NCBI RefSeq assembly: GCF_030253575.1
Contig: NC_080563.1
Location: 11,489,001 to 11,553,000 of the forward strand
Source of the DNA: Rhododendron vialii
Taxonomy: Eukaryota > Streptophyta > Magnoliopsida > Ericales > Ericaceae
Length of the DNA stretch: 64,000 nt
Reading direction: 5' to 3'
Part shown: piece by piece, positions 1 through 64,000 of the stretch
Layout: each line of letters opens with the position of its first letter
Numbering within the stretch: position 1 is the first letter of the stretch
The notes under the pieces: model-generated
The model's database searches: none
Seen by the model: the letters and a program-made list of their open reading frames with translations, nothing else
Told to the model about the DNA's origin: nothing
Program-made: the position numbers and the translations under genes

Positions 1-147
1 GCCGGTTGAGCGGCTAAATGTCACTTTGTACGTTAATTCTTGGTTCACATCTGAGAACTCGAGCGTCTCAGGGTCAACAGTCACAGTAACACCCAGTGGT
101 TGAACAATGACAGAGCGGTAAGAAAAACCACCGGCCGGCCCGACATT
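1..147 (-). pseudogene. 3' fragment of a second subtilase gene
   Basis: Read on the minus strand this stretch is an open frame that matches the subtilase at 17827-20058 almost base for base, covering its residues of about 664-712 (from [12 protein letters not shown] to FSRSTG, in the fibronectin-like C-terminal domain). Differences are few, for example Q-P-L-G for Q-P-V-G. The match stops abruptly at about 147, where repeat DNA similar to 8484-8610 begins, so the catalytic part of this copy has been cut off. Its C-terminus lies beyond the window. I infer a tandem duplicate of the subtilase broken by repeat insertion. Whether any part of it is expressed cannot be told. Confidence 0.85.
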
Positions 148-262
148 TTTTCTCTCAATCGTCGTGCATAGCACGGGAGAAACGAGAATCACCCGTGGAA
201 GGACTTGACTTGAGGTCAAGGTCTTTGTTCAAATACTAACACAGATTGGACATATCATTGAT
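148..262. repeat. dispersed repeat, copy of 8484-8610
   Basis: The segment shares long blocks with 8484-8610, including the words CACGGGAGAAACGAG and GGACTTGACTT, with scattered substitutions. It directly abuts the broken subtilase fragment. Shorter relatives occur near 16636-16670 and 17040-17070. No coding capacity is evident. Confidence 0.6.
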
Positions 263-431
263 CATAATACTTTAAATTTTGAAAAGTATTAGAAAGAATT
301 ACAGCTACATGAATGTTGGAAAAAACATAGGTAACTGGGTGTAACAATTGACTAGCATACGATGCATTCGCTTGCAATTTGCACGGTGAGAGAGTCGATT
401 CGGGTCTTGATTTATAAAAGAAAAATAAAAT
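263..431. other. AT-rich spacer without recognised feature
   Basis: Spacer between the repeat at 148-262 and the duplicated block beginning at 432. I see no conserved protein frame or repeat boundary in it. Confidence 0.4.
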
Positions 432-735
432 CGTAATGAATTCTCGTCATTGTAAAAAAGAAAACAAAGAAGTAGAGATGAGAGCACCCGCGATATCAAT
501 GGAAGAGACGGCCACGGTTGAATAATTATCAGAGATTGAATTGATGGCAGGCGGATGATAATAGAGTCAGTGACAGATTTAGAATTTGGATTGGGAGGTC
601 ATTCTATTTGATGGGAGCCCACTTCTATTTTTTACATAGTGTTTATAAGAATATGAAGAGAAATCATGTTAAGTCAACAACAGACTTTGTCAAGAAATTT
701 TTTTAGTTCAAGAAAATAAAAGCTTGAGCCAATTA
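432..735. repeat. duplicated block, contiguous copy
   Basis: This block recurs as two pieces at 3310-3488 and 5433-5510. Shared landmarks are AAAACAAAGAAGTA, GAAGAGACGGCCA and AGAATATGAAGAGAAATCATG. The copy here lacks the roughly 1.9 kb of extra DNA that separates the pieces of the other copy, so it serves as the unfilled reference for those insertions. Confidence 0.7.
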
Positions 736-1429
736 TATTTATATGTGAAAATATAATGCTAGGGGTACCACAAACCTTGAACGGCAACCATGCACAAATT
801 CATTTTGCGTGTGTTTCAGGTTCCACAAAGATGATCAGAGTCGCTCATTTTGTTCACAATATTTTGTTTAAGATCCCAGTAAAAAATCATCTCAATCCGA
901 TATCGATAAGAGTATTTACGAATCATACAACTTTGCTTCAGAAATTGACCTGAATTTCTGAGACTTAAGTTTTAAACTATATTTTGCTTCTTTTTTCTCG
1001 CACAAACACAATCCGTTTGTTTATGATACAAAGTCCGAAAAAACTAATTTTTGGCAACGAGATACTTTTTCAACGAGTTCTACAAAATGGACGATTCAAA
1101 TACATCTTTTGTCCCGAATAGTCCCAAAAGATTGAAAACCACATGTATATTGTGGACTGGAATTCAGTCCGGTCATGTAAGTTTGCATCTATTGTGGTAC
1201 AAAAATACGATCTTGAAATCGTTTTCACTTCATTTTTCTTTAAATTGCTGTGCATAGAATGGAATATTTTTTCTCAGGGCTCCGTTTTTTTAAAACTTGA
1301 AAGTCTGGAAATTATTTCTGTATTTTTTATTTTTCGTAACGTTTGTTTAGCTTTTTGACGTAATTTTAGGTGTTAATCACTCGTCTCGACGAGACGAATC
1401 AGAAAAGTATAAAAGTATAGACTGGTGTT
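736..1429. other. no recognisable feature
   Basis: AT-rich DNA with only short frames on both strands that resemble no family I know. A 14-base palindrome built on GTCTCGACGAGAC lies near 1385, and a related word is found near 3212, on the other side of the LTR-like block. These may be the flanks of one older repeat. Confidence 0.35.
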
Positions 1430-3136
1430 GAAAAAATTCAAATAAAATGGCATTTATGTTCCAAAAGACAGCTGCTTTATAGAGACTTGTGAATTATTTT
1501 ATTTTCTTTAATTGTAATATGTGAAATATCATATTTTGAGGTTATATTGATGATTGAAGGTGTTGGTAGCAAGTGGGGTTCGATTAGGTGGCTGTTGGTA
1601 AAAATTTTAAATTTCTGTCCAGGTTGTACCGATACTGCATTTTGCCCAATACCGGTACCCGTTGTCCAGAGTTGTGTCGTTTGACATTTTTGGGGTTCTA
1701 GTACCGGTACTGGGAATCGCCCAGTATTGGAACCCACTGTCGAATTTCAAAAAATTCAGCACGTATTTCAGCCCACTATAAATACCCCATTTACCATTTT
1801 TCACACCCAAACCCCATGAAATAGATCTGGAAACACCCCCTCTCACCTACCCCATTCCAATTCACTCAAATCTCTTGATTTCTACCTCAAATCATCAAGA
1901 TCCAAGTGTTTTCTACTTCAAACTTTCTTGAATCTTGCATTTGGTGAACAAAAGGTAAGTTTTGTGTTCTTACTCTCACTCTTTGACACTCAATCTCGTT
2001 TCTTTCTCTCTCTCTCTCTCTCTCTCTTCTCGATCAGTTGTTGATCCATGCTTGTCTATTTTGTTTTTGGGTTATATCTACTCTAGATCTTGTAGCAAAA
2101 CTTGGGTAGAGCTTGTTCTTAGTAGATTCAAGCTTATAACACTTGGTAGACTTAGGGTTTTACTCAAAACCCATTTTGATAGAGATTTCTCTCTTTCTCT
2201 CCATGTTTTGCAGTGATTTCGTATGATATTAATGTTTGATTGCTATATATGGTTCGAATGGAACACCTAAGGGTTCGAGAATTTCATATTCTTATGAATG
2301 AAGTATTTTGTCTTGTTGGTATGTGTGGAATGAATATACTGTATCGGTATTGATATTCATGATGATAATGTGGTTATTGCTATGAAGTTGAATGAGAAGT
2401 TTATTGTGACGCAAGGGGTGAAAACACAAATCGCAAGGGGTGGAGATTATTGTGATATAAGGGGTGAAAACACAAATCGCAAGGGGTGGAAATTCAGTGG
2501 GAGGTGTGTGTGTGTATGTGTGCATGTGTGTGAGAATGAATCTAAGCTAGTAAACGGTGTTGGTACATATCAATATTGGATTTATCATTGTGTACTAAGT
2601 TCCTTGTATTCTAATGATTTAGAATCATTGCTAGTTCTCTTCTTACAAAAAGGACTTGTCATTTAGCTCGATTCACTGTGTCCATGTTTGTCATTTCATT
2701 AGCATATAGATTCTGAAGAGACTTTCCTACTTAGGCTAGTGTAGCTCAATCCAATCTTTCTTTTCAGGTTCAAATGCTGGACAATAACTTACTTGCATCG
2801 TGTGCTTGGAAGCGAAAGACTTTTTGGAAGCTAACTATGTTTAGTTACTTAATCATCTTTGTAATGACTTCTTTTGTTTAAGATGACTTTGTAAGTTGTA
2901 ACTAATTATTCTAGAAATTCTTTTGATTAAATCGTTTGTAACTAAAGAACTTATTCGTACTTTTACTTAAGCTTATGTGGGGCCGGTGTGCCAATGTACG
3001 TTGTATATTTCCTTAAATTTGGGGACTTGAATTATAAATTAAACAGATGAGAATTTTTCTGGGTAATATTTATGACATGCGAGAATCTTTTATTAAAATG
3101 AAATATTTATTTATATTTAAAATTGAGAGCGTGACA
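1430..3136 (+). mobile_element. LTR-derived block related to the solo LTR at 10387
   Basis: The block is collinear with the solo LTR at 10387-12071: both contain GGCTAGTGTAGCTCAA, then a CAGGT and a GGAAGC-rich stretch, then an end of the type GAG(A/G)G(C/T)GTGACA. A TATA-like ACTATAAATACC at 1774 is followed by a CT microsatellite near 2007-2028, as expected for an LTR promoter and leader. The right end at 3136 is reasonable. The left end is approximate because I could not find a matching target duplication. No gag or pol frame is present. Confidence 0.55.
1640..1712. promoter_or_regulatory. ACCGGTAC-type palindromes upstream of LTR TATA
   Basis: Two ACCGGT-centred palindromes (about 1650 and 1702) and related GATAC/AGTATTGG words lie just upstream of the TATA-like box at 1774. 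They have the same spacing character as the TATCGATAC arrays in other LTRs of this window. A binding or structural role is inference only. Confidence 0.35.
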
Positions 3137-3309
3137 TGTTTGATATTTTTTTCATCCTTAGTGATTTTTCTTTCTGTTTTTGGTCATAATTTTGTACCTT
3201 TTAGATTCTTCTCGTCGGGACGAATGATTAATCCAAAAAAAATCACACAAATCTAAAAAAAATCAGAAAAGATTAATAAAACACAGAAAACGAAGAAATA
3301 AGTTAAGTT

Positions 3310-3488
3310 TTGAAAATCGTAAGGAATTGTCGTCATTGTTAGAAAGAAAACAAAGAAGTACAGATGAGAGTAGTTGCGATATTAATAGAAGAGACGGCCA
3401 TGGTTGAATAATTACCAGAGATCGGTTTGATGGCAAGCAGATGATAATAAATTTAGTGGCAGAATCAAAATTTGGATTGGGACGTCAC
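3310..3488. repeat. duplicated block, left piece of the interrupted copy
   Basis: Matches 432-610 with scattered substitutions. The match resumes at 5433-5510, so 3489-5432 is insertion DNA relative to the first copy. Confidence 0.65.
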
Positions 3489-3852
3489 ACTTGAATGTTT
3501 TTTTTCAAAAAAAATAGTTTTACAAAAAACAAATTTTTGTGTAACTACGGTTTTCAAAAAAATAGTTTTATATAAGAAAAGGTTTTGAAAAAACAGGTTT
3601 AAAAACAAACAGTTTTTTCGGAAAAAAAAGGTTTTTTTTGGTATAAAAAATTAGTTAATTAATAAACAAATTTTGGGAGAAAATAGTTTTTTTTACAAAT
3701 AGTGTTTTTAAAAAAAATTAGTAAAATATTTTTTTTGAAAACATTGTAGAAAAAGAAAGAGACAAGAGAGGGAAGAGAGAACTTTTTTTTTTGGTAATAA
3801 TGAATGTATTTGATTGAGAATGTGAGGTTTATTAAATTTAATTATCGGCAAA
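3489..3852. other. homopolymer-rich insertion DNA
   Basis: This stretch is dominated by runs of A and T (TTTTTTCAAAAAAAATAG-like words) up to about 3730. From about 3764 to 3852 follows a segment, GGGAAGAGAGAAC to ATCGGCAAAA, that recurs at about 5186-5272. No gene is evident. Confidence 0.4.
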
Positions 3853-5171
3853 ACCACCAAACTGGGGTGTTTGGTGGTTTTGGGGGGTTTCTTTTGTGTC
3901 TCTGTTTGGGATAGCTGCTTGGGGGTCGGGTGTTTTTCTTTGGTTTTTGTTTTTCCTTTTTGGGTTTGTGTCTGGTGGTGTTTGTCCCCTCTTTTGTTTG
4001 TGTCCTTTTCTTCTCCCAAATGTTTGGTGTGTCTGGTCTTCTTTGAGTCCCTCCCCTAGTCTTTTTTCCTTTCTTTCTAGGTCTTCTCAACTCTATTAGA
4101 GTCTATTCTCTTGGTCTCAAGCCTCTTGATAATCTTTTCTCCTATCAAATCCTATTCCTTGGAGGGCTAGGAGGAGTAAGAGAGCTGAAGCTGTGATAAA
4201 ACCTTGGAGATTGTAATTGGATTTCTATTACTCTTTCAACTCCACTGTTTTGGAGGGCTAAGAGTTTTTCTCAGGTTTGGGCTTTTTGCCTTGAGGCTAA
4301 TTTGTAAAATTTTGATGTTGGTGCAAAATGAAGATGGCTAAAGGTGCAAGTGAGTTTTTTCCTCTTTTCAACTCCCAATTCTGGGGAGGGCTAAGAGCTT
4401 TTGGAGATATAGCAAACAATTTCTGCTGCTGGGATTGATAGAAGAATGTTTCAGTTTTGGGTGTATTCACTACTCAAATGCTTAATGATTCCTAGTGTGT
4501 ACCATTCTCTCTTATCAACTCCCAATTCTTGGGTGGGCTAAGAGTTCATTTGGATGCTGATGAGTTTGAGCATGTCTAACTTTATCTCAACTAATGATGC
4601 CTTGCTGATACCGAAACAAGCTGAATGTTGAGCTGATAGATTACTATTTCCTGCTGGAAATCTTTCTGCTGGGATTCTCATGAACTAAGGGGATTATTGT
4701 GCTGCATTTGTTACTTTTGGTCAAAAGTTGAGGGATGAGCTGCAACTTGCTGTGATGGATATTGATACTCTGGAATTTCTGTGCTGGTTATTTCTACTTC
4801 AACTGATGATGTTTTGGTTGCTATTGGATCTGATCTGCTCTTGCTGATATTGCTCCTGTTGCTGATTGTTTCAATTGTTTTGATTTGGAGATGTTATGAA
4901 GCTGGAAGTCTTAAATGTTTGAAGTTACCTCTAAGTTAGAGTTTTTGCTGCTGGTCTCGCCTTCTCAAATGGTTTGAAGTGCTGATATTTGGGCCATTTT
5001 GTTCGTAGGCTCATTCAATTTCTATTGAATGTAATATTTTCTTCTTTCTTTTTCATTCTTTTGTAGGTCTATTATGATACCTCATCCTCTGTGGTCCGTA
5101 ATTGGTCTCCCCTCGATGTACCCATTGTCGAGTTCTAATAAAATTTGGTTGCCTATCAAAAAAAAAAAAAA
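3853..5171 (+). mobile_element. LINE-type 3' region with poly(A) tail
   Basis: The segment starts T/G-rich and ends at CCTATCAAAAAAAAAAAAA (5154-5171), the same ending style as the LINE tails near 31897, 61790 and 63560. It is flanked by an imperfect direct repeat of about 85 bp (3764-3852 and 5186-5272). It contains no reverse transcriptase. At least four imperfect copies of a motif like TCAACTCCCAATTCT followed by GGGCTAAGAG occur near 4145, 4237, 4367 and 4517. I read it as a degenerate LINE 3' untranslated region, but an unrelated polyadenylated insertion remains possible. Confidence 0.45.
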
Positions 5172-5279
5172 GGTTGGAGGCCGGGAAGGGAAGAGAGAAC
5201 GTTTTTTTGTTGTTGTAATGATTGGTGTATTTGATTGTGAATGTAGGGTTCATTAAATTTATTTATTGGCAAAAAGTTG

Positions 5280-5430
5280 CTAGTTTTGGTTATTTAAAGT
5301 CCAAAATTTGATTATTTCTAAGGAGGTTGCTAATTAAGTTTGATTATAGTATTGCGAGCTATATATATTTTGCACCAACAATGTTAATTTTAGAAATCTA
5401 TTACTTTTGGTTATGCCATTGTGGATACTC
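5280..5430. mobile_element. partial MITE, relative of 28952-29744
   Basis: The segment matches the right part of the complete MITE at 28952-29744 (CTAGTTTTG, CCAAAATTTGATTATTTCTAAGGA, TTTTGCACCAACA) and ends in CCATTGTGGATACTC followed by TAA (5431-5433). That is the same terminus and TAA target as the complete copy. Confidence 0.6.
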
Positions 5431-5432
5431 TA

Positions 5433-5510
5433 AGAATATGAAGAGAAATCATGTTAGCAGACTTTGTCCTGAACTTTTTTGAGTTCAAGAAATATAAAAG
5501 CTTGATTCAA
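5433..5510. repeat. duplicated block, right piece of the interrupted copy
   Basis: Matches about 648-735 (AGAATATGAAGAGAAATCATG and onward). With 3310-3488 it completes the second copy of the block at 432-735. Confidence 0.65.
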
Positions 5511-6327
5511 TTGTCTAGTGGTCTTGAAATGTATAAGAGCCATAGAAGTGTTATGTTTATGATCCGAATGGTCCACTTTGAAAATGCTACATTTTTTTCC
5601 CATTTGTGTTAGAAACCAAATTGTTCGGACACCAATCCTTGTCGAACTGACTTTTTATTAGTATTGCAAAATGATGTTTGAAAAAAGAAACTCTACCCGT
5701 AAAGATCATATACTACCATGAATTACTTAATTCCAATGAAAAGCAAACAAGAAGAATAAGAGCATAAGAAGGAGAAAGTTCTATTTTTCCAAACATAATA
5801 AAACTCATTAGATCAGGCATAGCACAGCTGCATGGGTCAGTGCTTGCGAGTATTATTTTCGCGAGAGGTATTCTAAATGCAATAAGTGGCCTAAGCTAAA
5901 ATTTGTAGGTATTATGCTTTACTATTTTAGAATCCAAATTGATCCAACCAATAAAATAATTTAGAATTTGACAAAATAATTAGTTAGTTATCAATCAAAC
6001 TATTTTACCTATTATCTATTGTGGAAAGAAATTACGATATTAGAATTCGTTTTTTTTCCTACCACATCGTTGTTATCCAAACAAGAGTGAAGAAACAGAG
6101 CATTTAGTTTGGAAGTTGGAACGGGACCATTTTAGCCTACACCATTTGTCAAGTCACCTTTGTTGATTATTTCAGATATTTCCACACCAATAAGTCTACA
6201 ACTACAAACATTTACTCATGCATACATACAAACAAAACAAATATCTCTGACATTACACGCTTAATGTGAGAGATATTATTTGTTTGTTTGTATAGTATGT
6301 GTAAGTGTTTGTGTTTGTGGTTGTAGA
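5511..6327. repeat. dispersed repeat flanking the hAT element
   Basis: From about 6050 to 6327 this matches 16830-17040 and, in part, 16565-16640 (GTTATCCAAACAAGAGTGAA, CACACCAATAAGTCTACAAC). The copy continues on the far side of the hAT element at 8447. The part 5511-6050 is AT-rich and shows nothing I recognise. Confidence 0.6.
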
Positions 6328-7120
6328 CAGGGACAGAGCTTGTAAGTGGGGGAGTGGCACGTGCCACCCCCGGCCCATTCCAGAAATACCATATATATAT
6401 ATAGGATACAGTAAATATAAATATGTGAAAGTATTTTCACAAAATGTTACCCACTTTGCACTATAAGAAAAATGAAATTTGGTGACAAAAAAGTGGCGAC
6501 GAAATTTAATTTTGTCGCTGTTTTGACAACTTTCGTGAAGAAATAATTTTGTCACAAATTATACCTATTTAGCGACAGAAAAAATATTTTCGTCACCAAA
6601 GGTATCCATTTGGCGACGAAATACAATTTTCGTCGCCGAAAGCTTAAAAAATGTGACAAAATTATTTTTCATCACCAAAGATAATCATTTGGTGACAAAA
6701 AATATATTTTGTCACCAAATGGGGCCAATTTAGTAACGAAATATTTTTTTCGTAACCAAATGCTTAACTTTGGTGATGAAAATATTTTTTTCGTCACCAA
6801 ATGTTAAACTTTGGTGACGAAAAATATTTTCGTCACCATTTTAATGCTTTCGGCGACGAAAAATATATTTTGTCGACAAATGGGTACCTTTGGTGATGAA
6901 ATTTATAAATTGCACTTTGTCACTAAATATATTTCGGACATAACTCTTTACTAAGAACTCCGATTGAAATAATTTAAATTGAGTTTGAGCAATAACTCAA
7001 ATGCCTACAACTTTCATGTTTATCAAAATTGCTAATTTTAATGTTTAAAAATTCAAAACTACATTCGAAATATATTTTCATGTTAAACATATATGTTATA
7101 TATTAGAGAGGAATTTTCAA

Positions 7121-7449
7121 GTGAGGGATCTCTCATTTTGTTAAAATGAGGAACTTTTATTTCCCGATCAAATTTAAAAATGTGAACCGTTCAATGTGTG
7201 CAGAACGTAATTTTAAGGATCTCCGCAAGAAATCAGCAAAAAAAATGACCGGGAAGGGCGTCATCCGAGCAGTTTTTTTTGAATCGTACAATGAAAACTG
7301 CTCGGATGAAGCTTTTCCCAGTCATTTTTTTTGCTGATTTCTCACAAGGACCCTTAAAATCACGTTCTGATCACTTTGAGCGGCTCGGATCATCGAAATT
7401 CAATCGGGAAGAGGAGTCCCGCATTTTAATAAAATGAGGAATCCCTCAC
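7121..7449. mobile_element. 329 bp foldback element
   Basis: Nearly the whole segment is one inverted repeat: GTGAGGGATCTCTCATTTTG at the left pairs with the reverse of AATGAGGAATCCCTCAC at the right. The inner arms (AAATCAGCAAAAAAAATGAC and its complement, CATCCGAGCAGTTTT and its complement) pair almost perfectly around a loop of about 12 bases near 7285. It lies inside the CACTA-like element. A transcript would form a stem of about 155 bp. Confidence 0.7.
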
Positions 7450-7495
7450 CGGAACCTAACTCATATATTAGATATTCAAATATGTATTGGAAAGT

Positions 7496-7567
7496 GTGTG
7501 TGGTGCAGTTGGTTGAAGCTTGGATGAAAAACTCAGGGGACTTGGGTTTGAAACCCAGCAGGAGCAA
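7496..7567 (+). repeat. tRNA-like relic or SINE head
   Basis: An A-box-like TGGTGCAGTTGG (7501-7512) and a B-box-like GGTTTGAAACC (7545-7555) have tRNA-like spacing. The second sits in a good T-arm (TTGGG, seven-base loop, CCCAG). No convincing anticodon arm or acceptor stem is visible, so this is a tRNA-derived relic, not a working tRNA gene. Confidence 0.35.
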
Positions 7568-7923
7568 GAAAGAGGGATTTTTTTTTATACGAAAACGTCT
7601 TTTGCAACAAAAAATTTCGTCACCGAATCAGTGACGAATTTTTTCATTGCCAAAAAGAATAATTTATGACAAAAATTTTCAAAGTCAAAAAGCATAATAG
7701 GTGAGGAAAAAAATTTCATCACAAATTATTCACTTTTTGGTGACGAAATATTTTTTTAGCAAAAGGCACAATAGGTGACGAAAAATAGATTTTGTCAACA
7801 GGTAGGAATCCTCGACAATCTTTATTCGACAAAATATTTTTCGTAACCTATATCATTTTTGACCAAAAACATGCAATTTGTGACTATTTTCGTTCGTCGC
7901 CTAATGTAATTTTTCTTGTAGTT

Positions 7924-8003
7924 CTGGTTGGTCAAGACGTATGGCATGGAATCTCCCCTTATGGGCACGGGAGTTCGATTCCCTGCTGCAACAGTGTTTT
8001 ATG
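7924..8003 (+). repeat. second tRNA-like relic
   Basis: CTGGTTGGTCAAGACG resembles a D-arm/A box, and AGTTCGATTCC (around 7971-7981) resembles a B box within a short T-stem. It directly follows the CACTA-like element inside the hAT element. It looks like a decayed tRNA-derived head. Confidence 0.3.
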
Positions 8004-8446
8004 TTTTCCTTTGTCTATAAACTCCTTTCAGACCTCTCTCCCTCTCTCTTTCTAAATTTTTGGATTTAATCCCACAATATTTGTAGACCACAAGCTTTTT
8101 AATTTTTTCCACTGATTGAAGAGTGGCGTGACCCATTTGGACATTATCTTTTTATCAACATTAGACATTAAATTTCTTCCATAAATTTAGTATTTTTAGA
8201 CATGTTTCTTTGCGGATAATGATAAGTGTGTGAATTCACACATATGTTGATTTACATATGTGTACAAATAACGAGTTCCTTTAACGAGTTCTTGCAAATA
8301 TTTTCCAAAAAGTTTGAATTTGTTTGAAGAACAACATATTCTTTTTAGGTTCTCGGGTTTCGCAGGTGGTGTTCTTTATGGAATGGAGGGATTATATTAA
8401 CCTTTTTGGGTGCCACCTCCATGTTCGAATCTTGGCTTTGCCCCTG

Positions 8447-9582
8447 ATTGTAGATTTATTGATAGTGTAAATAGCACGGGTTCAGTTTTTCTTTCAATCG
8501 TAGCACATAGCACGAGAGAAACGAGGATCACCCGTGAAATTAAGGACTTGACTTGCGGTCAAGGTTTCCATTACTTATTTGACAAGATTGGACATTTTTA
8601 TCATCATAATCAAGGGCGGAGCTACTTGGTGGGGGTGTGGCACATGCCACTCCAGCTTCAGGAATTTCCCCCCCCCCCCCAAAAAAAAAAAAAAGAAGAA
8701 GAAGAAGAAGGAGGATTACACGAAAACTGGAAAATATAGATAATGTATGCAAAATGCACACTGAATGTACTTTGCTCCAGGCGGCTAAGTTGTACAATTA
8801 AAAATAACTTAAAAATCCACACTAATGAAGAGAATACAAATCTCTAGCCTAATTACCATAGAATACCATTAAAAATAACTTAAACCCACCTTAGATCAGA
8901 TCAAAACATCACGCCAAAAAAATACATAATTAAAGACAAAATATATTTTGATTTCTTCTTTACAAAAGCTTGCCATTTGCCACTTTTTGATTGCACCCCT
9001 TAAAGCCTCCACTTTCAAGTTTTAGCTCTTGAGCAATAAGTTCTGATTTCCCCCCTTTGTACGTTTGTCTCTTGAGCAATACAACTTTCTTACTTTACCT
9101 TAACCGTGCAGCCCCTTAACCTTTGCCATGTTTTTCATCTATCAGTTGATTCTCCATTTTGTAACTCCACCTCTTCAATTTTAGAATCCTACAGTCATGT
9201 CACTCCTTGCACAAAAGAATCTGTCTCAAACACTCAGCTTTTCATCTAGCTGATGCAACAAAGCTGTGAATCTGATCTGCTACTACACCGGCCAACTCTT
9301 CAATAATTGAACTTCCGTTGAGTAATCTTCAATACTCTGGCTTCCTAGTACGTGTATTCTTCTCTTCTTCTGTACATGTATTGTTTTCGTGTATTAGTAC
9401 ATTAACTTTGACATGAAATATATATCTCTGCGATATTTAAATGATGCTTTAAATTTCTACATTTCTTATCAATTTTGTTCTATTTACTATCTTTTGAGAG
9501 CATGAATGTTTATTTGATCAATTTTTTGAATTTATTATCTCATAAATTCAATGCATGCATATGGTATCTCTTAGAAAAAAAA
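8447..9582. other. repeat flank and spacer, no gene
   Basis: 8447-8620 is the right part of the dispersed repeat split by the hAT element, followed by a degenerate stretch (GGCGGAGCTACTTGG) that resembles the hAT termini and a C/A/GAA low-complexity tract at 8671-8713. From 8720 to 9582 I see only AT-rich spacer without conserved frames. Confidence 0.45.
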
Positions 9583-9775
9583 AACAGGACACTCTAGGAA
9601 ATGTGTTGGATACGTATTTGGAGAGTGCCCGAAGAGTGTCGGTGTCCGAGAAGTGTCTAACACCGATACGTGAGCCCGACGAAGTATCCGTACTATATAA
9701 TATGTGTGTGTGTGTGCAGATATAGAACAAAACAAAGAGCACTGAACAACGATAATATACTTAATCTAACTAAAC
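9583..9775. repeat. direct repeat A, first copy
   Basis: About 190 bp that recurs at 9900-10083, sharing AGGACACTCTAGGA, AAGTGTC and GAACAAAACAAA. Both copies are rich in short inverted words of the GTGTCCGACAC kind. Confidence 0.65.
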
Positions 9776-9779
9776 TTTA

Positions 9780-9899
9780 AGAACTCATTCTCTTTGACAC
9801 CCCAATACACAAATTTTCGGAAAATGTAGACACAACATGTTGGGGGACACAGAAAGAATCCCAAGAGTCTTGCAAGGGTATTAGACCCCAAATATTGGG
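9780..9899. repeat. repeat B, copy also at 12455-12590
   Basis: Shares ACACAAATTTTC, ACACAAC(A/G)(T/C)GTTGGGGGACAC and TTGCAAGGGT with 12455-12590, on the other side of the solo LTR. Confidence 0.6.
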
Positions 9900-10083
9900 G
9901 AAAAAATAGGACACTCTAGGAGAAGTGTTGGACATGTGTCCCGAGAGTATTGGTGTCCAAGAAGTGTCCAACATCAATACGTGAGCTCCGATAAAGTCTC
10001 CGTACTGCAAATCTGTGTGTATGTGTGCATATATGGAACAAAACAAACAACACTGAACAAGAATTATATTCTTAATCTAATAG
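9900..10083. repeat. direct repeat A, second copy
   Basis: Second copy of 9583-9775 at roughly 80 percent identity by eye. Confidence 0.65.
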
Positions 10084-10386
10084 CTTTCTGTAGGAAAAAG
10101 TCCCATTTTGTCTTTTCATAGATCTACTACTTAAGTCTTTACTTTCTAACTCAATGCCTTAGGCTTTAGAATATTAAAGTAGTAACAATATTTCGACCAA
10201 GTTTTCCTTTACCACTGACTTTTGGTTATTATAAGAAAACTCAGAATTTAATCTATTGCTAATCAACCATTTTGCTCATTTACACTAGGCTAATGATATT
10301 TGCCATGTTTTCTGCACTGATCTGATCTAGACAGCTAAAAAATAGACTCAAACTTGGTGATCTTGATATGTAGCTGTAATGTAAAC

Positions 10387-12071
10387 TGTAAAGACCCGTA
10401 AATTTATAAAATCCATTGAAATGTTTTATAAGAAATAAAAGGAGGAAATTGATTTGAGTTATTGAGAATTGGGGCTAATGTGATGAAATGTTGCATTTTA
10501 GGGGTAAATGTGTGAGGTGTGCATATAAGTGTGTAGGGTGAGAGGCAGGGAATTCATTTTCCCTTCTCTCCATCTCTCGGTCCCTCCCTCTCTCACTCAC
10601 TCCCACTCAAACTCCACCCAAATCACCCAAAACCCCCCACAAAACAACCTCAAATCCTTCACCCATTCGCATATTTCAGTCCGTATATCGCCGGTTTGAG
10701 CTCGGTGGAGGCGTAATCCTTCCGTTTTCAAAGTTTGGAGTTAGGGCTTGGAAAATCATTCAAATTCGTTCTTCAATCTTGAGGTAGGGAGTTCTAACTT
10801 TCAATATATGTTTATGACTTGTTTCGTGTAGCTTGATTGGTGTCTTTGATCGTTTTTGTTGTTGTTGTTGAAGTTGTTGTTGTCGAGAAACCCATGAAAA
10901 TCTGCCGAAATTCTACTCGAACAGCCTCTGTTATCGATACCTTAGCATTTGTTATCGATACCTTTGTGTTCAAAAACCCAGAAAATCACTTGTTATCGAT
11001 ACCATTTGCCATTGTTATCGATACCCTTGTGTCTGGAACCATTTTTGACCAAATGGTATCGATACCTTTGTGTTAGGTATCGATACCTGTTGCTTATCTC
11101 CAGCTTTCACTATTTTGCTTCATTTTTTACCGTTTTGGTTCCCAATCAATTCCAACCTACTCTAATACTTTTCGAAAGATATTTTACATGATTACTCGCA
11201 CCTAATGACTTCGTTGGATGTATCCAAGACCCTAATACTCATTTGATCGTGATTTACGAAAATCGCTTTATAAACCAAAGTTGGATTTGAACGGTACGGA
11301 CTAGTTGGAAAAAGGATTTCGAAACTTTACGGACACGACAAGAATGTTTCAGGACTCATCGACGGGTGAGTGCCTGGCAGAGGACTTTGGGGTTCTTTAA
11401 CAAGCCCGGCAGGAGCTATATGCTCATGTTTTATACTTCAGGACCTCCCATCGGGTAAGGTGCCTGGTAGAGGACTTTGGGGTTCTTTAATAAGCCCGGC
11501 AGGAGCTTCGGCTCAAGACACTTGTACGAAAAACACTTGGACCCATGGTGCTTGAAAGGTTACTCATTGAGTCATACAGTTAGTACTGAACTGAGTATTG
11601 GATTTTGAATTGTCGTTGTTACCCATTCATCAAGACTTGTTACCTTGTTTATCATGTGATCACTCCTACGTTTCATTTGCATACATTGCTAGATTAGAGC
11701 TTTCTACTGGGCTAGTGTAGCTCAAACCTTACATTATCTTTCAGGTACTAACCAAGGGCAATAGAATCATGATTGGAGTGCATGGAAGTGAATATTCTTT
11801 TGAAAGCTAACATTGAAGGGTTATTTAGCCATCTTTGTAAATCTATTTTTGGAAGATGTCTTTGTAACACTATTTGTAAATCTTTTGACTAAGGAATATT
11901 GTAAGTTCTTAACTCTCTTTTGACATTTGGTAATTATGACGATTTGGGCCTCGGAGCCAAGGATGTAACCTCATGGAAACGTTAACCTATTTTGGGGTAT
12001 CGTACGAATAATTGTGAGATTTTATTTATGTAAATTCATTTATTATTATGTTTAAAATCGAGGGTGTGACA
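10387..12071 (+). mobile_element. solo LTR, 1685 bp, Ty3/Gypsy-like
   Basis: It begins TGTAAAGACCCG and ends GAGGGTGTGACA, and is flanked by the perfect 5 bp duplication TAAAC (10382-10386 and 12072-12076). A TATA-like CATATAAG near 10521, a CT-rich leader from 10560 and an internal six-copy TATCGATACC array fit an LTR. There is no internal domain, so it is a solo LTR left by LTR-LTR recombination. The related block at 1430-3136 is another family member. Confidence 0.85.
10930..11093. repeat. array of TATCGATACC palindromes
   Basis: Six exact TATCGATACC words start near 10932, 10952, 10993, 11015, 11057 and 11078. The last two extend to the 12-base palindrome GGTATCGATACC. Spacing is irregular (about 20-45 bp). 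The same motif recurs at 13889-14058 in a different LTR-like segment. Confidence 0.75.
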
Positions 12072-12076
12072 TAAAC

Positions 12077-12930
12077 TATTGTGATAGTTGAATAAATGCG
12101 AAGAACCACTGAGCCACGACACAAGACTCAATAGAAAGAGTTAGACACATACCATACCCCCAAATGTACAAAAGAGAACAGCAGACTCAACTCAAAAATC
12201 ACCAATCCTTAAGAAAACAGCCCAAATTAGACACACACGCACAGCAACAGACAGTCAAAAAACCAAAGAGCAGCAATCAAAGAAGCCACAGCTTGCAGAA
12301 AAATAAAACAAAGAAAGACCCAAATACTCCACAAATCCCCAACAAAGGGGCAAGCATTATAGTTCAGTTTCTGTTTTCTAGCTCAATGCCTTAAGCTTTA
12401 GAATACTAGAGTAGTAATATTATTTGGACCAAGAGCTTTCCCTTTAGCACTGTCTTCTTTCCGATACCTCAACACACAAATTTTCAAAAAAATCGTGGAC
12501 ACAACACGTTGGGGGACACAAAAAGTATCCCAAGAATATTGCAAGGGTGTTAGACTCCAAATGTTGGGAAAAAGTATCATGCTTATGTTACTCATACTGA
12601 TGGTTTTATTATATATCTTGGACCACTAAGACCCCAGTGCCAATAAAGAGTGGGGAAGGGACGGATTTGAGACTACCAACGTTTCTAGCGCTAATACATA
12701 GAGCTGCCAGGTAGTGGATTTTTTAGAAAGAGTGTTTCCTGGTTTTATTAGAGTACAGGTTTTTTCCTCTTCTCTTCTCTATGTGTATTGAATGATAAAA
12801 TGAATAGAGCCGCGTAGCATGTAGCATAGTGAATGTTGAAAGCTTTGCACACCGTTCTAATTCTTAATGAGGCGACAAGAGTCTTCTCCGAATAGTTGCT
12901 TCGCCTTCAAACCTCGCCTTCCAATAAGGT
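12077..12930. repeat. repeat-derived spacer right of the solo LTR
   Basis: 12382-12452 matches 10153-10225 (CTCAATGCCTTA, GCTTTAGAATA) and 12455-12590 matches 9780-9899. Parts of one composite repeat therefore lie on both sides of the solo LTR, in a different order. The rest shows nothing coding. Confidence 0.5.
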
Positions 12931-14360
12931 TGAAACACCCCAAGCATAGGGCTAGGTCGTCGATAGCATAATATCCGAAAGTCCGGGATCGTACCCACAG
13001 AGAATCGAAATATAGCTAGTTTGGATTGTAGGTTTTATATGGAGGATTGTGGCGTTTAAGACGGCCAACTTAGTTTTGCTTTGAAACGATGAAAATTGCC
13101 AAGCAAAAGACTAGGATAACGCTTAATAAACTAAAAGGAGGCAAGTCTGGGGATCGTCTAACCCCTGACTTAAGCCGTTACCGGTTCTCAATTATAACTC
13201 AGGCGAGAGTCACGACCGCGTGCTCACGCCCGGAGGATTTAACTGTAAAAGACTACATTTATTGGAAGATGTGATTAACCGGAATTAAATCAACCTATTT
13301 TTGCTAATGTATCTAACACATAGGGGGCCACGAGCCCTCAATATGTCGCTTGCCAAGACCACTTGACTAAACTTCATACCAAGGAGTTAACACGCCTCGC
13401 TTAGACCAAAAAGGCTAGGTTAATGAAATTTCGAAAACCAAGATTTTAAGCCCGAAGGTTTGAGAACCAAATAACCACCTAAGTCCTCGGGAAAGATTAC
13501 CCCGAGACTTGGCCTATCAACTACTCACACATAGCTAAAGCATGGAAGAAAGCATAAAAACGAAACATGACTTTTAACCGATAAAAACGAAAACAAACTT
13601 GATATTATAAAAGATCTAGTCCGTAGGAACAACTTTAATAAACGAGAAATTAACAAACGAGAATTACTTACTTGAGTTCTTAAAGAAATAACTTGAAAAA
13701 CTTAAAAGACCATTAATGGAGGAAAAATAAAAGCTATTAAAGATCTAGATACAAAAGGGAGAGAGGAGACCCCTATTTATACACAATGGGTTCTTCTCTC
13801 CTCAAATATCTAAAAACATACTATAAAAGGCAAGTATTCCATAAATGGAAAGCCCAAAAAGTAGCAAAATATCTGGTCGAAGGCTCTCCGTATCGATACA
13901 GAATAAGCAAAGTATCAATACCACATCGTTAAGCTAAAAAGGCCAATCTCCCGTAACAATCCCGTATCGATACAGATTATGGCCGTATCGATACGGGGAG
14001 CTCTACTTGGAAAAGTAACAAACGCGTATCGATACACCTTAAATCCATATCGATACAGAATGCTTATCTCTGGTTCTTCAAGCCAGCCTCCCAATCTTGA
14101 CACCTGACGACCGTTGGCTTGCCCGATGCTCCTCGCCTTCGTTCTTTGGTCACTTTGGCACAAGTTCCACCGAGCGATGATTCTTGAATTAACTTGGGGG
14201 TTGACTTTGCACTCAAAATACGCCTTTTAAGGGCGTTTTGCCTGAAACACTGAACAAACTACCTTACGAGCAATATTGACTAAAAACGACAATAATAGCT
14301 AAAAGCACTTCTAACTAACGGACTTAAGCACCACGATCAAACAATCTTAGATGCGTATCA
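12931..14360 (-). mobile_element. Tat-like Ty3/Gypsy LTR-derived segment
   Basis: At 12935-13010 the segment has the GGGCTAGGTCGTCG ... CCGGGATCGTACCCACAGAG pattern typical, in reverse, of the LTR/leader region of Tat-group Ty3/Gypsy elements. A minus-strand TATA box (TGTATAAATAGGGG in reverse, around 13771-13786) supports an LTR on the minus strand. The outer limits are estimates and no polyprotein is present. Confidence 0.45.
13889..14058. repeat. second TATCGATAC palindrome array
   Basis: Five exact GTATCGATAC or ATATCGATAC words and one degenerate copy (TATCAATAC, 13913) lie within about 170 bp. On the minus strand they sit just upstream of the TATA box near 13775, in what would be the LTR promoter region. 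Confidence 0.7.
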
Positions 14361-15501
14361 ATAGTCTAGGGGGACATCCTCAAAGGCAGCACTCAAAATG
14401 GGTATGCCTGGGTTGGAATGAATCTAGAACTAAACTGAACTGAACTAGGAAAGAACAGAACTTCAACCACCTCAAGTGAAACCTTCAAGCTTTTTCAGGC
14501 TGTCCATCATCATACTTGTGTTGTGACGCTGGTTTTGAACGTCAAGAGTTAGGAAAAACAACCTGCACCTCAAGTTGATCCTTCACTCTGAGTTGGGGAA
14601 GGCAGTCAAGTAAGTTAATCGTATGCTACAATTATCGAAGTAGTTTTTTCCACTTTGGAAATATTCCCTGCAAGAAAACATAACTATAAGAATAGAAGTA
14701 TTCCCTGCTATACACAATGGCCATGTGGTATCATCTTTTCCAACAATTGCGATAATACATTTTTTCCCAGTTGATGATCTAGAATGAGATCATATATGTT
14801 TGCAACAAACTTTTTTTGTGAGCGCGTATCATTCATGTCATGATAATTTAGGCACTATTCTAGGTACTGGTCATATTTCCTGCTCTGGTTGGTATCATTG
14901 GCCCCGGAAAGTAGCTCATATCTTTCACATGCCCTACTCAATTCTGCAGATATTTTCAAATTTTCCCAATCAGATTACATCATCCATTATAACAAACTCA
15001 TCGTCACCATAGATTATATTTTAGTTACAGCTCTATACAAGAATCAACAACATGCACTCACTGATATAATAGTGCCCTGACTGCCGCTTAGAGCCAAGAT
15101 GCATTCACCAGTTAAAGATCCATGCAATTCAAAATCAGTCCATGCATGTAGCATCTCTTTATACTATGCATGTTTAACTAGACTACACATATCTGCTACA
15201 TTTTCAGTGCTGATCTCTTTTACACTGAGAGCCACCTTAGGCACATGTTGCAGTGCATTAGCAAACTATCAATAAGCATAACTTAGCTATTCCATTGATC
15301 CATACTGAAAGGTTTTGCATATGGTATCTATTTTGTTTAGATAGTCATGATTTGTAGGCCTTCTACAGACTAAAATATTTTATTAAATTCCTGAGATAAT
15401 ATGCATATAAGATAATGTCTATTTTAACAAACTTGATCCATTTCAACCTAAAATTGTGTTCAGAATACCCTTAACATTGCTTTCATACTCTTCATATGCA
15501 G
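14361..15501. other. no recognisable gene
   Basis: AT-rich DNA with short frames only. A plausible intron leading into the RPA-like exon ends in TTCATATGCAG at 15501. Confidence 0.35.
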
Positions 15502-15840
15502 ACACATTACCTAAATGTCCAAGGCATAGCAAAGGTCACCGATTTCGCTCAAAGCTTCTACTACCTGACTTGCTCAATCTGCAAGAGAGCAACAAATGCA
15601 TACGAAAATGGAGACTTTTGGTGCAACTACTGTGCCAAAAAAGTACCAGCCCTGACAAAGTAAAAAACCTTCTCCTATACCTTCATGCAATTTGTAATTC
15701 AAAACAAAAACCACACCATCCCTACACAACTAACACACACTACTAAATAAAATCTTCCTAATTTGTAGGATCAAATTCAATATCCAGATCACTATAACTT
15801 TGAAAAGAACTACAAGACTTTTCTCACTTTTAACTCGCAA
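15502..15840 (+). pseudogene. replication protein A large-subunit-like exon relic
   Basis: An exon-like piece from 15502 to about 15659 encodes LNVQGIAKVTDFAQ..YYLTCSIC..NGDFWCNYC..KVPALTK. This is a four-cysteine zinc finger (CxxC, 14 residues, CxxC) of the type found in the DNA-binding domain C of RPA70. It is bordered by a plausible acceptor (ATGCAG) and a donor-like GTAAAA. A second piece starting after TTTGTAG at 15769 continues with IKFNIQIT before the similarity fades. Only this part of an RPA gene is visible. It may be a remnant carried by a Helitron, since plant Helitrons often carry RPA-like genes, but I found no Helitron ends. Confidence 0.6.
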
Positions 15841-15974
15841 TGCAATGGCGGGATATTCTAAAAAGAGGCATTTCAAAAGTCTTCGGTTTAAGGAAAAAGA
15901 AATGCCCTTAGAGAGCTTTTTTTGCTTATAAAGCGAAGAAAGGAGTCTTCATCTGCACGTAAGAAAAGGGAGAA

Positions 15975-16215
15975 TCTTCATGGACTGGCTTTGTTGAGGT
16001 CGCGAAAGTCCATGCACATGCGAACTCTGCCATCCTTTTTCGGGACAGTAACTATGTTGGCTAACCATTCGGGGTATTCCGTCACTACAAGAAATCCTGC
16101 CTTTAGCTGCTTCTCTACTTCTTTTATTCTCAACGTTTTTTATTCCTCATTCTCCTCAGTTTCTGCTTGACTGGCTTGGCATTAGGATACAAAGGGATTG
16201 TATGATCAAATACTT
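15975..16215 (-). pseudogene. Ty3/Gypsy reverse transcriptase fragment
   Basis: On the minus strand the translation contains DHTIPLYPNAKPVKQKLRR, then, after a damaged stretch with stops, EYPEWLANIVTVPKKDGRVR and MCMDFRDLNKA. These are the highly conserved opening motifs of Ty3/Gypsy reverse transcriptase. Both flanks lose similarity at once, so this is a decayed fragment of a polyprotein with no neighbouring RNase H or integrase. Confidence 0.8.
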
Positions 16216-16410
16216 GGTCAAACTAATGCATATGACTTCTGCTACGAGCAACTACATGTAGAATATTAAAAACGACCACAAATAGATCTCCACAACAGGC
16301 ACGACGGCGTGCTTTGCACACTGCCCTGCATCTAGTCAATCAAAGTATTTTACCTATCATCAATTGTGGTAGGGAAATATGATCTTAGAAATCATTTCCA
16401 CTTCATTTTT

Positions 16411-17075
16411 TAGTACATATAATTTTCACAAAAGATGAGATTGGGTTTCGCTTGGCTTCGAATCGAAACTGGGTTTGAGACCACACAGTACTTTATCACT
16501 CCTTATCACTATCACTATCAACAATTGAGAATCCTACTACACATGAGTTTTCTTTTCTTTCATTTTTTTCCTATCGGTCACATCGTTGTTATCCAAACAA
16601 GAGTGAACATATAGAGCATTTTGTTTGTGGTTGTAGATTTATTGGTGGTGTAAATCGCCATGCATAACACGGGTTTATTTTTTAGTACATATAATTTTCA
16701 CAAAAGATAAGATTGGGTTTCGCTTGGCTTCGAACCGAAACTGAGTTCGAGACCACACAGTACCTTATCACTATCAATATCAACAACTGAGAACCCTACT
16801 GCACATGAGTTTTCCCTTCTTTCGTTTTTTTTCCTACCACATCGGTGTTATCCAAACAAGAGTGAAGACACAGAGCATTTTGTTTGGAAGTTGAAACGGG
16901 ACCATTTTAGCCTGGACCATTTGTCAAGCCACATTTGTTGATTATTGCAGATATTTTCACACCAATAAGTCTACAACCACCTCACGCTTAATGTGAGAGA
17001 TATTGTTTGTTTGTTTATATGTATAAGTGTTTGTTATTGTAATTTATTGGTAGTGTAAATGGCTGTGCACCAACC
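16411..17075. repeat. tandem duplication with 272 bp period
   Basis: TAGTACATATAATTTTCACA, CGCTTGGCTTCGAA and GTTATCCAAACAAGAGTGAA each occur twice, 272 bp apart for the first landmark (16411 and 16683). The second unit is longer, carrying the AACGGGACCATTTTAGCC segment also seen near 6119. The first unit holds the empty site of the hAT element (16628-16640). Confidence 0.7.
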
Positions 17076-17826
17076 GCAAAATGACATCAGCTCCACCGAA
17101 TAAGTCCACCGCAGCAGGCTTCACAGGATTCGATAGGATCTCGTCAAATTCAGTTCCCAGATTCACCTCATTATTACTACTCCTATGGAGGGCTGTTGGC
17201 CTTTGAAGCTTGAACTACACAGCAGGAAAAGATACCCTACTACCAGACTCACATTGTACAATGGGTCATTTAGAGACCAAAACTCTATATTGAGGAAAGA
17301 TTTTTATAATTTATTGCTTTTTTTTAAATTTTTTTTATATTTTATGAAGGAATTTTGAAGGAATCCATTGTCTTTTTGGAAATTTGAAGCTTTTGGGTCT
17401 TTAAAAAAGACGATTAGACTCTCCAAGATTCTTGATAAAGTACAAAAAGTTGAAGAAAAGATGAGATAAATTACGAAATCTCCCACCAATATAGAAATTT
17501 GGTCTCTAAAATGAAGATATAAAACTTGATTCAAGACGCTCTAATGAATCATCACTATGCGGCTAAAACTAAATTGAATGAGCGTAGTCTCTTAAAAGTG
17601 TTTAAAATACAAAAATAATAAAAATACTTTTTTTATGACAAAGTACAAAGAGAAAAAATACTAACACTGCACCAGGAAGTGTTACATAGAGGAAACAAGC
17701 TAAACTTATCACTATACTCTTTACACATTTCTCTCTCTCTCGTAGCAATTGAACACACACACACAAACACATGGCCCCACTCACATGCAAATATCACAAG
17801 ACAATATTATCCTCTACAACAGTTCC
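17076..17826. other. 3' flank of the subtilase, no gene
   Basis: AT-rich flank containing the presumed 3' untranslated region of the minus-strand subtilase just below 17827. A (CA) tract and a CT tract near 17731-17770 are the only low-complexity features. I saw no convincing coding frame. Confidence 0.4.
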
Positions 17827-20058
17827 TCACACCAGCTTAACGGAAATCGGGCTTTTAACAACGTATTTGTTGTTAACTGATGCCCAGCGAAAAAATCCGT
17901 CGACATAGGCCGCTAGGGCCGGGCCGGTTGAGCGGCTAAATGTCACTTTGTAAGTTAATTCCTGGTTCACCTCTGAGAACTCGAGCGTCTCAGGGTCAAC
18001 AGTCACGGTAACACCCACTGGTTGAACAATGACAGAGCGGTAAGAAAAACCACCGGCCGGCCCGACATTTCTCACTGTCCTTGTATACGTCTGATCAGTA
18101 TAACCCAGAGTGATGGCAAAAGATGGATAATTTAGATCCGCTTCAGGTATGCTTCCTACCTCCGTGCAGTTCACTTTGCTTTTTGTAATGATCCCAACCT
18201 GTTGGTCACTGTAATTCAAACCACACAAGTAAGGTATGTAATCATCCGGTTTAATATCATAAACAAGTCCTGGATCAGTGGCTTTTGACGGGTTGACATG
18301 GCCTGAACCGGTAGCAAACAGGTCCGCGGGCAGCATCCTTTCGTCGACAATGGGCTTCTGGTCGAGGTTTAGCGAATCTGCGGTGGTCATGATTGCGGAT
18401 TTTATAGCCGCTGGCGACCAGTCCGGGTGCACGCTCTTGACCAAGGCAGCAATACCGCTAAGGTGAGGACAAGACATGGAGGTGCCAGAAATCATGTTAA
18501 AGATCGATTTCGTCTTATCGGTCTTGTTTTCGACAGAGAATGGCCAGGCAGCTAGAATGTTCACTCCGGGCCCGATGATGTCGGGTTTTAAGATGCCCGG
18601 GCTTGCGAGGTTCGGGCCTCTAGATGAGAAATAACTAACCATAGGTGCTGTTTTGCCTCCAATGAAGGTTCCCTTGAATGCGATTGTGGCCATGGGAGTA
18701 GCTGTCGAATTCATGTACTCTAGGATCTTTACTCCGGCAGCGTAGCTCAGATATGTTGCGGGTAGATTATGAGCGGCGTCTAGCTCAATAGTATACCCTT
18801 GTATCTCTTGGTTCATGAGAATCATGGCGGCACCGCCTGCATCCTTCACAGTAACTCCCGCCATATCGCCACCCACCACGCACAAAACTACCTTTCCTTT
18901 GACGTCGGTGTTGTCCAGAGATCCCGCCCCGCACAAAGCAGAGTCCGGACTGTTTGCTCCGGCGTAAACAAGTGGCAACAAGGTTGCAGGAAAATCAGTG
19001 GGCTGGTACAAGGACTCGCCGTCGCATTCCTCGTTGTTTCCTAGTACGACCGTGGCTCTTATGCTTCTGTCTATGGTGCTTGCACCAACTGTGAGAATCC
19101 ACGGAGCTCCGTTAAATAACAAACCGTTGATTGGACCTTCGTTACCGGCTGAGCAACTGACGAAAATGCCCTTCTGTGTGGCACCGAATGCGCCCAACGC
19201 AACGCTGTCTTTATAGAAAGGCATGGAGCCGTTCCCAACCCCAAGGGAGAGAGAGAGAATGTCGACACCATCCTCCACTGCGGCGTCCATTGCGGCCAAA
19301 ATGACAGATTCAAGTCTCGAAGATTTGCCAGAGATTTTGTACATGGCCAAGTGGGCAAGGGGCGCCATCCCGGAGGCTGTGCCGTTGGCCTGTCCAAACA
19401 CATTTGCACCACTGACAAAGTTTCCGGCAGCTGTGCTGGAGGTGTGGGTCCCATGTAAGACTTCATCGATCGGAGGCAAGTTATCGCCCCCGAAGCTCCT
19501 TGCTCCAATGAGTTTTTTGTTGCACGCCTTCCCCTCAAAATCGCACTTCCCTTTCCATTTAGCAGGCGGAGGCGACATTCCCTCGTCGTTAAACGATGGA
19601 TGATCCGGGGTGATTCCGCTGTCCAAAAGCCCGATAATTACTTCCTTCCCATAGTTTGCGCCCAGCCAGACCCCTAAATTTTGTTGCAGCCCCAAGAAGC
19701 TGGGGCTGTGAGTTGTGTGTAAAGTACACACTTTTTGGGGCCAAGCCGACACGAACCCGTCCATCTTTTCCATGGCCTTAACTTCCTCCGCGGACAATCT
19801 GGCTGCGAATCCGTTAACGACGTTATGATAGGTATAATCCATGCGGGAAGCTGAGGGCAAAAATGAGTTGTAATATGCTTTGACAGCTTCACGACCAAAG
19901 GCTTCTTGTTTGTCTGGAACATTTACAAGGACAATGTAGGTTTCTAAAGTGCTTTGCTCTTTCGAAACTTGGCTCGTAAATAGGGTTTTTACTGTCTCAC
20001 CCATGGTGGGGTAAGAATTGAAGATGCAAATGAGGGTGAGAATCAGCATTAAAGCCAT
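17827..20058 (-). CDS. subtilisin-like serine protease (subtilase, SBT1-type)
   Basis: An intronless 743-residue protein of the plant S8 subtilase family, which cleaves proteins in the secretory pathway and cell wall. The first about 20 residues ([20 protein letters not shown]) form a signal peptide. The I9 propeptide covers about 39-117. The catalytic set is intact: Asp146 in [14 protein letters not shown], His202 in [12 protein letters not shown], oxyanion Asn306 in SCSAGNEGP and Ser527 in [10 protein letters not shown] protease-associated insert lies at about 345-465 and a fibronectin-III-like domain at about 640-740. Length and lack of introns suit the SBT1 group (SBT1.2-like or 'subtilisin-like protease 4'). 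The substrate cannot be told from sequence. The first Met is chosen because it begins the signal peptide. A fragment of a sister copy lies at 1-147. Confidence 0.95.
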
Positions 20059-20155
20059 GCTTATAGAACAAGAAAAAAGAAGTTCTCCACACTTGAGTAA
20101 TAAAAAAAGAAGTAGAAAGCACTGACTGGTTTATGTAAGTGCTTTCGGTAATCAT

Positions 20156-20170
20156 GTACTTATATAGCAT
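20156..20170 (-). promoter_or_regulatory. TATA box of the subtilase
   Basis: On the minus strand GCTATATAAGTAC lies about 100 bp before the start codon at 20058, the right distance for a plant TATA box with a 5' untranslated leader of about 70 bases. The MITE at 20225 begins only about 60 bp further upstream. Confidence 0.6.
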
Positions 20171-20224
20171 TGTGAGAAAATGACTTTTAAGGGCGGGTGT
20201 TTTTGCCTTTGGACTTAATTTGTA

Positions 20225-22818
20225 CTCCCTCCCTCCGAAAAATGATAACAATTTATGGAACTCGTGTCATTTTTTATCGCTTTTATATCTTTCAATCTAT
20301 ATTGTTTTTCATGGTTTGAAAATTATGTATAATAGAACTAATCGAAAATTATGTACAAGACTCATATTGCATATTTTTTTGAGATCTATATTAAAAAATA
20401 TAAAGAATTAAAATTGATATGTAACGCCCCGAAAATTCGGAGACATTAATAAACATTTCAAAGATTATTTTCACAAAAGAATTTCATAGATTTACTATGT
20501 CACAAATTCAAAAGCATATGTCATTATATTACAACCATTTCGAATAAATCAAAATATTACAATTTTCAAATAAACTTAGAAGCTTTCAAAATAAAGTTGA
20601 CTTAAATTAATCAGAGCGACTATGTGCGCGGAAACCGAGGTTTTCAGCTTCTTCCTCAATAGGATTGAACTCTATCCAATCATACGACACTTCTGTTCCG
20701 TCTTCGGTACCTGGCGTTCGAGTCACCAGGGCAACATAGTACCGTGAGCGATGACGCTCAATAGCCAAAACCCACCCGAACCCATAACTTACAAGCAACA
20801 AGATATATAATAGGAATGCAATAAAAATAACATCAGAAGATAACAAATCCATTATTTCATCACTATTCTTTAACCTAAGTGAAATCTCAGATCTTATCCA
20901 CAGATCCGTTCCTACCCATAACCTTTGGCACAAACACTGGTGTGGTCCGACTCCCCTTTTCCAGATCCGGATGAAAGATACCTAAGTTATATACCTGGGT
21001 ATCTCATCCGCAACCATAAGTTCGGATAAAACTTCACCGGCAACGCTCAAGCGCCGTCTAGGCCGGGTTGAACTTCACCGGCAACGCTCAAGCGCCGTCT
21101 AGCCCGGGTTGTGACGCAAGCACAATGCCACCCTTATGTCCCGTCCCAACATCCGAGAGCCGACCACCACCATGCCGTACCCAGGGTTCCGTAAACCAAC
21201 AATTCACAAATTCACCACCAATCAAACTCTAACAATTCAAACCCCGGATTCCTTGTCCGGAATCACAATCACAGCTTATCACATTATCCATTTTCCTTTA
21301 AACTTACTTTCACGTCTAATATGTTAAATCCGCACATCGCAACCAATCCCGGGAACCTATTTGGCCAATCTATCAATACAATAACATTTCACACAATTCA
21401 ATATTTTTTTTTTTACGAACATGCTAACAATAATTAATTCTACGATAATAACAAAACATGCGATAAAACAAATCATGTAGTAAAATTAATTATGCAATTA
21501 AAACAAATCAAGTAATTCTTTTTATTTTCTCTTATCCTTTTCACAACTAAAATCTACGTTTACTATTAATCATCTTGGAGTATCGCCAGTATCAAAATAA
21601 TTCATGATCACAATGAAACTAGGATTTAATCGAAACTAAATAACTTGGGGTTTATAGTATTAACCTTTAATACTCAAGGTTCAATTTATAAACTTCTCTA
21701 ACTTGAGGGCTAAACTGTAATTAATCTAAAACAATTTTATGAAAGAAAGCAGTAGCCATGGCCAACAGACACCGCGGCCATGGATTTCGGAAAATCCAGC
21801 GGGTTTCGGCCGGCTTACAAGCGGCAACGTCGGGTTCGATTATTTTCATACCGAAATACGAAACAATCAATATGGAACATAAAATATATTTAGGGAGGTG
21901 AGTTCGGACTACCTCTCGTTCGGCAAACGGTTAGGGCGGAGAGGTTCGGTGGCGGGTCGGAGCGACGGCAGAGCTCGTCGGTGGTAGTAGTGTGTACGGC
22001 AGTGGAGGTGCGGCATTGGTGCTCGGCAGTGCCGATACGAACTGATTTTCAATGCATTCTCCGGGGCTGTTAAGGAACTGAAATGCAGCAGGTTTCGGGG
22101 CGGGAACGGGCTATTTCTGTGGCTATTTGGGACTGGCTTTGGGAGCAAATTTTCCGGGCTGCTTCGGAGCCGATCCGAGGTTGAAAAGGGCTATTCTCTG
22201 GCTGGTTCTGGAGCTGTTTCGGTGACTGAAAAAGGCTATTTTCTGAAGCTAAAAATAGAGGTTGAAATGGTGGCTGGAGGTGGCGGTGATGATGGTGACC
22301 GAAGGTGGTGACCGTCTCTCTCTCTCTCCTCTGTCGAGAATGGGTTCGGGGAAAAATGGGTTCTATTTCTTTGTAGAGAATGGGGTGGCAGCTATAAGGT
22401 GAGTTTGGTTAAGAACCCTTGGCCAAAAACAAAATAGGATCGGGGCTTTAATTTAAGGGTTAAAAGAGAATACTACTCTTAAGTGTTGTCACACTTTGAT
22501 TGGCTAAGAGAAAAAGAAATTTGCAGACAAGGATGGAAGAAATTTATACATTACTTGGCCGGGTAAAATTGTTTAGGTAAAATGATTCAGTGCACACACA
22601 TACACACAATAAGGAATTTACTCGTCGGACACGTATGCGCACACAATTGATTATGGAATAAAAATTTTCATGTGACGACATAAATAATTTTTCGCATTTA
22701 ATAAACTAACGAGCAAAAATAATATTTTTGTTTTGATGATTTTTGTTATTTATTAAAAATACCGGGTCTTTACAGATACGATTATCAAAAATTGACATCC
22801 AATTTAGGCCGGAGAGAG
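20225..22818. mobile_element. Stowaway-like MITE split by a solo LTR
   Basis: The left end TACTCCCTCCCTCCG and the right end CCGGAGAGAGTA are inverted copies of the Stowaway terminus, with TA at both outer edges (20223-20224 and 22819-20). Without the LTR at 20420-22774 and its duplicated target, the MITE is about 235 bp, a normal size. It sits immediately upstream of the subtilase promoter. Confidence 0.7.
20420..22774. mobile_element. solo LTR, 2355 bp, inside the Stowaway MITE
   Basis: It begins TGTAACGCCCCGAAAATTCG and ends CGGGTCTTTACA, with the 4 bp duplication GATA on both sides (20416-20419 and 22775-22778). It contains a duplicated AACTTCACCGGCAACGCTCA word (21031 and 21069) but no gag or pol. 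The orientation is uncertain because both ends resemble known LTR starts: the reverse strand begins TGTAAAGACCCG like the solo LTR at 10387. Confidence 0.8.
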
Positions 22819-22820
22819 TA

Positions 22821-24617
22821 ATATTTTGTATTAAAGAACAAAAAGGCGAATAAATTTTTTTTGATCAGCAAAGAAGAATTTCTATATCTTAAAAAATGAA
22901 AAAGGCGAATAAACTTGTGTTAGTTAAAGATCACACATGTGGATAAGTTTGGACATTCAATGATCCTGTTGATTTTGTACTATCTAATAATAATAATGTA
23001 AAGAGTCTTTTAATTAGACTAACTTTAACGAATTTAACATATGCTCGTTTAATGTCGTTAGCTAGTAAGTTAATAAAAAAAATTGAACCTATTTCCTAAA
23101 AATCTATTGGATGGATAGTTGCTTAATTTGTAAAATTGCAGATTATTTGCAAATTAAGAGATGAGGTTAGATGATCGATTGTGGGTGCTAATGAGTATAA
23201 ATCATACATATCCCATTTTATATAGCTAATACGTTCCAGTAAAGGAAATATAGTTCTACATTGTTTGAGAGTGTGTGTTCATTTAATAACACTTGAGAGC
23301 TCTGTCCTCCTTGCCAATTAATTTTAAGATAGATACAAAATTCTATTGATGATCACTTAATGTTAGCTGCCCCAACCTTCTCCTCCTTGATTATACAGGA
23401 GCAAAACCCTCTCCTCCCGTCACCGGAAAAGGCCATGGGAGACCCTTGGAGGAGGGGAGGGGAAGAAGCTAGGAAGGGCGCCAGCAGAGGAAACCTAAGA
23501 GATGCTTTAGAGATTGAGAGATATTGTCAATCGTAATGGTAAGTCATCCCAACGGACCCGGGGACCCTGCCGAGCGGCACCCCTGCCGAGCGGGTGCCGA
23601 GCGGCCAATCCGGCCGTTCATCTCGGAATCAACGGCCCGAATCGAAACATCTTTTTCCTTTTCTTTTTCTTTTTTTTTAAATCCGTTCGGTACCTTTACA
23701 TCCGGGCCATCCAAAACACTTTTGGACGGCCGAGATGCGCTCGGCACCGCTGCCAAGCACCTCTGCTTGGCAGCATCTCCCAATCCCATCCGAATATGCA
23801 ACGATTATATTTGGGTTCCGGGTGGATTTGGGTTTTGCGGGTCCGGTACTGTCGGACGGGTTTTTTTTGGGCCTATTTGTATATTTGGCTTTGTTGTATA
23901 TTTAGGTTCCGGGTGTGCTTGATTTGTATCGGGAAATGACAGACGGGTCCCATTTTTTTGTTAGGGTTCCTTGCCAACCCTTTTTTGTTATGCTATCCTA
24001 TCTTGACCTTTTTTAAAAATGCTTTTAATATTTTGCTCTTGTCACTTTTTATACCCCATAATTTCTTACCTCTTCGAAGAATTCACACTATTTTGCAGAA
24101 TTCACATCTTTATACAGAATTCACATCTATTCACAAGAATTTACACTCCAGAGAATTCATATCAATTTACAGAATTCACACATTTGCAAAATTCTTGGGG
24201 ATGTGAATATTGTAGATGAGGTGTGAATTCTACAAACAATTGTGAATTCTGCTCCCAAATTACACAATTCACACAGCTGCTGATTAAATTAAATGAGTGC
24301 GCAACACGCATCAAGGCACGCGGGGTAGTAAAAAAGAAGATGAACAAGAAATCCCTCCTGTTCCTAATCTCTTCATCACTAAACAAACATTTTTCCCTGT
24401 CGGCGTTTAATCACCATCAAAGGAAAAAAAATTCAAACAATACATACACCACTCTGCCAAATTACAGAAATCATTCCCTTTCAAAAAAAAAAAAAAAAAT
24501 ACACAAATCATTCGTTCCTTTCAAAAATCAGTAGAGCTCACTGATTAGTCGACTCAGCACCCAATCAACTCGGCGAACAACAATAAGCACAGATCCATAC
24601 CAAAAAACTCGATCGGT
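22821..24617. other. intergenic DNA with short repeats
   Basis: No gene recognised. 23530-23800 is a GC-rich inverted-repeat patch (GCCGAGCGG words on both sides of a T-rich centre, with CTGCCAAGCACCTCTGCTTGGCAG as a hairpin) that looks like a MITE. 24075-24265 is an array of AGAATTCACA words in both orientations. Confidence 0.4.
24070..24270. repeat. array of AGAATTCACA words
   Basis: At least eight close copies of (A)GAATTCACA occur, first in direct and then in inverted orientation (TGTGAATTCT from about 24220). A similar array is found at 59225-59350. Confidence 0.55.
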
Positions 24618-24894
24618 TCAAAGCAACCTAGCTAGTGAAAGAATCAAACCAAACAACGTGGAACAACAGTAAATACTTGACGTACACTGTTCAAGTTCCA
24701 CGTTGATTATCAGTTGAAACGGTCCATAGCAGTCCACTGTATAGCCTTCAGTTGAGTTGATTTCCATGGAGATGTTTGATGATGGCGACAGACTTGCCGA
24801 AGACAAGCCGATCGATGACGCCGCCGACGCAAGAGGAGTGGCAGATCGAGGAGGCGGAAGAGAACGTGCATGGCTGACGGGGTGTTTGAGGGGA
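24618..24894 (-). pseudogene. downstream part of an unknown host reading frame split by an LTR element
   Basis: On the minus strand this frame (SHARSLPPPRSATPLASAA ... GYTVDCYGPFQ) directly continues, in the same phase, the frame at 31473-31606 once the inserted element and one 5 bp target copy are removed. The joined frame runs for over 100 codons from an ATG at 31606. It begins with an arginine- and serine-rich segment like an organelle transit peptide. A donor-like GTACGT follows near 24680. I do not recognise the protein. That it was a coding exon is inference from frame conservation. Confidence 0.45.
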
Positions 24895-25819
24895 TGAAAA
24901 CTCTCGTTTTTGACACACGTACGCCGAGCACGGCGCGGATGCGTTTGCAGGCGTTGGTTGGTTGAGTACGGACGTGCCAAGATTTGTAGCACCTAGCTTC
25001 GGATGACGATTGCCATGAAACGTGACTTCTTAACTTGTAAGGTGATTGCGTGTGATCCAACGGGTAATGATTACAAAGAGGTTCATGATTTGCCACACAG
25101 TTGTGGACTTAAAATTTTCTTAGTCGTAGGAAATGGAACGTAAATCGGAAACTTTATTCTACTGAAATAATAAAATAATACAAGAAAAGTAAAATTCAAA
25201 TTACTAGAAGGAGTGAGTTCGAATGGGTTTGAGTACGAGGTACTCGACAGTCTATTTTGTTGAAAATAGAAAAGTGTTTTAAAGCTCTGGGCATTAATTG
25301 ATATATTGAACCCATTTTTCTTCTCTTAAACTTGTATTTATAGACAAATTAACACTAACCGTTCCAAGTCCGGATGAAACTTCCTGCCATCCCAACAAAC
25401 TGCAAAGTGTCCTCCCACGTTGGCCTTCCTTTCGTTCATACTAGCGGTTACAAGCAGTTCACAGCAGTTGAGTTAGATCATGGGGTTATGTAGCAATTTC
25501 CCATTACTGATTTTCCTCCACTGCACGTGTAAACCAAGCATAATGGGGTCATTGTGACAAAGTCAAATAGCCTTCCATTTTGATTCTAGAAGAATTTCAT
25601 AACTACTCCAAATTAGGATTTCCTCCGGTAACCGAAAAATAAAATATGGGCCAAGTTTCAAGACTAAAATTAATTGGGTCTTAATCCAAATTACAAAATT
25701 AGTGGCCCATTAATTTTCAGCCCGAGAAACTAATGAATATCGGTCCAATTTAATTAATACTAAATTAATTGGCTCTCCAGTGTTAGTTCAAGATTTGGTG
25801 CAAAAAACGGGTATAAACA
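24895..25819 (-). repeat. 3' LTR (in element orientation)
   Basis: 925 bp, collinear with 27946-31467 once the nested solo LTR is removed. It shares long blocks such as GTACGAGGTACTCGA and AGTTAGATCATGGGGTTATG. Confidence 0.85.
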
Positions 25820-26424
25820 TTACCCTCATATATGCCTTGATTCTTTACTTTTAGGATCAAGGCGTGTATATAAAAAAAATATTTTTAGGATCCAAACAGA
25901 CCTTGAATCTTGTTTTAACATACCTTCTTTTACTTGCCTTGCCTATGGACTTGGTAGGCATTAGGCATTTTTCATGTTACCTTTAGACCTTTGACAATAT
26001 GAGATCTGTCTTTAGGCTTGAACCACAAAAGACTAAACAAAAAGGTTTAGAAATACGTTGAAAGGCCTGAACTTCTTCTTGGAATACTTAGAAATGTGGT
26101 TCATGCCTAGAGAAAGAACTTAAAGAGCCTTCAAATCAGCAAAAAGGTCTGTTTACACCAATATGAAACCTGTGTCCAAACTTGGTTGTATAGAAGCCTT
26201 AATATCATGAAAAGGCTAGACAAGAATTAAAAATATAGTAGAAGGCTTGAACCTCTGCTTGGAACTTTCAAGCCTGCTCAATGAAATGAAAAGACCTTCA
26301 CCTCAGCGGAAAATGCTTAGAAAAACTTTGATAGGGCCTATTCAATGACTGATAGGCCTTGGCCGAACATTTTAGAGATGTTTGTTCGGCCTTTAAAGGA
26401 CTTTTCATTGACTACTTAGCCTTT

Positions 26425-26703
26425 TTAACAACCACGATGTTTTTGCGTAAGCCAAGTGAATAAGACCTGCTTTTGATGTGCCTCATAAATCCAATGCAAG
26501 CATAGTTCCATAACTTTAAGGCCTACAGTTGGCCTATGCTTGTAATGCCTTTTGGCAATTTGGACAATGCCAAAAAGGCATTCATTAACAGGGAGATGAG
26601 AGGGATCTCCGATTACAAATGAATCATGATCAAGCCCCGGATTGTTGTCGGTTTCCTCATCTTCATTCAATTCCTCTTGTTCTAGAACGGGTGCAACATG
26701 CAA
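26425..26703 (-). CDS. short acidic frame inside the LTR element
   Basis: A 92-residue frame with an acidic N-terminus (LEQEELNEDEETDNNPG) and a more basic, aromatic C-terminus. It matches no family I know. It lies downstream of the coiled-coil frame in element orientation and may be part of the same decayed gag-like gene or meaningless. Confidence 0.25.
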   Translation of the reverse strand: MHVAPVLEQEELNEDEETDNNPGLDHDSFVIGDPSHLPVNECLFGIVQIAKRHYKHRPTVGLKVMELCLHWIYEAHQKQVLFTWLTQKHRGC

Positions 26704-27081
26704 TTCAGGCTTGGCCTCAAGGCTAATGGCAGGACTAGATCATTCTTGACTTGTTTCATTGATCTGCTCACCGCCCAGGAGTGAATCTACGTGTGGCAGC
26801 TCTTTAGACACTTGAAAAAGCTTCTGAGAGGAGAGAATGGGCTGATCTTGCCTCATAATTGGATTTTCCATGTTCTAGCTTATTCTAGGTTTGAAATCTT
26901 GCTCCCTTTGCATTGAAACAGACCTATCTTTTTGCTCCTCTAGGCATAGAAATCGGTTATTATCCAAAAGTTTTTGGAACACTCTTGAATGTTGGCTATT
27001 GCGCGCAGACCTGAGACCGTTGTTGTAATCATTCTGATGTTTATCGTCCAAGCCTTGACACTGTTCGAGAATCCTTAAAGG

Positions 27082-27305
27082 GCTGAACTGAGACTCCTGC
27101 CCCTCGAGTCAAAGTCCTTATCCTCATTGCCCCCCGAGTGTAGGATTGTTGGAAGCTTGAAGGCCTTGTGTGCTTGCTAGAAGCTTGCTGAAACTCTTGC
27201 CTCCCAAGTCCAATTCCTTGGCCTCTTTGCCCCCCAAGTGTAGGGCTTTCAGAAGTTAAAGACTAAGAGAAGCCTAAAGGCCTAGAGTGCTTGCTAGAAG
27301 CTTGC
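27082..27305. repeat. tandem duplication in the LTR element interior
   Basis: Units at 27082-27186 and 27187-27305 share GCCCCCC(A/G)AGTGTAGG and GTGCTTGCTAGAAGCTTGC. The copies have diverged, so the duplication is old. Confidence 0.6.
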
Positions 27306-27503
27306 TTAGAGACATTCAGGCCTGAAGTTTGGCCTAAAGTGCTAAATTGTGATATCTGTGGTGGAAGATGAGTTGACTTCATGTCTTTGATGGCCTTTTG
27401 GAGTTGATTAGACATTCTTTAACCTTACGCAAACATGCATCCAAGGGATCAATGAACTCCTGTGAGAGTTCTTCATCGGATGCAACGGTACATGATTGAG
27501 TGC

Positions 27504-27887
27504 TTATATTTTCTTCACTTTACCCTCATAGGTCTGAGTAAGAGGATTATCAATCCCACCATTTGGGAATTCATGTTGTTCGGGTAGGTCTGAATACATA
27601 ATGCTTGAATAGCTACTTGACTTGGCCCTAAATAGACTGTTTACCTCATAGCGTAATTGGCGATCCTTCTCTTCCAGCTTGTCAACTTCATTTTCAAGCC
27701 CTCGAATTTTATCGTTGTAGCTATTTTGTGCGTCAAGAAACCAATCTTCCATAGGATTGAGTTGACGCCTCTCACAATCAAGGCGATAGATTTTGTCTTC
27801 AAGTTCGTTGACCTTATTATCGTGCCAACGAATTTCTTTTTTACATCGCCGAATCTCAACATCCAATTCAACGTATCGAATTGACAT
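27504..27887 (-). CDS. coiled-coil, gag-like protein of the LTR element
   Basis: A 127-residue frame starting 59 bp after the primer-binding-site side of the 5' LTR, exactly where gag normally starts. It is rich in charged residues and has a long heptad-like region (about residues 8-75, for example NKVNELEDKIYRLDCERRQL and ENEVDKLEEKDRQLRYEV). No zinc knuckle is visible. The position suggests a remnant or minimal capsid-like protein, but sequence similarity to known gag is not evident to me. Alternatively it is a captured coiled-coil gene piece. Confidence 0.45.
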   Translation of the reverse strand: MSIRYVELDVEIRRCKKEIRWHDNKVNELEDKIYRLDCERRQLNPMEDWFLDAQNSYNDKIRGLENEVDKLEEKDRQLRYEVNSLFRAKSSSYSSIMYSDLPEQHEFPNGGIDNPLTQTYEGKVKKI

Positions 27888-28112
27888 GCGAATGAATTAG
27901 CGTAATACCCCCTTGAAACGACTAGGGTCCCACCGGACGTGCCAATGAAAACTCTCATTTTTGACACACGTATGCCGAGCAAGGCGCGGATGCATTTGCA
28001 AGAGTTGGTTGGTTGAGTGCGGGCGTGCCAAGACTTTTACCACCTAACTTCGGATGACGATTGTCGTGAATCGTGACTTCTAACTGTAAGTCGATTGCGT
28101 GTGATCCAAAGG

Positions 28113-30705
28113 TGTCACGACCCTATCCCAAAAGTTGTTTAAATGATAGGATTATCGTGACCGGCTAGTGGATCTAACCTCCACCCGATGTCTCTTTTCT
28201 CAGTCAAAGAGATGCAAAGACTGTAAAATTAAAAAATGCGAAAGTATTATTGACATGAAAACAACATCAAAGCCTTAAAGATTCAAAATCTTTACAACAT
28301 AATGTGACTTTACATTAAACAAGGAGTAGTCAATTCCCAACTTTAAAGTTCTTAAAACGTTGACTAAATACTTGCTCTACATATCCCTCAGGCAACAACA
28401 TTTTTCCTTTCTACTTGGCAACACCTGTAGGAAAATAATTAATTTTCATAAGTCTACAGCTCGTGTGAGATGTAGTACGAGAGTTATAAGTTTTACTATG
28501 GAAATAACATTCATAAGCTTCTTTGACATAACTTATCATAACTTTCTCATAATTTCATAAGAAGAGAATGCATAACATCATCATCACATAATCTTATGAT
28601 GCTCATCGAACAGCTAAACATGAATAGGGGAGCGAGCTGTCCAAAAAAAAAAAACCAAGTGAGCCTTCGTGGGAATCAATGGTATTCGACGTGCTTAGAT
28701 GCTCAATCCAAACACCCGTTTTTTCATATATACATATATATACGAAAAATAGAGTGTTTGAGTCAAGTATTCTACACACATCGGATGCCGTTGATTCCCG
28801 CGTTGGCCCTATCGTTTTTTTTTATAGAATTTTTGGACGGCTCGGATCGGCCATCCGGTGGCCAGGGACTGCCCGGCACGGCCATCGGTACGATTTCGGT
28901 GCTGGACCGTCTGTCCCTATAGGTTTTCCGGTTTATAAAACAATAGTCTAAGACCATCCACAGTGGTATATATAATCAAAAAAAGATAACCAAAAGTTGA
29001 CACATCAGCTTTTGATTATTCACTTAAGAGGTTGTTAAGTTTAACAATGTTAAGCTTCACTATGGTCACTTCTAGTCCATAACCAAAATATGAGGTCCAC
29101 TACAATTTCACTCTCTCTCCCCCTCTGTTTCCCGTAATTCACTTTCCTCCATGTACGTTTTTTATGGGTTAAAATATATCGATTCCCTTTCTTAATTTTG
29201 GAAAAAAAAATCGGTGACTTCCTTCCCTCCTATTATGATTTCTTTTTGCTTTTTTTTTTTTTTTTGGGGGGGGGGGTTAGAAACAGAAAAGAATAGTGAA
29301 ACATTTTAATCCGGCAACGATGGGTTGAATAGTAGATGATCGAGAGATATTAGCTTCACTTTTGAAGGAAAAGAAAGATAAATAATTTGTTGGCGAAGTG
29401 AAAAAGATATAAAGTAGACGAAAAAACTTGGCTACATAAAATTTTTATTCTTTAATTTGATTTTTTTAACCAAAAAAAAAAGGAGAGTAGGCGAAGAAGA
29501 GAAGAAGAAAATACCATTTGAAACACGTGTGTATACAAATTTTGGAACTAGTTAACTTATGTGGAGTAGAATCCACAAATTTTGATTATTGAAAAAGATT
29601 GCTAGTTTTGATTATCCAAAGCCCAAAATTTGATTATTTCTAAGGATGTTGCTAAGTTTGATTATACCATTGTGAGCAATTTTTTGCACCAACATTATTA
29701 ACTTTAAAAACAATTGACATTTGATTATACCACTGTGGATGACCTAATAGGACTTTAATTGAATGGAGTTTACCATAATTCTGATTGCTATAATTTAACA
29801 AATACTAAAACAAACAGACTTAGGTATCTCAGTATCTAATCACATATATACATTTCACATGCATGTATCACATACTCAGTGCCCACACATAGCACATACA
29901 CGCACAACTCACACGCCAGTCCTTCACTGTATGCAACTCGGACAGCAGCGGCACTGCAACTGCTATTCCTACTTCTGATTCCCTCCAAGAAAAGAGAGGG
30001 GAAAAAGGTGAGGGAGAAGGTCCGGTCATGGCCACCGCCACATGCGGTGGTCCGCGAGAGACGGGGAGAGAGGTTAATTACCCTCTAATTTCCGGCAGCG
30101 CACAGAAGGAATCGAAAGTCGGTTGAATCAGAGGAGGGGTGCACGAACTGCTCCTCTATCTTTTCCTTCACCGTTTCCCCTTCTCTCTTCTAGCTGTTTC
30201 TTCTCTTTTTCTTTTTATTTACTATTAACAGTTTATGTACTCCTCCTACTGTTTCTGCATCTCTTTATTTTCTAACATATTTTGTTTTATGTAAAGTTTA
30301 ATTGTACTCCTGGGTGAATTATATACATGTATTTCGGTGGCTGAAGTTGAAACAGGACCCAACTTTCCTTTCCAAAGGACACCTGTGATTCCTATGTCAC
30401 CCCAACGTGGCAACGTGACACGTAGCATTGCGCACCCATTTGTTGTAATTTCTGTCCGAACGCATTTGAATTTCAGTCTCCGAAAAATCTCAAAAATCCA
30501 ACATAGACTAATTAAAATATTTAGATCATTAAGGTATCGTTCGCTTCTTACAGAAAAGTATTGAACCCTTAAAATTATATCATGCTATCCTCGTGTCTTA
30601 AAAATGTCGACTGGAAATATTTCTTTAACCTTAATCATATTTCTTTTAAAATACCGTAACCTACTTAGCATCACGGTCGTGCATTTTGAGAAACTGGGCT
30701 TTACA
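28113..30705. mobile_element. solo LTR, 2593 bp, nested in the right LTR
   Basis: It begins TGTCACGACCC and ends GGGCTTTACA, flanked by the perfect duplication AAAGG (28108-28112 and 30706-30710). Deleting it restores the continuity of the surrounding LTR. No coding domain was seen. It carries the MITE at 28952-29744. Confidence 0.85.
28952..29744. mobile_element. 793 bp MITE with TAA target (PIF/Harbinger-like)
   Basis: The ends GACCATCCACAGTGGTATA and, reversed, GGTCATCCACAGTGGTATA are inverted repeats with the 3 bp duplication TAA on both sides (28949-28951 and 29745-29747). Three-base TWA targets and such termini fit Tourist-like MITEs. A related partial copy lies at 5280-5430. Confidence 0.75.
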
Positions 30706-31472
30706 AAAGGGTAATGATCACAAGGAGGTTCGTGGTTTGCCACATGATTGTAGACTTAAAATTTCATAATCGTATAGGAAATGGAATGTAAATCATAAAC
30801 TTTATTACACCGGAATAATAAAGTGGTACAAGAAAAATAAAATTCAAACTACTTAAAAAAGTGAGTTCAAATGGATTTGAGTACGAGGTACTCGATAGTC
30901 TACTTTACTGAAAATAGAAAAGTGTTTTGAAGTGCTGCGTTTTGATTGGTGTTAGACCCGTTTTTCTTCTCTTAAACTAGTATTTATAGACGAACACTAA
31001 ACCATTCCAAGTCCGGATGAAATTTCCTGTCTTCCCCACAAGCTACCAAGTCATGTCCTCCCATGTTGGTTTTTTTTTCGTTCATACTAGCGGTTACAAG
31101 CAGTTCACAGCAGTTGAGTTAGATCATGGGGTTATGTAGCAATTTCCCATTACTGATTTTTCTCCACTGCAAGTGTAAATCAAGCATAATGGGGCCATTT
31201 TGACAAAGTCAAATAGCCTTCCATTTTGATTCTAGAAGAATTCTATAACTGTTCCAATTTAGGATTTCCTTCAGTAACCGAAAAATAAAACATGGCCCAA
31301 GTTTCAAGACTAAAATTAATTGGGTCTTGGTCCAAATTACAAAATTAATGTGGCCCATTAATTTTCAGCCCGAGAAACTAATGAATATCGGCCCAATTTA
31401 ATTAATACTAAATTAAATGACCTTTCAGTACTGGTTCGAGATTTGGTGCAAAAAACAGGTATAAACAGAGGA

Positions 31473-31606
31473 TGCCAGAAAAGTCGATCTCGTCGACTCG
31501 AGGAGCGAAAAAGATTGGCGGCAGTAGAAGTCGCCAGTGAGAGGCGGCGGTGGTAAAGACGGCAGAGATAACGAGGAGGGGGTGCCGTCGTCAGCTTCCT
31601 CTCCAT
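31473..31606 (-). pseudogene. upstream part of the split host reading frame
   Basis: A frame beginning at the ATG at 31606 (MERKLTTAPPPRYLCRLYHR) is cut at 31473 by the LTR retrotransposon. It continues in the same phase at 24889 downward. It is arginine/serine-rich with few acidic residues, like a mitochondrial or plastid targeting segment. No downstream exons could be assigned, and I do not recognise the protein. Confidence 0.45.
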
Positions 31607-31612
31607 GGCTGG

Positions 31613-31912
31613 TTTGTACGATTTTTTGGAGGAAGATTTGATATGTATTAAAGGTGGGGTATTTTAGGTACTTTATTTAAAATGGGGCTTAGGTGGGTAG
31701 GATTTGACAATGGGTGGGCCTGGACAGGTAAAGGAAGACAAAAGAAGGTCAGCCGGTAAGAACCCCGGTTTGTATTATATTTGGCTTCCCGTGGTAGACT
31801 TTAGGGGTTGGGTTTCGGCCCGTATGATGTACTGTCCAACTTTGTGTTGGATTTTCCTTTTCCTTCTTCCCGTTTTTTAATAAATTTTTGCCTATCAAAA
31901 AAAAAAAAAAAT
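31613..31912 (+). mobile_element. LINE-type 3' end with poly(A)
   Basis: The end CCCGTTTTTTAATAAATTTTTGCCTATC followed by A(14) at 31898-31911 matches the tail style of the LINE copies at 5171 and 61806. The 5' limit is not defined, and no coding part is retained. Confidence 0.5.
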
Positions 31913-31980
31913 GCAACGATTATAGACATTTTTTTTATATGCAAGTTTGAAGCTTATTCGTCCCTTTGTCCTCTTCATCA

Positions 31981-32307
31981 TTCTTTCTTTTGCATGTCAA
32001 TCGGTCGATACTTTTATTAGCTTCACTTCTTTCTTTTGCATGTCAATCGGTCGATACTTTTATTAGCTTCACGCTGAACCCGGTTCGAAAACTCTTATTA
32101 GCTTCACGCTGAACCCAGTTCAAAAAGTCTCCGTTTCAAGTTAGCAAAAAGATCGATAGATAGAGCATATTTGGCCGTGACATGAGCCGCCCTATTACAA
32201 TTATAGGAAACAAAATGAAAAGAACAGTCCAATAAACAACCAAAGAAAGTAGAATCACTAATGAGGATATCCAGACTAGATTTAGTGGTACTTCCGCATT
32301 TCAGCAT
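31981..32307 (-). mobile_element. LINE RNase H fragment with adjacent small tandem repeat
   Basis: On the minus strand 32307-32104 reads DILISDSTFFGCLLD..VSYNCNRAAHVTAKYAL, the end of the RNase H domain that plant LINEs carry at the C-terminus. On its 3' side 31981-32072 is a tandem duplication with a 46 bp period (TTCTTTCTTTTGCATGTCAA). The flanks GTCCCTTTGTCCTCTTCATCAT and CACATATGTTA recur joined together at 32748-32785, which looks like the unfilled site. Confidence 0.65.
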
Positions 32308-33917
32308 CTTGACAATCGCTTGGTATTCACATATGTTAATGATTGGTATTATTTGGAGGTTTACTAATAGGGATTTGTTATAAAACTAGTGCAATATAGA
32401 TAAAGATTGCATAAACTAAATTGAGAATTGGACACAAATATATAAAAGATAGTTCTTATTGAACTACCAGAGTAAAGTCTTCTGGACTACTCAAATACGG
32501 AGTATTATTTAGAACTACTCTTGCTCTCTCTCTGCCTTTCCTTTCTTTCTTACAATTTTTTGTATGTCCCTTCCTTACCCCGAATGCCCTTTTATATAGG
32601 CAGATGGAAGAGGTAAGTGGGGAACCAAGACTTCAATCAACGGAAGAAAGCAGAAGCAAAAGCTTCAATCAAAGAAAGTAAACAGCATGTTGCGGGCATC
32701 CACTAATAATTTCATAGCAGGATTCAACATACTACGATTGGAAGTATTCGTCCCTTTGTCCTCTTCATCATCCACATATGTTATAGATTGGTATCATTCC
32801 TTGTGAATAATTCATATCGTAGATAGATAAATAAGTTTACATCGAAAAGAGAATAGGAGACACAAAAACTTCAACTTTTTGTTTAAATGGATTATCAATG
32901 CATGTGGGGTGAAGTAACAAATACGAATGTATTCATTTTATTTCAGAAAAAAACTATATCTAAATCCTAGAATTGACATTCAAGTCAAATGTTATAGAGG
33001 ATTATTTCTAGAAAGGCTAGCAACTTAGCATAACCATGAGAGAGAGTACAAAGCAAAAGGAACATCAACCCGCGATCATGTCATCTTGTGGAACGATATA
33101 TTTTGAAAAGGAAAGGCCAAATTACATGAAAACCCCCTCATCTACACATTGGTAATTTTCGAGATACTTCTGATTACACAACATTCCTGTAATTCAATAC
33201 TTTGCTAATTAGCTCTATAAAATCCCTCAATTGACCCCCAATACCATGTTATCAAAAAACCAAATTCTTCGGCCAGGATTTGCTCCTTGCAGGAACTGAA
33301 ACCAATTCAACCACCATCGAGTGGGAAAACCCAACTCAGTTTCTGCCGGAGAGGGTTTTGAGATTGAAAAGTGACTACAGGAGGCACTATTTTCCCGTTT
33401 CTTCCGATTGGGTCTGGTTTCCGAATGTACCCCGGAATTCCTCTGGCTCAAAGGGTTAGCTTGATGTCAGCGTCTCTTGCGTATCATTTTTACTAGAAGC
33501 TTCCTGATGGGTTGGTTCCTGAAAAATAGGAAAGGGGTGATGTTTTCGTGATCACTCTCCAAAGGGCAACACCCCTTTTTATAATCGGCAAAAATTAATC
33601 AGCAAGCCTACAGACTCCGCAAAACTTGATAGAAATGTATTTCTAGACTGCAAACAAACATTACCAGGTGATAATCTTAGAACCTACTCGTCGAAGTCTA
33701 TAAAAGTAGACTCCTACTTGTTATGAAGTTTAGTGAAACAAATGAATTGAAGTTCAGAATGCAGAACAAGATGAAACATCGTACGTCGTCACTATACATC
33801 AAACATCGTCACTGTAACTACAAATAACACTTTCTATAGGCCTATTAACAATCACTCCAGAATGCAGATATCTAAACAAAAACAACCGTAGATTACCTTG
33901 AGATTGCACCATATCTT
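32308..33917. other. intergenic DNA and 3' flank of the following gene
   Basis: AT-rich DNA. 32748-32785 is a short copy of the flanks of the LINE fragment. The 3' untranslated region of the minus-strand gene should lie just below 33918. The frames seen here have no recognisable similarity. Confidence 0.4.
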
Positions 33918-36900
33918 TCAGAGCCTTGCATTGATTCTATCCAAACATAATGTATCGTCACTCCTCGTAAAAGCAGACTTTTCTCCACGTTCCACCCGTT
34001 TGGATGTTGTACTGCTGCTGTTAGCTTGAGAACAAATGTAGGATAACGATTGCAGCCATGATACTAGTGCGGGTTTCCTTGTTACGTCATCAGAATCTGC
34101 AACTTGTGCATATAACTCGTTGAGAACCGAGTTCTGGCCTTCTCTAGGGAGTATAGCAACCAATTGGGCTAATTGTTTCATCAAGCTTGGTAGGACCTGT
34201 TAAAGGAAGCAGTCATCAATATTTTCACCTTCAAACTCAGTGACATGTCCGAATCTTTTCTACAACTGAAGGCAAGAGATACAAGGGCAAGTTGCTTGAG
34301 GTTCCATGCTTGCCTTCCCCCTCGAACCCACAACATATAATTTAATGGGCATAAGCAAAACCCCCAAAAGGGCCAAAACAATTACTTATCAAACGAAGAT
34401 TTCCATACTGCTGAATTGGCCTCTTACAAGAAAAATGTACAAGGGGAAACATAAGTTATTAAGCAGATACAAATACAAATCATGAAATTTGTTTACCTGT
34501 ATATCCACAATCGAGAGGAGCCTTAAAAGCAAATCTAGAAATTTTTTACAGGGCTCCAGTTCCCCTTGCCAATTCTGCCACAGATCATTCTCTTGAGTCA
34601 TAACTTCACGGCAGAGGTCATGAGCTTTTTCAACAAGACTATGGATAGTGTAAAATATAGATGAGCTTCCAGCGGGAAGATGACGAACCAAGGCAGCAAC
34701 TCCAGAAACAATTCCCTCAAAAGGGGTGATTTGAGGATATCCCTATAGTTATATCAACAAACAAAATAAACTGCTATTTTTCCACAAATTAAGCTCAGAA
34801 TCAATCAGTATGACATCCAGTAGAGTTTGGGTACCTCTAAGGATCTCTGAATATAATAAAAAACAAGCTGCTCCTTCAGTAAAACTCTTTCATCCTCATC
34901 AGAGTCCTTCCCGGAAGATATAAATGCCACAAACACAGAATGAGAAGCCCGAGCTACTTTTCCATTAGGATGTCCGATATATCTAATCGAATACTTATTA
35001 AGGAACCAAAATTCAACAAGACAAAAATACCAACTCCTTCATAAATCTAGGTAATATATGTAGGATACAAGAACATAATTGGTGCAAGTGCAACCACCTT
35101 TCTAAATACAGGGACAGGTAAACATTCAATGCAAGTTGGAATCACCCGAAGGTAAAACAAGATCCGAGAGGTCTGCACCTCATCTTTCCACCATGCATGT
35201 TCTGTCATCTGCGAGCTGGAAGATCCTTCAAAGGAAAAATTAGATTTGGCTTAATTGGTTGCAAGTATTGAGCCAAAAATGTACCATTGTACCAATATTG
35301 TTTGATCAATTCTGCTTTTTATGTATTTACATTTGATAAGTACCGATACTGCTAACCAATATATACCTGGTTGATTAGTTAATTCTGAATAAGGAGGGAT
35401 GGATTCTATAAACAAGATGCAAGCTAATTGATTCTCCTGGACAGTACCAACTACACTTCTAATTGTATCCATGTATTCTGGCAACCGAATCCTCCGGAAA
35501 TACTCCATGCAAGAAAGTGATACTAATATCTCAACTGAAATCTCCATCTGCATTTCACGGGAAAATTTTGAATCTAACTTCTGCTTAGTGACAGCCAATG
35601 CAAATACTACAACCATAAGGAATGCAGATTCAGCTATCTGCTCTAAGTCCCCTAGTAACTCATCGTTGCTACCTCGAAGCGTCAGAGCAACTTGCCGATG
35701 TCCCAAGTAGGCATCTTGACAGTAGCCCCAAATCAGATTCTCCACCCTATTCTGGCTGTTTTCATCTGCCAAAACATACTGATTACAGAAAACACCTGTC
35801 ATGGCCCCCGCTTCCTTAAAAGGAGCACTGTCTAGATGTTCTTTGACCTCATTAATCCCCAATTGCGACAAATTCCTCGGTTGCAATTTAAGAACCCTTG
35901 TATACAGAGCTTCTAAGGGAAAGATTTCAGTCAGTAATGCCGAAGCAAGGCATATAAGCAGAGGAGCTCGAAAAGAAAGAGAACCGCTTCTAGCCAAAGC
36001 CAAGGAAATGCACTTCAGGAGAAGACTCTTTTCAGGATCAGTACCTGATTTACTCAAATCTCCTGTATCAGGAATCAAGCCTTTTGCTACAGTTTCAATC
36101 TTTTCCTCTGCGGAAACTCTTAATCGCCTCAGAGCATTTGATGAAAATCTACTTGAAACCCTCAGAGCCCCGGCTGCAGCCATGACCGTGGCAAATGAAG
36201 CATGATGAGGATTTGAAGTCTCTAAAACTTCTTTGGTAAAAACATCAACCCTCTCCAAAGAATTGGAATTGATGGAGCTAGATAAAACCCATTCAATCAA
36301 ATGCAGTATCATGAGCCCATTAGAGACAGTACGACAAGGCCCATCTTCTCTATTCCAAATTTCAAACAGAGAGTCCAGAATTCTGGAAAAATAAACATTT
36401 CCAGTAGAAGATAGAGCATACCCAATACCACCGAGAACATTTGGAACATGCTGCTCAGATGAGCCTATCAATTGGTATTCCTCTTCCAGTAGCCCACAGA
36501 GCAATTCCAAGCACAGGGTTTTGGATTTTTCTGACACAGAAGACGCAAGAGAAAAGGCACCCAGGAGGACAACTATTTCAGAGAAGAAGAAAGAGTTCTT
36601 ACTGAAATCAAACTGAGTAGATAGAAGGTCAGAGAGAAATTTAATGGCCAAATCAACTAGGACTGGAGATGGTTTTGACGATTTCCTGATCCAGATATAA
36701 AGAAGCCTGAGAAAAAGAGGGTAAGTTTCAGGAGGAAGGGAGATATTTGTGGAGGATAGAATAGAAAGAAGCAGCCTTGCTTGGGGGTCAGCCACATAAA
36801 GTGAGGCTTGGGAATTAAGCAGTATCTTCAGAGACTGGTGGTGAAGGAGACTAAATGATTGATGTTGAAGAGAGTCTCTAAGATCAGACCATGCTTGAAT

Positions 36901-37011
36901 GATGGCTCGGGCAGAAGAGGAAGAAGAACCTTTCGAGATGATGTTGCTACTACCACCACTGTTGCTCCTCAGCCATTCTTCAAGGAAAGGGATATGAGCT
37001 TGTTTAGCCAT
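33918..37011 (-). CDS. five-exon gene for an 818-residue helical protein of unknown function
   Basis: The exons on the minus strand are 37011-35367, 35225-35098, 34993-34835, 34742-34497 and 34196-33918, all with GT-AG junctions and consistent phase, giving 818 residues and a stop. The first exon starts MAKQAHIPFLEEWLRSN and encodes 548 residues. The protein is leucine- and serine-rich with repeated amphipathic helices and no signal peptide or membrane segment, so I infer an ARM/HEAT-like solenoid. I believe it is conserved in land plants but cannot name a family. I considered and did not adopt an adaptor-complex subunit. A fourth-exon start with an alternative acceptor (GATTAG at 34983) would run into a stop, which supports the junction chosen. 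Confidence 0.75.
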
Positions 37012-38450
37012 ATTGTGCTTCCCTGCAAATAGGAAATTAAAACACAGAAAACAGAAAGATTCAGAATTTTAAAACAATTAGAGAAAAGCAACCCTTATAT
37101 CAACCGATGTTGAAAGTCATTGTCACAATAATAACTCATTGTAGATGGTTGAGAACTCGAGCTCAACTGAAGTAATTTCTCTATGAAACTAATCCATCAA
37201 AGCAAGCACAACTAAGATACTAATTACTTTATGACCTTTCGGCTGGCACTCTGCAAGTGTATGTGTATCGTCCCACATCCTAAAAAGACCGGAAATTGTT
37301 CTAACATGGATCAGAAACACCTTGAACGGCAAACGACAATTCATCAAGAGATTAAGTTAGACTTGATTGTGCAACTAAATTAACTTCACCTCCGGACTGA
37401 TGCACTGCGGTTGAGTTGAGATTTTACTGCCCCCTGCTCCGCTAGATGCCTAGTAGCAAAGGAATCTGCTGTATATATCCTCTCTCAATCATTTCTCATA
37501 AAACGTAAATAATGACGTGAATTCCAAGAGCAACTGAGAAACAATTTGGGTTAATGGAGCTGTTACTCAATTTTGCCCACAAAAGACAACAGGGAAAAAA
37601 ATGACAACGAAAAAAATGCCAAGAGATGAACTTTCTTATCGTGATCAAAAAAAAAAAAAAACCGTAAATAATGATGTGAATTCCAAGAGCAACTGAGAAA
37701 CAATTTGGGTTAATGGAGCTGTTATTCAATTTTGCCAAAAGCACCACAAAAGACAACAGGAAAAAAAATGACAACAACGAAAAAATGCCAAGAGATGATC
37801 TTTCTTATCGTGATAAAAAAAAAAAAAAAAAAAGAAGAAGATCTATTCTTATCATTTTTGGTCTCTGTTTAAGACTAGAAAGTATTTCCAAAAATAGTCT
37901 CAAGCCCTAGGGTCACAAATTCAGCCAAAATTCTCGAAGGCTTGCTGAAAAATCCAAACCTTGCTTGCAAACATCAGTAAAAAAGCTACAAGAAAAGAAA
38001 AAGATTTTCTTTGAACCATTGTAGCAAACAGGTACAAGGCAAGTGGTAGCAAAGCGAAGCCAAAACGGTCGATCTCCCTGGAAGAAGAAACATCGAACGA
38101 CTAATGGTAATCTAACTTAATTAACCCGTTAAATCACAACTCTAGCAAAATCCAGACACACAAGAAGAAGAAAAAACAGTATTTTGAGCTGTAATTCATG
38201 GGTAATACCTTTGGCGTTAAACCATTGGGAGTTGAAAACGGAAGTAACAGAAGCTGTGTGGACTGTGTAGTCGGTACCACCCAGTTGGTAAAGACTCAGC
38301 TGTAATCTAAAACCGCTCCGAATTCTTCGAAATTGCACTACCACGAAGAAAGCCAGAAAAAGAATTTCAATCGAACAGGAAAAGGCAATGGAAAACGACT
38401 CGATTTGACCGAACGGGAGCGCTCTGCGAAAATTAACCAACTTCTACTAG
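37012..38450 (-). promoter_or_regulatory. 5' UTR intron and leader exon of the unknown gene
   Basis: Just before the start codon the minus strand reads TTTCCTATTTGCAG, a good acceptor. A matching donor, AAAG|GTATTACC, lies near 38208, so a leader exon of roughly 38210-38440 and an intron of about 1.2 kb are likely. The intron contains the 159 bp tandem repeat at 37504-37833. The transcription start was not identified. Confidence 0.45.
37504..37833. repeat. tandem duplication, 159 bp period, A-rich ends
   Basis: Two units (37504-37662 and 37663-37833) are almost identical (GAATTCCAAGAGCAACTGAG, CAATTTGGGTTAATGGAGCT), and each ends in a run of A of 14 or more. The second unit has a small AAGCACC insertion. 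They lie in the presumed 5' UTR intron. Confidence 0.8.
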
Positions 38451-39206
38451 TTGGACGTTCGAGCGTGACGTTCTCGAGTCGGCCTAAAATCAGCTGTGTG
38501 TCAAAAGAAAAGGACTAGGGACCCGTTGTGCCTCCTGTTCGTGTCCCTCCCTAGTTCAAAAATATGATCTGAATCGTTCACTTTTGTAAAAAAATCAAGT
38601 CAACTAGAACACGAAATCATGTTGTCCTTTGGAACTCAAAAAATATATACACTTCAAAAATTGCATGGAAAATTTATTTGATTTGATCCGTTAGTTATTG
38701 ATGTACGATCGATCTGACTTTGTGCAAGATTGTTTTTTGCGTTGAGGTCTAAGCAGTAAACGGTTTGGATTATGATAGTGACTCTTTACAAGAGTTAAAT
38801 CTCTTGAATTTTCGAAAACATGTATACTAGTAATAAAAAGACATGTATCTTGAAAAAAAATTTCATTTAGAATTTATAAGATAAAAAGATATGACCATGT
38901 CTATGCATTTGAAGTAACATTTAACAAATTCCAACATTTCTTGGTTAATTTTAACGATTGGCTACATGTTTGAGAAAGTCAATTTTTTTTTTTTTTTTAA
39001 TGACGTTTATGTAGCAATTTGATTCGACATTCCAAATATTGTCCTCCTCTTACTTGTCAAAATTCTCCAACCCATTGTAGCATTTCAAACTTTTTGCAAA
39101 ACAATCTACTTCAAAATACGTATCACCCTCGTATGGCTTCAAATTTGGCATGTGAAGCTTCATGCCAAGTGCTAACAAGAATTTTACTTCATTTTTGACA
39201 TCATAG
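38451..39206. other. intergenic DNA, no feature
   Basis: AT-rich spacer between the upstream gene and the LINE fragment. It ends in GACATCATAG (39197-39206), the left target copy of that LINE. Confidence 0.5.
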
Positions 39207-39847
39207 TTTTTTTTTTGAAAGGCAAGTCTTCTATTAGAGATCCAACCGGATCAAAGAGCAAAGCTCAACCGGGAGATTACAAGGGGAAAGGGGAAAAACA
39301 GCACCTATTCTGCTAGCACAAGCTATCCAATTAGCACATCTATTAGCTGTCCGATTACACCAATTGGAAACAACATTAGAAAGAATAACAAGGAAGAGAT
39401 ATCGTCTAAAAGAGCTTGAAGAGTCCAATTCTTCTTTTTTGCATTCGGTTGGAGCATATCGATCAAAGGTTGACAGTCCGATTCAATAATAGCATCCCTT
39501 TTACCCCATGCCTTGGTCATAGACACTGCTACCCGGATAGCCCAAGCTTCAGCTACCAGTGCAGAAGAAACCTTGATTCTCCCATGGTTGATCTCTACCA
39601 TAGACCCATTTTCATCTCTAACTAAGACAGCATACGCAGCAAATTTGTTCGTGGGGTTAAAAGCCCCGTCACAGTTGAATTTCCAGCGGTCGTGGAGGGG
39701 TACGTTGCCACTTAGGAACATTACTATACCCATGATTACGAGCTGGGACATCTACTGGCGAACAAATTGCTGCTAAAAACTCACCATGGAATTCCAGAGC
39801 CTTTGTGAGGGTCCTCTTCGCATTCGGTTTGTGCTTGGAATTCCAGA
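39207..39847 (-). mobile_element. 5'-truncated LINE with RNase H domain
   Basis: On the minus strand the insert encodes a plant LINE RNase H domain: WKFNCDGAFNPTNKFAAYAV, SALVAEAWAIR and IIESDCQPLIDML, then the NWCNRTANRCANWIA tail, split by frameshifts. It ends in a run of A (T at 39207 on the plus strand). The flanking repeats GACATCATAG (39197-39206) and GACATCATGG (39848-39857) are the target duplication with one mismatch. Confidence 0.8.
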
Positions 39848-39857
39848 GACATCATGG

Positions 39858-41361
39858 TTAATTAGAGCATTTTACGAAGGCTGGCAATTTGGATGCTATG
39901 TTGGATTCGGCATCATGATTGGAGTTGCTCTTTGGACTTAAGTGAAATGTTGAAAACCCTATACATTAGTATTAGGGTTTGGACAGACGCTGTGTGTGTG
40001 TGCAGTGTAAATATGTTGGGAGTGGGACGTGCGTAATTTTTTGGGGCGTGGGAGTCGGTGGATAGTTCGAGTGATTTACTATTTTGCCCACTTTTTCGAA
40101 CTTGATTTTTCGAACACCGACAACAGCTTTGCACAAATGTGTTCTGCTCATTGGGTTGCCAAAGTCTGATTGGGTAGATGTCAGGAATTGAACTCCTTGT
40201 TCAACTCACAACGCCCTACGGATCGTGAAAACTAGGATCATAGAAAATCGCAAACAAACAGAAATAGTGCGTAACGAACAAGAAAAGAAAGAACACAATA
40301 TGTACGTGGAAAACCTCAGCGCGAGGAAAAGCACGGGAGCCACACCAGTCTACTATGAAATCGAATCAAGAGTACAAGTCTTCTCTCTTTGAGACCTGCG
40401 TTTTCTCTCGCCTCTCTCTGTTTTTCTCTAAAAATACGTTAACCTAATTACATACAAACCTGCAGAGTAATAGGTTAGGTCCTATGTGAAAATTACACCT
40501 CAAGTCCTTGAAACATCGTTTTCGCTGCAGTTCAGGGTGCGACTTTAGGAGCACCCCGAACTGCAGCACTTTGTACTGTGGGGGCTCCGCCCCCACACCC
40601 CCGGGCTAAAACACTGCTAAAGGTTGTCTACACCCTTAACAGTAGATTCTTTATAGGGTCGTTCTACACGTTGAGTTTTGCAAAGTGAAAGTTTGGTTCA
40701 AGTTTTGGGGCTCTGAACAGTATCCGTTCCATAGGCACATTACGCTTTTGTCCCTAGTTCTTACTACGTACGTATTTCCTTGGAGGACTTCATGAGCTTC
40801 TTGAGTCCTGATATAGGACTTTCTTTTCTTCAAATCATAAATTTCGATCTCTTGAAAATAAACCAAAGGCTGTCCCAATTGCCATTTGCCTAGAACTTAT
40901 GACTATTTATACGAGATGTTATGACTTACGGGTTATAATAATCCCAGGAGATCGAGGGGCGACAGTAAGACCAGCCCTCATGCTCTCTCGTTCACGATCA
41001 AGTGTTAAATCTTACGGATTAGAGTAAAAAAAAGTCTGAGATACTGGCCAAACCTATCAAAATACTTGATATGTTTCTTCACCACTCCTCTTTGAGACTA
41101 TCCCGGAGTAATAGTATACTACTGATTTGTGTACGTAGAACAAACCCGACATGTGCTCGGAAGATTAGATGGTGAGTTCAACTCTTATCATTTCTCTGTC
41201 GGCTCTCTTAGGATAGAGTTGCTATATATAGAATTAGATTAGCCTCGACCAATTAAAAAAACGAAAAAAGAATTAATGTGCTCTGAAAATTTAATCGGAA
41301 CGACTCCTTAAGGCTTAAAACATCTGGTAACAAAAAACAATGGGAAAACTTATTTGGATTT
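39858..41361. other. repeat-like DNA without a gene
   Basis: 40250-40640 has the look of Copia-type LTR DNA (GTGGAAAACCTCAGCGCGAGG and GGGGCTCCGCCCCCACACCC), but I found no boundaries. The remainder shows no conserved frame. Confidence 0.35.
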
Positions 41362-41475
41362 TGATATCCGCGCTTCATTTTTTATGGATAGCGCTCCACT
41401 TTATTCATGAAATTACTAGTAATTTCACGTTAAAAGTGGAGCGCTATCATTAAAAAGTGGAACGCGAATATCAAT
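41362..41475. mobile_element. short foldback (MITE-like) hairpin
   Basis: GATATCCGCGCTTCATTTTT, TGGATAGCGCTCCACTTT and TGAAATTACT are followed by their complements in reverse order (AGTAATTTCA, AAAGTGGAGCGCTATC, AAAAAGTGGAACGCGAATATC). The result is an almost perfect hairpin of about 114 bp with hardly any loop. Confidence 0.7.
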
Positions 41476-41988
41476 TTCCAACTTATTTTTGTTTTCATTC
41501 AGTAGCTAGTACAATAATATGTCATGTGATACCTTGAATGCAATACACATAACTTATAGCAGGGAACACAGTGGACATGTGACCATCTTCATAGCCATGC
41601 AGCTACCGGGTAATCTGACAATGTCAGAAGACTTGCAGTTGTCCTTTTTAACTCTTTCTCCTCCCTCTCCCTCTCTCTTTCTCTTTCTCTGCTAGCTGTG
41701 TGTGTTTTGTGGAGTAGTTTTGGGCACACACAGGGAGAGAGAGTGTGTGTATCGGGTGCACCATTGAAATGGTAAGGTAGAAAAACAATTATAGGGATTT
41801 AAATCAGTCACCTAAGGGCAATAATCCTCTTTGGTCATTAAAGCCCATTCAGCCAACCATCAAAACTGTCTCCCGACTTGGCGTGATTTGCAGAGTGCCA
41901 TATCCCACTGGCCACCATTTCCATCTCTTTTTCTACAAGATGGAGTCGCATAACCAACCTTCCAAGATTGCTCGCCTTTCAGACCATG

Positions 41989-41990
<2 letters not shown>

Positions 41991-42044
<54 letters not shown>
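41991..42044. repeat. (TC)27 microsatellite
   Basis: An uninterrupted TC repeat of 54 bases about 250 bp upstream of the GRF-like start codon, probably in the promoter or 5' leader. TC tracts are common there in plant genes. Confidence 0.9.
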
Positions 42045-42050
<6 letters not shown>

Positions 42051-42295
42051 ACATCTCAAACCATTGCTGCGTAGTGATGGAGAAAGCAACGGAACCATAG
42101 AAATGTCACGTATAATTTTAGTGTACGTTACGCCTGTTTTCGGACACAAATGTATCCGGACGTATCTGTTTGAAACATTCTCTTGTTGAATTTTCCCTTC
42201 CTCTCTGCAGTTGATGGAGATACGGATTATGTGTTTACTCTATCTTATATTTTTTGTTTCTGTGGATTGAAATCATCTTGTATTACACAACAGAA

Positions 42296-42917
42296 ATGAA
42301 GACCATGGAAGGGTCAAGCCAAAATGGACTTGGGCTAAGCCTCGGGTTGAATCGTGTGTCTGGCCGCCGGCACGGCTGCTCAAAATCATCTGGTTTTACC
42401 TTCCTTCAGCTGCGAGAATTAGAGCACCAAGCCCTCATCTACAACTACATTGAAGCCGGAATCCCCGTACCTTTCCATCTAATTCTCCCTGTTTGGAAAA
42501 GCGTTGCTAGCTCTTTCACTGGTCTCAACTGTGAGTTCCCAAATACCCATGGCCACTATTAATTCGTTTCTCTATTCAAATTGACTCAGACACAAACGTC
42601 CGGACACACACACAGAGATGCGTTCAAAGCCGTCTGATCCGATGTTTGAAGTCCACATGCACTGGACGGCTTCGGACCATCTATATCCATAATATTGCTC
42701 TTTCTGTATTTGATACTTTTCTACATTTCTTTGTGGGTAAATCTGTACTGTAGTCCTGGGCTGTAGCTCTTTATACCATGACTACAAAAACAGCATGGAG
42801 CCAGAACCAGGGAGGTGCAGAAGAACAGATGGGAAGAAATGGAGGTGCAGCAAAGAAGTTGTTTCTAATCACAAGTACTGTGAGAGACATGTGAACAGAG
42901 GCCGTCGTCGCAGTTGA
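42296..42917 (+). CDS. GRF-like transcription factor, truncated after the WRC domain
   Basis: Two exons, 42296-42530 (donor CT|GTGAGT) and 42754-42917 (acceptor ACTGTAG), give 132 residues. Residues about 33-69 form a QLQ domain ([15 protein letters not shown], the region that binds GIF coactivators). About 93-132 form a WRC domain ([17 protein letters not shown]) with the complete C3H set Cys100, Cys110, Cys121 and His124. The stop codon falls right after the RRRS that would precede RKPVE in ordinary GRFs, so the long C-terminal activation region and the usual miR396 target are absent. Normal GRFs have about 300-600 residues. The QLQ and WRC frames are free of stops, so a small functional protein is possible. 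A decayed gene is the alternative. An in-frame ATG at 42254 is a less likely start. Confidence 0.75.
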
Positions 42918-43300
42918 CCACAAACCATTTTACTGGCTCCTGCAATCTCAATTCTCCACCCGTTCTAGTTACTCCACGAACAGATAATTTGTCCCCCAAC
43001 GCCAATTAAATTGAGACTTAAGGCTCGGTTTGATTTGGTTTGTTATCGGGTGTCTCGGATAGGTGGCTGATACTTCTCCGGTTTATTTTCATTTCTGTTA
43101 TGATGTTGCACCGATTTTTCCCTGTTGTCCTCGGAATGGATCAACAATAGTGTCGTGTATTATTTGTTTGGCAGGAGAAATTTGAAAAGCGTAAAACTTC
43201 TAATTCTAATGAGAATTCCAAGTTATTTTTTATGTATATTTGGACCAAACGTCTGGTATGATGACTTGGAGTATCTTGATGACATCGAGAGAAAGGTGCT
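42918..43300. other. 3' flank of the GRF-like gene
   Basis: No continuation of the GRF C-terminus is recognisable in any frame. The expected TQL/FFD-type motifs were not seen. Confidence 0.4.
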
Positions 43301-43625
43301 TCTCTTCCTTTGGAGTTTTAATTCCAAGGTTTGGCTTTCGGTTTGTTCGTTGTGCGGTTGTTTTCTCTTTCGATTTTAGGCATTTTTGGTTGTTGTTTGC
43401 TTGGGCTGCTTTTGCGGATGTGTTGGGTTGGTGTGGTGGTTTGGTTTTTTGATTTTTGTTTGCTTGCTAGTCTTGGTGTTTTTAGATCGGTCTTCTCTGA
43501 TTTTTTTGTTTTCGGTTGGCATTTTGCCTTTTTTTAGATCTTGGATAGCTTTTTGCCTGTGTGCATTTAATCCTTTTAATCTTTGTAATTCTTTATAAAG
43601 AGATTAATAAATTGTTTTGCTTAGG
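43301..43625 (+). mobile_element. LINE-type 3' untranslated tail
   Basis: T/G-rich DNA ends in TTCTTTATAAAGAGATTAATAAATTGTTTTGC, resembling the 3' tails of the LINE copies elsewhere in the window. No coding part or clean poly(A) is left. Confidence 0.35.
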
Positions 43626-45100
43626 AAAAGAAGAATAAGAAGAAGTCTAGTATAACTATAATTCCCAACTATGCAGGTTTGACCTCGACACAAGATCGCA
43701 TGCTAACAGTGCACAAAAGTGATACAGTACTATGAATAACGTCATTTTATCTTTTGGTCATTCCATAACAGAAGACGAGGGAATGGAAATTAAGATACAA
43801 AGCAAACAGCGTTTAAAACTCAGGCATCACAGTAACCGACAAGGGCAACACCTCAACTAATAGGTCAATTCTTTGGTCCCGAGTCTTCAATTATGCTCAA
43901 CACTAAAATAAAGCTCAACAGTATAAAAATCTGTAAGTAATTAATGGTCCATTTATTTTTTGATCAGCATATATATGGTCCATTTATTTTACGACATTAT
44001 TTTAATATATAACAAGAGATTGATAGTACATCACATAAACAATATGATCACCGGCCAGATATGTGTCTTACTTTGTAGAATATGTATACCAGATATATGT
44101 TTTTAATCTGGATCGTAAATATTTTATCCGGCCAAGAAAATACGCATGCACTTTGAATTTTTAATCAAAACCCATGGTAATGTCCGAGTCATACAAACAT
44201 GTCCTAAATGACGACTTCTACTAAAACTCAAAATTGGGAAAAAAAAAAAAAAAAAAACTACACCACCAACTTCAACTCCAAAAATCAGGACAGTTTTCTT
44301 TTGAACTATAATATCAGGACAGGTTTTTTTTTTTTTTTTTTTTTCTGATCCGCAAAATCAGGACAGTTGGCTCAATGGTTATGCAGCAACATTAAGTATT
44401 GTGAGATTATGAATTCAATGATTAGTTCGATATCTATTTTGAATGGTTGGAATGATGTTATAGCAATTAGAAAATAGATTCTTTTGTGGAAAAAAGTTCA
44501 ACTCGAAAAGAAAGTTAAACCTAACAACCAAAGGTGGATGAAAACTAGTCAGCAAGATGCTTTCACTGTTTCACAAGCGATAGTTAGCGGAACAGGGGAT
44601 CCCTTTTTATGATTCATATTTGCTACAAATATCCTCTAGATTTGGTAGACCATTGAATGTAGAAAACAACGGATCAAATTGCAGACTACACGATGCCGTT
44701 TAGCGAACCAAATAATTACAAAACACTCATTCTGGTAGTTGCCATGTTTGTTTTGAAACTCTCGACTTAATTTTTTTCTCTGCATACGATTGTTAATAAA
44801 TTCCCTCTCTCTCTCTCTCTCCTCATTATCATTAAAAAACTTTCTCAAAATCCAAAATGAACATGGTTGACTTAAATTTCAATTTTCAACAGGTTCTCGC
44901 TAAACAAATTTCAAACAATTTCCAAAGACGCGAGAAAAGAAAACAATTCCACCAAAAAAGTAGCCTTGAAGGAATTTAGGGAAATGTTAAAAATACAGCT
45001 CCTCAGAATTCGTCACTCACACGTGTAAAGTGCCCGAAAAATTATTCCGTGTCTCAGGGACAGAGAAAAGTGGAGCCCAGTGAAGACCAAGGGTTGCGGC
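43626..45100. other. intergenic DNA, no gene
   Basis: AT-rich spacer with homopolymer A and T runs near 44236-44345 and a CT tract near 44805-44821. I see no gene. Confidence 0.45.
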
Positions 45101-45469
45101 ACCACACTGAATAATCTCTCGAATCACACACAGTACCAAATTATCGAACCACCACCGACACTCTGTCAACTCGCAAATTAAAAGCTCGCTTCACGAGGAA
45201 TCATCCCCTGCAGTCTTATTCCCCCACTTCCCCCCATCCAACCCTTCAAAACCCCTCTCCCCCTCCCAAATCTAACCCTCCACCGTCCGATCAGATCTGC
45301 AGCCCCCGCCCCCACACCCCATACCTCCATACTCCCTCGACAGTTCACTTCCCCAGATCCAACCCTCTCTCTCTCTCTCCTCAACATACATCCACTCAGG
45401 ACCACTCCGACTACAGACCACAGAGAGAGAAGAGAGTAAAAAAAAACTCAAAACTTTCCAATTCTGCCC
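45101..45469 (+). promoter_or_regulatory. C/T-rich 5' leader of the translocator gene
   Basis: Strongly pyrimidine-rich DNA with CT tracts near 45366-45380 leads into the start codon at 45470 (CCCATGGTG). This looks like a 5' untranslated leader. The transcription start is not visible. Confidence 0.4.
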
Positions 45470-46519
45470 ATGGTGGTGGACGGAGGACACTCGTGGACCA
45501 CCCGCCGGGGCAGCAACCCCCGCCTGGAAGACCAACAAATCGTCGACATTCCATCCACCCCCACCGCCGACACCCGCACCGCCGGATCCCTCCTCTCCCC
45601 GAGCATTCTGACGGCGGCGATCATCCTCTCCTGGTACCTCTCCAACATCGGCGTCCTCCTTCTCAACAAGTACCTCCTCTCCATCTACGGCTTCCGCTAC
45701 CCCATCTTCCTCACCCTCCTCCACATGCTCTCCTGCTTCTTCTACAGCTTCCTCGCCGTCAACTACCTCCGCCTCGCCCCCTTACAGCCCATTCTCTCCC
45801 GCCGCCAGCTACTCAAGATCCTCACCCTCTCCGTCATCTTCTGCTTCTCCGTCGTCTGCGGCAACACCTCCCTCCGTTACCTCCCCGTTTCGTTTAACCA
45901 AGCCATCGGCGCCACCACCCCATTCTTCACCGCCATCTTCTCAGTCCTCATCACGTGTAAAAAAGAATCCAAGGAGGTTTACCTCGCCTTGTTACCGGTC
46001 GTGTTCGGAATCGTGATAGCGAGCAACAGCGAGCCGTTGTTTCATTTGTTAGGTTTCTTAATCTGCGTCGGCTCTACCGCCGGCCGGGCCTTGAAATCGG
46101 TTATCCAGGGTTTGATTTTGACGTCGGATTCGGAGAAATTGAATTCGATGAATCTGTTGTTGTACATGGCGCCGATGGCGGCGGTGATTTTGCTGCCGTT
46201 TTCGGTTTACATGGAAGGGAATGTGGCGGCGATTACGGTGGAGAAAGCGAGGGAGGATTGGTTTATTGTTTTTCTGTTGGTCGGGAATGCGACGGTGGCG
46301 TACTTGGTGAACTTGACGAATTTTTTGGTGACGAAGCACACGAGCGCGCTGACGCTGCAGGTGCTGGGGAACGCGAAGGCGGCGGTGGCGGCGGTGGTGT
46401 CGGTGTTGATTTTCAGGAATCCGGTGACGGTGATGGGGATGGCGGGATTCGGGGTGACGGTGATGGGAGTGGGGCTTTACAGCGAGGCCAAGAAGAGGTC
46501 GAAAGGTACAGCTCATTGA
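45470..46519 (+). CDS. sugar-phosphate/phosphate translocator-like membrane protein (At1g12500 type)
   Basis: An intronless 349-residue member of the triose-phosphate translocator/nucleotide-sugar transporter superfamily (drug/metabolite transporter fold). After a hydrophilic N-terminus ([12 protein letters not shown], about residues 1-40) come about ten hydrophobic helices. Family motifs include [58 protein letters not shown] and [20 protein letters not shown], the last being the KT-type motif of this group. It ends in a lysine-rich tail (SEAKKRSK). From memory the sequence is closest to the protein of Arabidopsis At1g12500, whose transported substrate is not firmly established. A Golgi location is likely but inferred. 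No signal peptide or chloroplast transit peptide is visible. Base skew changes sharply within the gene. Confidence 0.93.
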
Positions 46520-47013
46520 CAGATACGATGGTTCGATTCTTTTTTGCTTTAATTCGATGCTCTTTTTTTTTTATTAAATGAAAAAAAAAAGAGAAAAAGA
46601 TTAGTGTTTTACTCCTACTTTGTTTAAAGTTCTGAATGGAATGAAGGAAAATGAAAGAGGATTGGGATTAAAGGGGAAAACTTTCGATGATTGCAATTGT
46701 ATAGGATTATGATTTATGGGAGACAAGAAGGGTTATGTGTTTTGTTCTTTCCACAATTTTTGTTTTAGGTGGTGATTTGAGAATTTTGAAAATTCAGATC
46801 TCTCATTTTGCTTGCCCCTGTTTGTAACTTTATATGTCGGTTGCTGCATTTGTAGAACACAAAAAAATGAAGGCTGATTGATTCTTCATGTTGTTACTTT
46901 GGTGTAATTTGTTGAGGATGAATCACAATCCACTCGAAATTGACAAGCATGTGGACCTGGTATTCTTTTTGATTGAACGGTTCTGTTTTCCCTTTGTTGG
47001 GCGGAAAAGAGGC
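46520..47013 (+). other. 3' flank of the translocator gene
   Basis: An A/T-rich 3' untranslated region with an A-run near 46579-46590, then spacer. No other gene. Confidence 0.45.
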
Positions 47014-47121
47014 GCCTAGTACTGTAGCACCTAGGTGCTTACTGGTTGGCTGCCTAATCGAGGCGTTGCCTAGTACTGTAGCACCTAGGTGCTTACTGGT
47101 TGGCTGCCTAATCGAGGCGTT
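47014..47121. repeat. 54 bp tandem duplication
   Basis: Two identical 54 bp units start at 47014 and 47068 (GCCTAGTACTGTAGCACCTA). The flanks carry related CGCCTAGGCGCC words, so the patch resembles the GCCTAGGCGCC-rich MITEs common in plants. Confidence 0.85.
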
Positions 47122-48500
47122 GGACTACCCGTCTAGCGCCTAGGCGCCCGACTTTTAGAACACTGTTTAGAGGACAAAACTATGCCCTAAGTTCTGGTAC
47201 AACAAGAGTAGGCTATACAAAATTCTGAGTTTACTTCTTCAAGTCGATCATCATCATATGAAAGGAATACAGTATTATTTTCGAAAACATGTGATATTGG
47301 GTATAATGGCCTCTTTTTCTTTTTTTTTCACTTGTCGAAACTTCACTCTCTTCATTTTAGTTTCTGGCATTTGAGAGATTGCTTCGAATTGGAAAGTTGA
47401 TTAATTGTTCGAAACCAATGTGTACTATGTTTAGGGATGTCCATTTCAAATCTAATTGATAGGGAATTAGCTTTGCAAACATAATTCGATGCGGAATTAG
47501 CTTTCCTTAGATAACACAGATAGAAAATGACGCGTTCCTGCCGGTCTATTGCATCTGCTAGGCTGGGTTTTACATTATTAGTGATCAGTTAGGTTGCTGT
47601 CAAATAAGGGAAAAGGAGAGGAACATGTAGAAGGAATTTAGGATTCCAATTTGGTCTCTGGGCTACTGAACATGGGTTTGGAAGCCCATTTTTCCAAGCT
47701 GATGTTCTGTTTCCCTTTCAGCTAAGACATCGGAAGAAAAGAACTTCTTCTTGCTTTGCCTTTCTTGTCAATGATTGTTGTTCTCTGCATTTTGAGTTTT
47801 CACCCCACGGAAATAGGTCAATCTAGCCTTGTTTGGGGCAGCTAAACAATAATCAACCCTCATCTTTCATTTCGATTGTTTGAAGAAATATCGAGGTTAC
47901 AACTTGGGTCTAAATTGAGTCAAATTTTGTATAGCTCCTTCGACAACTTTGCATTTGTCTTCAGAAAGACCCAGATACTGATTCCGCCTAAGCGATCTGA
48001 GTGGGTTAACATGATGCCAATTCTGATCCCAAATTTCCTTCTTGGATCAACCAAGTGGGCCTTAATTAATTGCAGAAAATAGTTGTGCTACGGTGTTTTA
48101 CTCAGGAGCAAGTAATAAATTAGGCGGTATGCCCAGGGATTTCAACCGAATATTTCACCTTGTATGGGACATGTTGGCTGCAGACCTCGTGTTAAATTAG
48201 GTGAGTCGATGTATCGGTTCTATCCTATTTTGCATCCAACAAATTTCATCTTCTTGTTTGATTTCTTGCCTTCTAAGTTAAGCCTTCACTTCTCCTGAGA
48301 AGTTCTCCCGGCCTTAGATCTCTTCTACTCTGATCTGCTTTTTACTCTTGCCCTTGACATTGTCTACTTCAATTTTGCAGTTGAACATTTGATTATCAAC
48401 CCTTTCTAGTCTAGGTGATCTAGACTTCCACTCTCGCACATGAGCAGCCAATTTCTATCAGACACCTTTCTCTCCCAAGATTCATCCAAGAGGGGATATC
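47122..48500. other. intergenic DNA, no gene
   Basis: AT-rich DNA with no conserved frame, RNA gene or repeat boundary that I can support. Confidence 0.45.
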
Positions 48501-48694
48501 ACTAAGTCACATAACTCGCATGCGTGTGTGCTCCAAAACGAAAGCTGAAGCACGAGGGCAAATACAAGCGTGAAAGCGTCTTTAAAGTACGTCTCAAACT
48601 AAGTCACATAACTCGCGTGCGTGTGTGCTTGAGCGAAAGCTGAAGCACGAGGGCGAACACAGGCGTGGAAGCGTCTTTAAAGTACATCTCAAAC
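48501..48694. repeat. 97 bp tandem duplication
   Basis: Units at 48501 and 48598 share ACTAAGTCACATAACTCGC, GCGTGTGTGCT, GAAAGCTGAAGCACGAGGGC and AAGCGTCTTTAAAGTAC with few differences. The unit is rich in CG dinucleotides compared with its surroundings. Confidence 0.85.
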
Positions 48695-50612
48695 TCTTAA
48701 AATCCGCGAGAGCGAAAATTGAGAGCGCGAGCGTAGTATGAGGATTGAAAGCGGAGCCGGAAGCGCAGGTGGGCTTTTTGAAGGATTATGTGCCTGAGGA
48801 ACATCATCTAGTTGGGAAACTTGATTTACCTGTTTCAACCCGGTGATCATGTACGAATTACACAATTGCTATGTGTTTGGACAGGCATGTTAACCATTGC
48901 ATCAATGCTCCCATTCCCATCTGGGCCATCTCAGCAAACGGTAATTGATGGGCAAGTGGTCCAGTGGATAAGTTCGGCTATACCTATCCTCTATGTTTTT
49001 ACTAATCGTGGTGTGAGTTGCAAGGCTTCTTTGTCAGCCGACCTATCTTGAATTTAATGTGTCTGTCTGTAGCATACTGTGTATGTATAACTCCTATGGC
49101 CACCAGGCTTTTTATTTTATTTTTTTAAATTTGAATTCACACCCTTTTAATGCCCAATATGGTATTAAAATACAGGCAAAATAATACTAGTAGGAAATTC
49201 CCTATAACATGCGTAGGATGGCATCTAATTCCAACATTAGACCTTAACCATCTTGGCCTGGAGATACTAGGGGCCTGTTTGGCAGTCTCATTTTCACATT
49301 TTCTGTTTCTCCTTTTCCATTTTGCATTTTGGCTGAAAACCAAAGAACTCATTCTCCGATGATGCTTTTTCAAATTTGAAGAAAGGAGAAGATAAGTGAG
49401 AAAGAGGCCCATAGAAGTTTTTCCCATTCTCCTTTTCCCATTTTTGTTTTCCAGACACGCCAAAAGACATCTCTACCCTCTCTGTTTTGAGATAATTCCA
49501 CAAAACCCTTTGAACGTTATCTCCTCTATTCCAGATATGTTCTTCCACTGTTGAAGAGAGAGAGAGAGAGAGTCTGAGAGAAGCAGACGAAAGCTGAGTG
49601 GGGTGTTGACGAAGATGTTGCACGCATGCGGTATAAAAACAATTTAGGTAACTTTTATTCAAATCTGAAAATCATAAGGAAAATACAGAATCTAAATTAT
49701 ATTGGATATAGACCGACACCAGTGTTACACACGGTGTCCTTAAAACAGATTCGCCGCCTCACCGGGGTGCTAGAGGTTTTAGTAGACGTCTGTCTCCCAG
49801 GATTTAACCAGTTGAAAGTTTAAGCGTGCACCACACTTGAACGTACTGCGAACTGAATTTATGTGCGTAGTACTCTCTCGGATGAAAAAACCAAAACACA
49901 AAAGTTTACAGGAAAAAGAGGTAGTGTATCACTGGAATATTCTTACTCTTTTCATCTCATGCAGAGGATGCCTATTTATAGGCAAAAAAGAACCGTGGAA
50001 TTGAAACAAGAATTCAATGCTTGACCACCTTCTTCCACAGTTGGGCAATAGGTGGACAGACAAGCTCCATGAAAGGTGCTCCAGCTCTTGCAGCCAAAAT
50101 CAAACTTGCTTCTGAAAGCCAAAAACCGGACTGGCCCTATGTTGATTGATAATTTCTCATTCAATCCTTAATGATTTTTTGTTCACTTCTTTTGTGGATT
50201 AATCCTCTAACAAAGGAGATGATAAATCCACTTGGACCCACCTCTCGAGGTGTCCGGGTCCCACTTAATTTTTGGCTCAAACTCACTCAAAATTGTGTGA
50301 ACTTAACCCATTTTTTCCAACAGAAGATTATGTTGAATCCTTTTTGTTCTAGTTGGAGGGATAGAGCTTGGAAGGGGATTATGTGGCCTTGGCCCATGAT
50401 CCGCCATTTCTATTTCTGCTTTCTCACTACAGTGCGAGAAAACAATGGAAAAGAGGAAGGGAAAAGGAATCACGAAAGAGATTGGTGACGTCGGAGGTCC
50501 TTTTCTTTCCCATTAAATAATTAAGGGTAATTTGGTAAAAAATCAATTTATAATTCATTTTTATCACATATTTATCTCTTGTTACAAAATATATTATGGG
50601 CATATTATTTAA
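48695..50612. other. intergenic repeat-like DNA
   Basis: 49262-49400 (TAGGGGCCTGTTTGGCAG onward) looks like a hAT-type MITE end, and GAAACACCCCTAAA near 51340 could be its partner, but the target copies do not agree well. Otherwise nothing was recognised. Confidence 0.3.
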
Positions 50613-50933
50613 GGGAATGATTTCGGTGTCCCCGGTCATTTTGGAGACACCGTAACTTTTGGCATAACAAAATCATTATGAGCATAACTAAAATCCATTA
50701 CAAGCATAACAGAACCATAGCAAAGCTTAACTAAAACCATAGTAAGACATAACTTGTTTGTTATGCCCTAGTCGGGTTTGGTTACGTCTTGATTGATTTT
50801 TTGAATATTCCTTGATTATGTCTTGTTTGAGTTCTGTTATGCTTGTAATTAGTTTTAGTTATACTCATAATGGTAAAGTTATGCCAAAAATTACGGTGTC
50901 CCCAAAATGACCGGGGATACTAAACACTCTACC
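50613..50933. mobile_element. 321 bp MITE, copy 1
   Basis: Inverted ends share TCCCCGGTCATTTTGG and GTTATGCCAAAA(A/G)TTACGG. The interior is rich in GCATAAC and GTTATG words in inverted order. The flanking targets are AT-rich and only partly alike. It belongs to the same family as 50944-51263. Confidence 0.7.
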
Positions 50934-50943
50934 AGATTTAAAA

Positions 50944-51263
50944 GGATGATGCTATGGTGTCCCCGATCATTTTGTAGACACCGTAATTTTTGGCATAACT
51001 TTACCATTATGAGTATAACTAAACCCATTACAAGCATAACAAAACCTAAACAAGACATAACCAAGGAATATCCAAAAAACCAACCAATGCGTAACCAAAC
51101 CCAACTAAAGCATAACAAACAAGTTTTGCCTTGCTATGGTTTTGGTTATGCTTTGCTATGGTTCTGTTATGCTTGTAATGGATTTTGGTTATACTCATAA
51201 TAGTTTTGTTATGCCAAAAGTTACGGTATCTCTAAAATGACCGAAGACACCGAAATCATTCCC
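50944..51263. mobile_element. 320 bp MITE, copy 2, Mutator-type target
   Basis: Same family and size as the copy at 50613-50933. It is flanked by the perfect 9 bp duplication GATTTAAAA (50935-50943 and 51264-51272), which suggests mobilisation by a Mutator-type transposase. Only 10 bp separate it from copy 1. Confidence 0.8.
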
Positions 51264-51658
51264 GATTTAAAATATATTCTAACCATAATTCAAAAAGATA
51301 AAAAATTGAAAATGAAAAGTCAAAAAGTACGCTACGAAACACCCCTAAATACTGAGAAACTCATTTCTGGAAAATGAGCAAGCAGCCAAAAATACACATG
51401 ATAAAGTTCATTCTTGAGATGGAGTCGCGAACTCTAGCCAACATGATAAGTGGGCTTGTGGAACTGACCTAGGATACTAGAGCTAAGACGGCTTCCAAGC
51501 CGGTCCCGTTTTTGTCTCCCCATGCCCCGTTCAATCCCATCCAATGTCAAACCCTATTTGTGTAAGCCCTGTTTTAAGTGAGTTATCGAAAATACCCAAA
51601 ATCCTCTCCTCCCCCTGCGAAAATGATAGGCCAAACCAGATTCACCAACTGATTGGAG

Positions 51659-51661
<3 letters not shown>

Positions 51662-51696
<35 letters not shown>
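51662..51696. repeat. (AG)17 microsatellite
   Basis: An uninterrupted AG repeat directly before the start codon of the small frame at 51697, in 5' leader position. Confidence 0.9.
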
Positions 51697-51699
<3 letters not shown>

Positions 51700-51851
51700 A
51701 GCCGTCGTCGGTAGATTTGTTCGCAGACCTAGAAGATCCTAACTCGACGATGGCCATGGACGTCGACACGGAGTTTTTTGGTGAAGGCCCACTCGTTTCC
51801 GACAAGAAGCTCGCCGACGCCGACTTCTTCAACTCCTTCGAAGACGACTAA
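51697..51851 (+). pseudogene. 5' coding fragment of an unidentified gene
   Basis: An ATG right after the AG leader opens a 51-residue acidic frame (MKPSSVDLFADLEDPNSTMA ... KLADADFFNSFEDD) that ends at a TAA. Immediately beyond, the DNA becomes the 3' side of the bHLH fragment read on the other strand. The frame looks like the beginning of a real acidic nuclear protein, but I cannot name it. It appears cut at the junction with the bHLH piece. Confidence 0.4.
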
Positions 51852-51852
51852 C

Positions 51853-52253
51853 CGAATGGGGAGATTTGAAGGAGGAACCGTCCACGACGTCGTCGCCGCT
51901 TCCACCTAGACTCAAAGCCATCAAGCCGGATTCGCCACCGGAAATCCCACCCTTGGACTGAAACAAAAACTCCTGCTGAAGCAACAACGACTTGGCAGCC
52001 GCCGCCGATCTGGTGTTGCCGGAGCTTCGCGGACTGATCGTGATCGAAATGGAAGTGATCGTCGGGCATGGAGGCGGAGAGGTCCCACGGGGACTTAGGG
52101 TTTGGTCCGGTGAGGTCGGGCGGCCAGGAGCATGAGGGGAGGGTGGAGGGCATCTGGTCGAGGAAGTTGTCGGGAGACGGCGTCGCTGGATCGAAGTGTT
52201 AAATCTGATTGTTGCTGTCGATCTGTTGTTGTTGAATGGATTGGAGAGACATT
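51853..52253 (-). pseudogene. N-terminal fragment of an LRL/bHLH66-type bHLH transcription factor
   Basis: On the minus strand the frame from the ATG at 52253 reads MSLQSIQQQQIDSNN, a TAA stop where the family has Gln, then HFDPATPSPDNFLDQM, LPSCSWPPDLTG and NPKSPWDLSASMPDD. After a frameshift near QHQIGG it continues with AAAKSLLLQQ, GGESGLMALSLGG and DDVVDGSSFKSPHS. This is the characteristic N-terminal half of LOTUS JAPONICUS ROOTHAIRLESS-LIKE (LRL1-3, bHLH66/69/82) proteins. The basic helix-loop-helix part is missing. The fragment ends in a tail-to-tail junction with the piece at 51697-51851. The Mutator-like element begins within 15 bp of the start codon. Confidence 0.75.
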
Positions 52254-52267
52254 TGGGATTGTTTTAG

Positions 52268-52450
52268 CAAAAATGCTACAAACACAACAACTCCCACACA
52301 ACAACTCACACAATCGCTGACGTCATGATGACGTCAGCATAAAACGACGCCGTTTTGATTTAAAAAAAAAAAAAACACGCCTGGTTCTCCTTACCTTTTC
52401 CCCTTCTCGTTCTCGTTCAAAATACAAACCAGTGGGAGGGGCTCCCACCA
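52268..52450. repeat. left terminal inverted repeat of the MULE
   Basis: Pairs with about 58915-59120 on the other strand, with a variable A-run in the middle and lower similarity at the inner edge. Confidence 0.8.
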
Positions 52451-52585
52451 CAACCTCAGTTCCTCCCCCATCGCCAACAACCGCCACCTGCCACCACCGG
52501 CTCCTACCACAACCCCAGCTGCTCCCCCATCGCCGGCAACCGCCACCAGAACCGGCTTCTGGCACCCCGACGCTGTCCCGGACAA

Positions 52586-52616
<31 letters not shown>

Positions 52617-55042
52617 CTTGTTTTAGATAGATAGATTATCCCCACTATCTACTCCTCATCAATTAGGGGGTTTCAATTTGAGAAACCCTAAAGTGTTGTG
52701 CTGCCGAGAAAAGAAAAAAACAAAAAACCTAATTTGAAAATTTGAGAAACCCCTAATTCGAAAATATGAGAAACCCTAAATGGGAGTTGTTAACCCCAGA
52801 ATAGTGGTTTAACGTGTCGGTAATCTTTGTTAATTGATACCATTTTGTCTTCTGGGTTCAACGATCAACCTCTTGCCCCTTTTGCTGGAATAGTGAATCT
52901 CGGAATTGGAGATACGACCGTCAGTTATCTAGTTGCTATGTATCATGTTTACATTGTGGTGGCATTGCAATCTTTATTAAACTTAAAATAGGGTGGAATT
53001 CAGTTTTAATTGTCTCAAACGCTTGAGCATCGCACGTTGATGTTCCAAGTCAGTTTAGCATGGCTTATTGTTGTATGGAGGACGGGATAATGGTTGGAAG
53101 CACACTGTGCACCTCTGTTGCTCACTATACATGTGTAGCCTTCATGGAGAAGAGAATTTTTGTGACAGTAACTATAGGCTTCTAATCTCCATCTATAATA
53201 TGAGGCCCCTCGTAGTGACACCGTAGCGGAATTTCTCATGGAATTCAATGTCTTCTTGTTGTACATGTTTTCCACATTCTGCGGTTTCTGCTTATTCTGC
53301 TTGAATGCTGCCACACTGCACGTATAGATGAATAACAGCTTGGCGCCTTTACTAAATATACCCATCTAAAGCAAAGTGAAATGTGTGCGGCCATGGAAAC
53401 GAGAACTCGTCAAAATTTTCTAGTTTTACTGTCAGTTAGCAAGAGATTGATGAGAGGAACTATTTCTGTCAATGCTGCAATTAGTTATTTACACCTTGAA
53501 CATGTGCACTTCTATGCCGAAAGCTGATTAGGGAAAGCTGAATCGTTGTTCTTAAGTGCTGAAAGTCAAACTAATATGCTGAATTATGTGCTTAGATGGT
53601 AGAAATTATGTTTGTGTAAGCTGGAAATTATAATTGGAAGCTAAAAACTGAAGTTTATATGCTGAAACTCATACTTAAGTGCTGGAAATTGCTATATGGT
53701 GCTGAATCTATCTTTTTAGAGCACTGGAGCGACTGGTTTGGTGCGGAATTACGGTATAGATGCAGGAAATTATGTCTACAAACTGAAATTAGGTGACTTT
53801 TGCACAAGACTATGTCCAATAAGTTGAATTTGATAAACGGTGAGTTGGAAGTGCTCTTTTTATGTGGTGGAACTTTGTCTAAATGCTGAAATCTATATTT
53901 GACTGCCAAAAATTTGCATTTGAAGTGCACTAGTTCATGTTTGGTACATTTGGGTGATGGCTAGAAACAAAACTATGAATAGAATTTAATTGAGTACATG
54001 GTTATGGTTTTATTCTTATTGATCATTGTTATTCTTAGGTTATGGTTGGAAGATTGGGAGGGCAAGGCAGCTTGATTACATATGGCTGCGAACTTAAAAG
54101 CAAAAGAACGGGAGAGCTTACAAGATTTATGGGCTAGAACTATGGGACCAATAGCTTTGCAAAGACTAGTGGAGACTCGAAAAGGCAGTGAAAGAGATTG
54201 AAGCTATTCAAGTGAATCGAAGGCCAAGAAAAATGATCAATTTGTTGTAGTTTGGAATATTACTATGTACTAAGCTTTGTAATATCAAGTTGTAGTATTG
54301 CAAAACCTAACTTCGTATGTAATTGATAATTGTGATGAGAATGGCCCGGCGTGGGTTTGAAATTTATTGTATTATGGTTTTCGTTGTGAAATGATAATTT
54401 GGCAATAGATTTTGGCTATGAATATAGCTTGTGATTGTTGATTTACAATGAGAAAGGTCCGACGTGGACTTGTGCATAACCTCGTTTGGTTTCTATTGTT
54501 GTTATGGCTGTACTGATTGAGACGTGAGACGTCGGGTTAGGACCAAAAAACAAGGGAGACTATGCCGAAATTTTTCCAAAACCAAATACGGTAGTATAAT
54601 TCTAGTATTAATATTGGTGACTGAATTCACCTCAAAATTTAGTACTATTTTGCTTTTATTCTAACCTATCGATAAAACCTTGAACTGACCAAATCATTCT
54701 CAAAAAAAAAAAAAACTTTCAAAATCTTATCTGAATCTTATCTGATGGAACTATGAATTTAACAAGCAATCAGGTCATTACAGAAGCATAATGAAAGTAA
54801 ATAAATGGTGCAATTTTATGAACAAAAGTAGAATGCGTCTCATTAAAGATGTCAACTTCAAACAGAATTTTCCAAACCATCTACCTTATAAAAGGTCATT
54901 ACAAGATCAACAAACAATCAGGTCTTTCAAGGATACAAAAGGGGACACTGGACACATGACACGATATGGACAGCTTTCAAGGACACAAAAAGGGACACAG
55001 GACACGATATGGATACGATATAAAACAATACAAGCAAGTGAA
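52451..55042. other. left interior of the MULE
   Basis: A CT tract (52591-52616) and a donor-like AAAG|GTCTCT are followed by AT-rich DNA. 53520-53720 contains many loosely repeated TGCTGAA words. A plus-strand frame of 39 codons starts at 54082 (MAANLKAKERESLQDLWART) just after an acceptor-like TTATTCTTAG, and may be the end of a small second gene converging on the FAR1-like gene. Nothing else was recognised. Confidence 0.35.
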
Positions 55043-57961
55043 CTACTCTTCGACATTATCCGATGCATTCATCATTTGCGTATAACTTTGTTGTCCTTCG
55101 CATCCTTGCCATTGACTTTCCAGCATACTTTGTTGTGGTCCTCCCCAATATTGACCTTGAGCTTCCAAAATACCTGATTGTCCTCCTCCCCAACCTTGAC
55201 TACCCACAATAGTTAATTGACCCATCCAAACTTGACCATTTAATAAGCTTTGGTTCAAGCTTGTTCCGGTGGGGCATAAAGTTGGGGAAAATGGAAAGAT
55301 GCTTCCGCCTTGTGTCATATTTGGTCGCATAGGATGTGGCATCATGTTTGGCTACATTGAGTGTCCCATGTAGCTTGGGTGGCCCTGCCCATTAAAACAA
55401 AAGAATTTTGAATAACAATTATATGACACATGAAATTATGCAATTAAAAATAAAATTTCTTACATTTACATTTACAATACTCTCTTGTGTCCCGATATGG
55501 TGGCTAACCGCAAGCTCTTCAACCTCATGAAATTAGCAAATGATATAACTATTACACATTCATCGAACAAATCTATATGTCCATATTAACTAGTAAGCAA
55601 CAAATCGTAAGAAACTTATACCTTGGATTTTTCATTGGATAATGCCTTCTTGGATGTTTGTCTTTTCTTCTTAACAGCTTTTTCCACAGCACCGATCTTT
55701 CTTTTGCACGGCGGTCTCCCTTTTCGTCGAAGACCTTCCGAGTCAAGTATGTTCGTGCTCTGTTTAGGAGGTATAACTCCATCTCCAAGTGAAAAAGAAC
55801 TTTTACGAGTACCAGTGTCATCACCAAGTGAAACCATATTACTTTCACAAACAACCGAAGCTTCCATCAACTCTCGTTTTAGCTCGTGTACCCGTTTCAT
55901 CACCATATCATACTTTTCTTGAGATTCTTCCGCTAAATCAGCAACTTCATTAAAGATATTGCACATGTTGTCATGCCGACGTGCTTCAATTGACGTTGAC
56001 AACTTATCGTAACAGATTCAAACTTTTGTGTGGACCATTTTCACATTTTTACACCATCTTCTCAACACATACTTGTCAGGCACTCTTTTAATTCCCTTTT
56101 GATGCCACACAAATAGTTGATGTTTACATACCATTCCTCTAGACTCGAACAATCGACAATTACAATGTGTTTCATTGGTTTCAGCATTGAAATCAACAGT
56201 AAATGCCACTTGAATCCTCTTTTTCTCTTCTCCTTCGCCATATGTAACCCACTCATTTATCTCATGTTCAGACACGATACCATCAACTTTTGCCGACTTA
56301 TCACAAATATAATGAATTTTATCAAAAAATTGTTTCTGAAACTCCTTAACCTTTGCATGCGTATAAACACTTTGAAATTGTTTTTCCAACTCATCTTCAG
56401 TCATTAACGGGATGAAAGTGTTCCAACTTTTCACATCTGCTTGATTTTCACTTTCTACCTTATTCTCCAATGCATTTTCATATTGTCCTACAAATTGTTT
56501 CAGGGTCGTCTTTGAATGAACGTAACCATCAAAATACGCATTTATATTCTCGCTTCTTTGTATGGATGACATCCCCGCCCAAAACACATCGTTCAAATAA
56601 GCAGGCACCCACCGTTTCCTTTCCAAATACAACCCCTCTAACCATGTGTTACTTTGAAGTTCGTACTTCTTGATGAACATATCCCAAGCATCCTCAAATT
56701 GTTTTATGGTCAATGAAGCATAAACTGCCCTACGCATACACCAACTAATATTCTCATACGCGTTGCACCCATTCAACTTTTCTGGAATCTTTTTCATAAT
56801 ATGCCATATGCACCACCGATGTCGGGTGTTTGGGAATATATCTTCTATAGCATTCTTCATGGCCATACATTAGTCAGTAATAATTACTTTCGGAGCACAA
56901 CCCCACATACATGTCTTCCAAGTCTGAAATAACTACGAAAATGACTCTGTATCTTCGTGAAAGATGAGCCCGCATCCCAATAAAACAGACTGGCCATGAT
57001 GATTCACGCCTACAAACGGAGCAAAAGGCATGTCATGCCTGTTTACCAAGTAAGTTATGTCAAATGTCACAACATCACCGAACTCCTTACAAGCTGCCCT
57101 ACTCCTTACATCCGCCCAAAATACATTCCTTAGTCGACCCTCATCATCCAAGTCCATTGCAAAAAAAAAGTCAGAATTGTCGGCTTTCATCTTCATGAAA
57201 TAATTATGCATCGCCTGAGCATCTCCTTCCACAAGTAATGAACGACGCACTTTATCCACATGATTTCGGCAATCTTTCTGGATATATGGAAGCTTACCAG
57301 GTCCCCCAGCTTCAATCTGAAGTGAGGTATAAGTCTGGTTAAGATTGATCTCAACTTTATCATTCAATTCAAGTTTTCTTTTCACTTGTTCATCGAGTAC
57401 CCTATTGCTCCTCAAATACCTTGCCTTTCCCGGACTCTGGTCATGATTGTGAACTAAAGCAACCCGGTTTAACCTCCACTTTTCATTCGGCTGCAACACA
57501 ACGGTAATATGAGATTGACAATCAATTTTTGATTGTGGCCGTGGTTTGACCGGGTTGCTTGATGTCACTCTTGCCTTTCCAGCACGACTACAAGCTAGAG
57601 TTACATCCTTCAACTGTCCATCTTTTCCCTTTCTCGATGTTCTTTTTGCCACAACAAACCCTTTTTCTTTAGCATATCTTGAGTAGTATGAATAAGCTTC
57701 CTCTGATGTGTCAAAGGTCATTCCCTCTTTCGGTTCTTCAACTCCATCTTCACAATTTTCTGTTGCCTCCTTCGTAGCTCCGCTTGTATCTATTTCACCA
57801 CACTTTTTGATTGAAGGACTACTCCATACCTCTTGGTCGTCTTCACGGTCTCTACTCCATACCTCTTGTTCGTCTTCACGGTCTTCACTCCATACCTCTT
57901 CTTCTTCTACACACTCGTTGTTTGGAGGCATTGCCGATGGAACAGAATCCGACGACATCAT
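55043..57961 (-). pseudogene. FAR1-related MULE transposase gene with four nonsense codons
   Basis: The exons on the minus strand are 57961-55622, 55523-55464 and 55384-55043, all in phase, for about 913 codons. In order they encode: acidic repeats (DRED(E/D)(E/D)QEVWS, residues 20-48); a FAR1 DNA-binding domain (about 89-173, Cys124, Cys148 and the HNH pair at 171-173); a MULE transposase core (DVVTFDITYLVNRHDMPFAP, then RHRWCIWHIMKKIPEKL); a SWIM zinc finger (CNCRLFESRGMVCKH, about 598-612); a basic segment (RKGRPPCKRKIG); and a Gln/Gly-rich tail. The frame is shared throughout but carries stops at codons 343 (TAG, 56933), 364 (TAA, 56870), 648 (TGA, 56018) and 811 (TAG, 55352). The first two fall inside the transposase core, so an active full-length protein is not expected. 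Confidence 0.88.
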
Positions 57962-58025
57962 CTATTGGTTAAAAAAAATGAGACAATTATATAGAGATAT
58001 AATCAACTTACAATGCAATGACTAG

Positions 58026-58914
58026 AGTGAACAACAATATAAGATACAAAAAGACTATGCCGAAATTTTGTTTACAATATAACATTATTCGCAATTGCAA
58101 ATCAATTTGAACATGTATGTAGTCGAAAATTTTAAGTTTTATTAACTAACATTGCGTCTATTTGATACGGGGCAAAAAAATACACAAAAGTATTTTTTTT
58201 GTCCCGTACATTAAATGTACACAACGCTATTATTTGCAGAAGATATATGTTGTGCCCATACACATACTTTTGCTTTAAATAGTCCTTTCAATATCCTAAA
58301 CCGAAACCACTTATACTAACATCAAAACAATCAGGCCTACAGAAATCCCAAACATACTAAAATAAGTCTGTAACATAAAGAAACCACATAAGGTTCAGTA
58401 TTTCATTAAATGGAACCAGGGTTCAAGCAAATCAGACCCTTTTATCCTCCTCTATAGAAACTGAGCATCCAACTCCCCTATTCCCAAAAAAAAAGGTTTT
58501 ACATTTTAATCTCATTAGTTCCCCCAAAAAAAAGAAAAGCAATTGACCCTTTCTGTGAACAACCAACAGGGGAAGGCCTTGTCACTAGGCTAGATGGCTA
58601 TTTTGAAGAACAAATTGGGACACTAGGAATTGGACTAATCATCTCAATCTGAACGTAAATGAAGTCTTATTTCATCATCATGATTTCCATCTTGGTTCAC
58701 TAGTACGCCCTTTTTTTTGTTCATTAGCAACAAATTTAGGGTACTAATTGAAATAAGGAGAGAGAGAGAGAAACCTTCGCTGTGGGTGTAACAATGGTGG
58801 AGTTCTCAGAAATCGGTGGTGGGGGCGGTCGCCGGAGGTGGGGGAGCTCTGAGGTTGGGTTGTGGTGGTCGCCGGTGGTCGTGGGAAGAGTACTGTGGTC
58901 CGTGGTGGTGGTGG
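58026..58914. other. promoter side of the FAR1-like gene, inside the MULE
   Basis: Noncoding DNA between the start codon at 57961 and the right TIR. It should hold the transposase promoter. A G-rich GGTGGTGG patch lies at 58790-58925. Confidence 0.5.
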
Positions 58915-59120
58915 TGGGAGCCCCCTCTAAAATTCTGAATGCTTTTGACTGTCAAAAATGGAGGGAACGAGAAGGGGAAAGGGAAAAGGGTTCAGTTCGC
59001 GACCTGGTGTTTTTTTTTTTTTTTTTAAATCAAAACGGCATCGTTTTATGCTGACGTCATCATGACTTCAGCGGTTGTGTGAGTTGTTGTGTGGAAGTTG
59101 TTGTGTTTATAGCATTTTTG
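58915..59120. repeat. right terminal inverted repeat of the MULE
   Basis: Reverse complement of 52268 to about 52450. The GACGTCATCATGAC patch, the CATCGTTTTATG patch and a T(18) run mirror the left end. Confidence 0.8.
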
Positions 59121-59129
59121 TTGTTTTAG

Positions 59130-60489
59130 GACTGATTTCGGGGCTTGCATTTCTCTGCTGCAAGGCTGCATAACTTTCCTACGCAAATCAGAACATGTTT
59201 TCAAATCTCCCCATTCTTGGGGTGTGAATTCTCACCCCTTTCTGGTTGAGAATAATTCACACCAAGATTTCACAAAGATTTCACACCCATAATTTACACC
59301 AAAAATTTCACAAAGAATTCACACCCATAATTTACACCAAGAATTTCAAGAATTTTGTAAAAAGGCAAAATAGTAAAAGTACCTTTAATCAATGCCTAGA
59401 TGGGATAATAACACTTACAAAAGGGAGTCCGCATTGAACCCAAAAAAAAAAAGAAGGACCGGCCATGAATTTCTCAAGACGAAAAAGACACCGAAAATCT
59501 GAACTTTTGAAAAAGAATGTTAGCCCAAACAACTTGTCTTCTATGTACTTAAAGACAACTTTTCCAAAAATGATTCAGAAAAACCCTAAATAATTTAGAA
59601 AAATCCTAAAATGTTTGTCCAAAGGTAACCTAAAAATAGTATAGACTCACAAGAGAATTGTATCTGAATTCTTTCAAAATAAGTCCCACAATGTGATGAA
59701 TAAAGTGTCACATATCCGCACACAACCTTCAAAAATCTTTGTGGCACATTGCTATGAGTTTTTTGACTCACTTTATGAGTTTTTGTGGCTTACATTTTTT
59801 AATTTTTGTGGTTGTTTATATGAATTTTTGTGTGGTGTTCATATGCATTTTTGTGGTGTTGTAAATGTATTTGGGTGTTGTATGCGAATTTTGTGGATAA
59901 AAAAGACGGCTCAAAGTTATGAGATTTTGTGGTGTTGTTTATGAGATCTTTTTGGTAATCAATTATTGTATGAGATTTTGTGGTAATTCAACATAAAAAA
60001 AATTAGGTAATCAATTATGAGATTTTGTGACTCAAAATACTAGTTGCTTACCGTGTGACATTTTTGGGGGAGTTTACCTTAGACAAACTAGAAACACCAG
60101 TCGGTGGTGTCGTATAATTACTTCAATTGTGCGAATTCATTTTACGACATAAAGATTAGCTAACAATATTGATTATCATCTTGTTTTTCATAAACATAGA
60201 AACCAAAAATGAACTTCTCAAAAAGGAAATTTCATTGTACCTATAAGATTATCTCACAAAATAGCACAGCTGGAACTTGTAATTTTAATTTCTTCCCGAG
60301 TTTTCATAGTGCAAAACTAGATTTTGAAAATGAAAGATAATTGAGCTCTTCTTGGGCTCCACTTGATAAATTCAGAGGGCTCGTTTGACTTTTTAAAGCC
60401 GAAGTTGACGTGAAATATTTCTTTTTCTTTGGTTTTTTTGGGAACCCAAGGGTTCACTTGAGTCCTGTAGCCCCTGAATACAATGTACA
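59130..60489. other. intergenic DNA with short degenerate repeats
   Basis: 59225-59350 holds TTTCACA(C) / AATTTACACC repeats including a doubled unit of about 37 bp (CACACCCATAATTTACACC twice). 59690-60050 has many loosely repeated TTTTGTGGT and ATGAGATTTTGTG words. No gene. Confidence 0.45.
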
Positions 60490-61806
60490 AGTACAGCCAT
60501 CCCAGTTTCGGGATCACATTTCCAAGAGCAAGGAGGATGGGGTCTGGGGGTGAAGAAAATGATGCAACAAAACTTGGCTTTACTGGCAAAGTGGTGGTGG
60601 AGGTTTCACGAGGACAATGACTCACTTTGGGTGAAAGTTATAAAGGGAAAATACATATTGGATCAAGGAACCTGGCTGCCACAACTACTGGAATCAGGAC
60701 AAGTAACGAATATTTGGAAGGACATTTGTTGCATTGGAAATCTCAGTTCGTGTATTGGACCATTAATACAGAAGGGCTTCAGGATCCATGTCCATTCCGG
60801 TCAGGACGTCGTGTTTTGGAACAACATTTGGTTGGGGGATCAAACTATTCGTGAAGCCTACCCAAGACTCTACCTTCTCTCCTCACAAAAAAATGATGTG
60901 GTCAGTATCGTGAGAAATGGAAATGGCCATGGCAATTGGAATATGCAATTTCGGAGATTATTACGTCACTGGGAGGAGGACGAGAGGGAGGAATTAATTC
61001 AAAGACTCCAAACTGTGACGCTGGACCCAACAAAACCAGATTCTTTGTATTGGAAGTGGGAGTATAGCAGGCGTTTTTCAGTGAAATCAGTTTATGAGCA
61101 ATGGGAACGGCAGAACTCTTCAAGAGACCCGGTACTTGGGTTGGTTTGGAAGATTCTTAGCCCTCCTAAAGTGGAAGTATTCTCATGGTTGGCAATTCAA
61201 TATAGGGTGGCTACAAGATCAGTGCTTCACAGCAGAAATCTGATTTTGGATCCACACTTGTTGCTCTGCCCCTTTTGTTCTGAGTTGAAACTCCCTAATA
61301 TCTGTTTCTGTTCTATAATTTTTCTTGGAGGGTATGGTCAATTATTATGGACCGGTGGCATATGAATTGGGTATGCTCGTTTTCTTTGGCAGACCTTGTT
61401 GTCTGGTGTTTGACAATGGGTTTCATAACTTAGTTTGGGAAGCTTGCTTTTTTGCTATCATTTGGTCTTTATGGATAACAAGGAATAACTCAGTTTTCAA
61501 CAATGTTGTTCCAGTGATTAGGGAGGTTAGGGATGGTATTAAAACTGAAGTGGCAATGTGGATGAAAACCAAATTGATATCAAGATCTACACGGTGGAGG
61601 AATTTAAGGGTTTCTTGGATGGTATTCAAAAGTTGAAACTCTAGTCGTGTTCTTGAGAAGTCTTTGGTTTTTCCTCCAACTCTCGGTTGGATGTTTTCTG
61701 TTGTTCTTTTCTTTCTTTTGGCAGTGTAGCATTTTTGTGCTCCCTGCCTCCCCCTCGATGTAACCCGGTCAAGTTTTATAAAAGTTTGTTTTGCCGATCA
61801 AAAAAA
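60490..61806 (+). mobile_element. 5'-truncated LINE (reverse transcriptase C-terminal part)
   Basis: The frame from about 60525 encodes the end of a plant LINE polyprotein: NLALLAKWWWRFHEDNDSLW, VFWNNIWLGDQTIREAYPRL and the zinc-binding-RVT region (SVKSVYEQW, PKVEVFSWLAIQYR). It then shifts frame near 61330 and continues with VWEACFFAIIWSLWITRNN to about 61636. A 3' UTR ending CCGATC plus A(6) follows at 61806. Endonuclease and catalytic reverse transcriptase motifs are absent, so the copy is truncated and frameshifted. Confidence 0.85.
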
Positions 61807-62380
61807 TGAATCGATTTAAAGAGACACAAAACCCTAATATCAAGCCCCAATAACCAAAGCAACATAAAACTCCAAAATGATACCAAAAGGAAACTCTCCA
61901 TGGTATCAAAAGGAGACTAATGAATTCAAAAAGGACAAACCCTGATTCTCCCGAAGTCCAATAGCCTGAAGGAAAAGCAACTGGTAACGAAACCAATATC
62001 CAAACTGGTCATTGAAAAGCTTGCAGTGAATGCCAAAAGACTCCGTTTGCACGCTTGTTTTTCCTGGACTTCGGGTTGGTGGTGTGGACAGATCGTTGGT
62101 TGTCGAGATGAGATCCGAACCGTCGAATGCACGATCCGACGGCTCGAAGGTGCGTAGTACTGCACTGCACAACACCATCCCCCAATTGGTTTTTCCCTGA
62201 AGATCCTGTTTGTTTAGTGAGTATACACTAATAATGAAGGGGTTTATTTGGAAAAAACTTCAAGAACTTTTTAGTCATAAAAGCATAGAATTAGCCGGCT
62301 AATGACCGCGTTGAACGCAGACATTCGGCACGTAAGTTAACTAATGGGCAAATGTTATGGGGACCGATTCAACGCATCAC
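61807..62380. other. intergenic DNA, no gene
   Basis: No recognisable frame or boundary in this spacer. A short CGATCCGACGGCTCG / CGAACCGTCGAATGC hairpin-like patch lies at 62110-62140. Confidence 0.4.
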
Positions 62381-62665
62381 TTTTTTTACGACGGTGCATA
62401 AGTTGATCATTGTTTGTTGCATGCAGATAGCCTATTGAAGACTTTCGAAACAACTTGCATCGTGGGTCTGGCTTGGACCAAATCAACATGTCACTTTTTT
62501 ACGACGGTGCATACCGTTAGCTTGGACCAATTCAATGGGTCACTTGTTTTTAACGACGGTGCAGATGGCCTATTGAAGACTCCTTTTTTTTTTTTTTAAC
62601 GACGGTGCATACGGTGCACATGGTGACTCCTTTTTGTTGCGTGCGGATGGCCTATTGAAGACTTC
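62381..62665. repeat. degenerate tandem repeat with CGACGGTGCA core
   Basis: Four copies of a TTTTTACGACGGTGCA-like word (near 62385, 62494, 62550 and 62597) alternate with GCCTATTGAAGACT words (about 62431, 62568 and 62650). The unit is about 55-110 bp and irregular. Confidence 0.6.
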
Positions 62666-63540
62666 CCCGTGTTGTATTATACTTACTATTAACTTAATTA
62701 GGTTGGAGCCAATCTAATTACGTGGTTCTATCTTACTGGCGAATGATTCAAATGAACTTCTGGGTAGTTAACACAATATTTTTATATCTTTTTTCTTTTC
62801 ATGAATACAAAAATATTTTTTATTTAATATTGTCGAGATTGGACAACTGGCTGTGAGAAAAAGAATGAGAAATAGATGTTGAAACGTTCATCATCTTTGA
62901 GATGGACTGGTACTTAACCGTATATACATTGAAACTGAATATTTATTGGTAGATCCGTACCCACCAACAGGACAAAAGGATGAAGCTTTAAAAAAAAATT
63001 AAGTACTCCCTCATTCCATGTATAATTGTAACAACCGTATATGTCACCCGTTACGTATGAGAACGGGTGTGATAATATATAGTACATGTACATTTTCTAA
63101 CGCCAAAAAAAAAAAAAAAACGACAAATAAGAGAAGGAATGTGCAAGTCATGTCCAATAATGGATCAACTGAAATGATATATTAAGTCAATGGTGCTGGT
63201 ATAACGATGAAACTATTATAAATTGTTTTCAAAATTTTAAAAGCACTCGTCAGCATTCGTAAAGTTTAAGATACGTATTTGTTTGTTGTTTGGTAAAATA
63301 AAAGTATCTATGCACTAAAGTCAACTAAATATCTTCTAGGATTGATTTCAAACGGATATAATTTTAAGGTAGTCAATTTATAAAAGGTAGACAACAATAT
63401 TCTCAGGTATTTTAAGTGTTTTTTTTTTTAATATTTTGTATCATGGAACTTTAATTATCTACTGTTCTTTTTTTTATCACTTGCTAGCTGTCTTCAAATT
63501 CTAGAGCCGCCCTCGGTTATTTAGACCGTTCTACCCATAT
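62666..63540. other. intergenic DNA, no gene
   Basis: AT-rich spacer. 63005-63020 (TACTCCCTCATTCCA) looks like a lone Stowaway terminus without a visible partner. Confidence 0.4.
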
Positions 63541-63581
63541 CAATTTCTAATAAAAAAATTGCCGATCAAAAAAAAAAAAAA
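63541..63581 (+). mobile_element. LINE-type tail, plus strand
   Basis: TTTCTAATAAAAAAATTGCCGATC followed by A(14) is the same tail as at 61780-61806. Nothing upstream is recognisably coding. Confidence 0.5.
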
Positions 63582-63637
63582 GCTGCTTGATCTAGACTGT
63601 TAGTGTGAAGAATGATTAGGGCAATTCGATCAGAAGT

Positions 63638-63906
63638 TTTTTTTTTATCGGCAAAAATGAATTTTATTAAAAATGGGGAAAGGGGAAAGGGATCCAACAA
63701 AAAATTGGATAATATACCACAAGGCCAAAATCCAAAACACCTAAAGGTCTAATAGGGTTCACAACAGAACAAAACATTAAGCTCGACCCAAACCCAAATA
63801 AAACAATACATCCCAAACACCAAAGACCCAGCCCAAGCCTGGACCAGCCCACCCAAACCATCCCACAAACCCTAATTACACCTGTAGCCACTGCCGTGCA
63901 AACCAT
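63638..63906 (-). mobile_element. LINE-type 3' region, minus strand
   Basis: On the minus strand the sequence ends TTTAATAAAATTCATTTTTGCCGATA plus A-run, the mirror image of the neighbouring plus-strand tail. The T/G-rich frame within it is untranslated-region-like and not a protein. Confidence 0.5.
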
Positions 63907-64000
63907 AGGGGCCCAAGTGTTGTATATATGAGTATCGAGTTTCCAAATAAATTCTTATTATTTTCAGTGATATATATTGAGCATATTAGTTACTGGGTAC

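Follow-up and report, generated by a model that had tools for sequence, protein, structure and literature searches.

The 6,853-bp stretch between positions 52268 and 59120 of the window (the whole 64,000 nucleotides of Rhododendron vialii DNA that were analyzed, C7:11489001-11553000) is almost certainly a Mutator-like transposon of the Jittery/FAR1 clade that was once autonomous and now persists as a dead copy. This is an element of an ordinary and known kind, and its clade has moved recently in this genome. The preliminary description had called the element "complete", which is true of its boundaries but not of its gene, where four in-frame stops interrupt the reading, as the mention there of domains "repaired in silico" had hinted. 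From what is known of the family, a FAR1-type transposase with a SWIM-like motif and a DDE, RNase H-like core would bind the long inverted ends, excise the element and join it to a staggered cut in the target (cut-and-paste), and repair of that cut would produce the 9-bp duplication; this copy landed just ahead of the start codon of a duplicated 5′ piece of a gene.

The element is bounded, as had been claimed, by a perfect 9-bp target site duplication (TSD; 9/9), and inverted ends beginning CAAAAATGCTA directly adjoin both of its copies (Table 1). These are the two marks of the Mutator superfamily, namely a TSD of 8–11 bp and terminal inverted repeats (TIRs), which are usually long. The end arms show 95% complementarity across the first 108 nucleotides (5 differences) and more differences deeper in; a longer local alignment has 137 of 157 columns identical (87%) with 7 gaps, and alignment of 367 bp against 381 bp retains 287 identical columns of 409, with 70 gap columns. 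The weak similarity beyond the strong part, out to ~370 bp, is non-random: the inner part alone scores 98, whereas 300 resampled controls averaged -9.9 and reached no more than 41. The earlier estimate of "about 180-200 bp" for the TIRs is thus a fair middle value, as the strong part is shorter and the weak part longer. When the whole window was scanned for identical 9-mers lying 150–15,000 bp apart and enclosing ends with at least 20 of 30 matching bases, two pairs emerged, the element (28/30) and a palindrome of ~249 bp at 6581-6829 (25/30); the best score in 60 first-order Markov sequences of window length was 20/30.

Table 1. Features of the element and its target (window positions), followed by related TIR pairs elsewhere in the assembly (contig positions).
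Feature	Location	Strand	Remarks
Target: broken 5′ gene fragment	51851..52258	-	ATG 6 bp from TSD
Left TSD, TTGTTTTAG	52259..52267	.	direct repeat; one copy at paralogous empty site
Left TIR, strong part	52268..52418	+	weaker similarity on to ~52634
23-bp palindrome GCTGACGTCATGATGACGTCAGC within TIR	52316..52338	.	possible protein-binding site
Internal region 3′ of transposase gene	52635..55042	.	six frames without Pfam match
Transposase exon 2	55043..55384	-	113 codons including in-frame stop 55354-55352, plus final stop
Intron, GT-AG, 237 bp	55385..55621	-	predicted; joins exons in phase
Transposase exon 1	55622..57961	-	780 codons: FAR1, MULE/DDE, SWIM-like CxC...CxH
5′ leader	57962..58743	-	pyrimidine-rich tract + AG directly upstream of ATG
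Right TIR, strong part	58965..59120	-	weaker similarity inward to ~58740
Right TSD, TTGTTTTAG	59121..59129	.	direct repeat
L039, 983 bp	C12		TSD 9/9
L040, 936 bp	C6		TSD 9/9
L041	C11		TSD 8/9
L042			TSD 8/9
L043			TSD 7/9
L044/L045, 4,866 bp	C9:28273135-28278000		TSD 9/9
L002/L004, 17.8 kb	C8:12278360-12296150		TSD 9/9; transposase matches within
L010, 7,251 bp	C13:13737646-13744896		TSD 9/9
L006 TIR pair			TSD 4/9

Other repeated sequences were seen in the window. Long palindromic stretches lie at 6535-6906 and 7121-7449, the first of which holds a AAAATATTT repeat pair around inverted ends, and a direct repeat (25059-25819 and 30706-31467) is 87% identical over 769 columns. The intervals 60478-61362 and 39326-39751, with Pfam matches to zf-RVT (1.1e-10) and RVT_3 (3.8e-14), look like remains of non-LTR retroelements.

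Both TIRs contain a palindrome (52316-52338 and 59050-59072) in which TGACGTCA cores, presumably bZIP-like, stand beside a near-palindrome, AAAACGACGCCGTTTT, and the window's three TGACGTCA octamers all fall within the two TIRs. A literature search for the near-palindrome, in several spellings, found no paper. The binding site described for FHY3/FAR1 is CACGCGC (PMC8599713, PMC13306707), which occurs nowhere in the window, and recognition of the TIRs through that motif is therefore unsupported.

The site into which the element inserted can be compared with one that lacks it. The element sits ahead of the start codon of the target fragment, separated from it by 6 bp and the TSD, and the joined flanks align with a locus on C3 (L058) continuously over the junction, in 291 of 324 columns (90%), with no element present; within the left flank (51700-52267, 568 bp), positions 145–568 match C3:34771364-34771840 at 83%. 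L058 holds a single TSD copy, TTGGTTTAG, one difference from TTGTTTTAG. An empty site had been proposed as a thing to look for, and this locus without the 6.85 kb supplies one that is paralogous, not orthologous. Its own frame is uninterrupted and corresponds in kind to the broken fragment flanking the element; we take L058 to be an LRL-type bHLH gene. The reading RQRVRARRGQATDPHSIAER in L058 is typical of LRL bHLH proteins, but Pfam gave no match to a bHLH domain near the insertion or in L058. Adjoining the target fragment, the stretch 51700-51860, with the plus-strand reading NSTMAMDVDTEFFGEGPLVSDKKLADADFFNSFEDD, partly matches C8:8569817-8569998 at 97% and may hold a second gene fragment beside the first, so that the target may be a patchwork. 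Also adjoining it is a 650-bp palindrome (50613-51263; 87.5% identity to its own reverse complement) that looks like a foldback element.

The gene inside the element had been described as FAR1-type, and its read-through protein (P0001, the query for both the Pfam and the genome searches) bears this out, with Pfam matches to MULE (PF10551; 1e-32), FAR1 (PF03101; 4.3e-16), Transposase_mut (PF00872; 9.3e-5) and the ZSWIM1-3 RNase H-like domain (7e-9). SWIM (PF04434) scores 16.0 bits (E 0.0091), below the 19.6-bit cut-off, at a place where the Cys/His pattern is found. The catalytic triad reads D301, D363 and E471, a spacing of 62/108. The exon-intron layout is predicted: among 28 other genomic loci searched, 25 have a match to exon 2, and CAG precedes the exon in 21 of these. 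The pyrimidine-rich tract and AG before the ATG suggest an intron in the 5′ UTR. No Pfam match to a ULP protease or any other captured host gene was found in six frames of 52268-55617 or on the gene strand of 57962-59120; no further FRS gene appeared in the window, where other matches were at E 2.7 or worse, and Rfam gave no match across it. The single PDB match for the first 342 residues, dTor_6x35L (E 0.46), is meaningless. The viral_contigs collection held no relatives by two protein parts or by the TIR pattern, genome_contigs held no relatives of the element, and plasmids held none by TIR.

The frame of exon 1 is open from the ATG at 57961 to 55619 save for stops at 56935-56933, 56872-56870 and 56020-56018; with the one in exon 2, the minus-strand gene has four in-frame stops and hence not the open transposase of an autonomous element. 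Of the 2,334 possible transitions in exon 1, 73 create a stop; by a crude estimate, some 96 random transitions would thus be needed for its three stops. The perfect TSD and the lack of any frameshift across 780 + 113 codons might lead one to suppose that the element is autonomous and mobile today, but with two of its stops inside the MULE domain and a dS of 0.13-0.16 to its nearest copies this is very improbable. Against these four nearest relatives (L010-L013), in which exon 2 is stop-free, dN/dS is 0.21-0.31 (within the pair L010 and L011 it is 0.75), and none of the element's four stops is common to them. The lineage thus probably stayed under functional constraint during its spread, and the copies probably died separately, in the simple reading after landing.

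The preliminary description had proposed a genome search with the TIR for other copies and internally deleted derivatives, and both exist; a lack of further copies with both TIRs, which would have spoken against it, was therefore not what the search showed. In the host assembly (G000; 532,647,506 bases in 13 contigs), 114 candidate matches to the left TIR yielded 40 that were scored, of which two are the element's own arms and 38 lie outside it. Eleven TIR pairs (the element and ten others), picked for having both ends at hand, were checked for TSDs: six have 9/9, two 8/9 and one 7/9, and two are unclear. Dispersed copies that share TIRs and carry their own TSDs are what is expected of a MULE. 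Transposase matches inside the 17.8-kb pair presumably reflect nested insertions. L010 is 97.2% identical over 7,295 columns to a relative on C8 (L011) that lacks a clear TSD, and their similarity ends no more than one base from the TIR ends. The ~1-kb derivatives L039, L040 and L041 are 96.8–99.4% alike across their main aligned blocks and have the family's TIRs, which indicates that elements without a transposase gene moved using these ends; movement in trans thus probably took place within the element's family. The same derivatives, with TSDs at or close to nine of nine, lend some color to the idea that our copy was likewise already dead when an active relative mobilized it. We consider this unlikely, as stops unshared with the four nearest copies are what one expects if death came after insertion. 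For the reading we prefer, of a once-autonomous Jittery/FAR1-clade transposon, the points on the other side are the SWIM score below its cut-off, the differences between the TIR arms, the TSD of 8 bp or none indicated that is tabulated for the Jittery subgroup (PMC6446971), and the want of a clear TSD at L011 and L006.

It had also been asked whether FRS-like genes in this genome are transposons or host genes, and here the answer is partial. P0001 gave 62 match rows (58 scored of 1,081 candidates), 16 of which exceed 600 residues with no stop in the matched frame; we read 13 of these with both flanks, leaving out C5:30952938, C4:33537798 and C4:35298106. In this small sample, picked by similarity to the element, inverted repeats enclose the gene at 8 of 13 loci (L019, L022, L023, L025, L026, L054, L055 and L066). 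A TSD/TIR scan detected six of the eight at 29–30/30 (L055 via an internal repeat), while the window itself, divided for control into ten overlapping 9.4-kb segments, gave at most 19/30; the repeats of L019 and L066 were detected afterwards by self-comparison, so the criterion was widened for these two, and self-comparison of the other five loci gave no inverted repeats. Seven of the eight have TSDs, five perfect (9/9 at L023, L025, L026 and L054; 10/10 at the outer ends of L055, whose internal repeat had scored 8/9) and two at 8/9 (L022, and L019, where it is displaced by 6 bp and was read by eye), while L066 has no clear TSD. Because open frames lie between inverted repeats at 8 of 13 loci, an open frame alone is no proof of an FRS-like host gene.

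The remaining five loci (L021, L027, L056, L065 and L067) have no inverted repeats in the stretch fetched, and their ends may lie beyond it; neither the ends of L022, L023 and L025, tried on all five, nor those of L054, tried on L056, L065 and L067, found a match. The catalytic D, D and E are kept in all eight TIR-bearing loci and in L027, L056 and L065, but the position of the second Asp is aligned with H in L021 and with A in L067, and L021 has one stop in exon 2. In a tree of 29 rows, from which L068 was left out, the element groups with L010-L013 (100/100), and the five TIR-less loci are single branches amid TIR-bearing ones, that of L067 being long. Two open FRS-like frames without detected TIRs, L067 (C11:39072700-39081700) and L021 (C3:23460295-23465538), are on this evidence candidates for recent domestications or decaying copies.

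A host-like gene is L068, the top scorer in a genome search for the FAR1 domain that gave 151 matches (150 of them scored, from 484 first-look candidates). Its frame is open over 749 codons, and the 6.5 kb that were read around it contain only short inverted repeats, of 30 bp and ~50 bp at 80%. L068 carries the same domains as the element's gene, whose layout of FAR1 domain, MULE domain and SWIM-like motif is that of FRS transcription factors, and one could on that account imagine that the element is itself a host (domesticated) FRS gene or pseudogene flanked by inverted repeats through chance. That is scarcely credible: the TSD and TIRs far exceed controls, the paralogous site is empty, copies bear their own TSDs, and D-D-E is intact in P0001, whereas in L068, at 33.5% identity over 630 aligned columns, the position of the catalytic E is occupied by D. 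A domesticated FRS gene should be single-copy and without TIR or TSD, and the element is none of these.

That the clade has been active lately is seen in two 6.89-kb FAR1-type MULEs, L025/L049 (C9:6065594-6072483) and L026/L050 (C4:18826836-18833726), which lie on two chromosomes with different perfect TSDs and align over 6,894 columns at 99.5% identity; FAR1-type MULEs have therefore moved recently in this genome. Their family is related to the element's, with different TIR ends. One can go further and speculate, at rather long odds, that FAR1-type MULEs are still or very recently mobile and that neighboring branches, those of L021 and L067, have yielded fresh, independent domestications. If so, FRS domestication would not be a single ancient event but would still be going on, and could be followed within one genome.

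Plant FRS-like genes have been listed in their thousands. A wide catalogue counts 18,744 FAR1 genes in 80 species; in its main text the words "terminal inverted" appear a single time, in the introduction, and words that start with TIR do not appear at all (PMC8599713). With its exact ends, the element can serve as a probe in this genome, where FAR1-domain loci abound and some of them are transposons. Checks for TIRs and TSDs, perhaps along with a look at the catalytic residues, can be of use in telling host FRS genes from transposons.

Among known systems, the closest comparison is with maize Jittery, a transposon of about 3.9 kb. The element differs from it in its length of 6.85 kb, in the 2.4 kb 3′ of the gene in which no domain is recognized, and in being a dead copy. 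As published, Jittery has D337, D399 and E509 at a spacing of 62/110 and TED a spacing of 62/99, the Jittery transposase has a FAR1 domain, and both elements lack mudrB and have TIRs of ~200 bp and TSDs of 9 bp (PMC9569675). The likeness, which is to the published description and not to the sequence, extends from the DDE spacing (62/108 in our element) to the N-terminal FAR1 and MULE domains, the long TIRs and the 9-bp TSD; just as Jittery lacks mudrB, the element has no recognized second gene, and the extra upstream exon and intron of the Jittery cDNA (PMC9569675) would have their counterpart in the putative 5′ intron here. A tabulated Jittery subgroup of dicots and monocots has an N-terminal FAR1 and a C-terminal SWIM or CCHC, with TIRs of 39–292 bp or none and a TSD given as 8 bp or not indicated (PMC6446971), in contrast to the 9 bp of the element. 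In grapevine, MULE TSDs, where found, are 9 nt, and the Jittery-like families and Jithouse genes have FAR1, transposase and SWIM domains (PMC2528002), the last with a SWIM-like motif as its counterpart in the element. The five Jithouse genes are single-copy and classed as domesticated (PMC2528002), unlike the element with its TIRs, its TSD and its further copies. Domesticated genes are described as having no TIRs and TSDs (PMC2528002). The FHY3/FAR1/FRS factors have a three-domain layout (PMC13306707, PMC2528002) that the element shares, with the SWIM-like motif in third place. Judged by its domains, the assignment of the element's gene to FAR1/FRS holds, and it is at the level of domains that the tie to FHY3/FAR1 is supported and not beyond.
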